Of a DNA stretch of 40,921 nucleotides, positions 1 to 40,921 are shown in pieces (position 1 is the stretch's first letter; every line of letters starts with the position of its first letter). The DNA comes from Patescibacteria group bacterium (lineage in GTDB: Bacteria; Patescibacteriota; Minisyncoccia; Phycocordibacterales; UBA918). The stretch lies in assembly GCA_019752815.1 (NCBI GenBank), contig JAIELQ010000007.1:1-40921 (forward strand), written 5' to 3'. The translations under genes and the position numbers were made by a program. The notes below the pieces were generated by a model. It was not told where the DNA came from. It saw only the letters and a list, made by a program, of their open reading frames with translations, and searched no databases.

Positions 1-46
1 TAAACAAGGACTTTCTAGTGAAAAGGTATTAGCTTTTTCAACTCTG

Positions 47-129
47 TGCGCCGGGAGGGATTCGAACCTTCGTAGGCTGATGCCAGCAGATTTACAGTCT
101 GCCCTCGTTGACCGCTTGAGTACCGACGC
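47..129 (-). tRNA. tRNA-Tyr (anticodon GTA)
   Basis: Read on the minus strand this folds as a class II tRNA. The seven-pair acceptor is GCGTCGG/CCGGCGC, the anticodon loop is CTGTAAA (GTA), the long variable arm expected of bacterial tRNA-Tyr is present, and the T-loop is TTCGAAT. The discriminator is A. CCA is not encoded (CAG follows), so it must be added after transcription, unlike the tRNA-Trp further on. It is divergent from the pilin operon. Confidence 0.95.
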
Positions 130-140
130 AGTTATGTATA

Positions 141-158
141 CGATTTTGGTCAAAATCG
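141..158. promoter_or_regulatory. palindrome CGATTTTG-GT-CAAAATCG upstream of pilin operon
   Basis: Perfect inverted repeat with 8-bp arms and a 2-bp centre, between the divergent tRNA-Tyr and the pilin operon. A near-identical palindrome lies upstream of the cysteine-rich secreted protein gene (31176-31190). It could be an operator or a small hairpin; no binding protein can be named. Confidence 0.35.
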
Positions 159-204
159 CGTGCGTACAAATTATCACAGTTTCAGCTATTTAGAAAGGGG
201 TTTT

Positions 205-1422
205 GTGGTAAGCTTAGGGGTAATGCAGAAATACTTGGTTGCCCTTGGTGTGATGGCTTTTTTATTTGTTTTGCCGATGGTCTCTATCGCGGCTGATTTA
301 GTGCCGGAATGTGGCGGAGAGGGACAACCAGCGTGCCAGGCGTGTTATGCGGTTGAATTGGTTAATAACGTGGTGTCGTGGCTCGTGATGATTTTGGGTG
401 TGATTGCTGCGATATTAATTGTGGTGGCTGGTGCACGGCTGGTGACTTCAGGCGGGAACGCTAGTGCTAAAGAACAGGCAAAGAGCTCAATGACTAATCT
501 GATTATTGGATACATTATTGTATTGTCGGCCTGGCTTGTAATGGATTATGGGTTGCGTGCATTGCTCGTTGAGGGAGGTGATGCGCGGTTTGGGGTATGG
601 AATTCAATTAGTTGTGTGGCACAGCCAGTTTCCAATACGGTAGAGGTGACGCAACAACAGGTATCATATATTCCGATTGATGCAACGATTGGTAACTTAC
701 CGGGATGGACATTTGTTGGCGGCGGGACACCCGGCGGCACAGGTGGTGGCGGGTCTGATTCGGGTCAAGCAGGTGGTGGTACACAAGGAACATGGACGGC
801 GCCCTGTACGGCTGTTCCTGCTGGACCGACAGGTCAAACTACCTACAGTTGCGTGACTCAACAGACACAATGTACAAACAATGGAGGGAATCCGGCCGTA
901 AATGCAGCTCGTAATGCGGTTACGTGTACTCCAACACAGGTGGTCAGTGGGGGTGGTAGCGGAAGTTGTCAGGTGGTAACTAATCCAGCCAACGCATGTC
1001 ATCCTAGCCGATTAACCTGTTTCCCTGATCGTAACTTAGCCTCAGAAATTTGTAACGTTGAAAGTCAAGGAGGGCGTACAGATGCGCCATCACGAACTGA
1101 CTTGTGTCAGGACGGGAATTCTTTCTCGTTTGGGTTATGGCAGATTAATATTTTGGCCAACCGAAATTTAATTCCTGGCTGCAGTGCTAGTTTCTTTACG
1201 TCGAGTAATGGTCGAGATCAAGGTTCGTGTATACAATATCGGACAAATAGTGGAGGAATACGCTATTGCCAATATCGTTCATGTAGAATCACTAATGTTG
1301 CAGTGTATAATCAATGTATTAGAAACGCCATAGTGCCTGCTAATAACACAACAGCTGCGTGTAGCTTAATGAGGACTCAGGGGTGGAGTGCGTGGCAAAC
1401 ATCGTATAACAGGTGTAGGTAA
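205..1422 (+). CDS. TrbC/VirB2-like pilin fused to a c-type-lysozyme-like domain
   Basis: Exported protein of about 405 residues. A signal peptide (about 7-30) is followed by a cysteine cluster, then two hydrophobic helices (about 53-80 and 95-120) with the GARLVTSGGN-AKSS-IIGYIIVLSAW pattern of the two-helix T4SS pilins common in Patescibacteria. Next come a Gly-rich linker and a conserved Cys module (WTAPCT, TTYSC, QTQC). The last 141 residues (about 265-405) resemble c-type lysozyme: a Glu in ICNVESQGG (about residue 286), FGLWQIN (compare YGILQIN in hen lysozyme), a closing GWSAWQTSYNRC (compare GMNAWVAWRNRC) and 11 cysteines. The likely role is a surface pilin or pseudopilin that cuts glycan strands; this is inferred. 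The GTG at 205 is chosen because AAAGGGG lies 4 nt upstream; ATG 223 is the alternative. The next gene starts 3 nt downstream. Confidence 0.8.
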   Translation: MVSLGVMQKYLVALGVMAFLFVLPMVSIAADLVPECGGEGQPACQACYAVELVNNVVSWLVMILGVIAAILIVVAGARLVTSGGNASAKEQAKSSMTNLIIGYIIVLSAWLVMDYGLRALLVEGGDARFGVWNSISCVAQPVSNTVEVTQQQVSYIPIDATIGNLPGWTFVGGGTPGGTGGGGSDSGQAGGGTQGTWTAPCTAVPAGPTGQTTYSCVTQQTQCTNNGGNPAVNAARNAVTCTPTQVVSGGGSGSCQVVTNPANACHPSRLTCFPDRNLASEICNVESQGGRTDAPSRTDLCQDGNSFSFGLWQINILANRNLIPGCSASFFTSSNGRDQGSCIQYRTNSGGIRYCQYRSCRITNVAVYNQCIRNAIVPANNTTAACSLMRTQGWSAWQTSYNRCR

Positions 1423-1425
1423 TAT

Positions 1426-1944
1426 ATGTTAGTTAAAATACTTTTTATTTCTTTAGCAGCAGTCAGTCTTGTGACGTTAGTCTGGTTTCTAGTCATTCGA
1501 GGTACGGGTGATATTGTCGGCAATTCTAGTCCACAGCCAAATAATGAACGACCATTGATTAGTAATGATTCTTGGCAAGGTGAAATATCTCGTGCCCCAG
1601 GTACAATTGCATCTATGAGCGAAGCTTCAGTATCAGATACTCCGGTAGTTCAAAATGAAGAAACCAAGGAGCTGTCAGAAGATTTTTTTCAGCTGACGGG
1701 TAATACTAATTTATATGATGTGTCATATGATAGTCAAAGTGGTATCTTTACTATTACGCTCTACGGATCTGATACCAAAACATCGCGTGTTGCAGCTGAG
1801 GACTACATTTTAGATACACTCCCGTATACTAAGGAACAATGGTGTGATTTTGTGGTAAATGTATTTACAAACGTATATGAAAACCCAACGTGGGCTGGAC
1901 CTAACCTAGGTTTGAGTTTTTGTCCAGGTAGTATTCAAATGTAA
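1426..1944 (+). CDS. membrane-anchored protein between the two pilin-hydrolases
   Basis: 172 residues. One N-terminal membrane helix (about 2-24) is followed by a polar linker (25-85) and a compact C-terminal domain (about 90-172) with an aromatic- and Thr-rich strand region, a WCDFVVNVFTNVYENP segment and a terminal cysteine. I do not recognise a named family. It starts 3 nt after the pilin-lysozyme gene, and its stop is 1 nt before the pilin-M15 gene, so all three are almost certainly one transcript. Topology puts the C-terminal domain outside the membrane, where it could chaperone, anchor or regulate the two hydrolases; this is inferred from context only. Confidence 0.75.
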   Translation: MLVKILFISLAAVSLVTLVWFLVIRGTGDIVGNSSPQPNNERPLISNDSWQGEISRAPGTIASMSEASVSDTPVVQNEETKELSEDFFQLTGNTNLYDVSYDSQSGIFTITLYGSDTKTSRVAAEDYILDTLPYTKEQWCDFVVNVFTNVYENPTWAGPNLGLSFCPGSIQM

Positions 1945-1945
1945 T

Positions 1946-3133
1946 ATGAAAACCATTCTTATATCGTCGTTTATATTTTTAATAATTGGTCTAGCTGCGC
2001 CAACAGTTTTTGCGCAAGAAGAAGGGTCGGGCATCGCGCAATTATCTGGCTGTACCGGTGTAGACTGTAGTGCTTGTAATGTGGTGTACATTGCCAACGG
2101 GTTAATTAACTGGTTGATTGGAATTTTGTTTGTGGTGTTTGCACTATTGCTTGCGATAGCCGGTGTAAAGCTCGTTACTTCTGGTGGAAACCACCATGCT
2201 CTTGATGAAGCTAAAAGTTCATTTACGAATGCGATTATCGGGTTCATTATTGTTTTGGCGGCATGGATAATTGTGGATACCATCATGCGTGGGCTCGTTG
2301 GTCGCCCGGGGCAAGAAGGCATGATCGGTGGCGAAGCGACGGGCTGGTTGTTTTGGACTGAGATTGAGTGTTCGGAGCAGACGGAGACTGCTACGGAAGA
2401 CGTTGCACAACAAGCAGTAGAATACATCCCGATTGGTGCCGGACTGAGTAATACACCAGGATGGACATTCGTAAGTGCTGGAGGCAGTGGCGGCGGAGGC
2501 GGTGATGCTGGAGGGGCGGCTGGCAGAGGGGTGTATACAGCACCATGTACAAGGTCACCGGGACCGGCAGGAGAAAGTACCTACAGTTGTGCAACGCAAC
2601 AGTCACAGTGTAGGGCAGAAGGTGGTACTCCAACGTTAAATGCCTCACGAACTGTTGTGACATGTAATCCTCAACAGGTGGGTGGTGGAGGGGGTGGAAC
2701 TGTACCGACTGGCATTGTAACTAACACAGCCATGAGACCTATCTTTGACCCAGCTCAAGGTGGTTCCAGTATGGTGAGAAGTGGTGCTGCTGCCAGAATG
2801 CAACAGACTCTATCAGGTCCATTTGCTCGTCTCCAGCAGAACTTTGGTCGATCAGTGGTGATAAATGATGCAATTGCAAAAGCCGGCTCCAGTCGAGAAA
2901 GAGAGACTTCTAACTCACGACATTTTTATGGTGACGCATTGGACTTATCCACCGCTGGTATGAGCAATGCTGATAGGTTACGTCTTTTTGAGTCGGCACG
3001 TAGAGCAGGTTTTACCGGGTTTGGTTTTGGAGCTAACATACTTCATGTTGATCTCGGGCCAAGTCGAGGTTGGGCGTATGGTAATGCTACCTATGGTGGA
3101 CGTCCGGTTGGTGAGTTGATTAATTCAATTTAA
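1946..3133 (+). CDS. TrbC/VirB2-like pilin fused to an M15-type peptidase domain
   Basis: 395 residues. A signal peptide (1-23, cleavage after VFA) is followed by a Cys cluster (GCTGVDCSAC), two hydrophobic helices (about 46-77 and 95-117) with the GVKLVTSGGN / AIIGFIIVLAAW pilin signature, a Gly-rich linker and the same Cys module as its paralogue two genes upstream (YTAPCT, STYSC, QSQC). The C-terminal 133 residues carry the M15 / D,D-peptidase zinc motifs: SRHFYGDALD (His about 326, Asp about 333) and HVD (His about 367). It probably cleaves peptidoglycan stem peptides outside the cell. It shares the scaffold of the lysozyme-type pilin but swaps the catalytic domain. Last gene of the operon; a 12-bp hairpin starts at 3167. 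Confidence 0.85.
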   Translation: MKTILISSFIFLIIGLAAPTVFAQEEGSGIAQLSGCTGVDCSACNVVYIANGLINWLIGILFVVFALLLAIAGVKLVTSGGNHHALDEAKSSFTNAIIGFIIVLAAWIIVDTIMRGLVGRPGQEGMIGGEATGWLFWTEIECSEQTETATEDVAQQAVEYIPIGAGLSNTPGWTFVSAGGSGGGGGDAGGAAGRGVYTAPCTRSPGPAGESTYSCATQQSQCRAEGGTPTLNASRTVVTCNPQQVGGGGGGTVPTGIVTNTAMRPIFDPAQGGSSMVRSGAAARMQQTLSGPFARLQQNFGRSVVINDAIAKAGSSRERETSNSRHFYGDALDLSTAGMSNADRLRLFESARRAGFTGFGFGANILHVDLGPSRGWAYGNATYGGRPVGELINSI

Positions 3134-3388
3134 CGCACACATTACTTTTAGAAATTTCCGCGACCCGAGAAACAGTGTCTAAACACTGTTTCTCCATGGC
3201 TCGCAGGCTCACAACGCTCCGGCTCCCGCAGCAACCGTACATGCCGCAGGGTGGCGGTCACCAGTCACTAACTATAATAATTCGCTACGCTCTTATTCTA
3301 GTAAGTGCTGTCGACCCCGACTCAGCTGTTGCTAAAGCAACATGCTTCCGTCTCCCGCCACCGTCCGCAAGCAAAACTCTTTGCTTGC
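3134..3388. other. hairpin-rich intergenic region
   Basis: No convincing gene in this roughly 250-base stretch. It holds several inverted repeats: arms 3167-3178 and 3183-3194 (12 bp, loop CTAA), a short GTTGC/GCAAC pair around 3328-3341 and GCAAGCAAA/TTTGCTTGC at 3367-3388. A 44-bp palindrome follows directly. It is more GC-rich than neighbouring spacers. It may be a structured RNA, processed spacer or decayed repeat cluster. Confidence 0.4.
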
Positions 3389-3432
3389 TAAACTAAAAAA
3401 CAACCATTAGCTAATGGTTGTTTTTTAGTTTA
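3389..3432. terminator. 44-bp perfect palindrome, bidirectional terminator
   Basis: Two perfectly complementary 22-nt halves meeting at TAG|CTA, with A6 and T6 tracts near the outer ends. This gives an intrinsic terminator on both strands, for the pilin operon side (+) and for tRNA-Trp (-), whose 3' CCA lies only 4 bp away. Confidence 0.85.
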
Positions 3433-3435
3433 CGG

Positions 3436-3509
3436 TGGCGGGCCCACGAGGACTTGAACCTCGGTCAACGGTTTTGGAAACCGGTATTCTACCACTGAAC
3501 TATAGGCCC
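3436..3509 (-). tRNA. tRNA-Trp (anticodon CCA)
   Basis: Minus-strand cloverleaf: acceptor GGGCCTA/TGGGCCC, anticodon loop TTCCAAA (CCA), discriminator G as in other bacterial tRNA-Trp, T-loop TTCAAGT. Here the 3' CCA is encoded, unlike in the tRNA-Tyr, -Leu and -Gln genes of this window. Transcription would end in the palindrome just downstream. Confidence 0.95.
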
Positions 3510-3530
3510 GTTTTTCTGTTGCTCTATAGT

Positions 3531-3800
3531 ATGAGAAATAGGCAATTTGGTCAACTTTTACTGGTTTATTATCTTGCATGGTTGCATCATGTATGCGAAC
3601 ATAAATGCATGTGTTTAGCTTGTGGTGTGACCCAAATACCTGTTTGTAGCACGGTCGGTGCGTGTGGAGGTGTTAGTCTATTTGCTCAAATAATTACCCT
3701 GGGAGCACTGAGCCTTAGTTTACTAATTGGAACCATGAATCTATGGCTGACAGCGATGAAGACAAAAATACGCACATTAATTAATCGTGTTACACATTAA
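3531..3800 (+). CDS. possible small cysteine-containing membrane protein
   Basis: 89 residues from ATG 3531. An upstream extension of the frame runs through tRNA-Trp and is not real. It has five cysteines in a central CEHKCMCLACG...C...C stretch, then one membrane helix (about 50-70) and a basic tail. No family recognised, and no ribosome site or -10 box in a good position. ATG 3609 is an alternative start. It may be a real small membrane gene preceding the next one by 10 nt, or chance. Confidence 0.4.
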   Translation: MRNRQFGQLLLVYYLAWLHHVCEHKCMCLACGVTQIPVCSTVGACGGVSLFAQIITLGALSLSLLIGTMNLWLTAMKTKIRTLINRVTH

Positions 3801-3810
3801 ATATTTAACT

Positions 3811-4155
3811 ATGCAGAAGCAAGACTATTATTTTTTCGCACTCTCGGCACTTAGTGTGTATCTCCTTGTTCAGTTTGTAACAGTGTTCTCGGTTACAAAT
3901 TTAATCGCTATATTTGAACACAAGCAGGCGTTTGCCTATATAGCCGCCGGCTCAACATTGCTCGGAATAATTTTTTGCTTTAGAAATTTTGTTCGGTCAG
4001 TTAGTTTTTTTTCGGGTAATTATACTGAAACTGAACATACTACTTTAATTCACGCGATGGCCATAGACACAATTATTATATTGGGCTGCTTTACCTTTCT
4101 CTCGGTCGCGAATACCTATATGTTTTATTTTTTTAACTCAGTGTCGGTGTTATAA
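3811..4155 (+). CDS. small three-helix membrane protein
   Basis: 114 residues from ATG 3811 (MQKQDYYFF). Three hydrophobic segments, about 5-28, 38-57 and 82-110, with a basic/polar loop between the second and third. No recognised family. Its 3' end overlaps the 3' end of miaA on the other strand by 23 bp, so the two are convergent with no terminator between them. Confidence 0.65.
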   Translation: MQKQDYYFFALSALSVYLLVQFVTVFSVTNLIAIFEHKQAFAYIAAGSTLLGIIFCFRNFVRSVSFFSGNYTETEHTTLIHAMAIDTIIILGCFTFLSVANTYMFYFFNSVSVL

Positions 4156-5050
4156 AATTGTTGACTAATCCAATGGCCGCTTCAATGTTAGTGGGAAAGG
4201 GGAGCCAGTGGATGTTGTGGTCGCGTTTGAGCCAGACGCGTTGGCGTTTGGCAAATTGACGGGATTTGTTAGTTAATTGCTCTATCATTTCCTCTCGAGT
4301 GAGTTTGTTCTGGAGATAGTAGGCAATGTAGCGGTACTCTAAACCAATCGCCTCGAGACGTTCCCATGACAGACCGTTTTTGTTGAGTACTCCAACTTCT
4401 TCAATCATTCCAACTTTCAAGCGGTCGATGATTCGGGTGTGGATGCGTTCATTTATCACATCAACGGGTACATCAATACCAATGGTGAGCCAATCGTACG
4501 AAAGGTCACGTGGGGTGACTGGTGGCACGACACCGAGTGCGTCAATTACTTCAAGTGCCCTGACAAGACGGCGTGGATTATCAGGGTCAATCGTTTCGGC
4601 ACGTCTCGGGTCTTTTGTCTGTAGTTCAGTAAATAACTCAGCAGTAGTTTTTTGTTCTAACAGTGCTCGTAGCGTAGGGTTTGGCGGCACCGGGGCGCTC
4701 GACATAGTGCCCTTAAGTAATTCTAAATAAAAGAAACTCCCCCCAGCGACAATCGGGAGTTTGCCACGGGCGGTAATCAAAGAGAGTGCAGTGTCACCGT
4801 CACGTTTAAAATCTGCTCCGGTATAAACAGTGGTTGGCTCGACTACATCAATAAGGTGATGGGGAACGCCGGCCATTTCATCTGCAGTAACTTTAGCCGA
4901 ACCGATATCGAGTCCGCGGTAGACTTGGCGTGAATCAGCTGAAATCACCTCGCCATTAAAATGTTGAGCGAGCGCAATGGAAAGCGCTGTTTTACCGGAC
5001 GCAGTGGGTCCAACGATAGCGATAGCTTTAGGTTTTTGTACGTCAGACAT
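4133..5050 (-). CDS. miaA: tRNA dimethylallyltransferase
   Basis: 305 residues, a normal length for MiaA. It transfers a dimethylallyl group to N6 of A37 in tRNAs that read UNN codons. Visible motifs: P-loop GPTASGKTAL (about 13-22), ISADSRQVYRGLDIGSAK, PHHLIDVVEP, the substrate segment IVAGGSFFYLELLKG (the family usually has GGTGLY) and DNPRRLVRALEV. The start at 5050 is supported by TACACT at 5057-5062, 6 nt before the ATG, which predicts a leaderless mRNA. tRNA-Tyr, -Trp and -Leu in this window are plausible substrates. A terminator for the upstream exonuclease gene lies at 5075-5111, so miaA probably has its own promoter. Confidence 0.95.
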   Translation of the reverse strand: MSDVQKPKAIAIVGPTASGKTALSIALAQHFNGEVISADSRQVYRGLDIGSAKVTADEMAGVPHHLIDVVEPTTVYTGADFKRDGDTALSLITARGKLPIVAGGSFFYLELLKGTMSSAPVPPNPTLRALLEQKTTAELFTELQTKDPRRAETIDPDNPRRLVRALEVIDALGVVPPVTPRDLSYDWLTIGIDVPVDVINERIHTRIIDRLKVGMIEEVGVLNKNGLSWERLEAIGLEYRYIAYYLQNKLTREEMIEQLTNKSRQFAKRQRVWLKRDHNIHWLPFPTNIEAAIGLVNNFITPTLS

Positions 5051-5074
5051 GATGGGAGTGTAGCAGAGTAGAAG

Positions 5075-5111
5075 TAAAAAACAATAAACCCCGAGCGCAT
5101 GGCGCTCGGGG
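5075..5111 (-). terminator. intrinsic terminator of the exonuclease gene
   Basis: On the minus strand, a 10-bp perfect stem CCCCGAGCGC/GCGCTCGGGG with a 3-nt loop, followed by a T-rich tract. Confidence 0.85.
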
Positions 5112-5118
5112 TGTGGGG

Positions 5119-5655
5119 TTATATCTTGATCTTGAGCCGGGGAGCGATCGCGAGGAAGGCTTCGGCGTGACCAACCGCATCATCCACTGGATTGTGGGTG
5201 TGCGGAGTTTTCACCAAGTGTTTGAAAGAACTACGGATATCTCCTTCAAGACCTTTATAGAGGTCGTTGATATTCCGTGAGGTGTGGCCAAACGGATTAT
5301 GGCTAGCGTATTGCCACAAGTAGAGATTTATAAGACCAAAGTCGAAGCCGTTGTTGTCGGAAACGAGCTCGGGCTGATTGCCGTCACAAGTGTTCAGAAC
5401 CCATTGTGCAAACTGAGGCATGACAATTTCTGGTTTTGGGAACAGAAGGGTGTCCGCTCGGGTGAGTCCAGAAATTTTGAGTCGTGCTTCTTCATAGTAG
5501 TCTGAAACGGGTGATAGTTCGCCATCAAACGTAGTCCTGAGTTTGTGGTCAATGCGCACTGCACCGAACCAGAACATCGATCCTCTGAGTGGTGCTGCCG
5601 GTCCGTCTACTTCGCAATCGACACTGTAGTAGGTACGCTTCTTTCTATGAGTCAT
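5119..5655 (-). CDS. DEDDh-type 3'-5' exonuclease (DnaQ/RNase T fold)
   Basis: 178 residues. The four acidic positions of the DEDD superfamily are visible: YYSVDCEVDGP (Asp and Glu of Exo I), SDNNGFDFGLI (Exo II Asp) and HNPVDDAVGHAEA (His and Asp of Exo III, the h subtype). Likely a stand-alone nuclease for DNA or RNA ends; the substrate cannot be read from sequence. A strong GGAGG lies 7 nt before the ATG and an intrinsic terminator follows the stop, so this looks like a self-contained unit. It lacks the -10-to-ATG arrangement seen in miaA. Confidence 0.85.
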   Translation of the reverse strand: MTHRKKRTYYSVDCEVDGPAAPLRGSMFWFGAVRIDHKLRTTFDGELSPVSDYYEEARLKISGLTRADTLLFPKPEIVMPQFAQWVLNTCDGNQPELVSDNNGFDFGLINLYLWQYASHNPFGHTSRNINDLYKGLEGDIRSSFKHLVKTPHTHNPVDDAVGHAEAFLAIAPRLKIKI

Positions 5656-5751
5656 TGTGACCTCCGTTGAGATTTCTCTCCACAGTATAGCTATGGAGAG
5701 TGTCGCATGAGTGCGACTGATTAAAATACTGTATCACGAGTGCTTGCAGTA

Positions 5752-5793
5752 TACAAATAAAAGAACCGCCCCAGGGTGAGTGGGGCGGCGGTT
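5752..5793 (-). terminator. intrinsic terminator after pyrE
   Basis: Minus-strand stem AACCGCC..GGCGGTT-type followed by TTTTATTT. It shares an identical 19-bp core (5766-5784) with the hairpin after pyrF at 6549-6567. Confidence 0.8.
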
Positions 5794-5797
5794 GGTA

Positions 5798-6460
5798 CTA
5801 GAGTGCGCCGTATTGATCTCGATAATCTTCAATTTTCTGCACCATTGAGTGCATCGCATCTTGCTGTTTCAAAACAGTGAGTAGATCATCAAGATTAGCA
5901 GCTGCAGAAACCGGGATGAAGAATTTTGCTTCAAACTCTGCTGCGGCTGACAACTTACCTTGTGCTCGTTCCATGCGATCAAAAGCGAGCACAAGTTGAT
6001 TAACGACACCACCTTCTCCTCGCACGATCTGCACAGCTTCTTCTTTGGTTGCGCCGTCTGTGATGACGTCATCAATAAGAGCAATGTGACGACCACGTAA
6101 CATAGTATCGCCAACCAAGAGTCCGCCCTCGCCATGATTTTTTGCCTCCTTGCGATTGAAGCAATATCCAACATGTGCCTGGTAACTCTCAGCGTATTTC
6201 ATTGCTACTGTTGCTGCCAAGGGGATGCCTTTGTATGCCGGCCCGAAAATGACATCAAATGGGATAGTACCCTGGTTGAGAGCAGAGGCGTAGGCTTTCG
6301 CTAAAATACTCAGGTCTTCTCCAGTTTTAAAAAGACCAGAGTTAAAAAAGTAAGGAGATACTCGGCCGCTCTTGAGTGTGCGACCCTCAGGCAAAAGCTC
6401 AAGAGCACCGATATGAAGTGCGTGCAAAATGAGTTGCTGGCTTGCAGGGCGTTCTTCCAA
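5798..6460 (-). CDS. pyrE: orotate phosphoribosyltransferase
   Basis: About 220 residues. It makes OMP from orotate and PRPP, the penultimate step of UMP synthesis. Motifs: SPYFFNSGLF, FGPAYKGIPLA, the flexible catalytic loop NRKEAKNHGEGG and the PRPP-binding IDDVITDGAT. I chose TTG 6460 because AGGAAGGA lies 8 nt before it; an in-frame GTG at 6487 would add nine residues without a ribosome site. It follows pyrF on the same strand with a hairpin between them, so transcription may be partly uncoupled. Together pyrF and pyrE form the UMP-synthase pair; no earlier pyrimidine genes are in the window, so orotate may be scavenged. Confidence 0.93.
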   Translation of the reverse strand: MEERPASQQLILHALHIGALELLPEGRTLKSGRVSPYFFNSGLFKTGEDLSILAKAYASALNQGTIPFDVIFGPAYKGIPLAATVAMKYAESYQAHVGYCFNRKEAKNHGEGGLLVGDTMLRGRHIALIDDVITDGATKEEAVQIVRGEGGVVNQLVLAFDRMERAQGKLSAAAEFEAKFFIPVSAAANLDDLLTVLKQQDAMHSMVQKIEDYRDQYGAL

Positions 6461-6529
6461 GGTACATATCCTTCCTGTTGGAGCCACAATAGTGGCGGTT
6501 TGGCGATGGTTGTAGGGTACCTGAAAATA

Positions 6530-6573
6530 TTAAAAAGACAAGAAAACGCCGCCCCAGGGTGAGTGGGACGGCG
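6530..6573 (-). terminator. hairpin between pyrF and pyrE
   Basis: Minus-strand stem CGCCGTCCCA/TGGGGCGGCG (one G-T pair) followed by a short T-rich run. Its 19-bp core is identical to that of the hairpin after pyrE. It could attenuate pyrE. Confidence 0.75.
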
Positions 6574-6581
6574 AGGGTATC

Positions 6582-7325
6582 TCAGTCATCTATTGTGGCA
6601 ATTTCTTCCAGTGTCCGCAGCACCGCCTCGCGAGGATTTGAGGCTTTGGTAATGGGTCTGCCGATGACGATGCGATCAGCCCCTGCTTTGATAGCCTTGG
6701 CTGGCGTCATGACGCGCTCGGGGTTCTGGTCGTCACCTTCCACAACGGACCAAGCCGGTCGTATGGCCGGAGTGTTGATAGAGAAAAATGTTCCGAATTC
6801 TTCTCGGAGCATAGCCGCTTCTTGAGGAGAAGAGATAAGCCCGGCAATGTTCGCCTCTTTGGCCAACTTTGCAAAACGCAGAACGCCTTCGCGTACGGTA
6901 CAAGAGAACATCTGTTTGGTATCGGCGTCCGAAAGGTTCGTAAGCACGGTTACTCCCAAGACCTGAGTATTGGGTAAGGCTGCCTTGAGGGCGCGCATGC
7001 CTTCAATACCGACCGAACACACGGTCGTGAGAAGATAGGGTTCCACTTCACGCAGGTATGCACCATCCGTCGCTAGCGTTTCTTTGATATCGAACAGTTT
7101 CAAGTCGGCAAAGACTTTGAGTTCACGAGCGTGGAGCTCATCTATCAGGTCGTAGCCACAGGCACGCAGGGCGCTGTTGATCTTGATCACAACACCGGTG
7201 TCTGCCAGTTTGTCTGCCAGGTCCAGAACTTGTTTGTGTACCCAGGAACGACCCTCACCGTTTTGGGGAGTAAAATCAGCAGCCATAATGAGACGTTCTT
7301 CGGGCTTGAGATGCAAATGCCGCAT
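6582..7325 (-). CDS. pyrF: orotidine 5'-phosphate decarboxylase
   Basis: 247 residues from ATG 7325. It decarboxylates OMP to UMP. The catalytic Asp/Lys array is visible as FADLKLFDIKET (DxKxxDI), with KINSALRACGYDLI upstream, LGVTVLTNLSD in the middle barrel and GADRIVIGRPI for phosphate binding. The length suits the longer bacterial forms. The start is set by AAGGA 9 nt upstream; an upstream ATG at 7358 has no such signal. The stop is TGA, uncommon here. It lies upstream of pyrE on the same strand. Confidence 0.93.
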   Translation of the reverse strand: MRHLHLKPEERLIMAADFTPQNGEGRSWVHKQVLDLADKLADTGVVIKINSALRACGYDLIDELHARELKVFADLKLFDIKETLATDGAYLREVEPYLLTTVCSVGIEGMRALKAALPNTQVLGVTVLTNLSDADTKQMFSCTVREGVLRFAKLAKEANIAGLISSPQEAAMLREEFGTFFSINTPAIRPAWSVVEGDDQNPERVMTPAKAIKAGADRIVIGRPITKASNPREAVLRTLEEIATIDD

Positions 7326-7448
7326 GGGTTTGTTCCTTGTATTTAGATGCCGATGCATCGGTGAAAAGTGCAGTCTGTTGGTACTATATAGAAATAGGGG
7401 TAAATGTCTAGGGTGGTATTTTTGTAGTAGTTTACGTAGTATATGCTA

Positions 7449-8084
7449 ATGCAATATGGAGTTGATGTGGCAAGTACTAGACTTGATGATCTCGATAAGC
7501 GAGTGTTGACGAGCGTGCGTGAGCGGATTGCTCGTGGGGAGGCGGTGACTGTGCTAGATGTGGGGTGTGGGCAGGGTGGGCTCTCCCTAGCACTCGCGGC
7601 ATTGGGTGCACAGGTAACAGCACTTGATATTATTAATTATGAAGAGTCTCTACAGGCTCAATTTCCTAAGACAGACACAACAATCAACTTTATACAAGCA
7701 GATATTCGTGACTGGCTCGCAACTAGTAGTAATGAGGATTTTGATATAGTGGTATTGCAGCGGGTACTTCACTATTTGCCACATGAGGATGCTTGTTCGG
7801 TTTTAAGAAAATTGCGCTCAGTGACAGATGTTGTGCACCTAGCTATTACCGGCACATCGACCGTTATTGCCAGTTACTATGAGAATCTGGCGCAACCGCT
7901 TCCTTTGCGCTGGGGAAAGCTTGACCCAGTGGGGCAGGAATTATTTTCTATCACAGCACCGTTGTGTTTGTATGCTGAAGAAGATGTCAGGACACTACTT
8001 GCAGAAACAGGTTGGCGGATTGATTGGTTGAGGGTATCTGATTTTGGGAACATAAAGTTGGGAGCTACCGCAACTAATGTCTAG
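7449..8084 (+). CDS. class I SAM-dependent methyltransferase
   Basis: 211 residues. Motif I is VLDVGCGQGGLSLALA, motif II the acidic end VTALDII, then IQADIRDW and motif IV DIVVLQRVLHYLP. This is the Rossmann fold of class I methyltransferases, close to the UbiE/Tam/TehB-like group. The substrate cannot be told. ATG 7449 is preferred because TAGTAT at 7437-7442 lies 6 nt before it; ATG 7443 is two codons upstream. It is divergent from pyrF and followed by tRNA-Leu. Confidence 0.85.
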   Translation: MQYGVDVASTRLDDLDKRVLTSVRERIARGEAVTVLDVGCGQGGLSLALAALGAQVTALDIINYEESLQAQFPKTDTTINFIQADIRDWLATSSNEDFDIVVLQRVLHYLPHEDACSVLRKLRSVTDVVHLAITGTSTVIASYYENLAQPLPLRWGKLDPVGQELFSITAPLCLYAEEDVRTLLAETGWRIDWLRVSDFGNIKLGATATNV

Positions 8085-8121
8085 TCGAAACGACAAATGT
8101 TTGCTACACTCTCACCACACC

Positions 8122-8202
8122 GCTGGAGTGGTGGAATGGTATACACGTGCGACTCAAAATCGCATGCCGCAAGGCTTGAGGGTTCAAGTCCCTCCTCCAG
8201 CA
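8122..8202 (+). tRNA. tRNA-Leu (anticodon CAA)
   Basis: Class II cloverleaf: acceptor GCTGGAG/CTCCAGC, anticodon loop CTCAAAA (CAA, reads UUG), long variable arm, T-loop TTCAAGT, discriminator A, CCA not encoded. A terminator follows within 6 nt. Confidence 0.95.
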
Positions 8203-8207
8203 CAAAT

Positions 8208-8240
8208 AAAATACCCAAAGCTTTGCTTGGGTATTTTGTT
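8208..8240 (+). terminator. terminator after tRNA-Leu
   Basis: AAAATACCCAAAG / CTTGGGTATTTT stem-loop followed by GTTTT, just after the tRNA. Confidence 0.85.
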
Positions 8241-8482
8241 TTGCACAGCCTGTGTAAGCGCTCGATATACTTATAAACACCCTAAAAGAGTGACTGTGGT
8301 ACAATAGGTGGTGAGCAACCGTTAGGGTTTTTGGGAGGTGATACGCTCTTATACCTCATCCAATTAATCATTTCATACACTACTCCCGTTTTTGACTGCA
8401 AAATCTCGCTTCGCCTTCACCATATTCTAATATGATTCAGGCTCCAGCTCGTTTTTCGTCTAAAAACATGAATAGTGTTACT
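8241..8482. other. parB upstream region
   Basis: About 240 bases without a supported gene between the tRNA-Leu terminator and a short leader ORF. A TACAAT hexamer near 8299 could be a -10 box. The segment with TTTTTGACTGCAAAATCTCG (around 8390-8410) and a TAATATGATTCAGGC region is not obviously coding; it may be a long 5' leader. I see no known riboswitch. Confidence 0.3.
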
Positions 8483-8548
8483 ATGAAAGCATTAATTGGA
8501 GGAGGTATCATTTTCTGTATATCTATTTATTATGGCATTTCAAGGTGA
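8483..8548 (+). CDS. possible 21-residue leader peptide overlapping the parB start
   Basis: ATG 8483 opens MKALIGGGIIFCISIYYGISR and stops at TGA 8546-8548, 14 bases inside parB. Its codons GGA GGA GGT make a Shine-Dalgarno-like GGAGGAGG at 8498-8505 that sits too far (26 nt) from the parB ATG. Translation of this hydrophobic peptide might be coupled to parB. It could also be chance. Confidence 0.3.
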   Translation: MKALIGGGIIFCISIYYGISR

Positions 8549-9932
8549 TTCAATTTTCTGGGTAGAAGTGGAAAAAATTGTTCCTAATCCGTTTCAACCA
8601 CGGCGGGAATTTGATGAGGAAAAGTTAAAAGAGCTCGCTGAATCGGTACGGATGTATGGGATTTTGCAGCCATTAACCGTAACGCGTCGTGAAATCCAAA
8701 ATGACGACGGTTCGTTTCGGAGTGAGTATGAGTTAATTGCCGGTGAACGACGGTTGCGAGCGAGTAAACTCGCAGGGATTGCCCAGGTGCCAGTAATCAT
8801 TCGTGAAGGGGAACAAAGTGAGCAGGAAAAGCTGGAGCTTGCGATCATCGAGAACCTGCAACGCGAAGATCTGAACGCTGTTGACCGAGCAATTGCCTTT
8901 CGGCAGTTAGCTGACGTATTTGGGTTGTCGCACATGCAGGTGGCCAAGAAAATGGGTCGTAGTCGTGAATATGTTTCCAACTCGATTCGGTTACTGGCAC
9001 TGCCAGACTACATGTTATCGGCCCTGCGCACAGGCGATGTGAGCGAAGGGCACTGCCGGGCGCTACTCATGTTAAATGACCGTCCTGAAGAGCAAGATAC
9101 GGTGTTTCGCGAGCTTCTCTTAAAGAAGTTATCAGTACGTGAAGTGGAGCGCATTGCTCGCCATATTGCGACTGAAAAAATCCGCAAAAAAGGTGAGTAT
9201 GATGCGGATTTGGTTGAAATGGAAAAAAAGTTTACGGAAACCCTCGGTACCCGGGTGAGTATTACAAAAACTGAATTTGGTGGACGACTATCCATCGATT
9301 ACTTTACCCAAGAGGAATTGGAGGAAATCCTCGAGGGGATGTTGCGTGAGTCTAAAAAAACGAGTATTCCAAATGTGCCAGCGATAGCTCCGGTGATGGC
9401 CCTAGGAGCAGTGGCCGTACCAGGTGAGCTGGGTAATCCGCGCGCTGATGAACTCGCAATTTTGACGGACCGGACCGGACTTGAACTCGTGCCTGAACAC
9501 AAACCGGCAGAGTCAATTGTGATTCCAACTCCAACTCCAACATCAGTACCAACACCAGTTACAGTTGACGCGCCGGTAATCGTTTCGACAGTTCCGGAAC
9601 CAGTAGTCCCTACGCCGCATGTTCCTGAGCCTGCGCCAGAAGTCGTTTCTACATACGTACCACCTGTGCAAGAAGTTCCTACAAAGCAAGAACCAGCAGA
9701 CTCACAGAATTCACTCCGTGATCAACTGGCCTCATTGCTTGGTTCAAATATTTCACATGTTCCTGCGCCAGCTGTGCCGCAGATGGATGAAACTTCTGTG
9801 CCGGCACCAATCTCGACACCAATTATCCCGCCGCAGGTATCGGAGCCATCAGTACCAATGCCGGTTGTTCCTCCTGCACAAACAACCTCTGACGATAGTA
9901 ACTTGTACTCTGTTCGAGACTTCACCATTTAG
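8532..9932 (+). CDS. parB: ParB/Spo0J chromosome-partition protein with proline-rich tail
   Basis: 466 residues from ATG 8532. The N-terminal CTPase/ParB domain has PNPFQPRREFD (about 17-27), ELIAGERRLRASKLAG and AIIENLQREDLNAVDRA. The helix-turn-helix follows in FGLSHMQVAKKMGRSREYVSNSIRLLALP, and a further helical part runs to about 275. The last ~185 residues are low-complexity Pro/Val/Thr-rich (repeated PxPxPVP), far longer than a normal ParB C-terminus, ending in a short polar tail. It would bind parS and load SMC. No parA and no recognised parS is in view. A TTG at 8496 is in frame, but the homology begins after ATG 8532. A terminator follows. Confidence 0.9.
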   Translation: MAFQGDSIFWVEVEKIVPNPFQPRREFDEEKLKELAESVRMYGILQPLTVTRREIQNDDGSFRSEYELIAGERRLRASKLAGIAQVPVIIREGEQSEQEKLELAIIENLQREDLNAVDRAIAFRQLADVFGLSHMQVAKKMGRSREYVSNSIRLLALPDYMLSALRTGDVSEGHCRALLMLNDRPEEQDTVFRELLLKKLSVREVERIARHIATEKIRKKGEYDADLVEMEKKFTETLGTRVSITKTEFGGRLSIDYFTQEELEEILEGMLRESKKTSIPNVPAIAPVMALGAVAVPGELGNPRADELAILTDRTGLELVPEHKPAESIVIPTPTPTSVPTPVTVDAPVIVSTVPEPVVPTPHVPEPAPEVVSTYVPPVQEVPTKQEPADSQNSLRDQLASLLGSNISHVPAPAVPQMDETSVPAPISTPIIPPQVSEPSVPMPVVPPAQTTSDDSNLYSVRDFTI

Positions 9933-9942
9933 GATTGATGCC

Positions 9943-9985
9943 AAAATCACCACCTGTACCTAGGTAGACAAGGTGGTGGTTTTTT
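9943..9985 (+). terminator. terminator after parB
   Basis: AAAATCACCACCT and AGGTGGTGGTTTTTT form a 13-bp stem (one G-T pair) ending in a T run. Confidence 0.8.
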
Positions 9986-10057
9986 GGTATAAACACGATT
10001 ACCTGTCGGATGAATCGGCAGGGGAAAACACGTACCTTACGAACGAGGAATAACACA

Positions 10058-10381
10058 ATGGCAAAAAATGCCAAAAAATCGCAGTCAACAGAAGTTGCTG
10101 TGAGAACGGTCGAACAGACCTATGAATTCGAGGGAAAAATCATGACGTTGGCAGAGATGTTCACTGTTGTGACTCCCTGTGGGCATGAACGTTTCGTTGA
10201 GCTTCATCACTCTCGTGGTGAGCCCTACGGTACACTTGCTGACAAGCTTGACCCGCTTCGGCCGATCAAGTCGCGTGAGCAGCAGCAGCTCGAGCACAAG
10301 CAGCGTCGGCAGAGAGAGGGGCACAAGACCCCTCCGGTCTCAAAGTTTGTAGTCCATTCGAACCCGCCACTTGGCACATAA
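10058..10381 (+). CDS. small basic hypothetical protein
   Basis: 107 residues from ATG 10058, with GAGGAA 7 nt upstream. The N-terminus is Lys/Ala rich (MAKNAKKSQST), the middle has VVTPCGHERFVELHHSRGE, and the C-terminal part is a charged, Gln/Arg-rich helix (SREQQQLEHKQRRQREG). The CGHE..HH cluster could bind a metal, but I do not recognise a family. It is flanked by terminators on both sides, so it is a single-gene unit, with codon choices more GC-rich than parB. Confidence 0.75.
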   Translation: MAKNAKKSQSTEVAVRTVEQTYEFEGKIMTLAEMFTVVTPCGHERFVELHHSRGEPYGTLADKLDPLRPIKSREQQQLEHKQRRQREGHKTPPVSKFVVHSNPPLGT

Positions 10382-10390
10382 GCCAACGCA

Positions 10391-10420
10391 AAAGGCCCGG
10401 AATTTCCCGGGCCTTTTTTT
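10391..10420. terminator. terminator between the basic protein gene and relA/spoT
   Basis: AAAGGCCCGG-AATTT-CCCGGGCCTTTTTTT. The T run is on the plus strand; the A tract on the other side may also let it serve relA/spoT, which ends at 10422. Confidence 0.85.
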
Positions 10421-10421
10421 G

Positions 10422-11957
10422 CTAACTATTTTGAGATTCGAGGGTTGATCTGATATGACGCTTGGCAACTGAGGTTTTGGCAAAGTCGAGCCATTTTTTG
10501 GTTGGTTTGGCGTTCTTTTTGGTTTCAATTTCTACAATGTCCCCGTTATGTAGAGTGGTATCAAATTGCACTAATTTTTTATTTACTTTTACCCCTGCCA
10601 TGTGGTTGCCAATTTCTGAGTGAATGGCAAAGGCAAAATCTACTGGGGTTGCTCCAACGGGTAAATCCACAACGTCTCCAATCGGTGTAAATACAAAAAT
10701 GCGGTTACTAAAAAAGTCGTCACGCATGTCACTGATAAAATCAGCCTCAGAACTTTGTTCCTTGGTGTACATAGTACCGATTTGGTTAATCCACTTCGGA
10801 ATTTTTTCTTTATGGTCTTTTGTTGTGGTTTCTTTTATAACGGTTTCAGTGATTGCTCGACGAGAAAAAGGTCGAAACAGGGAAGGTATTAAGTTAGCAA
10901 ATTTACTGCTGGCTCCCGGTGTGACAAGTGGTTGTTTATACATGAGGTGTGACGCAATACCAAATTCTGATTCCTGGTGCATGTCTTTAGTACGAATCTG
11001 AATTTCCAAAATAGTTTCGTTCTGGGTGGTTACGGTAGTGTGCAGCGATTTGTATCCATTTGGCTTTGGGAAGGCAATGTAATCTTTCATGCGGCCGGGT
11101 AGTGGTCGCCACAACTCATGGATGATCCCGAGAGTGCGGTAACAGTCCTCGACACTGGTAACTACTACCCGCATCGCTAATAGGTCGTATACAACAGCAA
11201 TATCCCACTCTTTACGCTTTAGTTTATGGTAGAGGCTAAACAGACCCTTCACGCGAAACGAAGTATGAAAATCAAGGAGGCCTGAATCAGCCAAGCGCTT
11301 TTGGAGTACTTTACGTTCCCGCTCTAATGTTTCGTTATACTTACCATTTTTCTTTTCGAGAACTTCAATCACGTGTTTGTATTCTTCGGGGTACACGTAG
11401 GGAAATGCGAGATCCTCCAGTTCCTTACGAATTTTACCCATTCCTAATCGGTGGGCGATAGGAACGTAGATTTCGAGGGTCTCACGCGCAATACGTAATT
11501 GTTTTTCAGGTGGAACGTGTGACAATGTCTCCATGTTGTGGAGACGGTCATTCAATTTAATAATCAGAACCCGAATATCCTGACTGGTAGCGACAAATAA
11601 TTTACGAAGTGATTCATTGTGTCGGTCGGTGCCGTAGTAGCGGACAGAACTCAATTTTGTTACTCCTTCCACTAAAAATAAAATCTCCTCACCAAATTCA
11701 CGCTTGATATCTTCAATAGTAACCGGAGTATCCTCGATGGTGTCATGCAGGAGTCCAGCCGCTACGGTACGAGGTCCCATACCCATGGCAGCGAGCTTAA
11801 AACCGACGTTTGAGATATGAATCATGTATGGTTCACCCGAATAGCGTTTGTGTTCCTCGTGGGCTTTTTCAGCAAACGCATAGGCTCGTTCAATAAGCTC
11901 TTTATCGCTTTCGAGCGACGAGTGAATTTGCCCAATAATGTCGGCAGCTGTTTTCAT
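10422..11957 (-). CDS. RelA/SpoT-family (p)ppGpp synthetase/hydrolase without ACT domain
   Basis: 511 residues from ATG 11957. The HD hydrolase domain has MIHISNVGFKLA, LLHDTIED (His-Asp about 71-72) and KLNDRLHNMET (about 134-144), all intact. The synthetase domain has FRVKGLFSLYHKLKRK, GRMKDYIAFPKPNGYKSL (about 288-305) and EIQIRT (about 318-323), also intact. A TGS domain follows (about 410-480), and the protein ends soon after, so the C-terminal helical/zinc-finger/ACT regions of full-length Rel (700+ residues) are missing. It should both make and degrade (p)ppGpp. TACAAT (11964-11969) sits 6 nt before the ATG, predicting a leaderless transcript; an in-frame upstream extension of 60 residues is ignored. 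Confidence 0.93.
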   Translation of the reverse strand: MKTAADIIGQIHSSLESDKELIERAYAFAEKAHEEHKRYSGEPYMIHISNVGFKLAAMGMGPRTVAAGLLHDTIEDTPVTIEDIKREFGEEILFLVEGVTKLSSVRYYGTDRHNESLRKLFVATSQDIRVLIIKLNDRLHNMETLSHVPPEKQLRIARETLEIYVPIAHRLGMGKIRKELEDLAFPYVYPEEYKHVIEVLEKKNGKYNETLERERKVLQKRLADSGLLDFHTSFRVKGLFSLYHKLKRKEWDIAVVYDLLAMRVVVTSVEDCYRTLGIIHELWRPLPGRMKDYIAFPKPNGYKSLHTTVTTQNETILEIQIRTKDMHQESEFGIASHLMYKQPLVTPGASSKFANLIPSLFRPFSRRAITETVIKETTTKDHKEKIPKWINQIGTMYTKEQSSEADFISDMRDDFFSNRIFVFTPIGDVVDLPVGATPVDFAFAIHSEIGNHMAGVKVNKKLVQFDTTLHNGDIVEIETKKNAKPTKKWLDFAKTSVAKRHIRSTLESQNS

Positions 11958-12000
11958 AATTTTATTGTAGGGGCAAGTAGTGATATTAGCAAGGAATGAG

Positions 12001-12030
12001 TTGACAGGTGTCATTAAAAATAGATAAGAT
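12001..12030 (+). promoter_or_regulatory. sigma-70-type promoter for a small basic protein
   Basis: TTGACA at 12001-12006 and TAAGAT at 12025-12030, spacer 18. Directed away from relA/spoT toward the 52-residue ORF at 12053. Confidence 0.6.
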
Positions 12031-12052
12031 AAAAATACGAAGAAGAGGATTA

Positions 12053-12211
12053 ATGATGATACAAAAACAGCCAGTTGCAGTAACGAGTAAATCAGGACCT
12101 GCAAGAAAACAGATTTTGAAAGGTAAAAAAAGTCCAAATCCTGGTGGTAATCGTGATCCCGTGGCCGAAAATGCCGCAGGTAAATTGCGACCGAGCTCGG
12201 TATCGGATTAA
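12053..12211 (+). CDS. small basic protein
   Basis: 52 residues from the first of two adjacent ATGs (12053/12056). AGAGGA lies about 4 nt upstream and a TTGACA/TAAGAT promoter 23 nt before that. The sequence is Lys-rich early (TSKSGPARKQILKGKKSPNP) and then GGNRDPVAENAAGK, with no membrane segment and no recognised family. A strong hairpin follows the stop. The promoter, ribosome site and terminator together argue that it is real despite its size. It is divergent from relA/spoT. Confidence 0.55.
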   Translation: MMIQKQPVAVTSKSGPARKQILKGKKSPNPGGNRDPVAENAAGKLRPSSVSD

Positions 12212-12217
12212 CATAAA

Positions 12218-12250
12218 GACCAGCGAGCGTCGCTCGCTGGTCTAAATTTT
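12218..12250. terminator. bidirectional hairpin between small basic protein and topA
   Basis: GACCAGCGAGCG / CGCTCGCTGGTC stem with T-rich flank on the plus strand (TAAATTTT) and an A-rich other side. It lies between convergent genes. Confidence 0.75.
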
Positions 12251-14624
12251 AACCACCTTTTAATAAATCAATCGCTACCTCAATCGTGATATCTTCCGTC
12301 TTGATATCTTCTGGAATACTTATCCGCTTAAATCCTTTGCGGAGATATCTTCCTGATTTTGATTCAAATACATTCACCATTTTTTTAGTGAAGGGATTTA
12401 AACCCAGTTCCTTAAGCAGCTTCTCACCCTTCCGCGCGGTTTTTGGTTCTGCGTAGATTTCCATAGCACGGTCGTAGGTAATGGTGTACGGGTCGTCACC
12501 ATTTTTGAGCGAACGGAAATCTCCAGCGTGTGCGATGTAGGGACCGTACTGGCCAGTGTTGGCCATAATTGGTTCACCGGTCTTGGGATGAAGTCCAAGT
12601 TCTCGGGGAAGGAGTAGAAATTTAACTGCATCAGCTAGGGTAACGTCCTCGGGTTTCATACCGGCAGGCAGACTGGCACGTTTAGGACTTGGCATTTTTT
12701 TACCTTTTACCTTTTCTGGATTAGGACCTAATTGTACGTATGGTCCAAATTTTCCGTTCATCACAAAAATATCCTCGCCGGTGTCGGGGTGTTTGCCAAC
12801 CGGAGCATCTGGTTTAAGTTCATTGCCGTCAATCATGCGTGCTCCATTACAGTCAGGGAAGCGGTCACATGACAAAAACGTACCAGCTTTACCGAGCTTA
12901 ATGACCATCGTGCTGCCGCATTCGGGGCAGGGGAATTGTTTGGGGCCAGCACCGAGATTTGTCAGTTTGGGAATATCTTCTTTACTCGCAACATCTTTTT
13001 GGAACGGGCCATAAAAATCAGTGAGGGTTTTTTTGTAGGTTCGGGTACCTTCGGCAATGTCATCGAGTTGCTCTTCCATCGAGGAGGTAAAAGTGTCAGA
13101 TATATAGTCAGCAAAGTATTGTTCCAAAAATGTCGAAACCACGTCCCCAGTATCTGTTGGTATCAGGGTGCGACCTTCCTTTATCACATACCCGCGGTCA
13201 GTGATGGTTTTCATAATCGAGGCGTAGGTTGATGGTCGACCAATGCCTCTTTTTTCGAGTTCTTTGATTAAGCCCGCTTCACTATAGCGACTCGGTGGTT
13301 GGGTTTGTTTAGCTTCGATATCAATTGATTGTAAATCGAGGGTGTCGCCGACGACTAATTTGGGCACCTCGGTATCTTCACCTCGAGCGCGCGTATCAAC
13401 CGCAAGCCACCCATCAAATACGACTCGGGCGCCGTTAACTGCAAAATCTGGAATAGATTCGGTACTGCCGGTAATATTGGCGAGAACTTTGGTACGTAAC
13501 ATAGCGGCGTCAGCCATTTGTGAGGCTACGGTCCGACGCCAAATCAGTTCGTAGAGGGCTTTTTGGTCGGCAGTGGCACCAACACCTAACTTCTTAAAAT
13601 TAGTCGGACGGACGGCTTCGTGGGCTTCTTGGGCTGATTTACTTTTTGTTTTAAACCGGCGCGGCAGGAGATACTTTTTGCCATAATCTTTTTCAATCAG
13701 CGTATGCATATTGGCGAGCGCCACTTCGCTTAAGTTGGTACTGTCAGTACGCATATACGTGATGTGTCCAGCTTCATATAATTTCTGGGCTGCACCCATA
13801 GTTCGTGAAGGCGAGAAGCCAAGACGCGTTGAAGCCACCTGTTGTAAGGTAGAGGTGGTAAATGGTGGTTTGGGTGTGCGTTTGGCCTCTGTTTCTTTGA
13901 TACTTGTCACCGTCCAGTCGTTGGCTTGTCCAACTTTTTTAATTCGATCGGCCTCATCTTCGGTGCTCGGTTCGACGGTACATAAAAATGGAATGTTGAG
14001 TTTTTTGGCACGGGTGTGGGCGGTCAGCACAAAATAATCATCAGGAATGAAGGCTCTGATTTCTCGTTCCCGTTCCATGACGATTCGGAGCGCCGGTGAT
14101 TGTACTCGGCCAGCTGATAGTCCGTACCGAACTTTTTTCCAGATTAATCCCGAGAGGTCATACCCTACAAGACGATCAAGGATGCGTCGGGCCTCCTGAG
14201 CTTCTTTTAAATCAATATCAATATCGCGAGGTTTTAAAATGGCTGCTTTAACAGCGTCCTCAGTGATCTCATTAAAGACTACTCGTTTGAGGTTCTTGTT
14301 TTCTTTTTTGATAAGTTCGGCTACGTGCCAGGCAATAGCCTCACCTTCACGGTCGGGGTCGGATGCCAGCAACACCACATCGGCTTTTTTAGCGGCTGCT
14401 TGTAGTCCGGCAATAACCTTTTCTTTTCCGGGAGAAATGATATAGCGGGGCACAAACCCAGCTTCGATATCAACGGCATCTTTGTTGCTTTTTGGGATAT
14501 CACGCACGTGCCCAATTGATGACATTACTTTAAAACCAGTACCAAGGTACTTTTCGATAGTTTTTGCTTTGGCAGGGGATTCAACAATTACCAGCGTGTT
14601 CTGGGCTTTGTGGGTTGTGCTCAT
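12249..14624 (-). CDS. topA: DNA topoisomerase I
   Basis: 791 residues. A type IA topoisomerase that relaxes negative supercoils. The Toprim domain has LVIVESPAKAKTIEKYLG and LLASDPDREGEAIAWH (acidic triad about 88-95); the active-site tyrosine is in HITYMRTDSTNLS (Tyr about 290). After the gate domains there is one four-Cys zinc finger (Cys 566, 569, 586, 592 by count), then two short TopA C-terminal repeats with GKFGPYVQLG and GQYGPYIAHAG, and a Lys-rich final segment. E. coli TopA has three zinc fingers, so this is a shortened C-terminus. No clear promoter signal was found at its start. Confidence 0.96.
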   Translation of the reverse strand: MSTTHKAQNTLVIVESPAKAKTIEKYLGTGFKVMSSIGHVRDIPKSNKDAVDIEAGFVPRYIISPGKEKVIAGLQAAAKKADVVLLASDPDREGEAIAWHVAELIKKENKNLKRVVFNEITEDAVKAAILKPRDIDIDLKEAQEARRILDRLVGYDLSGLIWKKVRYGLSAGRVQSPALRIVMEREREIRAFIPDDYFVLTAHTRAKKLNIPFLCTVEPSTEDEADRIKKVGQANDWTVTSIKETEAKRTPKPPFTTSTLQQVASTRLGFSPSRTMGAAQKLYEAGHITYMRTDSTNLSEVALANMHTLIEKDYGKKYLLPRRFKTKSKSAQEAHEAVRPTNFKKLGVGATADQKALYELIWRRTVASQMADAAMLRTKVLANITGSTESIPDFAVNGARVVFDGWLAVDTRARGEDTEVPKLVVGDTLDLQSIDIEAKQTQPPSRYSEAGLIKELEKRGIGRPSTYASIMKTITDRGYVIKEGRTLIPTDTGDVVSTFLEQYFADYISDTFTSSMEEQLDDIAEGTRTYKKTLTDFYGPFQKDVASKEDIPKLTNLGAGPKQFPCPECGSTMVIKLGKAGTFLSCDRFPDCNGARMIDGNELKPDAPVGKHPDTGEDIFVMNGKFGPYVQLGPNPEKVKGKKMPSPKRASLPAGMKPEDVTLADAVKFLLLPRELGLHPKTGEPIMANTGQYGPYIAHAGDFRSLKNGDDPYTITYDRAMEIYAEPKTARKGEKLLKELGLNPFTKKMVNVFESKSGRYLRKGFKRISIPEDIKTEDITIEVAIDLLKGG

Positions 14625-14763
14625 ATATATGTGTTCTGTAACAAATACTAGGTTTCAAGCGTTATGTCAAACTAATTGATTGTGTAACTGCATTTATAAG
14701 CATGTAATGCACAATGAAATAAATTTTAAATAATCGGTATTAACTCAGTGTTGTACTTTATAT

Positions 14764-14803
14764 GTACTCTAAACCTACCTGTTAACAGGTAGGTTTAGAG
14801 TAC
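14764..14803. repeat. 40-bp perfect palindrome at the 3' end of the TrpR-like gene
   Basis: Two exact 20-nt complementary halves centred on GTTAAC. It overlaps the last codons and the TAA of the TrpR-like gene. Its right part (14776-14801) is repeated exactly upstream of the gene. It could act as terminator, operator, or both. Confidence 0.85.
14776..14801. repeat. 26-bp direct repeat, downstream copy
   Basis: Identical to 15196-15221, 420 bp away. The two copies bracket the TrpR-like gene. Confidence 0.9.
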
Positions 14804-15190
14804 GCGATTTAATAGTCTGGCACGGGCTCGGCTACTTACTTGAAATAGTATTAAGTCTTCAATGAGTGCTATAAATCCGTTCACTTCTTTTTCTTTTAGG
14901 CAACTGAGTAATTTATCGTAGTTACCATTATCGTAATTCTCTAATAGTCTTTGGGATGTTGATAGGCTGATGGAAAGAGTATGACTGACTCTATATGGTG
15001 AGAAATTACGATGCAACATAATAATTGCTGCAAATCGTTTTACTATCATTATCGTTTCAGTTTCAGTCAGTAATTCGTTAATAAGGTATCTCGCGTTTCT
15101 ATTCTTGAGGTTCCCAATAAATTGCGCAAGCTCGTTATGATAGAGCGCGTACTCTTTACTATCTGTTTTTACTTTTGAGATATTGGTCAT
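14795..15190 (-). CDS. TrpR-like (YerC/YecD-type) transcriptional regulator
   Basis: 131 residues, all-helical. The core LLTETETIMIVKRFAAIIML followed by the helix-turn-helix FSPYRVSHTLSISLSTSQRL matches the layout of the Trp repressor family (in TrpR, LLTPDEREALGTRVRIVEEL then [20 protein letters not shown]). The ~35-residue C-terminal extension is extra and ends in an Arg-rich tail. A trp-operator-like palindrome lies between the gene and its likely -10 (TATAAC near 15220-15225), suggesting autoregulation. It lies 43 bp downstream of dprA on the same strand. No tryptophan biosynthesis genes are in the window, so the ligand is unknown. Confidence 0.8.
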   Translation of the reverse strand: MTNISKVKTDSKEYALYHNELAQFIGNLKNRNARYLINELLTETETIMIVKRFAAIIMLHRNFSPYRVSHTLSISLSTSQRLLENYDNGNYDKLLSCLKEKEVNGFIALIEDLILFQVSSRARARLLNRVL

Positions 15191-15194
15191 AAAT

Positions 15195-15212
15195 GTACCT
15201 GTTAACAGGTAG
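15195..15212. promoter_or_regulatory. trp-operator-like palindrome upstream of the TrpR-like gene
   Basis: GTACCTGTTAACAGGTAG agrees with the E. coli trp operator core GTACTAGTTAACTAGTAC at 13 of 18 positions by my count, including the GTTAAC centre and outer GTA. It sits 5 to 22 nt before the ATG of a TrpR-family gene. Confidence 0.6.
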
Positions 15213-15221
15213 GTTTAGAGT
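15196..15221. repeat. 26-bp direct repeat, upstream copy
   Basis: Exact copy of 14776-14801. It contains the operator-like palindrome. Confidence 0.9.
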
Positions 15222-15233
15222 TATAAAGTTTGA

Positions 15234-16100
15234 TCAAAATCGACCATGATACGTATTGCCTTCAATTGTAATGTATCCCATCATTTCCATTTGCATCAAT
15301 ACGACCACAGCTTCACTAATGGGTAATTCGAGTTTACGAATTAGGGTGTCACGGTCAGTTGGTTCATGTAGTAGGTCTAGCACTCTGGCTTCAAGTGGCG
15401 ACAGTAGGGGTAGTGTCTTGGGAGCCGATTCCATATGAATATCAATACCAAGTGCCATGAGAATATCTTCAGCTATTGTGACAGGGGTGGCGCCTAGTTT
15501 GAGAAATTGGTGCGTGCCAGCACTGTTACTTGCAAAAATACTGCCGGGCACCACGAGGAGTTCACGATTGTAGTCTACGCACAGGCGGGCGGTGATCAAG
15601 GTGCCTGACTTGGCACCAGCTTCAATCAGTAAAGTCGCCGGACACATCCCGGCCATAATGCGATTACGCTGCGGAAATGTCCATTTAGCGGCTTTGGTCA
15701 AAGGCGATAGTTCAGATAGTAGTCCGCCGCCTGCATCAACTATCGTGCGGGCTAAATTGCGATTACTCGCCGGATACAGTACTGATTCATCGAGTCCGCT
15801 CCCTGGGACAGCGAGCGTGTATAAACCGTGTCGCAAGGCTGCATCGTGCGCGAGGGCGTCCACACCGAGGGCGAGACCAGAGACAATGCCAATCGGGTAA
15901 TCGGCGAGACCGCTTATGAGATGTTCGATAACCTGTTTTCCGTAGGTAGTGTATTTGCGAGAGCCTACTACTGCAAGGAGTGTGAGATCAGGTGGAGGGA
16001 GATTTCCGACGGCCCACAGTTCAGAAGGAGGTTGGGGGATTTCCGCTAGCAGAGACGGGAACTCGGCGGTTCCTAGCTTACGAGGAGAGAATGAACTCAT
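15234..16100 (-). CDS. dprA: DNA processing protein DprA
   Basis: 288 residues. It loads RecA on incoming single-stranded DNA during natural transformation. The Rossmann-like core shows VVGSRKYTTYG, IVSGLALGVDALAHDAAL, PGSGLDESVLYPASNRNLA, FPQRNRIMAGM and LIEAGAKSGTLITAR. A C-terminal winged-helix (about 225-288) follows. The N-terminal SAM-like domain of longer DprA proteins is absent. TACAAT (16107-16112) lies 6 nt before the ATG, so a leaderless message is likely. It ends in TGA and is followed by the TrpR-like gene. It suggests competence, though no com genes are in the window. Confidence 0.94.
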   Translation of the reverse strand: MSSFSPRKLGTAEFPSLLAEIPQPPSELWAVGNLPPPDLTLLAVVGSRKYTTYGKQVIEHLISGLADYPIGIVSGLALGVDALAHDAALRHGLYTLAVPGSGLDESVLYPASNRNLARTIVDAGGGLLSELSPLTKAAKWTFPQRNRIMAGMCPATLLIEAGAKSGTLITARLCVDYNRELLVVPGSIFASNSAGTHQFLKLGATPVTIAEDILMALGIDIHMESAPKTLPLLSPLEARVLDLLHEPTDRDTLIRKLELPISEAVVVLMQMEMMGYITIEGNTYHGRF

Positions 16101-16131
16101 TTAAAAATTGTAGCATACAGTCGCGTAAATA

Positions 16132-16160
16132 TTGACTTTTTAATAAAATTGTGCTAATAT
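16132..16160 (+). promoter_or_regulatory. strong sigma-70-type promoter of the barrel-like gene
   Basis: TTGACT (16132-16137), 17-bp spacer, TAATAT (16155-16160). It lies about 50 nt upstream of the start, so this mRNA has a leader with a ribosome site. Confidence 0.8.
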
Positions 16161-16209
16161 ATAAGTTGGTTCAACGCTAAAAAAAGAGCACAAAGAGGGC
16201 AGTACAAAG

Positions 16210-16920
16210 ATGAAAATGGACAATAAAATAGTTTTCTTGATCGCCGCCATGACCATCGCTAGTGTGATTGGTTTGGCAACAAGCGCTTTCGCCGAGGGCA
16301 AACGTCCCTTTACCGGTCTGTATGTTGCTGTCGGGCAGCAACAGTCCACCGGGAGCTTCTCGTTGTCACATGAGGGGTCGCAGCTTTCCTTCGGTCAAAT
16401 CTTCAATGTTCCCCTTGAAGGCGATACTGCAACCTATGAGGTTGGGTACCGGCTTCCGATTGGTGCGAGCAATCTGCGTCTCGGCATCAACGCCGTGTTG
16501 CACGATGGTGCGATCGGTGGCAGCAAGAGCTGGCACTCGAAGTACGTATCGGCAGCATTTACTGTGACGTCTGATCTACGTCTGTCTCTCGGGACTGAGG
16601 TGGGTGTGTTGCTCGGCAAACGGGAGCGTCTGTATGCCCATGCCGGAGCTGGTGTGGTGGCGACCAATCTGACCGCCGGTCTGTCGATTGATACCCCCTG
16701 GGGTGGCTGGGCAGATCAAAAGGAAGGCGGAGCTATTGGCGCTATTTACCGGATTGGTCTGGCGTACCAGGTGAGTGACCGGCTGTCGGTTGGCCTGTCG
16801 GCGAGCCAAATGTCATTCAATGCCGGCAAGGCATTTGATATCGACAGCATTGGTAAGCAAAACCTGTCTGCCGAACTCAAACAAACGACCGTCGGAGTGA
16901 ACGTAAGTTACAATTTCTGA
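16210..16920 (+). CDS. exported beta-barrel-like outer-membrane-type protein
   Basis: 236 residues. The signal peptide has a hydrophobic core at about 7-22 and ends SAFA (about 25-28). The rest is alternating-hydrophobic strands: FTGLYVAVGQQQ, ATYEVGYRLPIG, LRLGINAV, YVSAAFTV, YAHAGAGVVA, IYRIGLAYQ, LSVGLSASQM. The C-terminus VGVNVSYNF ends in Phe, as in barrels recognised by the BAM complex, and the order matches the OmpA-like/OMP_b-brl fold of about eight strands. This is odd for Patescibacteria, which are not thought to have a classical outer membrane. It has its own strong promoter, an AGAGGG ribosome site, a TGA stop and a terminator, with GC-rich codons. Transfer is possible. Confidence 0.75.
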   Translation: MKMDNKIVFLIAAMTIASVIGLATSAFAEGKRPFTGLYVAVGQQQSTGSFSLSHEGSQLSFGQIFNVPLEGDTATYEVGYRLPIGASNLRLGINAVLHDGAIGGSKSWHSKYVSAAFTVTSDLRLSLGTEVGVLLGKRERLYAHAGAGVVATNLTAGLSIDTPWGGWADQKEGGAIGAIYRIGLAYQVSDRLSVGLSASQMSFNAGKAFDIDSIGKQNLSAELKQTTVGVNVSYNF

Positions 16921-16931
16921 CGGACGATACC

Positions 16932-16961
16932 GCAGCGGGCCCCCCAGCCCGCTGCTTTTTT
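16932..16961 (+). terminator. terminator of the barrel-like gene
   Basis: 9-bp stem GCAGCGGGC/GCCCGCTGC followed by T6. Confidence 0.9.
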
Positions 16962-17050
16962 AGTCACTATTTTCTGTTGACTATTGAAATTATTGGAGTA
17001 GTCTTTTCGATTGGGAGTTCCCAAAAAAAACAAAATAAAAGGAGGTTCAC

Positions 17051-17503
17051 GTGGGACGTGATGTCGTAAAATATAAACCGGTAAAAAAATCAAAACCGGT
17101 GGTTCATACCTGGCGAAATCGCCGGCAAAAACCTTGGACGTCATTTTGTGACACCCGGGCAATAGTGGCGGTGATGATTCGGCTGCATGAGCTCGATCGT
17201 CAAGAGTATCTGTCGCTGGCACAGGTGTTGGATTTTATCGCTGCAGGAGATCTGGGTTGCTTGCCCTCATTGCGGCGGACAGACATCATCGAGGCCTTTT
17301 ATGGACGTCATGATGTCTCCTCGGTAGTTCCTGTGTTGATAGCGCATCTCGTGATGGAAGGAGTGCTCATTACCGAATGTGTGTACGAAAAAGTGAGTAA
17401 GCGACTGCGCGTTAATCCCGATGAAGTTCCTTCGTTGAACGCGCATCATGCTACGGTGGACCGTAACGGTTCCGAATCGGCAAAATTCACTGTCGTGTCG
17501 TAG
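17051..17503 (+). CDS. hypothetical protein with basic N-terminus
   Basis: 150 residues from GTG 17051, with AAAGGAGG 5 nt upstream, the best ribosome site in the window. The first ~32 residues are Lys/Arg rich and likely disordered. Residues 35-125 look helical and could form a winged-helix-like fold (IVAVMIRLHELDRQEYLSLA, VVPVLIAHLVMEGVLI). No family recognised, and no catalytic pattern. It has its own terminator, so it is another single-gene unit beside the barrel gene. Confidence 0.7.
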   Translation: MGRDVVKYKPVKKSKPVVHTWRNRRQKPWTSFCDTRAIVAVMIRLHELDRQEYLSLAQVLDFIAAGDLGCLPSLRRTDIIEAFYGRHDVSSVVPVLIAHLVMEGVLITECVYEKVSKRLRVNPDEVPSLNAHHATVDRNGSESAKFTVVS

Positions 17504-17510
17504 TGATGTG

Positions 17511-17544
17511 AATCGGCGACCCAACCTTGGGTTGCCGATTTTTT
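17511..17544 (+). terminator. terminator after the hypothetical gene
   Basis: AATCGGCGACCCAA / TTGGGTTGCCGATT stem (one mismatch) followed by T5. Confidence 0.9.
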
Positions 17545-17598
17545 GTATGGGTAAGACAGTATTGAAAATAATGTAATTTCTAGTATCCTGAGTGGACT

Positions 17599-18876
17599 AT
17601 GTTAGATATCAAATTTATCCGGGAGAATTTGGAGATTGTAAAGTTGGCGGCAACCAAAAAGAAAATAAAAGTTGATCTTGATCGACTCGTGACCGTTGAT
17701 GATGCGCGCAAAGCGGTGATGACGGAACTGGAAACCAAAAAAGCCGAACAAAACCGTGTGTCCGCTGATGTGGCAACTGCTACTCCCGAAGTCCGTACCC
17801 AGCTGATTCAAGAGATGCAGACTCTCAAAGCATCTATTCAGGCCGACGAAGAAAAACTAAAACCCCTGATGGATGAGTGGAAGGGATTAATGCTTCAGGT
17901 GCCAAATATTCCTGATATGTCAGTACCCGACGGTGACAGTGATGCTGACAACCTGGAGATTAAAGTCTGGAACCCTGATGGAGCTACAGAAGCGCCGGCT
18001 CCAAAACCATTCCCCATGAAAGATCATGTGGAACTGATGACTGCACTCAAAATGGTTGATTTTGAACGGGGAGTAAAAGTACACGGATTTCGCGGGTACT
18101 TTCTCACTGGTGACGGAGCGCGGTTGTCATGGGCGATTTGGAATTACGCGAACGATTTTTTTGGTCAAAAAGGCTTTGAACAATTGCTTGGGCCAACGAT
18201 TGTGCGTAAAAGTAACCTCTACGGTACAGGGCATTTACCGAACGATGCCGAAGATTTGTATTTCACCCAAGATGATGATGTATTGATTGGTACGAGTGAG
18301 GTTTCTACTATGGGCTTTTATGCTGATGAGGTTTTAGATAAAGCTGTATTTCCAATTAAACACCTGGCGTTTTCGCCGTGTTACCGACGCGAAGCCGGCA
18401 GTCACGGTAAAGATACAAGAGGGCTCATTCGGGTGCACGAATTCTTTAAAGTCGAACAAGTTGTGTTGTGTGAAGCTTCACACGAAGAGAGTGTTCGTCT
18501 GCACGAAGAGATTAATCGCAATACCGAGGAATTTATTGAGTCACTGGGAATTCCGTACCATACTGTCTTAAACTGTGGTGGTGATATTGGACAGGGGCAG
18601 GTTAAAAAATACGATATCGAACTCTGGGTGCCAGGCGAAAAGACCTATCGCGAAATTAGTTCCGCTTCATACTTCCATGATTTTCAAACTCGTCGTTTTA
18701 ACATTCGCTACAAAGACGAGAGCGGTGTGATGCGCTACGCCCACTCACTGAACTGTACTGCCATTCCGACGCCACGAATTTTAGTTTCACTGGTTGAAAA
18801 CTTCCAACAAGCTGATGGTACGATTGTGATTCCGCCGGTATTGCAGACTTACTTTGGTAAAGCAAAAATTGGCTAG
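17599..18876 (+). CDS. serS: seryl-tRNA synthetase
   Basis: 425 residues. The N-terminal tRNA-binding coiled coil (about 30-105) is followed by the class II catalytic core: TGDGARLSWAIWNYA, GTGHLPNDAEDLYF, motif 2 in FSPCYRREAGSHGKDTRGL and motif 3 in CTAIPTPRILVSLVENFQQ. The length is typical. TATCCT (17584-17589) lies 9 nt before the ATG. A terminator hairpin ends at 18987. Confidence 0.97.
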   Translation: MLDIKFIRENLEIVKLAATKKKIKVDLDRLVTVDDARKAVMTELETKKAEQNRVSADVATATPEVRTQLIQEMQTLKASIQADEEKLKPLMDEWKGLMLQVPNIPDMSVPDGDSDADNLEIKVWNPDGATEAPAPKPFPMKDHVELMTALKMVDFERGVKVHGFRGYFLTGDGARLSWAIWNYANDFFGQKGFEQLLGPTIVRKSNLYGTGHLPNDAEDLYFTQDDDVLIGTSEVSTMGFYADEVLDKAVFPIKHLAFSPCYRREAGSHGKDTRGLIRVHEFFKVEQVVLCEASHEESVRLHEEINRNTEEFIESLGIPYHTVLNCGGDIGQGQVKKYDIELWVPGEKTYREISSASYFHDFQTRRFNIRYKDESGVMRYAHSLNCTAIPTPRILVSLVENFQQADGTIVIPPVLQTYFGKAKIG

Positions 18877-18965
18877 TCGACAACCAAAATTCCGTCGGAG
18901 CCTTTGTTGCTCAATCGTGTATACATTCGCCGTATAAAAATACGTCTCATGTCTACACTCAATCG

Positions 18966-18987
18966 CGTCGCGGCTGCGACGTTTTTT
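18966..18987 (+). terminator. terminator after serS
   Basis: CGTCGC-GGCT-GCGACG stem followed by T6. Confidence 0.85.
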
Positions 18988-19054
18988 GATTGTCTTATGT
19001 ACACAAAGCATATTTACGATTCATGAAACTGTTGGATGTGATAGCATAGGGGAA

Positions 19055-20029
19055 ATGTTTAAAAAGACCAGTGCAGTACGTAATAAGGGTAAGATAAAAC
19101 GACGGGTCATTGATCCGAGTAAAATCATGCTGCTCAAACAGCTGGGGATTGGAGCGGCTATCTTTTCTCTGCTGGGGCTGATTGTAGCTGGACTGTGGTA
19201 CGGCACGCGGGTGAACTTCCTGACAATTTCCGATATTACCGTTGTAGGAGGAGAAACAATTCCACACGAGGTGGTTAAAAAAATCACTACCGAAACTCTG
19301 CAAGGTACGTACATTGGTATTATTCCGCGGCAGTTTGCCTGGTCGTACCCTCACGAAGAAATAATCAAAAATATTTCTCAAATTCCGCGAATGAAAGATC
19401 CGCAGGTACAGCGTGAAAATGGGCGCACACTAACAATTACTTTTTCTGAATATGAACCATACGCGTTATGGTGTGCGGAACGGGGTAGTGAAGACTGTCT
19501 GTTTGTTGATAAAACGGGCTATGCGTTTGGAGCCGCTCCTAAATTATCAGGCGGAGCATTTTTGCGGTACCGTACGCTTGGGCGCGATATGCAGATTGGT
19601 ACAGTGATGGCCGAGCGACGTGATATAGATACGATGGAGCAGTTTGTAAAATTAGTGGAAGATAATTTGCAATTTTCAATTACCCAAATTGAAACTGATA
19701 CAGCCGGAGACGTGTTTTATATTTTGGCGGGCGGCGGTGAGTTTAAAGCTACCTTGCGAGATGATGCGGAGACAGTGTTCGATAATTTACGTGCCATTTT
19801 GGCCTCTGAGGAATTTAAAGATGTTAAACCAGGTAATTTCCAATACATTGATTTGCGGTTCGGTAATAAAATTTTTGTAAATGAAGAAGTTGGTGGGGTA
19901 GGTAGTAGTACTGCTACCACCACCGCAACTGATGCAGAGTCACCCAATAGTAATGAGCAAGAAATTCAACCTCCCGCTGAAACACCAGTTCTACCATCAA
20001 GGCCGCCTGAAGAAGAATTGCCAGTATAA
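19055..20029 (+). CDS. ftsQ: FtsQ/DivIB-like cell-division protein
   Basis: 324 residues from ATG 19055. A basic cytoplasmic N-terminus (1-25) leads to one membrane helix (about 27-50) and a POTRA-like domain (about 52-125: FLTISDITVVGGETIPHEVV ... TLTITFSEYEPYALWC). A further beta domain follows, and the tail (about 275-324) is a Thr/Glu/Pro-rich low-complexity stretch. It fits FtsQ/DivIB, which bridges early and late divisome proteins. TAGCAT (19042-19047) ends 7 nt before the ATG. It stands alone rather than in a dcw cluster. Confidence 0.8.
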   Translation: MFKKTSAVRNKGKIKRRVIDPSKIMLLKQLGIGAAIFSLLGLIVAGLWYGTRVNFLTISDITVVGGETIPHEVVKKITTETLQGTYIGIIPRQFAWSYPHEEIIKNISQIPRMKDPQVQRENGRTLTITFSEYEPYALWCAERGSEDCLFVDKTGYAFGAAPKLSGGAFLRYRTLGRDMQIGTVMAERRDIDTMEQFVKLVEDNLQFSITQIETDTAGDVFYILAGGGEFKATLRDDAETVFDNLRAILASEEFKDVKPGNFQYIDLRFGNKIFVNEEVGGVGSSTATTTATDAESPNSNEQEIQPPAETPVLPSRPPEEELPV

Positions 20030-20033
20030 AATT

Positions 20034-20055
20034 AAGAGCCCCGGAGGGCTCTTTT
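20034..20055 (+). terminator. terminator after ftsQ
   Basis: AAGAGCCC-CGGA-GGGCTCTT stem with T4. Confidence 0.85.
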
Positions 20056-20068
20056 GAGTAATGTCATC

Positions 20069-20299
20069 TCACCACTTAACTACCTGGTCTATCCATGAGG
20101 GTTTTATCCAGATGATGATTGTTATAAACAAGATCATGGAAACACTCTGACATTTAGCCAGAAATAATATTAATCGGTTCCCGGCCTCAGACGGTCCAAG
20201 AAATAGTTCCGATACATGTAACAAAAAGAGCAAAAAAGCAGCACCCACAAAATACGTTAATGCAGCCCAAAAAATGATTTTTTTGAAGTGTTCAAGCAT
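20069..20299 (-). CDS. small two-helix membrane protein
   Basis: 76 residues. Two hydrophobic helices, about 7-32 and 48-66, with a short polar loop. AAAGGG lies a few bases before the ATG and overlaps the end of the upstream gene, whose stop is 4 nt away, so the two are co-translated. It ends in TGA. No family recognised. Confidence 0.65.
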   Translation of the reverse strand: MLEHFKKIIFWAALTYFVGAAFLLFLLHVSELFLGPSEAGNRLILFLAKCQSVSMILFITIIIWIKPSWIDQVVKW

Positions 20300-20303
20300 C
20301 AGT

Positions 20304-20636
20304 TTACCCTTTCATGTTTTGTTGGTGGCTCATGTTGTCGTACTGAGTGGGTATGCACCAGAGCGGTTGTTCCATTTCCGCCCGTACATATGACCATTTG
20401 GTCTGCAGTCGATTTTCAAACAGTTGAATATCCGCTGCAGTTGCAGTGGCAGCATGCTGAATCCCCACGAGGTAAATCGGGTTTTCGATATCGGTATCGA
20501 TATCGGGCGGGTACTTCTGCACTTCATCTGACCGCAATTCACGAAACGAGATGTTCATCGGTCGTGGCACCGGTTCGAGACAGTGCAGGATTTCTTCCCA
20601 CATACGACGAGGAGCAATTACCGTAAACTTGGACAT
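20304..20636 (-). CDS. hypothetical protein paired with a small membrane protein
   Basis: 110 residues from ATG 20636, with AAGAAGG about 9 nt upstream. A mixed alpha/beta soluble protein (FTVIAPRRMWEEILHCLEPV, ENPIYLVGIQHAATATAADI, LQTKWSYVRAEMEQPLWCI). No recognised family. It forms a two-gene operon with the two-helix protein downstream. It is divergent from dus; the two starts are 54 bp apart. Confidence 0.65.
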   Translation of the reverse strand: MSKFTVIAPRRMWEEILHCLEPVPRPMNISFRELRSDEVQKYPPDIDTDIENPIYLVGIQHAATATAADIQLFENRLQTKWSYVRAEMEQPLWCIPTQYDNMSHQQNMKG

Positions 20637-20689
20637 TTGCGTCTGACCCTTCTTGCAATTACCGTTTCTTCTTGTAGAGTACAACTGAT

Positions 20690-21784
20690 ATGAATTTCTG
20701 GCAACAACTACCAACACAATTTTTAACCGTCGCCCCGATGGCGGATGTGACTGACGCGGCTTTTAGACGAATGATTGCTAAATACTCTCGGCACCAAAAA
20801 CCAGATGGAACTATGGCTCACGCTGACGTCATGTGGACGGAATTTGTGGCGGCTGATGGATTGGTGCGTGCAACTCCGGAGGGAAAAAAGAAACTGATGG
20901 CTGATTTAATCTATCACGAGGAAGAGCGTCCGATCGTGGCACAACTATTCACGCGCAACCCCGAACATATGGAGTATGCCGCTTCGTTGTGTCTGGAATT
21001 GGGGTTTGATGGGGTGGATATAAATATGGGTTGCCCGGCGGGCGCAATTATTGATCAAGGTTGTGGAGCAGCGATGATAAAGACGCCTGACTTAGCCGTT
21101 GAGGTGATTCGTGCTGCCAAACGGGGAGCCCAGAGTGATAATGGGGGAATTCCCGTATCAGTGAAAACTCGTCTCGGGTACCATCAGGATCAGCTTGAGG
21201 AGTGGATACCGGTACTGCTGCGTGAGAATTTGGCGGCCCTAACCATCCATGCTCGTACCCGCAAAGACATGAGTAAGGTACCCGCCCGCTGGGAGCGTAT
21301 TGCGCGCGTAGTAGAACTACGTAACGAACTAGCGCCATCTACAAAAATTATTGGCAACGGGGATGTGCTATCACGTGCCGATGGCTACGCCAAAATAGCT
21401 GAGAGCGGGTGTGATGGAGCAATGGTCGGACGCGCCTTATTTGGGAACCCTTGGTTTTTCCATCCTACACAATCACTTCCGCTTCGGTTTAAAACATTAC
21501 CAACGCACGGTGTAGCACTTGAAGATATTTCAGCGAGCGACATGAGTGATACAACCGTCGAGTACGTACCGATTGCAGAACGATTGCGAGTCATGGTTGA
21601 GCACAGTTTTTTGTTCTGTGAGCTTTTGCCGCATAAAAATTTCTCAGTGATGAAAAAACACTACAAAGCGTACGTTAACGGTTTCCCGGGAGCGGTCCCG
21701 CTACGGATTAAACTAATGGAGCAGGATACACCAGAATCCGTTGAGGCTGTTGTCCACGCATTTTTGCAATCACATCCCTCATAG
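20690..21784 (+). CDS. dus: tRNA-dihydrouridine synthase
   Basis: 364 residues. It reduces uridines in tRNA D-loops using FMN. TIM-barrel motifs: LTVAPMADVTDAAFRRM, VAQLFTRNPEHM, GVDINMGCPAG (catalytic Cys region, then GCGAAM), VSVKTRLGY, TIHARTRKDMSKVPARW (the usual HGRT is HART here), IIGNGDV and GAMVGRALFGNPW. The subfamily is uncertain; an insertion after the first motif (YSRHQKPDGTMAHADVMWTE) is not in E. coli DusB. The next gene starts 18 nt after the stop. Confidence 0.92.
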   Translation: MNFWQQLPTQFLTVAPMADVTDAAFRRMIAKYSRHQKPDGTMAHADVMWTEFVAADGLVRATPEGKKKLMADLIYHEEERPIVAQLFTRNPEHMEYAASLCLELGFDGVDINMGCPAGAIIDQGCGAAMIKTPDLAVEVIRAAKRGAQSDNGGIPVSVKTRLGYHQDQLEEWIPVLLRENLAALTIHARTRKDMSKVPARWERIARVVELRNELAPSTKIIGNGDVLSRADGYAKIAESGCDGAMVGRALFGNPWFFHPTQSLPLRFKTLPTHGVALEDISASDMSDTTVEYVPIAERLRVMVEHSFLFCELLPHKNFSVMKKHYKAYVNGFPGAVPLRIKLMEQDTPESVEAVVHAFLQSHPS

Positions 21785-21789
21785 CACGG

Positions 21790-21795
21790 TATAAT
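21790..21795 (+). promoter_or_regulatory. TATAAT -10 box placed for a leaderless transcript
   Basis: A perfect TATAAT ending 7 nt before ATG 21803, with no ribosome site in between. It is the clearest example of an arrangement shared by at least 17 genes here. Confidence 0.65.
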
Positions 21796-21802
21796 AAGTT
21801 GG

Positions 21803-22111
21803 ATGACCGAAATTTTGCAGGCAAATATCTTCTTTTTCATTGCGAGCTTCGCCACGATAGTATTTTCTATTATGGCCTGTATTGCAATGTATCTCATTAT
21901 TAAAATCCTGATTTCAATTCGTGCTATTTTAGCTCGGATAGAAGCCGGTAGTGATTTGATAGCTGATGATATTCTGGCAGCTCGTGCCTTTGTCACGAGT
22001 GGAGGCTTAATTTCACATCTGATTGGTTTTGTTGCGGGAGCTTTTGGCACACGCACGAAAGCGAGTAGAAAACGTAAAAATAAAGAACTTGTTATTACCG
22101 ATAAAGAATAA
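21803..22111 (+). CDS. small membrane protein with basic C-terminus
   Basis: 102 residues. An N-terminal membrane helix (about 9-38) is followed by an amphipathic helix (40-65), a Gly-rich hydrophobic stretch (66-84) and a basic tail (RTKASRKRKNK). No recognised family; it resembles the small YtxH-like envelope proteins in layout only. It is followed 23 nt later by a Lys/Ala-rich membrane protein, possibly co-transcribed. Confidence 0.65.
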   Translation: MTEILQANIFFFIASFATIVFSIMACIAMYLIIKILISIRAILARIEAGSDLIADDILAARAFVTSGGLISHLIGFVAGAFGTRTKASRKRKNKELVITDKE

Positions 22112-22134
22112 TTTTTAAATAAATAATCAACTGT

Positions 22135-22599
22135 ATGGCAACTAAAAAAACAACTCCTAAACAAGAAGCGTTATCAGATACTCAAAAAATCGGAATCGGT
22201 GTTGGCCTTACCGCAGCAGCGGTGGCAGCTGCTGGTACGTTTTTCCTCTACGGAAGCAAAGGTGCAAGTAAAAATCGTAAGGTAGTAAAAAGTTGGGCTC
22301 TGAAGGCAAAGGCTGAAGTGCTTGAACGACTTGAGCAAGCGAAACACATGTCTCAAGAAGAGTACGAACAAGTAATTGATTCAGTGATTGGTGTGTATGG
22401 CGAAATGAAGCAAGCGTCAAAAGGAGATATGGCCGGTTTCAAAAAAGAAATGAAGGAATACTGGAATAAAATTGAAAAGACCGCTGCTCCAAAGAAAAAA
22501 GCCGTTAAGAAGGCAGTAACAAAGGCCGCACCAGTTGCCAAGAAGGCAGTTGCTAAGAAAGTAGCTGAAGTAAAGAAAGCGGTAAAGAAAGCGGCGTAA
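22135..22599 (+). CDS. membrane protein with histone H1-like Lys/Ala tail
   Basis: 154 residues. A short polar N-terminus, one Ala/Gly-rich helix (about 19-40) and a charged helical domain (about 45-115) are followed by a ~40-residue tail of AKKAV/KKA repeats like the C-termini of histone H1 and bacterial HU-like or Hc1 proteins. The tail could bind nucleic acid or anionic polymers near the membrane. The membrane part resembles YtxH-type proteins. A strong terminator follows. Confidence 0.7.
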   Translation: MATKKTTPKQEALSDTQKIGIGVGLTAAAVAAAGTFFLYGSKGASKNRKVVKSWALKAKAEVLERLEQAKHMSQEEYEQVIDSVIGVYGEMKQASKGDMAGFKKEMKEYWNKIEKTAAPKKKAVKKAVTKAAPVAKKAVAKKVAEVKKAVKKAA

Positions 22600-22612
22600 C
22601 TTTGAATGACAT

Positions 22613-22647
22613 AAAAACAACCGGGTGCACCGCACCCGGTTGTTTTT
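22613..22647. terminator. terminator after the Lys/Ala-rich protein
   Basis: 16-bp perfect stem AAAAACAACCGGGTGC/GCACCCGGTTGTTTTT; both strands carry suitable tracts. Confidence 0.9.
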
Positions 22648-22686
22648 ATATCAGAGGGGGATGTACCGCAATGGTATGATTATCTG

Positions 22687-23544
22687 ATGCGACGGAAAAC
22701 CCCACGGTATTTGCTGCCGGCTATCGTTGTGTTTGCGATGGTGTATTCGGTGTCTGTGTATGTAGCTCAACAAATAGAATCACTGGCGACAGTGGTGCTT
22801 GCTCCTATGTTACGACCAGTTACAGAAGTGCCGGTTATTTCCGCACCACAATTTCTGATATTTGACATGAATACGGGCGCAGTCATTGTCGAGCAGAACG
22901 CTGATACGATAGTGCCGATAGCGTCAGTGACAAAACTATTCGCAGCAGCTACTGCGCTCGAGAATTATGATATGCAAGCCACCACATCAGTTGCGTGGTC
23001 TGATTTAGCTGGGGATGGGGGAGCGGGTAAATTATCATTTGGTCAGACCTATACCTACCGAGATTTACTGTTCCCGCTATTAATTGAGTCTTCAAACGAT
23101 GCGGCCGAAGTGTTGGCCCGCGTCACGGATAATAATTTGGTGCGTGATATGAATAGCTGGGCCAGTACGACCGGAGCAACCAACACAACATTTACGGACG
23201 TTTCTGGGTTTAATGATGGGAATGTATCAACGGCTGCAGACATTAAACTACTGCTCACGGACACATTCTCCAACCGTCACCATATTTTTGACATCACGAC
23301 CTTGGCCCAATATATCGGTCCCTATACCGGTTGGCTTAATAACAATCCAGTGGCCGGGGAGCTGGGCTACCGTGGTGGGAAAAATGGATATACCGTTGCT
23401 GCCAACCGGACATTGGCTGCCGTATTTGACGAGACGATTGGGGGACACACCTATACCCTTGGGTATGTTATTTTAGGTAGTGAAAATATCAAAACAGATT
23501 TTGAAACCTTGCGTCAATTTATCAACAATTCTGCAACCAATTAG
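22687..23544 (+). CDS. D-alanyl-D-alanine carboxypeptidase-like protein (S11 family)
   Basis: 285 residues. A signal anchor (about 8-30) is followed by the penicillin-binding-type catalytic domain: SVTK (Ser about 80, Lys about 83), SSN (about 135-137) and GGKNGYT where the family normally has KTG-T. It would trim peptidoglycan stem peptides outside the membrane. The Thr to Asn change in the third motif is unusual and could alter activity. The domain is shorter than E. coli PBP5 and lacks its C-terminal membrane helix. TATGAT (22675-22680) ends 6 nt before the ATG. dnaX follows 21 nt later. Confidence 0.85.
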   Translation: MRRKTPRYLLPAIVVFAMVYSVSVYVAQQIESLATVVLAPMLRPVTEVPVISAPQFLIFDMNTGAVIVEQNADTIVPIASVTKLFAAATALENYDMQATTSVAWSDLAGDGGAGKLSFGQTYTYRDLLFPLLIESSNDAAEVLARVTDNNLVRDMNSWASTTGATNTTFTDVSGFNDGNVSTAADIKLLLTDTFSNRHHIFDITTLAQYIGPYTGWLNNNPVAGELGYRGGKNGYTVAANRTLAAVFDETIGGHTYTLGYVILGSENIKTDFETLRQFINNSATN

Positions 23545-23565
23545 TAATCTGGTATACTGTGAATT

Positions 23566-24606
23566 ATGTCTGACAATGTCGCTTTATATCGTAAGTACCG
23601 ACCGACTAATTTTGATGAAGTTCGTGACCAAGATCACATCGTATCGGTCCTCAAAGGGGCAATTGCCAAACAATCTATTCCGCACGGGATTTTATTCTCC
23701 GGATCTCGTGGTACGGGTAAAACTACCCTAGCGCGCATTTTCGCCACCGCACTTGGTACCAGTAGTATCGATATCTATGAAATGGATGCCGCCAGTAACC
23801 GCGGTATTGATGACATTCGCGAACTACGTGAAGCCGTACACACCGTGCCGTACGAATCAAAATACAAAGTGTACATCATCGATGAAGTGCATATGCTCAC
23901 CAAAGAAGCGTTTAACGCGCTCTTGAAAACCCTTGAGGAACCACCAGCTCATGTACTGTTCATTCTGGCAACGACCGAGGAGGAAAAACTACCGGACACC
24001 ATCATGTCTAGGCTGCAGGTATTCAGGCTCCGTGCTCCGTCTCGAACGGTACTTGCCAGTACTGTCACTGATGTTGCAAAAAGTGAGGGCTTCACATTAT
24101 CACCGGACGCTGCAGATTTAATTGCCGTGGCCGCAGATGGATCGTTCCGCGATGCCTTGGGGATTACCCAAAAGGTCATTATGGCCTCGGGGGATGTGAT
24201 CGGCAGTAGTGATGAAGTCGCCGCCATCATCGGCGCACCAAAAATAGCGATTATCGAGTCACTGCTTATGGCGCTCCACGAAAAAAATACTGACCAGGCA
24301 CTTGAAGCCGTGGCTGCGGCGGTGAGCACTCATGTTGATATGAAAATATTTGTGCGGATGGTTCTTGAACACGTACGGGCAGTGATGTTATTGCGTAACC
24401 GACCGAGTAATGCTGACGCTATTCTCGGTTCATTTAGCGAGGGGATGCGCGCCACATTGACCGCACTTGCCGGTGCAACCACCACTCTTTTGAACTCCCA
24501 TTTGCTGCTTAAGCTCCTTGCTGTCTCAGACCAAACCAGTCGTTCACCCCTGCCACAGTTACCACTTGAGATTATGATTGTTGAGGTAACTACCACCGCT
24601 GTTTAG
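23566..24606 (+). CDS. dnaX: DNA polymerase III subunit gamma/tau, compact form
   Basis: 346 residues. The AAA+ clamp-loader ATPase has LYRKYRPTNFDEV, P-loop GSRGTGKTTLARIF (about 46-59), YIIDEVHMLTKEAFNALLKT (Walker B), ILATTEEEKLPDTIMSRLQ and a DGSFRDALGITQK sensor region. The four-Cys zinc module that normally follows the P-loop helix (between FAKALNC and EIDAASN) is absent: only about eight residues join the two. The tau-specific C-terminus is also missing. It is a minimal clamp-loader subunit. TATACT ends 7 nt before the ATG. The following gene starts 1 nt after its stop. Confidence 0.93.
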   Translation: MSDNVALYRKYRPTNFDEVRDQDHIVSVLKGAIAKQSIPHGILFSGSRGTGKTTLARIFATALGTSSIDIYEMDAASNRGIDDIRELREAVHTVPYESKYKVYIIDEVHMLTKEAFNALLKTLEEPPAHVLFILATTEEEKLPDTIMSRLQVFRLRAPSRTVLASTVTDVAKSEGFTLSPDAADLIAVAADGSFRDALGITQKVIMASGDVIGSSDEVAAIIGAPKIAIIESLLMALHEKNTDQALEAVAAAVSTHVDMKIFVRMVLEHVRAVMLLRNRPSNADAILGSFSEGMRATLTALAGATTTLLNSHLLLKLLAVSDQTSRSPLPQLPLEIMIVEVTTTAV

Positions 24607-24607
24607 T

Positions 24608-25243
24608 ATGAAAAGAGTATACTTTGTACGACATGGTGAAACTGCAAGTAATGTGAATCGTTCCTGGCAAGACCCCACAGAGATTTTAAATGAGAAAGGG
24701 CAAGAACAAGTTACTGTTGTAGCTAAACGAATCAAATCACTTACCTTTGATAAAATGATCGTCAGTACTCTTCCGAGGGCTGTCCAAACAGCCGAAGCTA
24801 TTGTGTTGGAAAACAACATGAAGTATGAGTTGTCTGATCTGTTTAGAGAGATTAAACCCCCTACGAGTTTAATTGGAGCGGTTCATACCGACGATGAAGA
24901 ATCGTTAATGAATAAATTTAAAATCGCTCGAGCAGAATTTGCTGATGATGAGGCGTGGCGTTTTGAAGACGAAGAAAACGGTACCGATTTTTTAAATCGA
25001 ATTAAAAAATCGTTACAATATTTACGAGATTTACCAGAAGAAAACATTCTAGTTGTTACTCATGGTGGCTACTTAAGATGTTGTCTCGGATTAGTGATAA
25101 CAGCAGGAGATTGTACTGCTCGGGATATGTACAAATTTACCACTACAGCAAAAATGACTAATGCTGGTATAACAGTTATAGAATGGAATGATTCAAACTG
25201 GGTGCTTAATACGTGGAATGATCAGGCGCACTTTGCGGAATAG
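24608..25243 (+). CDS. histidine phosphatase family protein (first of tandem pair)
   Basis: 211 residues. It has the phosphoglycerate-mutase-like fold: catalytic FVRHGETASNV at the N-terminus, LNEKGQEQ, VSTLPRAVQTAEAI (second Arg) and VVTHGGYLRC (second His). It removes or transfers phosphate via phospho-His; the substrate is unknown. It begins 1 nt after dnaX and 3 nt before a second, divergent member of the family, so the three are probably co-transcribed. Confidence 0.88.
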   Translation: MKRVYFVRHGETASNVNRSWQDPTEILNEKGQEQVTVVAKRIKSLTFDKMIVSTLPRAVQTAEAIVLENNMKYELSDLFREIKPPTSLIGAVHTDDEESLMNKFKIARAEFADDEAWRFEDEENGTDFLNRIKKSLQYLRDLPEENILVVTHGGYLRCCLGLVITAGDCTARDMYKFTTTAKMTNAGITVIEWNDSNWVLNTWNDQAHFAE

Positions 25244-25246
25244 TAT

Positions 25247-25864
25247 ATGGAGGTATATCTTGTGAGACATGGGCGGACTGATGGCAATGTAGCGCATCGA
25301 CACCAGCATCCGGAAACAAAATTAAACGAACGGGGAACTGCGCAAGCCAAAGCAGCGGCAGAAATTATTGCTACCAAAAATCCAACTCATTTAATTGTGA
25401 GTACCAACCTGCGGGCGGTACAGAGCGGTGCTTTTATTGCTGATGCGACCGGTTTAGTTCCTGAAACCTATTCACCATTTGAGGAGCTTCATCAACCGAA
25501 ATCATTAATCGGAGAGCGACTTACTGGACTGCGGGCGATAGGGTATATGGTTAAATGGTTTTTAGGTTTTAAATCTGCTTCTATGCACGATGGTGAATCA
25601 TATGCTGATTTTGTCTCGCGTCTGAAGCGTGCCAGACATCATCTTGAAAAGTTGCCCGAAGATTCAGTGGTAGTAATTGTCTCTCACTCGGTCTTTATCA
25701 ACTTCTTTACCGAACACATGATTCGTCCTAAACGGATGGGTCCCATTCGAGCAGCTGTACTGTTCTTCAAAATCCTCAAAATGCGCAACAGCAGTATCAC
25801 TCACGCCCGCTACCAAAAGCCACAAAACACAAAGAATACCGGCTGGAAGTTGTTGCGGGTTTAA
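25247..25864 (+). CDS. histidine phosphatase family protein (second of tandem pair)
   Basis: 205 residues. YLVRHGRTDGNV, LNERGTAQAKAAAEII, VSTNLRAVQSGAFI and VIVSHSVFINF are the core motifs. It is more basic than its neighbour and carries a Lys/Arg-rich C-terminal tail. The two genes have the same fold but low identity by eye, so they are old paralogues or independent acquisitions. Substrate unknown. Confidence 0.88.
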   Translation: MEVYLVRHGRTDGNVAHRHQHPETKLNERGTAQAKAAAEIIATKNPTHLIVSTNLRAVQSGAFIADATGLVPETYSPFEELHQPKSLIGERLTGLRAIGYMVKWFLGFKSASMHDGESYADFVSRLKRARHHLEKLPEDSVVVIVSHSVFINFFTEHMIRPKRMGPIRAAVLFFKILKMRNSSITHARYQKPQNTKNTGWKLLRV

Positions 25865-25913
25865 TACCATCTAATGATAGTAACTACATATCTGGAAGTG
25901 ATAAAATGAGAGA

Positions 25914-26591
25914 ATGAAAACAGGTAGGGTTCAAGAAACAAGTTCAAAAGAAAAAATTGCTGCTACAATGCGCATGCGTGGTATAGATAACTTTGCTAAC
26001 TATCGTGCAGATATATTAGCAAAAAGACCAGAATCATATTTTGTAATTTGTGAGTCTGCAAAACTCGCAGAATTATTGGGCGTGGTTTTAGGTGATGGCT
26101 ACATTGGTGCACATGCTCGCACAGAAGTCTTGCGAATTGCTTGTAACTATAATAATCCTGGTTTTATTAAGAGATATAGTACTTTGGTTGAAACAGTATT
26201 TGATAAGCAGCCTTCTGTAAAAAAGCGACGTACTTCAAATTGTGTAGATATCGTTATTTATCAAAAGGGAATCGCCGCACGACTCGGACTCGAGACGGGT
26301 ACCAAGACTCACAGACCCTTTATTTTACCTGAATGGATAAAATCAAATCAAGAATACCAAATTAGTTTCTTAAGAGGTCTTTTTGAGACAGATGGATGTC
26401 ACGCTACACATTTGCCAACTTATACTTACAAGTTCATATTTTCAAACGTGAATCAAAGTTTACTGGACACGGTTTTTATGTTACTTTGTGGTCTCGGATT
26501 TAATCCAATAAAAACCGATAAAACCATTCAACTTTCAAGAAAAGCTGAAGTTGAAAGGGCGGTAAAGTTGATTAAGTTCAGACAATACTAA
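25914..26591 (+). CDS. LAGLIDADG-type homing endonuclease-like protein
   Basis: 225 residues. Two copies of the dodecapeptide helix are seen: LAELLGVVLGDGYIG (about 51-65, acidic Asp) and FLRGLFETDGCH (about 150-161, acidic Asp), so it is a monomeric double-motif enzyme. Strand-rich DNA-binding segments follow each motif. It is free-standing, not in an intron or intein that I can see, and stops 4 nt before tRNA-Gln. TAAAAT (25902-25907) ends 6 nt before the ATG. Its codons are AT-rich like the island that follows. The cleavage target cannot be read; the adjacent tRNA region is a candidate. Confidence 0.85.
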   Translation: MKTGRVQETSSKEKIAATMRMRGIDNFANYRADILAKRPESYFVICESAKLAELLGVVLGDGYIGAHARTEVLRIACNYNNPGFIKRYSTLVETVFDKQPSVKKRRTSNCVDIVIYQKGIAARLGLETGTKTHRPFILPEWIKSNQEYQISFLRGLFETDGCHATHLPTYTYKFIFSNVNQSLLDTVFMLLCGLGFNPIKTDKTIQLSRKAEVERAVKLIKFRQY

Positions 26592-26595
26592 TTAT

Positions 26596-26666
26596 TGCCG
26601 ATTCATCTAATGGTAGGATGCTTCCCTCTGGAGGAAGTCATTGGGGTTCGAGTCCCTGATCGGCAG
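26596..26666 (+). tRNA. tRNA-Gln (anticodon CTG)
   Basis: Acceptor TGCCGAT/ATCGGCA, anticodon stem CTTCC/GGAAG with loop CTCTGGA (CTG, reads CAG), T-loop TTCGAGT, discriminator G, CCA not encoded. The D-arm is short, giving 71 nt in all. The 3' end is repeated downstream. Confidence 0.9.
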
Positions 26667-26667
26667 C
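26649..26667 (+). repeat. tRNA-Gln 3' end, att-like repeat copy 1
   Basis: The 19 bases CGAGTCCCTGATCGGCAGC at the tRNA 3' end recur exactly at 26827-26845. Inverted partial copies lie at about 26744-26754 and 27812-27823. Confidence 0.8.
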
Positions 26668-26676
26668 TCTTAGCAT

Positions 26677-26701
26677 AAATCACCCTTTAAAGGGTGATTT
26701 T
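26677..26701 (+). terminator. terminator after tRNA-Gln
   Basis: AATCACCCTT/AAGGGTGATT stem followed by TTT, nested in a larger pairing of GGCAGCTC (26662-) with GAGCTGCC (26708-). Confidence 0.75.
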
Positions 26702-26978
26702 GCTTTAGAGCTGCCAGATAGGGAGTGATTTAATATCACTCCCGTCAGGGACTCAAAGCCTGATTGAGCTAGATTATGAACAAAGTGATATAATCTAGCC
26801 AATTAGGATACTGGTCCTGTAAGGACCGAGTCCCTGATCGGCAGCCAACTCGTGCGTAGCATGAAGAGCGTTAATGAAACGCTTATCTAATTTTGCATAG
26901 GCTTAGCAAAAGTCTCAAAAGCGTTATAATTATACTGAAACTTTCACACACAGTTACAAATAATAAATTAAGATAAAT
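26702..26978. other. tRNA-derived repeat region, no gene
   Basis: About 280 bases without a coding region. It holds a GGGAGTGAT/ATCACTCCC hairpin near 26720-26743, the inverted partial tRNA repeat, a GGTCC/GGACC hairpin leading into the second direct copy of the tRNA 3' end, and a TATAAT-like hexamer near 26928 pointing to the next small gene. Confidence 0.5.
26827..26845 (+). repeat. tRNA-Gln 3' end, att-like repeat copy 2
   Basis: Exact 19-bp copy of 26649-26667, 178 bp downstream, not part of a complete tRNA. Confidence 0.8.
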
Positions 26979-27155
26979 ATGCTAATAGCAATCCTAGTAC
27001 TCAACGTTATTTTGTTAATATTAATTCTTGGTATTGGTAGCACACTTAATTCGCTTAACGACCGTGTTACTGAATTAACAATAAGTGTTGAGGGAACAAT
27101 GGAAAAACTTGATGAAGTATTTCCAGACCGAGAAATCACAGAAAATGATGTGTAG
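26979..27155 (+). CDS. 58-residue single-helix membrane protein
   Basis: ATG 26979 opens an N-terminal hydrophobic helix (LIAILVLNVILLILILGIG, about 2-20), followed by a short coiled-coil-like polar segment (LNSLNDRVTELTISVEGTM) and an acidic tail. No family recognised and no clear ribosome site. The sensible membrane-protein layout supports it as real. It lies in the AT-rich island after tRNA-Gln. Confidence 0.5.
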   Translation: MLIAILVLNVILLILILGIGSTLNSLNDRVTELTISVEGTMEKLDEVFPDREITENDV

Positions 27156-27207
27156 GTTTTAAATTTTTACGCTCTGATTATTCTTTTTATAATTTGTACA
27201 AAGAGTT

Positions 27208-27666
27208 ATGAAAATTAAGCTTTATACAAATGTTTATGAAGATGCTCATGACAAAAATTTAAAATATTTGAATTTGACTATAAAAGGAAAGCTAGTCCAC
27301 TACTTCGTTTCTCCATCAAACCTAGAAGAAGAAATGCGGGGAGTTTATGAAAATAGTTGGCGAGAATTTTTATTTCAGAAAGATGACAAATATTACTATC
27401 TTTTTCCGGATTTAAGATTAAATACAAGAGTAAAAATATCTTATTCAAATATTCATAACGAAGAGGATTCAAATGGTGTTGTGTATCAAGATGAATCTTT
27501 TATCGCCGGTAAAGAAGGTTTTTGTCATTTGAATTTATTTCAAAGCCTCATACTAAATTTTAGATTTAAAAAGTTCTGGTTCCAGAATGAAGAAAATTTA
27601 AAATGGGTTATTAGTACGATTGTTGCGTCTGCAGTTGCGGCAGGTGCACTCAGTGCAGTTTTTTAA
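27208..27666 (+). CDS. orphan protein with C-terminal membrane helix
   Basis: 152 residues. An aromatic-rich soluble domain (about 1-125: KIKLYTNVYEDAHDKNLKYL, YYYLFPDLRLNTRVKISYSN) is followed by one C-terminal hydrophobic helix (about 132-152, WVISTIVASAVAAGALSAVF), so it is probably tail-anchored. No recognised family. TATAAT lies at 27188-27193, 14 nt before the ATG. It is strongly AT-rich, like the rest of the island. Confidence 0.6.
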   Translation: MKIKLYTNVYEDAHDKNLKYLNLTIKGKLVHYFVSPSNLEEEMRGVYENSWREFLFQKDDKYYYLFPDLRLNTRVKISYSNIHNEEDSNGVVYQDESFIAGKEGFCHLNLFQSLILNFRFKKFWFQNEENLKWVISTIVASAVAAGALSAVF

Positions 27667-28013
27667 GCGCACGAGACTCGTCGAAATCGTCCATCCTCTA
27701 ATAGTTATTCGGTCAAGTAGGGTAAGGTGTCACACGGTTCTAGCTCGAGACGGCCAGCAATCAGCAGGCCTCAAATGTGAATATATTTGAGGCCTTTGCT
27801 GTTGCTAGTCTGATCAGGGACTCTAAAGGTTGTTTCGGGGCCCCTCTGGGCCGAAACAAACGGAGTCGAGCGAGTGAGATTATTTTATGAGCAAATCGAC
27901 TTAAAATATCCATGAGAGTGACCGAGTCTCTTTTCGTTGCGCCTTAGGCAACGCCTCGGCAAAGCTTGCGCATAAGATATAATAGTTATACTTTTATAAA
28001 TAACATTAAAATT
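27667..28013. other. non-coding region with hairpins and inverted tRNA repeat
   Basis: About 350 bases without a supported gene. It contains a long imperfect hairpin (27756-27776 with 27785-27806, the GGCCTCAAAT/ATTTGAGGCC core), an inverted 12-bp copy of the tRNA-Gln 3' end (27812-27823) and GTTTCGGGGCC/GGGCCGAAAC (about 27832-27857). It may be the far boundary of an integrated element. Confidence 0.45.
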
Positions 28014-28583
28014 ATGCCAATGCTGTTTATGTTCGCGATGTTGTTGTCATTAATTGCATTTGTAATTGGACTTGTAAAGCCAACTGCAGTTAAAGTGAAA
28101 TCGAAGAAGAAAGCAGGAATTGTGTATGGTGGCTTATCGGTATTGTTTTTTATACTCATTGGTACAACCGCCGATCCGGTAATTGACACATCCAGGGTAG
28201 AAGAGACTACTATTACTGAAGCCCAATACATCTATGATGTACCTAGCTTGATAGGAAAAAACATTGATGAAGTAGAAGTGTTGATAGGGGAAGCAGAAAG
28301 AACTTATGAACCAACAGAACTTCAAGAAGAAACTGGATTTATAAGTTCAGAAAAGACTTTTGTAAAAAACGGAGAGGATCTTATGATTAGTTATAACAAA
28401 GATACAAGAGAAGTAATTGAACTTTTTATTTCGTCAAATGATTCTTCTGGAGCAAATTCAGACACAGACCGCTTACTACAAGTTGGTAATTTATCACAAA
28501 ATGAATCTAAGTACTCAGTTGAGTTCATCCCAGCCATGATTGATCCAAGCGTTTATACAGGAGTTTTAATTAAGCCAAATTAG
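28014..28583 (+). CDS. membrane protein with PASTA-like extracellular segment
   Basis: 189 residues from ATG 28014; an upstream TTG in the same frame is not supported. Two membrane helices (about 2-22 and 35-53) are followed by an extracellular part that begins DVPSLIGKNIDEVEVLIGEA, similar in rhythm to PASTA motifs or to small lipoprotein domains with the VPxLxGKxxxEVxxLLG pattern, then a beta-rich acidic stretch. The function is not known; wall sensing would fit a PASTA-like unit, but the match is weak. Confidence 0.6.
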   Translation: MPMLFMFAMLLSLIAFVIGLVKPTAVKVKSKKKAGIVYGGLSVLFFILIGTTADPVIDTSRVEETTITEAQYIYDVPSLIGKNIDEVEVLIGEAERTYEPTELQEETGFISSEKTFVKNGEDLMISYNKDTREVIELFISSNDSSGANSDTDRLLQVGNLSQNESKYSVEFIPAMIDPSVYTGVLIKPN

Positions 28584-28815
28584 ATCTTTTATAAATTAGC
28601 AAGATCTCAATTGACTTTAAATCAAATTTAAATGAATGATAAACTGTTGCTCACGTTGTCCCATACAGCCAGTGATGTTTTTAACTTCGTTCTATAAGAG
28701 TAGCTCCGAAAAAACCTGTAGCACTCTTAGAAACTCACAAATGGATATTGCTAGCATTAAATTAATCTCCCATACAGCAATGTGCTACCATTGATGAGTT
28801 AATGTAAATATTCAT
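28584..28815. other. intergenic region, nothing recognised
   Basis: Roughly 230 AT-rich bases before the dehydrogenase gene. The phrase CCCATACAGC occurs twice (about 28660 and 28770). No gene or terminator was identified. Confidence 0.4.
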
Positions 28816-29793
28816 ATGGCACTCATATTTGTTACACGAAAAATTCCGACGGTAGGTATTGAGATGCTACGCAGTGCAGGGCATGAAGTGATCGTAAGTG
28901 ACAAGGATGGTGTTCTCACTCCAGAGGAGTTACGTGAGGCGCTCAATGCTCGACCGTACGAGGGAGTAGTGAGTTTGCTCACTGATAAAATTGATGCATC
29001 AGTACTGGCGTCGGCGCCACACGTACGGATCGTGGCTAACTACGCCGTGGGGTTTGATAACATCACTTTATCCGATATGGCAGACTGTAACGTAACGGTA
29101 ACAAATACACCTGGTGTATTAACAGATACGGTTGCTGAATTTACACTCTCGCTGATTCTTGCCATTGCAAAGCGAATTCCAGAGTCTGACCAGTTTGTGC
29201 GTGCTGGTAAGTACGTGGGATGGGCTCCCGAGTTACTTTTGGGGTCTGATTTGCGCGGGAAGACACTTGGTATTGTGGGCGCCGGGCGCATTGGGGTTGA
29301 AGTAGCCGCAGCAGCTAGTCTTGGGCTAGGGATGAAAATTATTTACCACGACGCAGTGCCGGCACCACAGTTTGAGGCGCGCATACCGTGCGTTTTTCAC
29401 GACACAATCGATACATTACTCGTTGAGGCAGATGTAGTGTCAATACATGTACCACTCTTGCCTGAAACACATCATTTAATTAATGCGTCCCGATTGGCGC
29501 TGATGAAAAGAACCGCGTATCTCGTAAATACAGCGCGCGGACCAATTATTGATGAATCCGCGTTAGCTATCGCTCTTCAAAATAATAGTATTCGGGGTGC
29601 CGCTATAGATGTATTTGAATTTGAGCCAGCCGTGACTGAAGTATTGCGTACGCTTGAAAATGTGATCATGACGCCTCACATTGCATCAGCAACGACTGAG
29701 ACGCGTGATAAGATGTCTGAAATTACAGCACAAAATCTGATTGCTTTTTTCGCCGGGGCGACACCGCCCAATGTTGTCACCCAAAATCTATAG
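28816..29793 (+). CDS. D-isomer-specific 2-hydroxyacid dehydrogenase
   Basis: 325 residues. The family fold is clear: catalytic-domain start RIVANYAVGFDNI, NTPGVLTDTVAEFTLSLILA, nucleotide-binding GIVGAGRIGVEVA, VSIHVPLLPETHHLI (catalytic Arg region NTARGPIIDE), AIDVFEFEP (catalytic Glu) and PHIASAT (catalytic His). It is most like glyoxylate/hydroxypyruvate reductases; it reduces 2-oxoacids with NAD(P)H. The substrate is not certain. Monocistronic by position. Confidence 0.9.
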   Translation: MALIFVTRKIPTVGIEMLRSAGHEVIVSDKDGVLTPEELREALNARPYEGVVSLLTDKIDASVLASAPHVRIVANYAVGFDNITLSDMADCNVTVTNTPGVLTDTVAEFTLSLILAIAKRIPESDQFVRAGKYVGWAPELLLGSDLRGKTLGIVGAGRIGVEVAAAASLGLGMKIIYHDAVPAPQFEARIPCVFHDTIDTLLVEADVVSIHVPLLPETHHLINASRLALMKRTAYLVNTARGPIIDESALAIALQNNSIRGAAIDVFEFEPAVTEVLRTLENVIMTPHIASATTETRDKMSEITAQNLIAFFAGATPPNVVTQNL

Positions 29794-29972
29794 AGTTGAT
29801 AACTGATTGTATGAAAGGAAACATCGTACCATTGCCCGCTCTTGTGTCATAGAAAAATCGAGTGTGTCAGCGTTACAAATGTTTTAACTGTGTGACTTGA
29901 TACAGGTATCTCATGTCGCCAAGATAATCTGTCTTGGCAGACAGTAATCTAATAGAGGTATATACTAAAGAT

Positions 29973-30581
29973 ATGTCACAAAAAACTATTATAACTGGAT
30001 TATGTGTTGGAGCGTTTGTAATCATCGGAGGTCTCTACTATTTAATGAGTACGCCCGGTCCGGCAGATGTTGAGCCGGTGCTTACTGCCACCTCAACAGA
30101 GACAATGTCTAACCAGGAACCGATTAAGGCAACTACGACCGATGATATCGCAGTCCCGGCAGTAACGACGTCTACTCCAACCGAAGCAAAACCAGCTGCT
30201 ACTGAGGTAAAGCCGGTTTCTGCTAAACCTGTTACTTCAACACCAGAACCAACACCTGCTCCAAAACCTGTGACTCCCGCACCTACACCTTCGCCTACAC
30301 CTACACCTACACCTACACCAACCCCACAACCTCCGGTGGCAGCAGTAGGAATTACCATGCAGGTGGTTGCAACCCATAATGATGCAAGTAGCTGTTGGTC
30401 AGTGATTGATGGTAAGGTCTATGATTTGACTTCGTATGTTCCAAAACATCCAGGTGGGAAAAGTGAAATCCTAGCTATTTGCGGAAGAGACGGTTCATCC
30501 ATGTTTAACGGGCAACATGGCGGGGATGCCAAGCCAGAACGAGTGTTGGCCGGCTACTATTTAAACGTACTCGCGAACTAA
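29973..30581 (+). CDS. membrane-anchored cytochrome b5-like heme-binding protein
   Basis: 202 residues from ATG 29973. This start is supported by TATACT at 29961-29966, 6 nt upstream. An N-terminal membrane helix (about 7-27) is followed by a Pro/Thr/Ala-rich linker (about 30-120, with a PTPTPTP run encoded by tandem CCTACA repeats) and a C-terminal cytochrome b5 domain: CWSVIDGKVYDLTSYVPKHPGG (first axial His) and FNGQHGGDAKPE (second His). Topology predicts the heme domain outside the cell. It may carry electrons or bind heme at the surface. It ends overlapping the stop of the convergent DUF2200 gene. Confidence 0.85.
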   Translation: MSQKTIITGLCVGAFVIIGGLYYLMSTPGPADVEPVLTATSTETMSNQEPIKATTTDDIAVPAVTTSTPTEAKPAATEVKPVSAKPVTSTPEPTPAPKPVTPAPTPSPTPTPTPTPTPQPPVAAVGITMQVVATHNDASSCWSVIDGKVYDLTSYVPKHPGGKSEILAICGRDGSSMFNGQHGGDAKPERVLAGYYLNVLAN

Positions 30582-30946
30582 ATACTTTTACGTAAAATTT
30601 TCTCCAGTGGGCGGCTTTTGGCTAACTCATCAACTAGTTTGTTCAGATAGCGGATCTCCTTCATGAGGAGATCTTTTATTTCTGCAATTCGGATACCACA
30701 AATGACACCGGTAATGAGGGTTCGGTTGGGATGTAGCTTTGGGGCTTGGGCAAAGAAGTTTTCGAAGTTAGTTAGTTTTGCGACTTGGGAATCAAGTTTC
30801 TTTTGGGTGTAGCCTGTAAGCCAGGTAATGACCGTATTGAGTTCAGCTTTGTTCCTGCCATTTTTCTCAGCCTTGTTAATATACAACTTATAAGCGCTCG
30901 CAAAACTCATGCTATAGATTTGAGGAATTTTATTGGTCGTTTCCAT
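30578..30946 (-). CDS. DUF2200 family protein
   Basis: 122 residues. The DUF2200 pattern is visible: MSFASAYKLYINKAEKNGR, ITWLTGY, FFAQAPKLHPNRTLITGV, ICGIRIAEI and EIRYLNKLVDELAKSRPLEK. Small cytoplasmic protein of unknown function. TAAAAT lies 6 nt before the ATG on its own strand, predicting a leaderless message. Its stop overlaps the stop of the b5-like gene (convergent). Confidence 0.85.
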   Translation of the reverse strand: METTNKIPQIYSMSFASAYKLYINKAEKNGRNKAELNTVITWLTGYTQKKLDSQVAKLTNFENFFAQAPKLHPNRTLITGVICGIRIAEIKDLLMKEIRYLNKLVDELAKSRPLEKILRKSI

Positions 30947-30960
30947 TAAAGAATTTTATT

Positions 30961-31130
30961 ATGTCGAACGGCTTATGAGCTGGCAATGTTAATTATGAGG
31001 CAACCGCAGGCGATGTTGTATATCTCAATGCCAAAACAGGTATGTCTGGTTGACTAAATACAAACTGAAGATGGTTCACTGCAATTGATACAAACATACA
31101 AGGTAATTACATTGATGTGGGGAAGAGTAA
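30961..31130 (+). pseudogene. possible degraded ORF interrupted by three TGA codons
   Basis: From ATG 30961 the frame reads like protein (AGNVNYEATAGDVVYLNAKT, RWFTAIDTNIQGNYIDVGKS) but carries TGA at 30976, 31051 and 31066, with no TAA or TAG until 31258. No family recognised. It may be a decayed gene fragment or a chance frame. Confidence 0.3.
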
Positions 31131-31175
31131 ACATTGCTTTTTTCTAAAAATATTTTGTAATTTATTTTTGGTAAC

Positions 31176-31190
31176 GATTTTGTCAAAATC
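31176..31190. promoter_or_regulatory. palindrome GATTTTG-T-CAAAATC
   Basis: 7-bp perfect arms about 50 bp before the cysteine-rich secreted protein. It resembles the palindrome at 141-158 upstream of the pilin operon. Confidence 0.35.
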
Positions 31191-31240
31191 CGCCATTAAA
31201 GTAATTAGTACAGAACAATTTATACCTGTAACTAATTTTT

Positions 31241-32581
31241 ATGAAACAAATATATTTTAAAAGCCTGATGTTGATGCTGGTTTGTGTGACAAGTATCGCA
31301 GGAATAGTAACACCCGCAATGGCGGCCACTATCTTCAACGATACGTTTGAAACACAAAACTTTGCCAAGTGGACCACTGTTGATACTGGAGCCTTAGGGA
31401 CCTGGAAAACAGATAAAACGCGGTATGCTGGTAAATTTAGTGCCCAGGTAGTTGGTCCAACCGGAGTTACTGACGATGTTATTCGTAAGTCACTCCCAAC
31501 TCATCTATTTTCTGATGTGAGTATTAGTTATTGGTACAAATCTTCTGGTCTCGACATAAAGTCGAACGGAACATTTGATCGAGTGTTTGTTGAGTACACG
31601 CTTGATGGTGTTACTTGGAATACACTTGCGGAGATTAACCCAAATACCGTATATCAAAACAGTGGCTGGAACGAGGGTCGTCATACGGTGCCGGCGAGTC
31701 AACAGTTTGCGCTTCGTATGCGTGCTCAGTTAAGCGATTCAGGAGATCGAGTATGGTTTGATAATGTAACCATCTCTGGTACTCCAACTGAATCAACACA
31801 AGCACGATGTTCAGACAGTATCGATAATGACGTAGACGGCACTATCGACCGAGCTGACGCAGATTGTCGTGAATTTTATCCAGCACTTGAAGTTGTGGTC
31901 ACTGGGACCGGAACAGTGAGTTCATCACCAGCCGGAATTTCTTGTGGACTTACTTGTGTGTCTCAGTTTTTAAAAGGAACAGTGGTGACATTAAAATCTG
32001 TGGTTAACCGAGGGGTGTCATTCCTAGGCTTTAGTGGTGCGTGTGAGGGAGCAGATAACTGTGTTGTTACGGTAACTACTGATACTCAAGTTGGCGCTGC
32101 ATTTGCAGAGCTGACTCCGGTCACGCTCATTATCACCAATAACGAAGTTCAGACGGGTACTATCAAAGCCGTAACGCCTGCAATTTCATGTTCAGGCATC
32201 TGTACCGAATCAGTGTACGTGGGTGAAAAAATTACCCTCACTGCAACACCTAAAGCGGGGTATGATTTTGTAGGTTGGAGTGGCGCCTGTGCGGGACTTC
32301 AGTCAACATGTACCGTTACTATTACGGGAGACACCGAGGTATCTGCACAGTATATTGCACAAGCAGCTGGTCAGTGTGGTAACGCTGTAGTTACTTCTGG
32401 TGAAATGTGTGATGACGGGAATACAGTAAGTGGTGATGGCTGTTCAGTCTCATGTACTATTGAAGGTGGTTTTGCCTGTATCAATCCAGCTGCAGGGGCC
32501 AGTCAATGCTATTGGGATTCTATTTGTCCGATTGGCACTTCATTCATAAGTCCAAATGGGTGGTACGGAGTCTGTCGTTAA
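31241..32581 (+). CDS. secreted multidomain cysteine-rich protein
   Basis: 446 residues. Signal peptide about 1-28 (ends AMAA). Residues about 30-185 form a jelly-roll-like domain (FNDTFETQNFAKWTTVDTGA ... RVWFDNVTISG). Then a CSDSIDNDVDGTIDRADADC motif (about 195-214), an acidic calcium-loop-like element frequent in secreted CPR and myxobacterial proteins. Two repeat domains with GTVSSSPAGISCG and GYDFVGWSGAC follow (InlB-B/Bacterial_Ig-like repeats, each with paired cysteines). Near the end is a DUF4215-type repeat (GEMCDDGNTVSGDGCSVSC). Likely a surface or released adhesin or polymer-binding protein. A terminator follows directly. Confidence 0.85.
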   Translation: MKQIYFKSLMLMLVCVTSIAGIVTPAMAATIFNDTFETQNFAKWTTVDTGALGTWKTDKTRYAGKFSAQVVGPTGVTDDVIRKSLPTHLFSDVSISYWYKSSGLDIKSNGTFDRVFVEYTLDGVTWNTLAEINPNTVYQNSGWNEGRHTVPASQQFALRMRAQLSDSGDRVWFDNVTISGTPTESTQARCSDSIDNDVDGTIDRADADCREFYPALEVVVTGTGTVSSSPAGISCGLTCVSQFLKGTVVTLKSVVNRGVSFLGFSGACEGADNCVVTVTTDTQVGAAFAELTPVTLIITNNEVQTGTIKAVTPAISCSGICTESVYVGEKITLTATPKAGYDFVGWSGACAGLQSTCTVTITGDTEVSAQYIAQAAGQCGNAVVTSGEMCDDGNTVSGDGCSVSCTIEGGFACINPAAGASQCYWDSICPIGTSFISPNGWYGVCR

Positions 32582-32593
32582 AAAGATGAAGAT

Positions 32594-32623
32594 AAAAAAC
32601 AACTACCATGGTAGTTGTTTTTT
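32594..32623. terminator. 30-bp perfect palindromic terminator
   Basis: AAAAAACAACTACCA/TGGTAGTTGTTTTTT plus one further T, after the secreted protein gene. Confidence 0.9.
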
Positions 32624-32813
32624 TGTGTGCGTGATACCAGTCAAATGCCCTATGAAATGGTAGTTAGACAAGTATAAGTGTAAATAGATTTGAGTTTAAA
32701 TCATCAATTGTACACCTCAGGGAGTATTGTGCGGTGGTGTTTGAGAGTTAGAATTAAAGTATTAAACTGAAAAGAGTTGTTATCTTCACCGAGTCATAAT
32801 TAAAATATATAAT
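32624..32813. other. intergenic region before DUF1761 gene
   Basis: About 190 bases with no gene recognised. It ends with TAAAAT at 32801-32806, 7 nt before the next start codon. Confidence 0.4.
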
Positions 32814-33263
32814 ATGTTAACAATGGGATTGCTGTCACTTGCGGGGGTCGTTATATCAGTCATTGTGGGGTCTGTGTGGTATTCGCCGATTACTCCTATG
32901 GGGCGGTGGCATATGCAGTATCTCGGATTTGATAGACTTACCCCCGATGAACAAAACGCTAAGATTGCAGCGGCGAAACCAGGCATGCCAAAAATTTATA
33001 TTGGCCAAATGGTTTTGTCGTTGTTAACGGCAATATTTGTCGTTAATGTGGTAACTATGAGTGTACAAAATGGATTACCATATGCAATGGCGATTGTGTT
33101 TCCTGTCGTCTGCTGGGTATGTTTTGTGGTACCAACAGTGGGATCGTCAATTTTGTGGGGTAATTGTGAATCATCAATTGCTTGGAAAAAATTCTTTTCT
33201 GAAATATTCTGCAGTCTGGTAACCATACTTTTGATTGCCTTAATGACCGGACTATTTATATAA
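32814..33263 (+). CDS. DUF1761 family membrane protein
   Basis: 149 residues with four hydrophobic helices. The family features are VGSVWYSP near the N-terminus, the short conserved soluble loop with W and G residues, and the final ILWGNCESSIAWKKFFSEIF segment. Function unknown. TAAAAT ends 7 nt before the ATG. Its TAA overlaps the ATG of the next gene by one base (TAATG), a translational-coupling arrangement. Confidence 0.75.
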   Translation: MLTMGLLSLAGVVISVIVGSVWYSPITPMGRWHMQYLGFDRLTPDEQNAKIAAAKPGMPKIYIGQMVLSLLTAIFVVNVVTMSVQNGLPYAMAIVFPVVCWVCFVVPTVGSSILWGNCESSIAWKKFFSEIFCSLVTILLIALMTGLFI

Positions 33264-33724
33264 TGAAAAAAATAGTACTTGCAGTTATAATTGTTGGCTT
33301 AGGTGTTGGTGGTGTTGTGTACCTTGTAACCCACAAATCTGTACCAGTGCAGCAAATTACACCAGTTGTGGTTGACTCCGGAAATGAAGAGGTTGCCCCA
33401 AACGAGACTGCAGTTGCATCGAATGCTCCAACAGAGCGTTATAGTGCGCAAGTTGATAGGGTGAAAGTTATTTTTGAACAATGGGATTACACCCGGTATC
33501 GGTTACAGACTAATGAATTAGTGCGTGAGGGGGAAATGAATTCAGAAAGAGGGTTTGGTGATGATCCTGACGCGACGGTATACGTATTAAATTGGCAGGC
33601 ACCGGAAGGGGAGCAGATTCGCTATGTCCGTCTGACGACGGAACCAGGGTATCTCTACGCGGTTGATGGTAACCAAAATAGTGTTAAAAGCGGGCGATTA
33701 GTTTTGGAGGATTCATTAGACTAA
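33263..33724 (+). CDS. membrane-anchored extracytoplasmic protein
   Basis: 153 residues. One N-terminal membrane helix (about 3-23), a polar linker, then a beta-rich domain (about 58-153: YSAQVDRVKVIFEQWDYTRY, ATVYVLNWQAPEGEQIRYVR, GRLVLEDS). No recognised family. It is translationally coupled to the DUF1761 gene, so the two may work together at the membrane. Confidence 0.65.
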   Translation: MKKIVLAVIIVGLGVGGVVYLVTHKSVPVQQITPVVVDSGNEEVAPNETAVASNAPTERYSAQVDRVKVIFEQWDYTRYRLQTNELVREGEMNSERGFGDDPDATVYVLNWQAPEGEQIRYVRLTTEPGYLYAVDGNQNSVKSGRLVLEDSLD

Positions 33725-33780
33725 GTAATTTTGGTATACTTAATAACATTTAGATATATTAGTCATAACTTGCGAAACGT

Positions 33781-34323
33781 ATGGATTTGTTCACGTTAAA
33801 TTTTTTACTGGCGCTCGGTGGGTTGGGGCTACTGGTGCTCACGGTGATTTTATTTGTTGATTATGTTTGCTACCGCAGTGCGTTTTATAATCGGTTTGTA
33901 AAATTTTTTGTGTGGCAGCTGATTGTGCTCGTCACGGTGGGAAGCGTATTCATGACCCTGGTGTATTCTGAGTACTTTGGATTTATTCCGTGTTCGCTGT
34001 GTTGGTTGCAACGGATAGCCTTGTATCCGCAGGCACTGATGGCACTGATGGCGGTGCGCACCCAAGAACGAGTCTTTTTTCCACTCTACGGCATTGGTAT
34101 TTCGCTATTTGGGCTAGTTGTGGCTGTTTATCATTACATCTATCAGCTTATGCCAAAAGATGTTGCGGTGGGTGGCATGGTGATGCCTTGTTTGGCGGAC
34201 GGGTCAGCAGATTGTGCTTCAAAAATTATGAATGAATTTGGGTTTGTGACGTTTCCGTTTTTGTCAGCAGTAACATTTGCGTTTTTGATCGCTCTGTACC
34301 TTAACATGCGTCGGCAGCCATAA
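33781..34323 (+). CDS. DsbB/BdbC-type disulfide bond formation protein
   Basis: 180 residues, multi-helix membrane protein. The first redox pair is in FGFIPCSLCWLQRIALYPQA (CxxC facing outside after a helix) and the second in MPCLADGSADCASK. The CWLQRI motif is diagnostic. It would reoxidise a thiol oxidoreductase with quinone. No DsbA/BdbD partner is in the window. Its natural clients include the cysteine-rich secreted protein and the pilin-lysozyme. Confidence 0.88.
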   Translation: MDLFTLNFLLALGGLGLLVLTVILFVDYVCYRSAFYNRFVKFFVWQLIVLVTVGSVFMTLVYSEYFGFIPCSLCWLQRIALYPQALMALMAVRTQERVFFPLYGIGISLFGLVVAVYHYIYQLMPKDVAVGGMVMPCLADGSADCASKIMNEFGFVTFPFLSAVTFAFLIALYLNMRRQP

Positions 34324-34358
34324 TTTTATCCGGCGGCATCCTTTGCTATACTGTCGAT

Positions 34359-35168
34359 ATGAAACTCATATATACATTCATTGGATTGCTGGCGGTTGGA
34401 GTGGTAGGATTTTATGCATTTAACAGTTACATCTATAACGAAAAGCAAGCTGACCCAACAGAAGTGGCGACCGAAGTGATGGAAGAGGAGACTATGACCG
34501 AACCAAATCCCGTAACGGTGACGCCAATTTCACACGCTACTATGGTACTTAATGTTGACGGAATCAACGTGTACGTAGATCCGGTTGGTGGGGCAGAAGC
34601 CTTTGCTGGACAGCCATCAGCGAATATTGTACTTATGACCGATATTCATGGAGACCATCTCAGTACTTCAACCCTCGAGGCAGTAGTCGGTGCTCAAACG
34701 ACTCTTATTGTGCCACAGGCTGTAAAAGACCTGCTACCAGAAACATTAGCTAGCAAAGCCCTGGTGATGGCGAACGATGAGGTTGTGACTGAACAAGGTC
34801 TCGTCATTACTGCTATGCCGATGTACAACGTACCGGAAACAGACGATAGTCGACATGCCAAGGGTCGAGGTAACGGATACATTGTTGAAGTAAATGATAC
34901 ACGCGTGTATATAGCCGGAGATACCGGTCCAATTCCAGAAATGAAGGCACTCACTGGTATTGATATGGCTTTTATTCCCATGAACCTGCCATATACGATG
35001 GGTGTTGAGGAAGCGGCACAAGCAGTGGTTGCCTTTGCTCCCGCACAAGTCTACCCGTATCACTACAGGCAGCCAGACGGCTTTGCTGATGTCGAAAAAT
35101 TTAAGACATTGGTTTCAGCTGCTAATCCAAACATTGAAGTGGTGTTGCTCCCGTGGTACACAGACTAA
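34359..35168 (+). CDS. metallo-beta-lactamase-fold hydrolase, membrane anchored
   Basis: 269 residues. One N-terminal membrane helix (about 3-21), a short acidic linker, then an UlaG-like MBL domain: VTPISHATMVLNVDGINVYV, metal motif MTDIHGDHLS, GNGYIVEVNDTRVYIAGDTG, then MNLPYTMGVEEA and PYHYRQPDGF (a further His). Predicted to be outside the membrane or periplasmic-side. Substrate unknown. TATACT ends 6 nt before the ATG, and a terminator follows. Confidence 0.87.
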   Translation: MKLIYTFIGLLAVGVVGFYAFNSYIYNEKQADPTEVATEVMEEETMTEPNPVTVTPISHATMVLNVDGINVYVDPVGGAEAFAGQPSANIVLMTDIHGDHLSTSTLEAVVGAQTTLIVPQAVKDLLPETLASKALVMANDEVVTEQGLVITAMPMYNVPETDDSRHAKGRGNGYIVEVNDTRVYIAGDTGPIPEMKALTGIDMAFIPMNLPYTMGVEEAAQAVVAFAPAQVYPYHYRQPDGFADVEKFKTLVSAANPNIEVVLLPWYTD

Positions 35169-35184
35169 ATAAGGTGAAAATAGA

Positions 35185-35212
35185 AAAGGGCGCTCTCACG
35201 AGAGCGCCCTTT
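35185..35212. terminator. bidirectional terminator between MBL and Nudix genes
   Basis: 12-bp perfect stem AAAGGGCGCTCT/AGAGCGCCCTTT with a CACG loop, between convergent genes. Confidence 0.9.
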
Positions 35213-35226
35213 GTGTTGGTGGTTGG

Positions 35227-35703
35227 TTAACTGATGTTTGGTACTGCCCACATCATTTTTCGTAAGTGTGCTCCGAGGATGGTACCAAGACGAATCTCGA
35301 CCTCCAGTTCAGCCAGGGTAAAGTACCGAACAATTTCGCCTTCATTCCCTATATCATGCTCATTCACGAGACGTATTTGGTCGATAGAAACTTTGGCAAC
35401 AAAGAGATGTGACCAGTGACCCGTCGGACGTGGTCTCCATTCTGAAGCCTTGTCAATTTGTGTATAGGCTTCACGGAGAAGTCGAAGACCGGTTTCGCCC
35501 TGGTTTTCGCGCATAGCGGCTTCAAGCGGTGTCTCGCCTGGTTCTGAGTGTCCGCCGGCGAATTTCCATTTCGGGTCCGGGCGGTCAGGGTTCATCACAA
35601 AGATGTAACCCAAAATGCCATCATCAGCATCCATTACCTGATTGATAACAAGGGATGCAAATGGTTCGGTAGGCGCAGGAATTTCTTCCACGTGTCTCTC
35701 CAT
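35227..35703 (-). CDS. Nudix-family hydrolase-like protein with altered Nudix box
   Basis: 158 residues. The Nudix box runs from Gly 51 to Leu 73: GHSEPGE, then TPLEAAMRENQGETGL. Compared with Gx5Ex7REUxEExGU, the first Glu of the EE pair is Gly (residue 69), and the U before it is Asn. The rest of the fold (FASLVINQVM, GYIFVMN, HWSHLFVAKV) is as expected. One metal-binding Glu is lost, so activity may be weak or changed. A TTGACA-like and TACTAT pair at about 35770-35795 on the minus strand may be its promoter. Confidence 0.82.
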   Translation of the reverse strand: MERHVEEIPAPTEPFASLVINQVMDADDGILGYIFVMNPDRPDPKWKFAGGHSEPGETPLEAAMRENQGETGLRLLREAYTQIDKASEWRPRPTGHWSHLFVAKVSIDQIRLVNEHDIGNEGEIVRYFTLAELEVEIRLGTILGAHLRKMMWAVPNIS

Positions 35704-35908
35704 GGTTTGTGCTGAGGGGTATTTCAGTCACAGTTAAGGCGATGGAAGCTGTGAACGCTTCTTTTTAGATAGTAACACTATAATTTAATATGTCAATAGT
35801 TTTGGTGCAAGATCACAGACATAGTTTTAAGCTGTGTACTCAGGGTGTAGTATAATGATAAAAGTTGTACTGTGAGGCTAAAATACTCATACAAACGCAG
35901 CTAAAAGT
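35704..35908. other. divergent intergenic region
   Basis: About 200 AT-rich bases between the divergent Nudix and dgkA genes, with the possible Nudix promoter (TTGACA on the minus strand near 35790). Nothing else recognised. Confidence 0.4.
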
Positions 35909-35914
35909 TATAAT
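35909..35914 (+). promoter_or_regulatory. TATAAT -10 box upstream of dgkA start
   Basis: Perfect TATAAT ending 7 nt before ATG 35922, matching the leaderless arrangement of other genes here and supporting 35922 as the true start of the interrupted dgkA. Confidence 0.55.
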
Positions 35915-35921
35915 TTTTTAT

Positions 35922-36314
35922 ATGGAAAAACCAGCACCGCTTAATGACAAATTTTCAATTGTAAAATGAGCAAAAAGTTTTAGTCATGCGGGACGTGGGA
36001 TTTGGATTTTTGTGAAGAGTACCCACAACGCATGGATACACTTGGTATTTTTGGCTATCGCTGTGGCACTAGGGCTTTATTTTAATATAACCGTCGCTGA
36101 ATGGATGATATTGGTGTTGGCGGGCGGGTTTGTGTTGTGTGCAGAGGCAGTAAACACCGCGATTGAAATTGATATTGATCTCACTTCGCCCGAGTACCAT
36201 CCGTACGCTCGTGATACTAAGGACGTGGCCGCGGGGGCAGTATTAGTCGCTGCAACCACTGCTGCTATCTGCGGGTTCTTTATTTTTGGAAAATACATTG
36301 TCGCTGCCCTCTAA
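35922..36314 (+). pseudogene. dgkA: diacylglycerol/undecaprenol kinase (DgkA family), interrupted by in-frame TGA
   Basis: Read from ATG 35922, the frame is 130 codons with one TGA at 35967-35969 (codon 16). Before it: MEKPAPLNDKFSIVK; after it: AKSFSHAGRGIWIFVKSTHN, the normal N-terminal amphipathic start of the family. Three membrane helices and the catalytic ExxNTAIExxxD (CAEAVNTAIEIDIDL) follow, and YHPYARDTKDVAAGAVL is intact. CGA (Arg) to TGA by one transition would explain the stop. A restart at GTG 36012 would lose about 30 residues of the first helix. The family phosphorylates undecaprenol or diacylglycerol, recycling lipid carriers for wall synthesis. Confidence 0.75.
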
Positions 36315-36354
36315 AACATTGTTGATTTTAATACTAGGCGTATACTTATAGTAT

Positions 36355-37098
36355 ATGAATTTCAATAAATTGTTCGATTACTCGCAACCATTAGTGGCTG
36401 CCATGACGTTACTTGTCGTTACCTTAATTGGTCTAGCGATTTACGGTGCACAAGTTGTGTACACACTGAAACTAGCAGATGACACGATCGAGGTCACTGG
36501 CTCGGCTAAACAATCGGTAGTGGCAGACAGTGGACGTTTGGTCATTAACCTGGAGGCAAAAACGGGTATGTCCAATCAAGACGAAGGTGTGCGAAATTTG
36601 GAGGCTGCAGTTGAAAATATTACTAAATACCTAGCAGAGAAAAAACTTGACGATGTCGAAACTCCAGCTGGGAGCACCAATGCGACCTATTTCTATCCGG
36701 AGCGTGGTGAAGCGGTGCAGACGGGGTATTCAATGACCCGGAGTGTGATTGTGCGAGGTGGTGATTTGGAATTACTAAGTGAACTGGCTAATAACACGAC
36801 GCCTCTCAATGGTAATGGCTACACCGTTTCTATCTATGGATTGGAGTTAACCTATAGCAAACTTGATGAGATGCGGGTGAGTTTATTGTCTGACGCAATC
36901 GCAGACGCAAAAGATCGAGCAGAAGCAATTGCTGCCAACACCGGTCGAGGTGTCGGGCCGTTACGTAATGCGACCGGTGGAGTAGTCCAAGTGCTCTCGC
37001 AGGGGAGTGTAGATGTGAATGATTATGGATCGTACGATACCAGCAGTCTGAATAAAGATGTGATGGTAACGGCTCGAGTTACTTTTGGATTAGAGTAA
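36355..37098 (+). CDS. SIMPL-domain (DUF541) protein
   Basis: 247 residues. One N-terminal membrane helix (about 14-36) is followed by the SIMPL domain: DTIEVTGSAKQSVVADSGRL, the mid-domain GYSMTRSVIVR, and the C-terminal AIADAKDRAEAIAANTGRGV and VTARVTFGLE. Likely extracytoplasmic. The function in bacteria is poorly defined (stress-related in some). TATACT at 36341-36346 ends 8 nt before the ATG. Confidence 0.85.
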   Translation: MNFNKLFDYSQPLVAAMTLLVVTLIGLAIYGAQVVYTLKLADDTIEVTGSAKQSVVADSGRLVINLEAKTGMSNQDEGVRNLEAAVENITKYLAEKKLDDVETPAGSTNATYFYPERGEAVQTGYSMTRSVIVRGGDLELLSELANNTTPLNGNGYTVSIYGLELTYSKLDEMRVSLLSDAIADAKDRAEAIAANTGRGVGPLRNATGGVVQVLSQGSVDVNDYGSYDTSSLNKDVMVTARVTFGLE

Positions 37099-37213
37099 TT
37101 CTTCTTGTGTAATCATCTAACGATAGTGACGGCTAAAGGATAGACCAGTACAAGACGGTGTTTATTCCGGAATAACATCTGACGTTATGGTTTATCAGTT
37201 TAAGACTACGTTT

Positions 37214-37339
37214 ATGGATGAACTTAAAAAAGATGAACATACAACAGATCAAAAACGTAATCAGGACATGCCGGCAGGCAAACCAGGTGACGGTGATAAA
37301 AATAACGGAGACAAAAAACAAACTAAAGATACAAAATAG
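37214..37339 (+). CDS. possible 41-residue hydrophilic protein
   Basis: ATG 37214 opens a very polar Lys/Asp/Gln-rich peptide (MDELKKDEHTTDQKRNQDMP, then a Gly/Asp/Asn/Lys tail). No membrane segment, no family, no clear ribosome site. A good terminator 17 nt after the stop is the main support. Confidence 0.4.
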   Translation: MDELKKDEHTTDQKRNQDMPAGKPGDGDKNNGDKKQTKDTK

Positions 37340-37355
37340 GAATATGACGTATCAC

Positions 37356-37383
37356 ACAAAGCGCCTCAGCAGAGGCGCTTTGT
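37356..37383 (+). terminator. terminator before the aquaporin-like gene
   Basis: 12-bp stem ACAAAGCGCCTC/GAGGCGCTTTGT with AGCA loop. Confidence 0.8.
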
Positions 37384-37479
37384 TGTTTGTGGCGAATGAA
37401 TTAATACCAGGTAAAAATGGTTTATCTCGATAAATGTTCGCTATAATTAAGCTGTAGTTACCAAGGTAGTTATAATCAC

Positions 37480-38085
37480 ATGAAAAATAAATATATTGCA
37501 GAGTTTGTTGGAACATTTGCGTTATCGTTCGTTGTGTTGGCCGCCGTGTCTCAGATGCTTCCGTTACCAGTGGCTATTCCGGTTATTGCTGGGTTAACAT
37601 TAGGATTGTTCGTGTATACAATTGGAGGTGTCTCGGGAGCTCATATTAATCCTGCTGTCACGATTGGGTTGTGGTCGATTAAAAAAATTACCAATCGTGA
37701 TGCGGTAGCTTATATTGTAGCACAAATTTTTGCGGCTGCAGTCGCTATAGTATTGGCACGTACCCTCGGCATGGCCAATCCCGAAGCAGTTCCCGTAGCA
37801 TTTATACCAACCCTGTTTTTTGCTGAAGCGTTAGGCGCATTCTTCTTTGCGTTTGGTATTGCGGCTGTAGTGTATGGAAAGGTGGCAGAACAAATGTCTG
37901 GCGTTGTGGTGGGTGGGTCCCTGCTCCTGGGTATTTTACTCGCGTCATTTTCTGGTTCAGCAGGAATTTTAAACCCCGCGGTCGCATTTGCGCTTAATGC
38001 AGTTTCAGTAATGTATATTGTTGGTCCAATTGCCGGTGCGGTGGTTGGATTCCATGCGTATCGGTATCTCACGAGTCAGTCATAA
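37480..38085 (+). CDS. MIP/aquaporin-family channel with altered selectivity site
   Basis: 201 residues, six membrane helices in two homologous halves. The first NPA loop is GAHINPAVT (Asn 57), as usual. The second is GILNPAVAF (Asn 165), where the family normally has NPAR, so the selectivity-filter arginine is Val. This is atypical for water channels and could widen the pore. N-terminal AEFVGTFALSFVVL is standard. No ribosome site stands out. A terminator follows. Confidence 0.87.
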   Translation: MKNKYIAEFVGTFALSFVVLAAVSQMLPLPVAIPVIAGLTLGLFVYTIGGVSGAHINPAVTIGLWSIKKITNRDAVAYIVAQIFAAAVAIVLARTLGMANPEAVPVAFIPTLFFAEALGAFFFAFGIAAVVYGKVAEQMSGVVVGGSLLLGILLASFSGSAGILNPAVAFALNAVSVMYIVGPIAGAVVGFHAYRYLTSQS

Positions 38086-38106
38086 AGATTGGTATCTGTA
38101 TTTGAT

Positions 38107-38137
38107 AAAAAAGAAGCTCCCTCAGGGGCTTCTTTTT
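38107..38137 (+). terminator. terminator after the aquaporin-like gene
   Basis: AAAAAAGAAGCTCC / GGGGCTTCTTTTTT stem followed by T's. Confidence 0.85.
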
Positions 38138-38179
38138 TGTTCATTTTGAAAAAAACCTTTTTACCGGTACGATTAGGGT

Positions 38180-40090
38180 ATGAAAAATCCTGGAGAAAAA
38201 TTAATGGCCGAATTGGCTGAAGAACGAAAAGAATTATTATTGGGGTCGGTATTAACGGGTGTAGCGTTGCTCGGGTTGCTAGTGGGTGTATATGCGGATT
38301 GGACGGGGATGTCACCGCTTCTTGTGACGCTCGGGTACGTTGTCTCGTACCTAGCAGGGGGTCTACCAGCAGCGCGCAGTGCTATTGGTAATTTACTAAA
38401 AGGAGAGCTCGATATTGATTTGCTCATGGTGTTGGCAGCACTCGCGGCTGCATTGGTGGGGGCACCGCGCGACGGAGCAATTTTACTCTTTTTGTTTAGT
38501 TTGGCTGGTACCTTGGAACAGTATGCGATGGGTAGTACCAAAAAAGCGGTGGTCGCTCTCATGAAATTACGGCCGGATGAAGCAAACAAACAGTCACAAA
38601 GCGGTGAGGTTGCTCGAGTACCGGTTGAATCACTGGTAATTGATGATGTGGTCGTGATTAAGCCTGGTGAGCGTGTGCCGGTAGACGGAGTGGTTGCGAA
38701 AGGAGCGAGTAGTATTGATCAGTCATCCATGACGGGTGAATCTGTGCCGGTAGATGTGGCCGAAGGCAGTGTGGTGTTCGCGGGTACGGTAAACGGCCAT
38801 GGGGTACTAACAGTGCGGGTTACTAAAACGGCGAGCCATTCAACGCTCGCACAAATGATTACGCTGGTGACTGAAGCTCAGGCTAAACGTTCACCAAGTG
38901 AACGTTTTAGTGATTGGTTTGGTGCCCGGTACACCGTTGTGGTGTTGGTAGGGAGTGCGTTGGGATTGGGTTACTTTTTCTGGATTGATTTACCAGCAGC
39001 TGAAGCCTTTTATAAGGCAGCAACGTTACTGGTGGTAGCTAGTCCATGTGCCATTGTAATTTCAGTGCCGGCCGCGATTTTATCTGCACTGTCAGCATCC
39101 GCGAGACGTGGGATGTTATTTAAGGGCGGTGCCGCTTTAGAAACATTTGCCAAAGTACGGGTCGTGGCGTTTGATAAAACAGGCACTCTGACTACCGGAA
39201 AAATGCAGGTTACGAAAGTAGAAGCGTTTGATATTCCTGAAACCGAATTGCTACGTATCGCCGCCTCAGTTGAGGCTCATTCGGAACACCCGCTGGCTCA
39301 AAGTATTGTGACGTATGCTCGTGAACATAACACCGCGGCGTTACATGTCGATGATGCCAAGGCCATTCCAGGCAAAGGCATGACCGCTGTGATTGACGGC
39401 ATACAGTATGCTATTGGTAATCGAGCCCTCTTGATTGAACGTGGCGTGCAGATTGATGACATGGTTGAACAGCGGATTGCTACACTGGAAGCCAGTGGCA
39501 ATACGACAATTGTAGTAGCGAGTGATGTGGTCTTGGGGGTGTTTGCTATTGCTGATACTGTTCGAGTTTCGGCAAAACAAGCAATTACTGATTTGTATGC
39601 ATCAGGTATCACCAAGGTAGTAATGGTAACGGGTGACAGTCGCACGGTAGCGCTCGCGGTGGCTCGTGAATTGGGTATTAAGGACGATGATGTCTATGCC
39701 GAGTTGCTGCCCGCTGACAAAGTACGTGTGATTGAAGACTTGAAAAAAACAAATCAAGTCGCGTTTGTCGGAGACGGTGTCAACGACGCGGCGGCACTGG
39801 TGACGGCAAACGTCGGTATTGCGATGGGTGCTGCCGGGACTGATGTGGCGCTTGAGGCGGCAGATGTGGCGTTACTGTCTGATGATTTACAAATGATTGT
39901 AAAAGCCCGTCTACTGTCGCAAAAAACCAACACCATCATCAAGCAAAATCTAACGTTTGCGATTGGGATATTAATTGTGATGGTTATCACCACGGTGTTC
40001 TTTTACCTTCCACTGCCGCTTGGTGTACTCGGACATGAGGGCGGTACGCTCCTGGTGGTACTTAATGGTCTAAGACTACTTCTGTTGTAG
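38180..40090 (+). CDS. P1B-type heavy-metal-transporting ATPase (P1B-4-like)
   Basis: 636 residues. Actuator TGES (about 185-188), metal-site helix SPCAIVISVPAA (Cys about 289), phosphorylation site DKTGTLTTG (Asp about 332), EHPLAQSIVTYA (HP locus), GDSRTVALAVA and VAFVGDGVNDAAAL. The final helix has GHEGGTLLVVLNGL. SPC together with HEGGT points to the P1B-4 group (Co2+, Fe2+ or Zn2+ export). It has no N-terminal metal-binding domain. TACGAT (38168-38173) ends 6 nt before the ATG. Confidence 0.94.
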   Translation: MKNPGEKLMAELAEERKELLLGSVLTGVALLGLLVGVYADWTGMSPLLVTLGYVVSYLAGGLPAARSAIGNLLKGELDIDLLMVLAALAAALVGAPRDGAILLFLFSLAGTLEQYAMGSTKKAVVALMKLRPDEANKQSQSGEVARVPVESLVIDDVVVIKPGERVPVDGVVAKGASSIDQSSMTGESVPVDVAEGSVVFAGTVNGHGVLTVRVTKTASHSTLAQMITLVTEAQAKRSPSERFSDWFGARYTVVVLVGSALGLGYFFWIDLPAAEAFYKAATLLVVASPCAIVISVPAAILSALSASARRGMLFKGGAALETFAKVRVVAFDKTGTLTTGKMQVTKVEAFDIPETELLRIAASVEAHSEHPLAQSIVTYAREHNTAALHVDDAKAIPGKGMTAVIDGIQYAIGNRALLIERGVQIDDMVEQRIATLEASGNTTIVVASDVVLGVFAIADTVRVSAKQAITDLYASGITKVVMVTGDSRTVALAVARELGIKDDDVYAELLPADKVRVIEDLKKTNQVAFVGDGVNDAAALVTANVGIAMGAAGTDVALEAADVALLSDDLQMIVKARLLSQKTNTIIKQNLTFAIGILIVMVITTVFFYLPLPLGVLGHEGGTLLVVLNGLRLLLL

Positions 40091-40175
40091 GTGTTGTCGA
40101 GTCATTGTTTGATTGAAATAAAGCCCGCACTCAATCGGCTTTATAGATAGTGATTACTAATAATTATTATCTACT

Positions 40176-40385
40176 ATGACAACAATCATTAATACCCCTG
40201 GCGAAACAAAAGACAGTGGTACTGGTGCGCTTCTATTCTTTATCCTGGCTCTCGTAATTGTAGGTATCTTGGTGGCGATGTACGGCCTACCTATGTTACG
40301 AAATACAACACCAGAATCTGGCACAACTATTAACGTCCCAGATTCTATTAAGGTTGATGTGGATACAGGGGAATCTGCTCAGTAA
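40176..40385 (+). CDS. 69-residue single-helix membrane protein
   Basis: A polar N-terminus (1-16), one helix (about 17-40, ALLFFILALVIVGILVAMYG) and an acidic extracytoplasmic tail (TINVPDSIKVDVDTGESAQ). Similar short proteins are common near stress membrane proteins in this group. It is followed 44 nt later by the GlsB/YeaQ-like gene. Confidence 0.6.
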   Translation: MTTIINTPGETKDSGTGALLFFILALVIVGILVAMYGLPMLRNTTPESGTTINVPDSIKVDVDTGESAQ

Positions 40386-40429
40386 GCTGTGAACTCTTTT
40401 ATTATTTAGCAATTAATATCATATACGAT

Positions 40430-40681
40430 ATGACAGGAATTTTACTTTGGATTGTGTTGGGTGGAATAGCTGGTTGGATTGCATCACTCATTATGAATAC
40501 AGATGGCCAGCAGGGCTTAGTTTTAAATGTTGTGGTCGGTATTGTAGGGGCAATGATTGGTGGATTTATATTTGGTCTCCTCGGTGAGTCGCCGGTAACA
40601 GGATTCAACCTGTATAGTTTGATGGTAGCGGTAGCCGGCGCAGTTGTGCTCCTGATGATTGTAAAAACAGTTCGTAACTAA
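40430..40681 (+). CDS. GlsB/YeaQ/YmgE (transglycosylase-associated) family membrane protein
   Basis: 83 residues, three hydrophobic helices with the family pattern LLWIVLGGIAGWIASLIM, NVVVGIVGAMIGGFIFGLLG and a final helix with a basic end. A small stress-associated inner-membrane protein of unknown mechanism. TATCAT (40417-40422) ends 7 nt before the ATG. Confidence 0.85.
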   Translation: MTGILLWIVLGGIAGWIASLIMNTDGQQGLVLNVVVGIVGAMIGGFIFGLLGESPVTGFNLYSLMVAVAGAVVLLMIVKTVRN

Positions 40682-40705
40682 ACGCTTCTCTTGATGTTTG
40701 AAATT

Positions 40706-40737
40706 AAAATCACCCTAGTATCGCTGGGGTGATTTTT
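40706..40737 (+). terminator. terminator after the GlsB/YeaQ-like gene
   Basis: AAAATCACCC / GGGGTGATTTTTT stem-loop. Confidence 0.85.
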
Positions 40738-40775
40738 TGTTTATATTCCGAGGGTGGTGATATACTAGTAAAATT

Positions 40776-40921
40776 ATGAATTCAGCTCCTGTGCGCGTGT
40801 GTATCCGTTTGTTACGTTACCTAGCGTTCATAATTATACTGATACTTTCAGTAGCGGCCTTGTTAATTTTTATGAATACTCCTAAAGATCCCACCGTAAC
40901 CAATAGTAGTAAATACTTAGA
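40776..40921 (+). CDS. membrane-anchored protein, cut by window end
   Basis: ATG 40776 opens about 48 codons with no stop before the window edge. One membrane helix (about 14-34, YLAFIIILILSVAALLIFM) is followed by a polar segment. TATACT (40761-40766) ends 9 nt before the ATG. The family cannot be told from this fragment. Confidence 0.6.
   Translation, partial: MNSAPVRVCIRLLRYLAFIIILILSVAALLIFMNTPKDPTVTNSSKYL

Follow-up and report, generated by a model that had tools for sequence, protein, structure and literature searches.

An outer-membrane-type beta-barrel gene in the dprA-serS gap of a Kaiserbacteria-related genome without detected Omp85

The barrel gene and its chromosomal position

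The window, meaning the whole stretch of DNA analysed here, covered the initial 40,921 bases of a contig of 190 kb belonging to a genome of 1.04 Mb (G000; completeness 99.97%, contamination 2.12%). An orphan outer-membrane-type beta-barrel gene and an ORF of 150 aa were located together inside the gap between dprA and serS (Table 1). The SerS encoded beside them was 70-77% identical to those of Ca. Kaiserbacteria/Paceibacterota MAGs. The 150-aa ORF, the second cargo gene of the gap, had no database match. ORFs of similar size were present in the gaps of other species; their kinship to this ORF is uncertain and could not be demonstrated.

Table 1. Features in and around the dprA-serS gap (window coordinates)
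Feature	Position	Strand	Basis
dprA, left border of conserved CPR gene order	15234..16100	-	Pfam, gene order
Sigma-70-like promoter candidate TTGACT-17-TAATAT, extended -10 (TG)	16132..16160	+	9/12 matches
Orphan outer-membrane-type beta-barrel CDS, 236 aa	ATG 16210 to stop 16920	+	PF13505 above cut-off
Sec signal peptide, 28 aa, MKMDNKIVFLIAAMTIASVIGLATSAFA, cleavage between AFA and EG	16210..16293	+	Read from sequence; passes signal-peptide screen
Mature eight-stranded barrel (predicted)	16297..16917	+	AlphaFold2 model, Foldseek
C-terminal strand TVGVNVSYNF, partial BAM beta-signal	16888..16917	+	Sequence vs G008, G747
Intrinsic terminator, 9-bp stem GCAGCGGGC/.., loop 6, then TTTTTT	16932..16955	+	Sequence
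150-aa ORF, second cargo gene of gap	17051..17503	+	Database searches
serS, right border of conserved CPR gene order	17599..18876	+	Pfam, gene order, SerS lineage

The initial annotation had credited the barrel gene with a strong promoter of its own. A promoter-like site with an extended TG was present, but its strength was not borne out: about 1.0 site of this quality would be expected by chance in the stretch, and the site is therefore only suggestive. The terminator immediately downstream of the gene was clear.

Throughout the genus the gene order was topA, a small gene in some genomes, dprA and then serS, and the dprA-serS gap often measured 24-340 bp. The gap (window 16101-17598; loci L033-L057 and L097-L110) was a variable insertion hotspot. 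Its cargo elsewhere in the genus included an EAL protein, an acetyltransferase, long coiled-coil proteins, a 3-methyladenine-glycosylase-like protein and small unknown ORFs. In the nearest relative (G029; SerS 87% and DprA 72% identical) the gap was 177 bp long and held no barrel gene, that is, the site was empty. A detectable barrel gene occurred in only two of the 38 genomes of the genus. The second one, from Ca. Kaiserbacteria CSBr16_199 (G008; SKHJ01000040.1), lay in the same gap and in the same orientation. It encoded a divergent barrel with 21% identity to the window protein, with its own signal peptide and the end ..GVRWRF.

Some other genes of the window were also recorded. Two proteins encoded at 160-1422 and 1946-3133 started with a transmembrane segment resembling T4SS pilins, and the first of them matched PF18895. 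Their C-terminal ends looked peptidoglycan-cleaving (lysozyme-like and M15-peptidase-like, respectively), which gives both the layout of a pilin-hydrolase fusion. An ORF for a LAGLIDADG-like endonuclease (25914-26591) was found directly 3' of two tandem phosphoglycerate-mutase-like genes.

Fold and family of the encoded protein

The signal peptide, strand-rich body and C-terminal Phe, which had been taken as marks of an OmpA-like barrel, were all confirmed. The body contained no cysteine and had an alternating strand pattern. The protein matched PF13505 (OMP_b-brl) with 33.1 bits, the curated cut-off being 28.7, and the match covered residues 15-236 and positions 2-175 of the 175 profile positions. 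Further profile matches were obtained with the Hbp autotransporter barrel, NspA, OmpA and Opa. The Pfam search gave no match to PF01389 or PF00691 (OmpA transmembrane and OmpA C-terminal domain), NCBIfam and PHROGs yielded nothing useful, and a phmmer search of the PDB with the window protein alone found no match. In the C-terminal end ..TTVGVNVSYNF the beta-signal positions were occupied by F at -1, Y at -3, V at -5 and V at -7, with Gly at -8 where the motif expects it at -6. The motif was intact, with Gly at -6, in the barrels of G008 (..SAGVRWRF) and G747 (..LAGINYRF).

AlphaFold2 gave no confident model from the single sequence of the window protein (pLDDT 31). With an alignment of nine rows, made up of the window protein, its relative from CSBr16_199 and seven barrels from viral contigs, the model had eight long strands (7-26, 36-54, 60-80, 84-105, 110-131, 138-158, 163-177 and 189-206, residues counted from 16297), a mean pLDDT of 83.7 and a pTM of 0.75, and the strands were mostly above 90. 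Since the alignment consisted mostly of known barrels, this model is supportive but not independent; the match to PF13505 was obtained independently of the alignment. Foldseek comparison of the model with solved structures returned OmpA (9fzd, E 7.7e-10), Ail (7.7e-8), NspA (3.6e-6), OmpW (4.4e-6) and OmpX, and comparison with viral models returned phage-borne entries annotated 'outer membrane protein beta-barrel'. The predicted fold thus resembled the transmembrane domain of OmpA as well as Ail/OmpX, NspA and OmpW, although sequence identity was only 12-14%, and the peptidoglycan-binding domain of OmpA was absent. With the PF13505 family the window protein shared the full-length match, the signal peptide, the C-terminal Phe and the predicted eight strands. 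Members of this family are normally found in diderms with BAM, whereas no Omp85 was detected in the window genome. The model supports the conclusion that the gene encodes a small eight-stranded barrel of the OmpA type.

Barrels and Omp85 in other genomes

A search of the order with a profile built from the model alignment, covering 397 genomes, revealed four further Paceibacterota species with barrels, all at sites other than the dprA-serS gap and all passing PF13505. In G648 the gene lay between hisS and S21/ybeY/ftsA/ftsZ, in G763 between class-I lysyl-tRNA synthetase and greA with mreB nearby, in G747 near hpf, fmt, def, murA and mreB on a 259-kb contig, and in G690 3' of lepA and a small FtsB-like gene with valS nearby; the names of these neighbours were partly read from the sequences. 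Each of the six barrels of the order was intact and had its start, a signal peptide and an aromatic residue at the C-terminus. Beyond what the initial annotation had considered, the window barrel is not an isolated case: barrels of this kind occur in five more species of Paceibacterota, in one of them at this very locus. They were rare in the wider phylum, where 380 genomes gave two other matches, one located on a viral-type contig.

Two barrels in CPR bins were set aside as not belonging to CPR bacteria. The protein on G147:C48 (L012) was the same as that of IMG/VR contig 3300031184_000007 (L198/L199); either the barrel of G147 is carried by a phage or the bin contains a viral contig. The barrel of G367 lay on a contig (G367:C18; L016, L026) with a BamA-like Omp85 and a Bacteroidota-like OMP, which is probably contamination.

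Proteins of other families or sizes than the window barrel were observed as well. G425, a genome reported as 100% complete, encoded a complete FadL/TodX-family protein on a 290-kb contig (PF03349, E 3e-43; L014, G425:C2:250299-250772 and around). Barrel-like secreted proteins were present in the CPR genomes G333 (L013, L023), G168 (L017) and G170 (L021), those of G333 and G168 being of the same family. Ca. Paceibacter sp. bin98o (L193:7953-8600) encoded, 3' of serS, a 208-aa protein with a signal peptide and the end ..GIAYKF, which was barrel-like by pattern and had no Pfam match. The genome profile search found no Omp85 in G425, G333, G168 or G170.

The check for BAM genes proposed in the initial annotation gave no Omp85/BamA (PF01103) in G000, where the profile search of this 99.97%-complete genome produced no match at E 10. 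The other five barrel-bearing genomes of the order (G008, G648, G690, G747 and G763) likewise gave none. Across the phylum, PF01103 was matched in just two of 380 genomes; one match scored under the cut-off, and the other was on a contaminant-like contig that carried a Bacteroidota-like barrel as well. In a control search, seven of 14 known genomes scored above the cut-off. The genome search uses a loose first look, and a PF13505 query missed the window protein itself, so that the absence of Omp85 holds at that sensitivity and divergent members can escape. Together with the affiliation of SerS, this result fits the single-membrane lineage that had been presumed.

A survey of titles and abstracts in the open-access literature turned up no account of outer-membrane barrels in Patescibacteria. 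The pattern of barrels across Paceibacterota, with a second barrel in the same gap within the genus and barrels in four more species of the order, all without detectable Omp85, is therefore provisionally regarded as new.

Origin and possible role of the barrel

Among the 38 genes of the window, the barrel gene ranked first both in GC3s and in deviation of codon usage, with pyrF close behind. The barrel genes of the other species had a GC3 of 0.57-0.83 as compared with about 0.4-0.6 in their neighbours and exceeded most or all of these; the G008 barrel gene had a GC content of 0.60 on a contig of 0.51. Because of this extreme composition and the empty site in the nearest relative, it is likely that the window gene was transferred into the genome, as had been suggested as one possibility at the outset.

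The best matches of three barrels were Hyphomicrobiales plasmid genes annotated as outer membrane/porin family (G763, E 6e-17; G747, 1e-31; G648, 1e-23), and that of the CSBr16_199 barrel was likewise from this family in Hyphomicrobiales, but weak. Four of the six barrels of the order (G763, G747, G648 and CSBr16_199) thus resemble Omp25/31 of Hyphomicrobiales, while the window protein itself shows generic barrel kinship only. In hhalign, the pair of window and CSBr16_199 proteins matched the Brucellaceae Omp25/31 profile with a probability of 95-96% and a score of 57-64 (shuffled maximum 21.5), a signal that came mostly from the CSBr16_199 protein. The window protein alone scored 28.9 against the alphaproteobacterial profile, barely above the controls (shuffled maximum 20.1, reversed profile 25.5). 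Its layout (FTGLYVAVG.., ..GLAYQVSDRLSVGL.., ..VGVNVSYNF) is like that of the Omp25/Omp31 type, to which it has about 20% identity, too little to show direct descent.

No tblastn match to the window protein was obtained in plasmids, and no close relatives were found in genome contigs, plasmids, phages or viral contigs. Weak tblastn-type matches in other genomes of the family were dropped as frames lying over other genes, for example that of a protein of about 570 aa with EYTSPN..PLHVGN, consistent with ArgRS.

In the barrel tree the window protein paired with that of CSBr16_199 (91/82), the branches being very long, and a shared ancestry of these gap barrels is plausible. The protein phylogeny called for earlier did not decide between one and several origins, a single CPR clade not being rejected (p-AU 0.41) with branches of this length.

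We consider it most likely that the gene originated in a diderm and has been retained as a working gene, and that its product leaves the cytoplasm through Sec and functions where the cell meets a diderm partner; a probability of about 0.5 is assigned to this explanation. Its main rival is that genes for outer-membrane proteins of diderm neighbours enter DNA-importing cells, become inserted at hotspots like the dprA-serS gap and remain there for some time without function, which is possible if on balance doubtful. The varied cargo of the gap across the genus, the sporadic distribution of the barrels and their foreign composition speak for such passengers. The intactness of all six barrels speaks against them, and the pairing of the window and CSBr16_199 barrels in the tree would imply long retention in the genus. 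Repeated return of one protein class would also be unexpected from random import, a point that is biased in that a profile search returns that class only. An unusual envelope of the owner, with an outer layer in Kaiserbacteria that takes the barrel without BamA, is very unlikely. Several species do keep barrels that have a signal peptide and a beta-signal, whether partial or full, and small barrels can insert unaided into thin bilayers in vitro. Against this stand the results of the Omp85 searches in the six barrel-bearing genomes and across the phylum, the lack of such a gene in most close relatives and the lack of support apart from the barrel itself. Patescibacteria are, moreover, treated in the literature as being without an outer membrane (PMC12102498).

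An artefact of assembly or binning, by which a proteobacterial fragment was joined into a CPR contig, is extremely unlikely. The barrel gene is compositionally odd and contaminant barrels exist in some CPR bins (G367:C18; G147:C48), but the CPR genes at either border are intact and follow the conserved topA-dprA-serS order on a 190-kb contig, which, as a check of linkage, disfavours a chimeric contig. The barrel in the same gap of the independent assembly CSBr16_199 and the Kaiserbacteria/Paceibacterota lineage of SerS argue in the same direction, as do the four other bins in which barrels lie between CPR genes for cell division or translation. Least probable of all is the reading that the protein is secreted and beta-rich but forms no membrane barrel. 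The failure of the single-sequence model and the bias introduced by an alignment of mostly known barrels would allow it, but PF13505 was matched above the cut-off without that alignment, and the alternating strands, the absence of cysteine, the C-terminal aromatic residue and the high strand confidence all disfavour the non-barrel fold.

According to the explanation preferred here, a diderm gene would have been taken up and inserted at a variable site in the chromosome of a Kaiserbacteria member, and kept there as a working unit that has a terminator and probably also a promoter of its own. Signal peptides direct proteins to Sec, and its signal peptide suggests that the barrel would leave the cell by this route. 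Barrels of the OmpA/Omp25 class need Omp85 for membrane entry in living cells. As the owner has no detectable Omp85 for a membrane of its own and the barrel is nevertheless intact, we infer that it most likely acts outside the owner's cytoplasmic membrane, where the cell touches a diderm partner (host or prey). There it may serve as an adhesin, a pore or a surface mimic, located in the outer membrane of the partner or on it. The epibiotic lifestyle and the missing outer membrane reported for Patescibacteria (PMC12102498) fit a role of this kind. With a barrel detectable in just two of the 38 genomes in the genus, the gene cannot be essential to the lifestyle. It may even be, though this is rather unlikely, that epibiotic Paceibacterota repeatedly recruit small barrels of alphaproteobacterial partners and insert them into the outer membrane of the partner, whose BAM would be used, to serve as docking sites or pores, in which case the type of barrel would point to the host.

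The presence of an OMP gene alone does not prove a diderm envelope. Little is known of how CPR bacteria lacking an outer membrane interact with diderm hosts or of which hosts these are, and six Paceibacterota species with intact chromosomal outer-membrane barrels and no detectable BamA provide a concrete, testable lead. The barrels may represent a set of proteins working outside the cell that makes them. Alternatively, they may be a record of transfer that points to hosts, namely alphaproteobacteria for four of the six.
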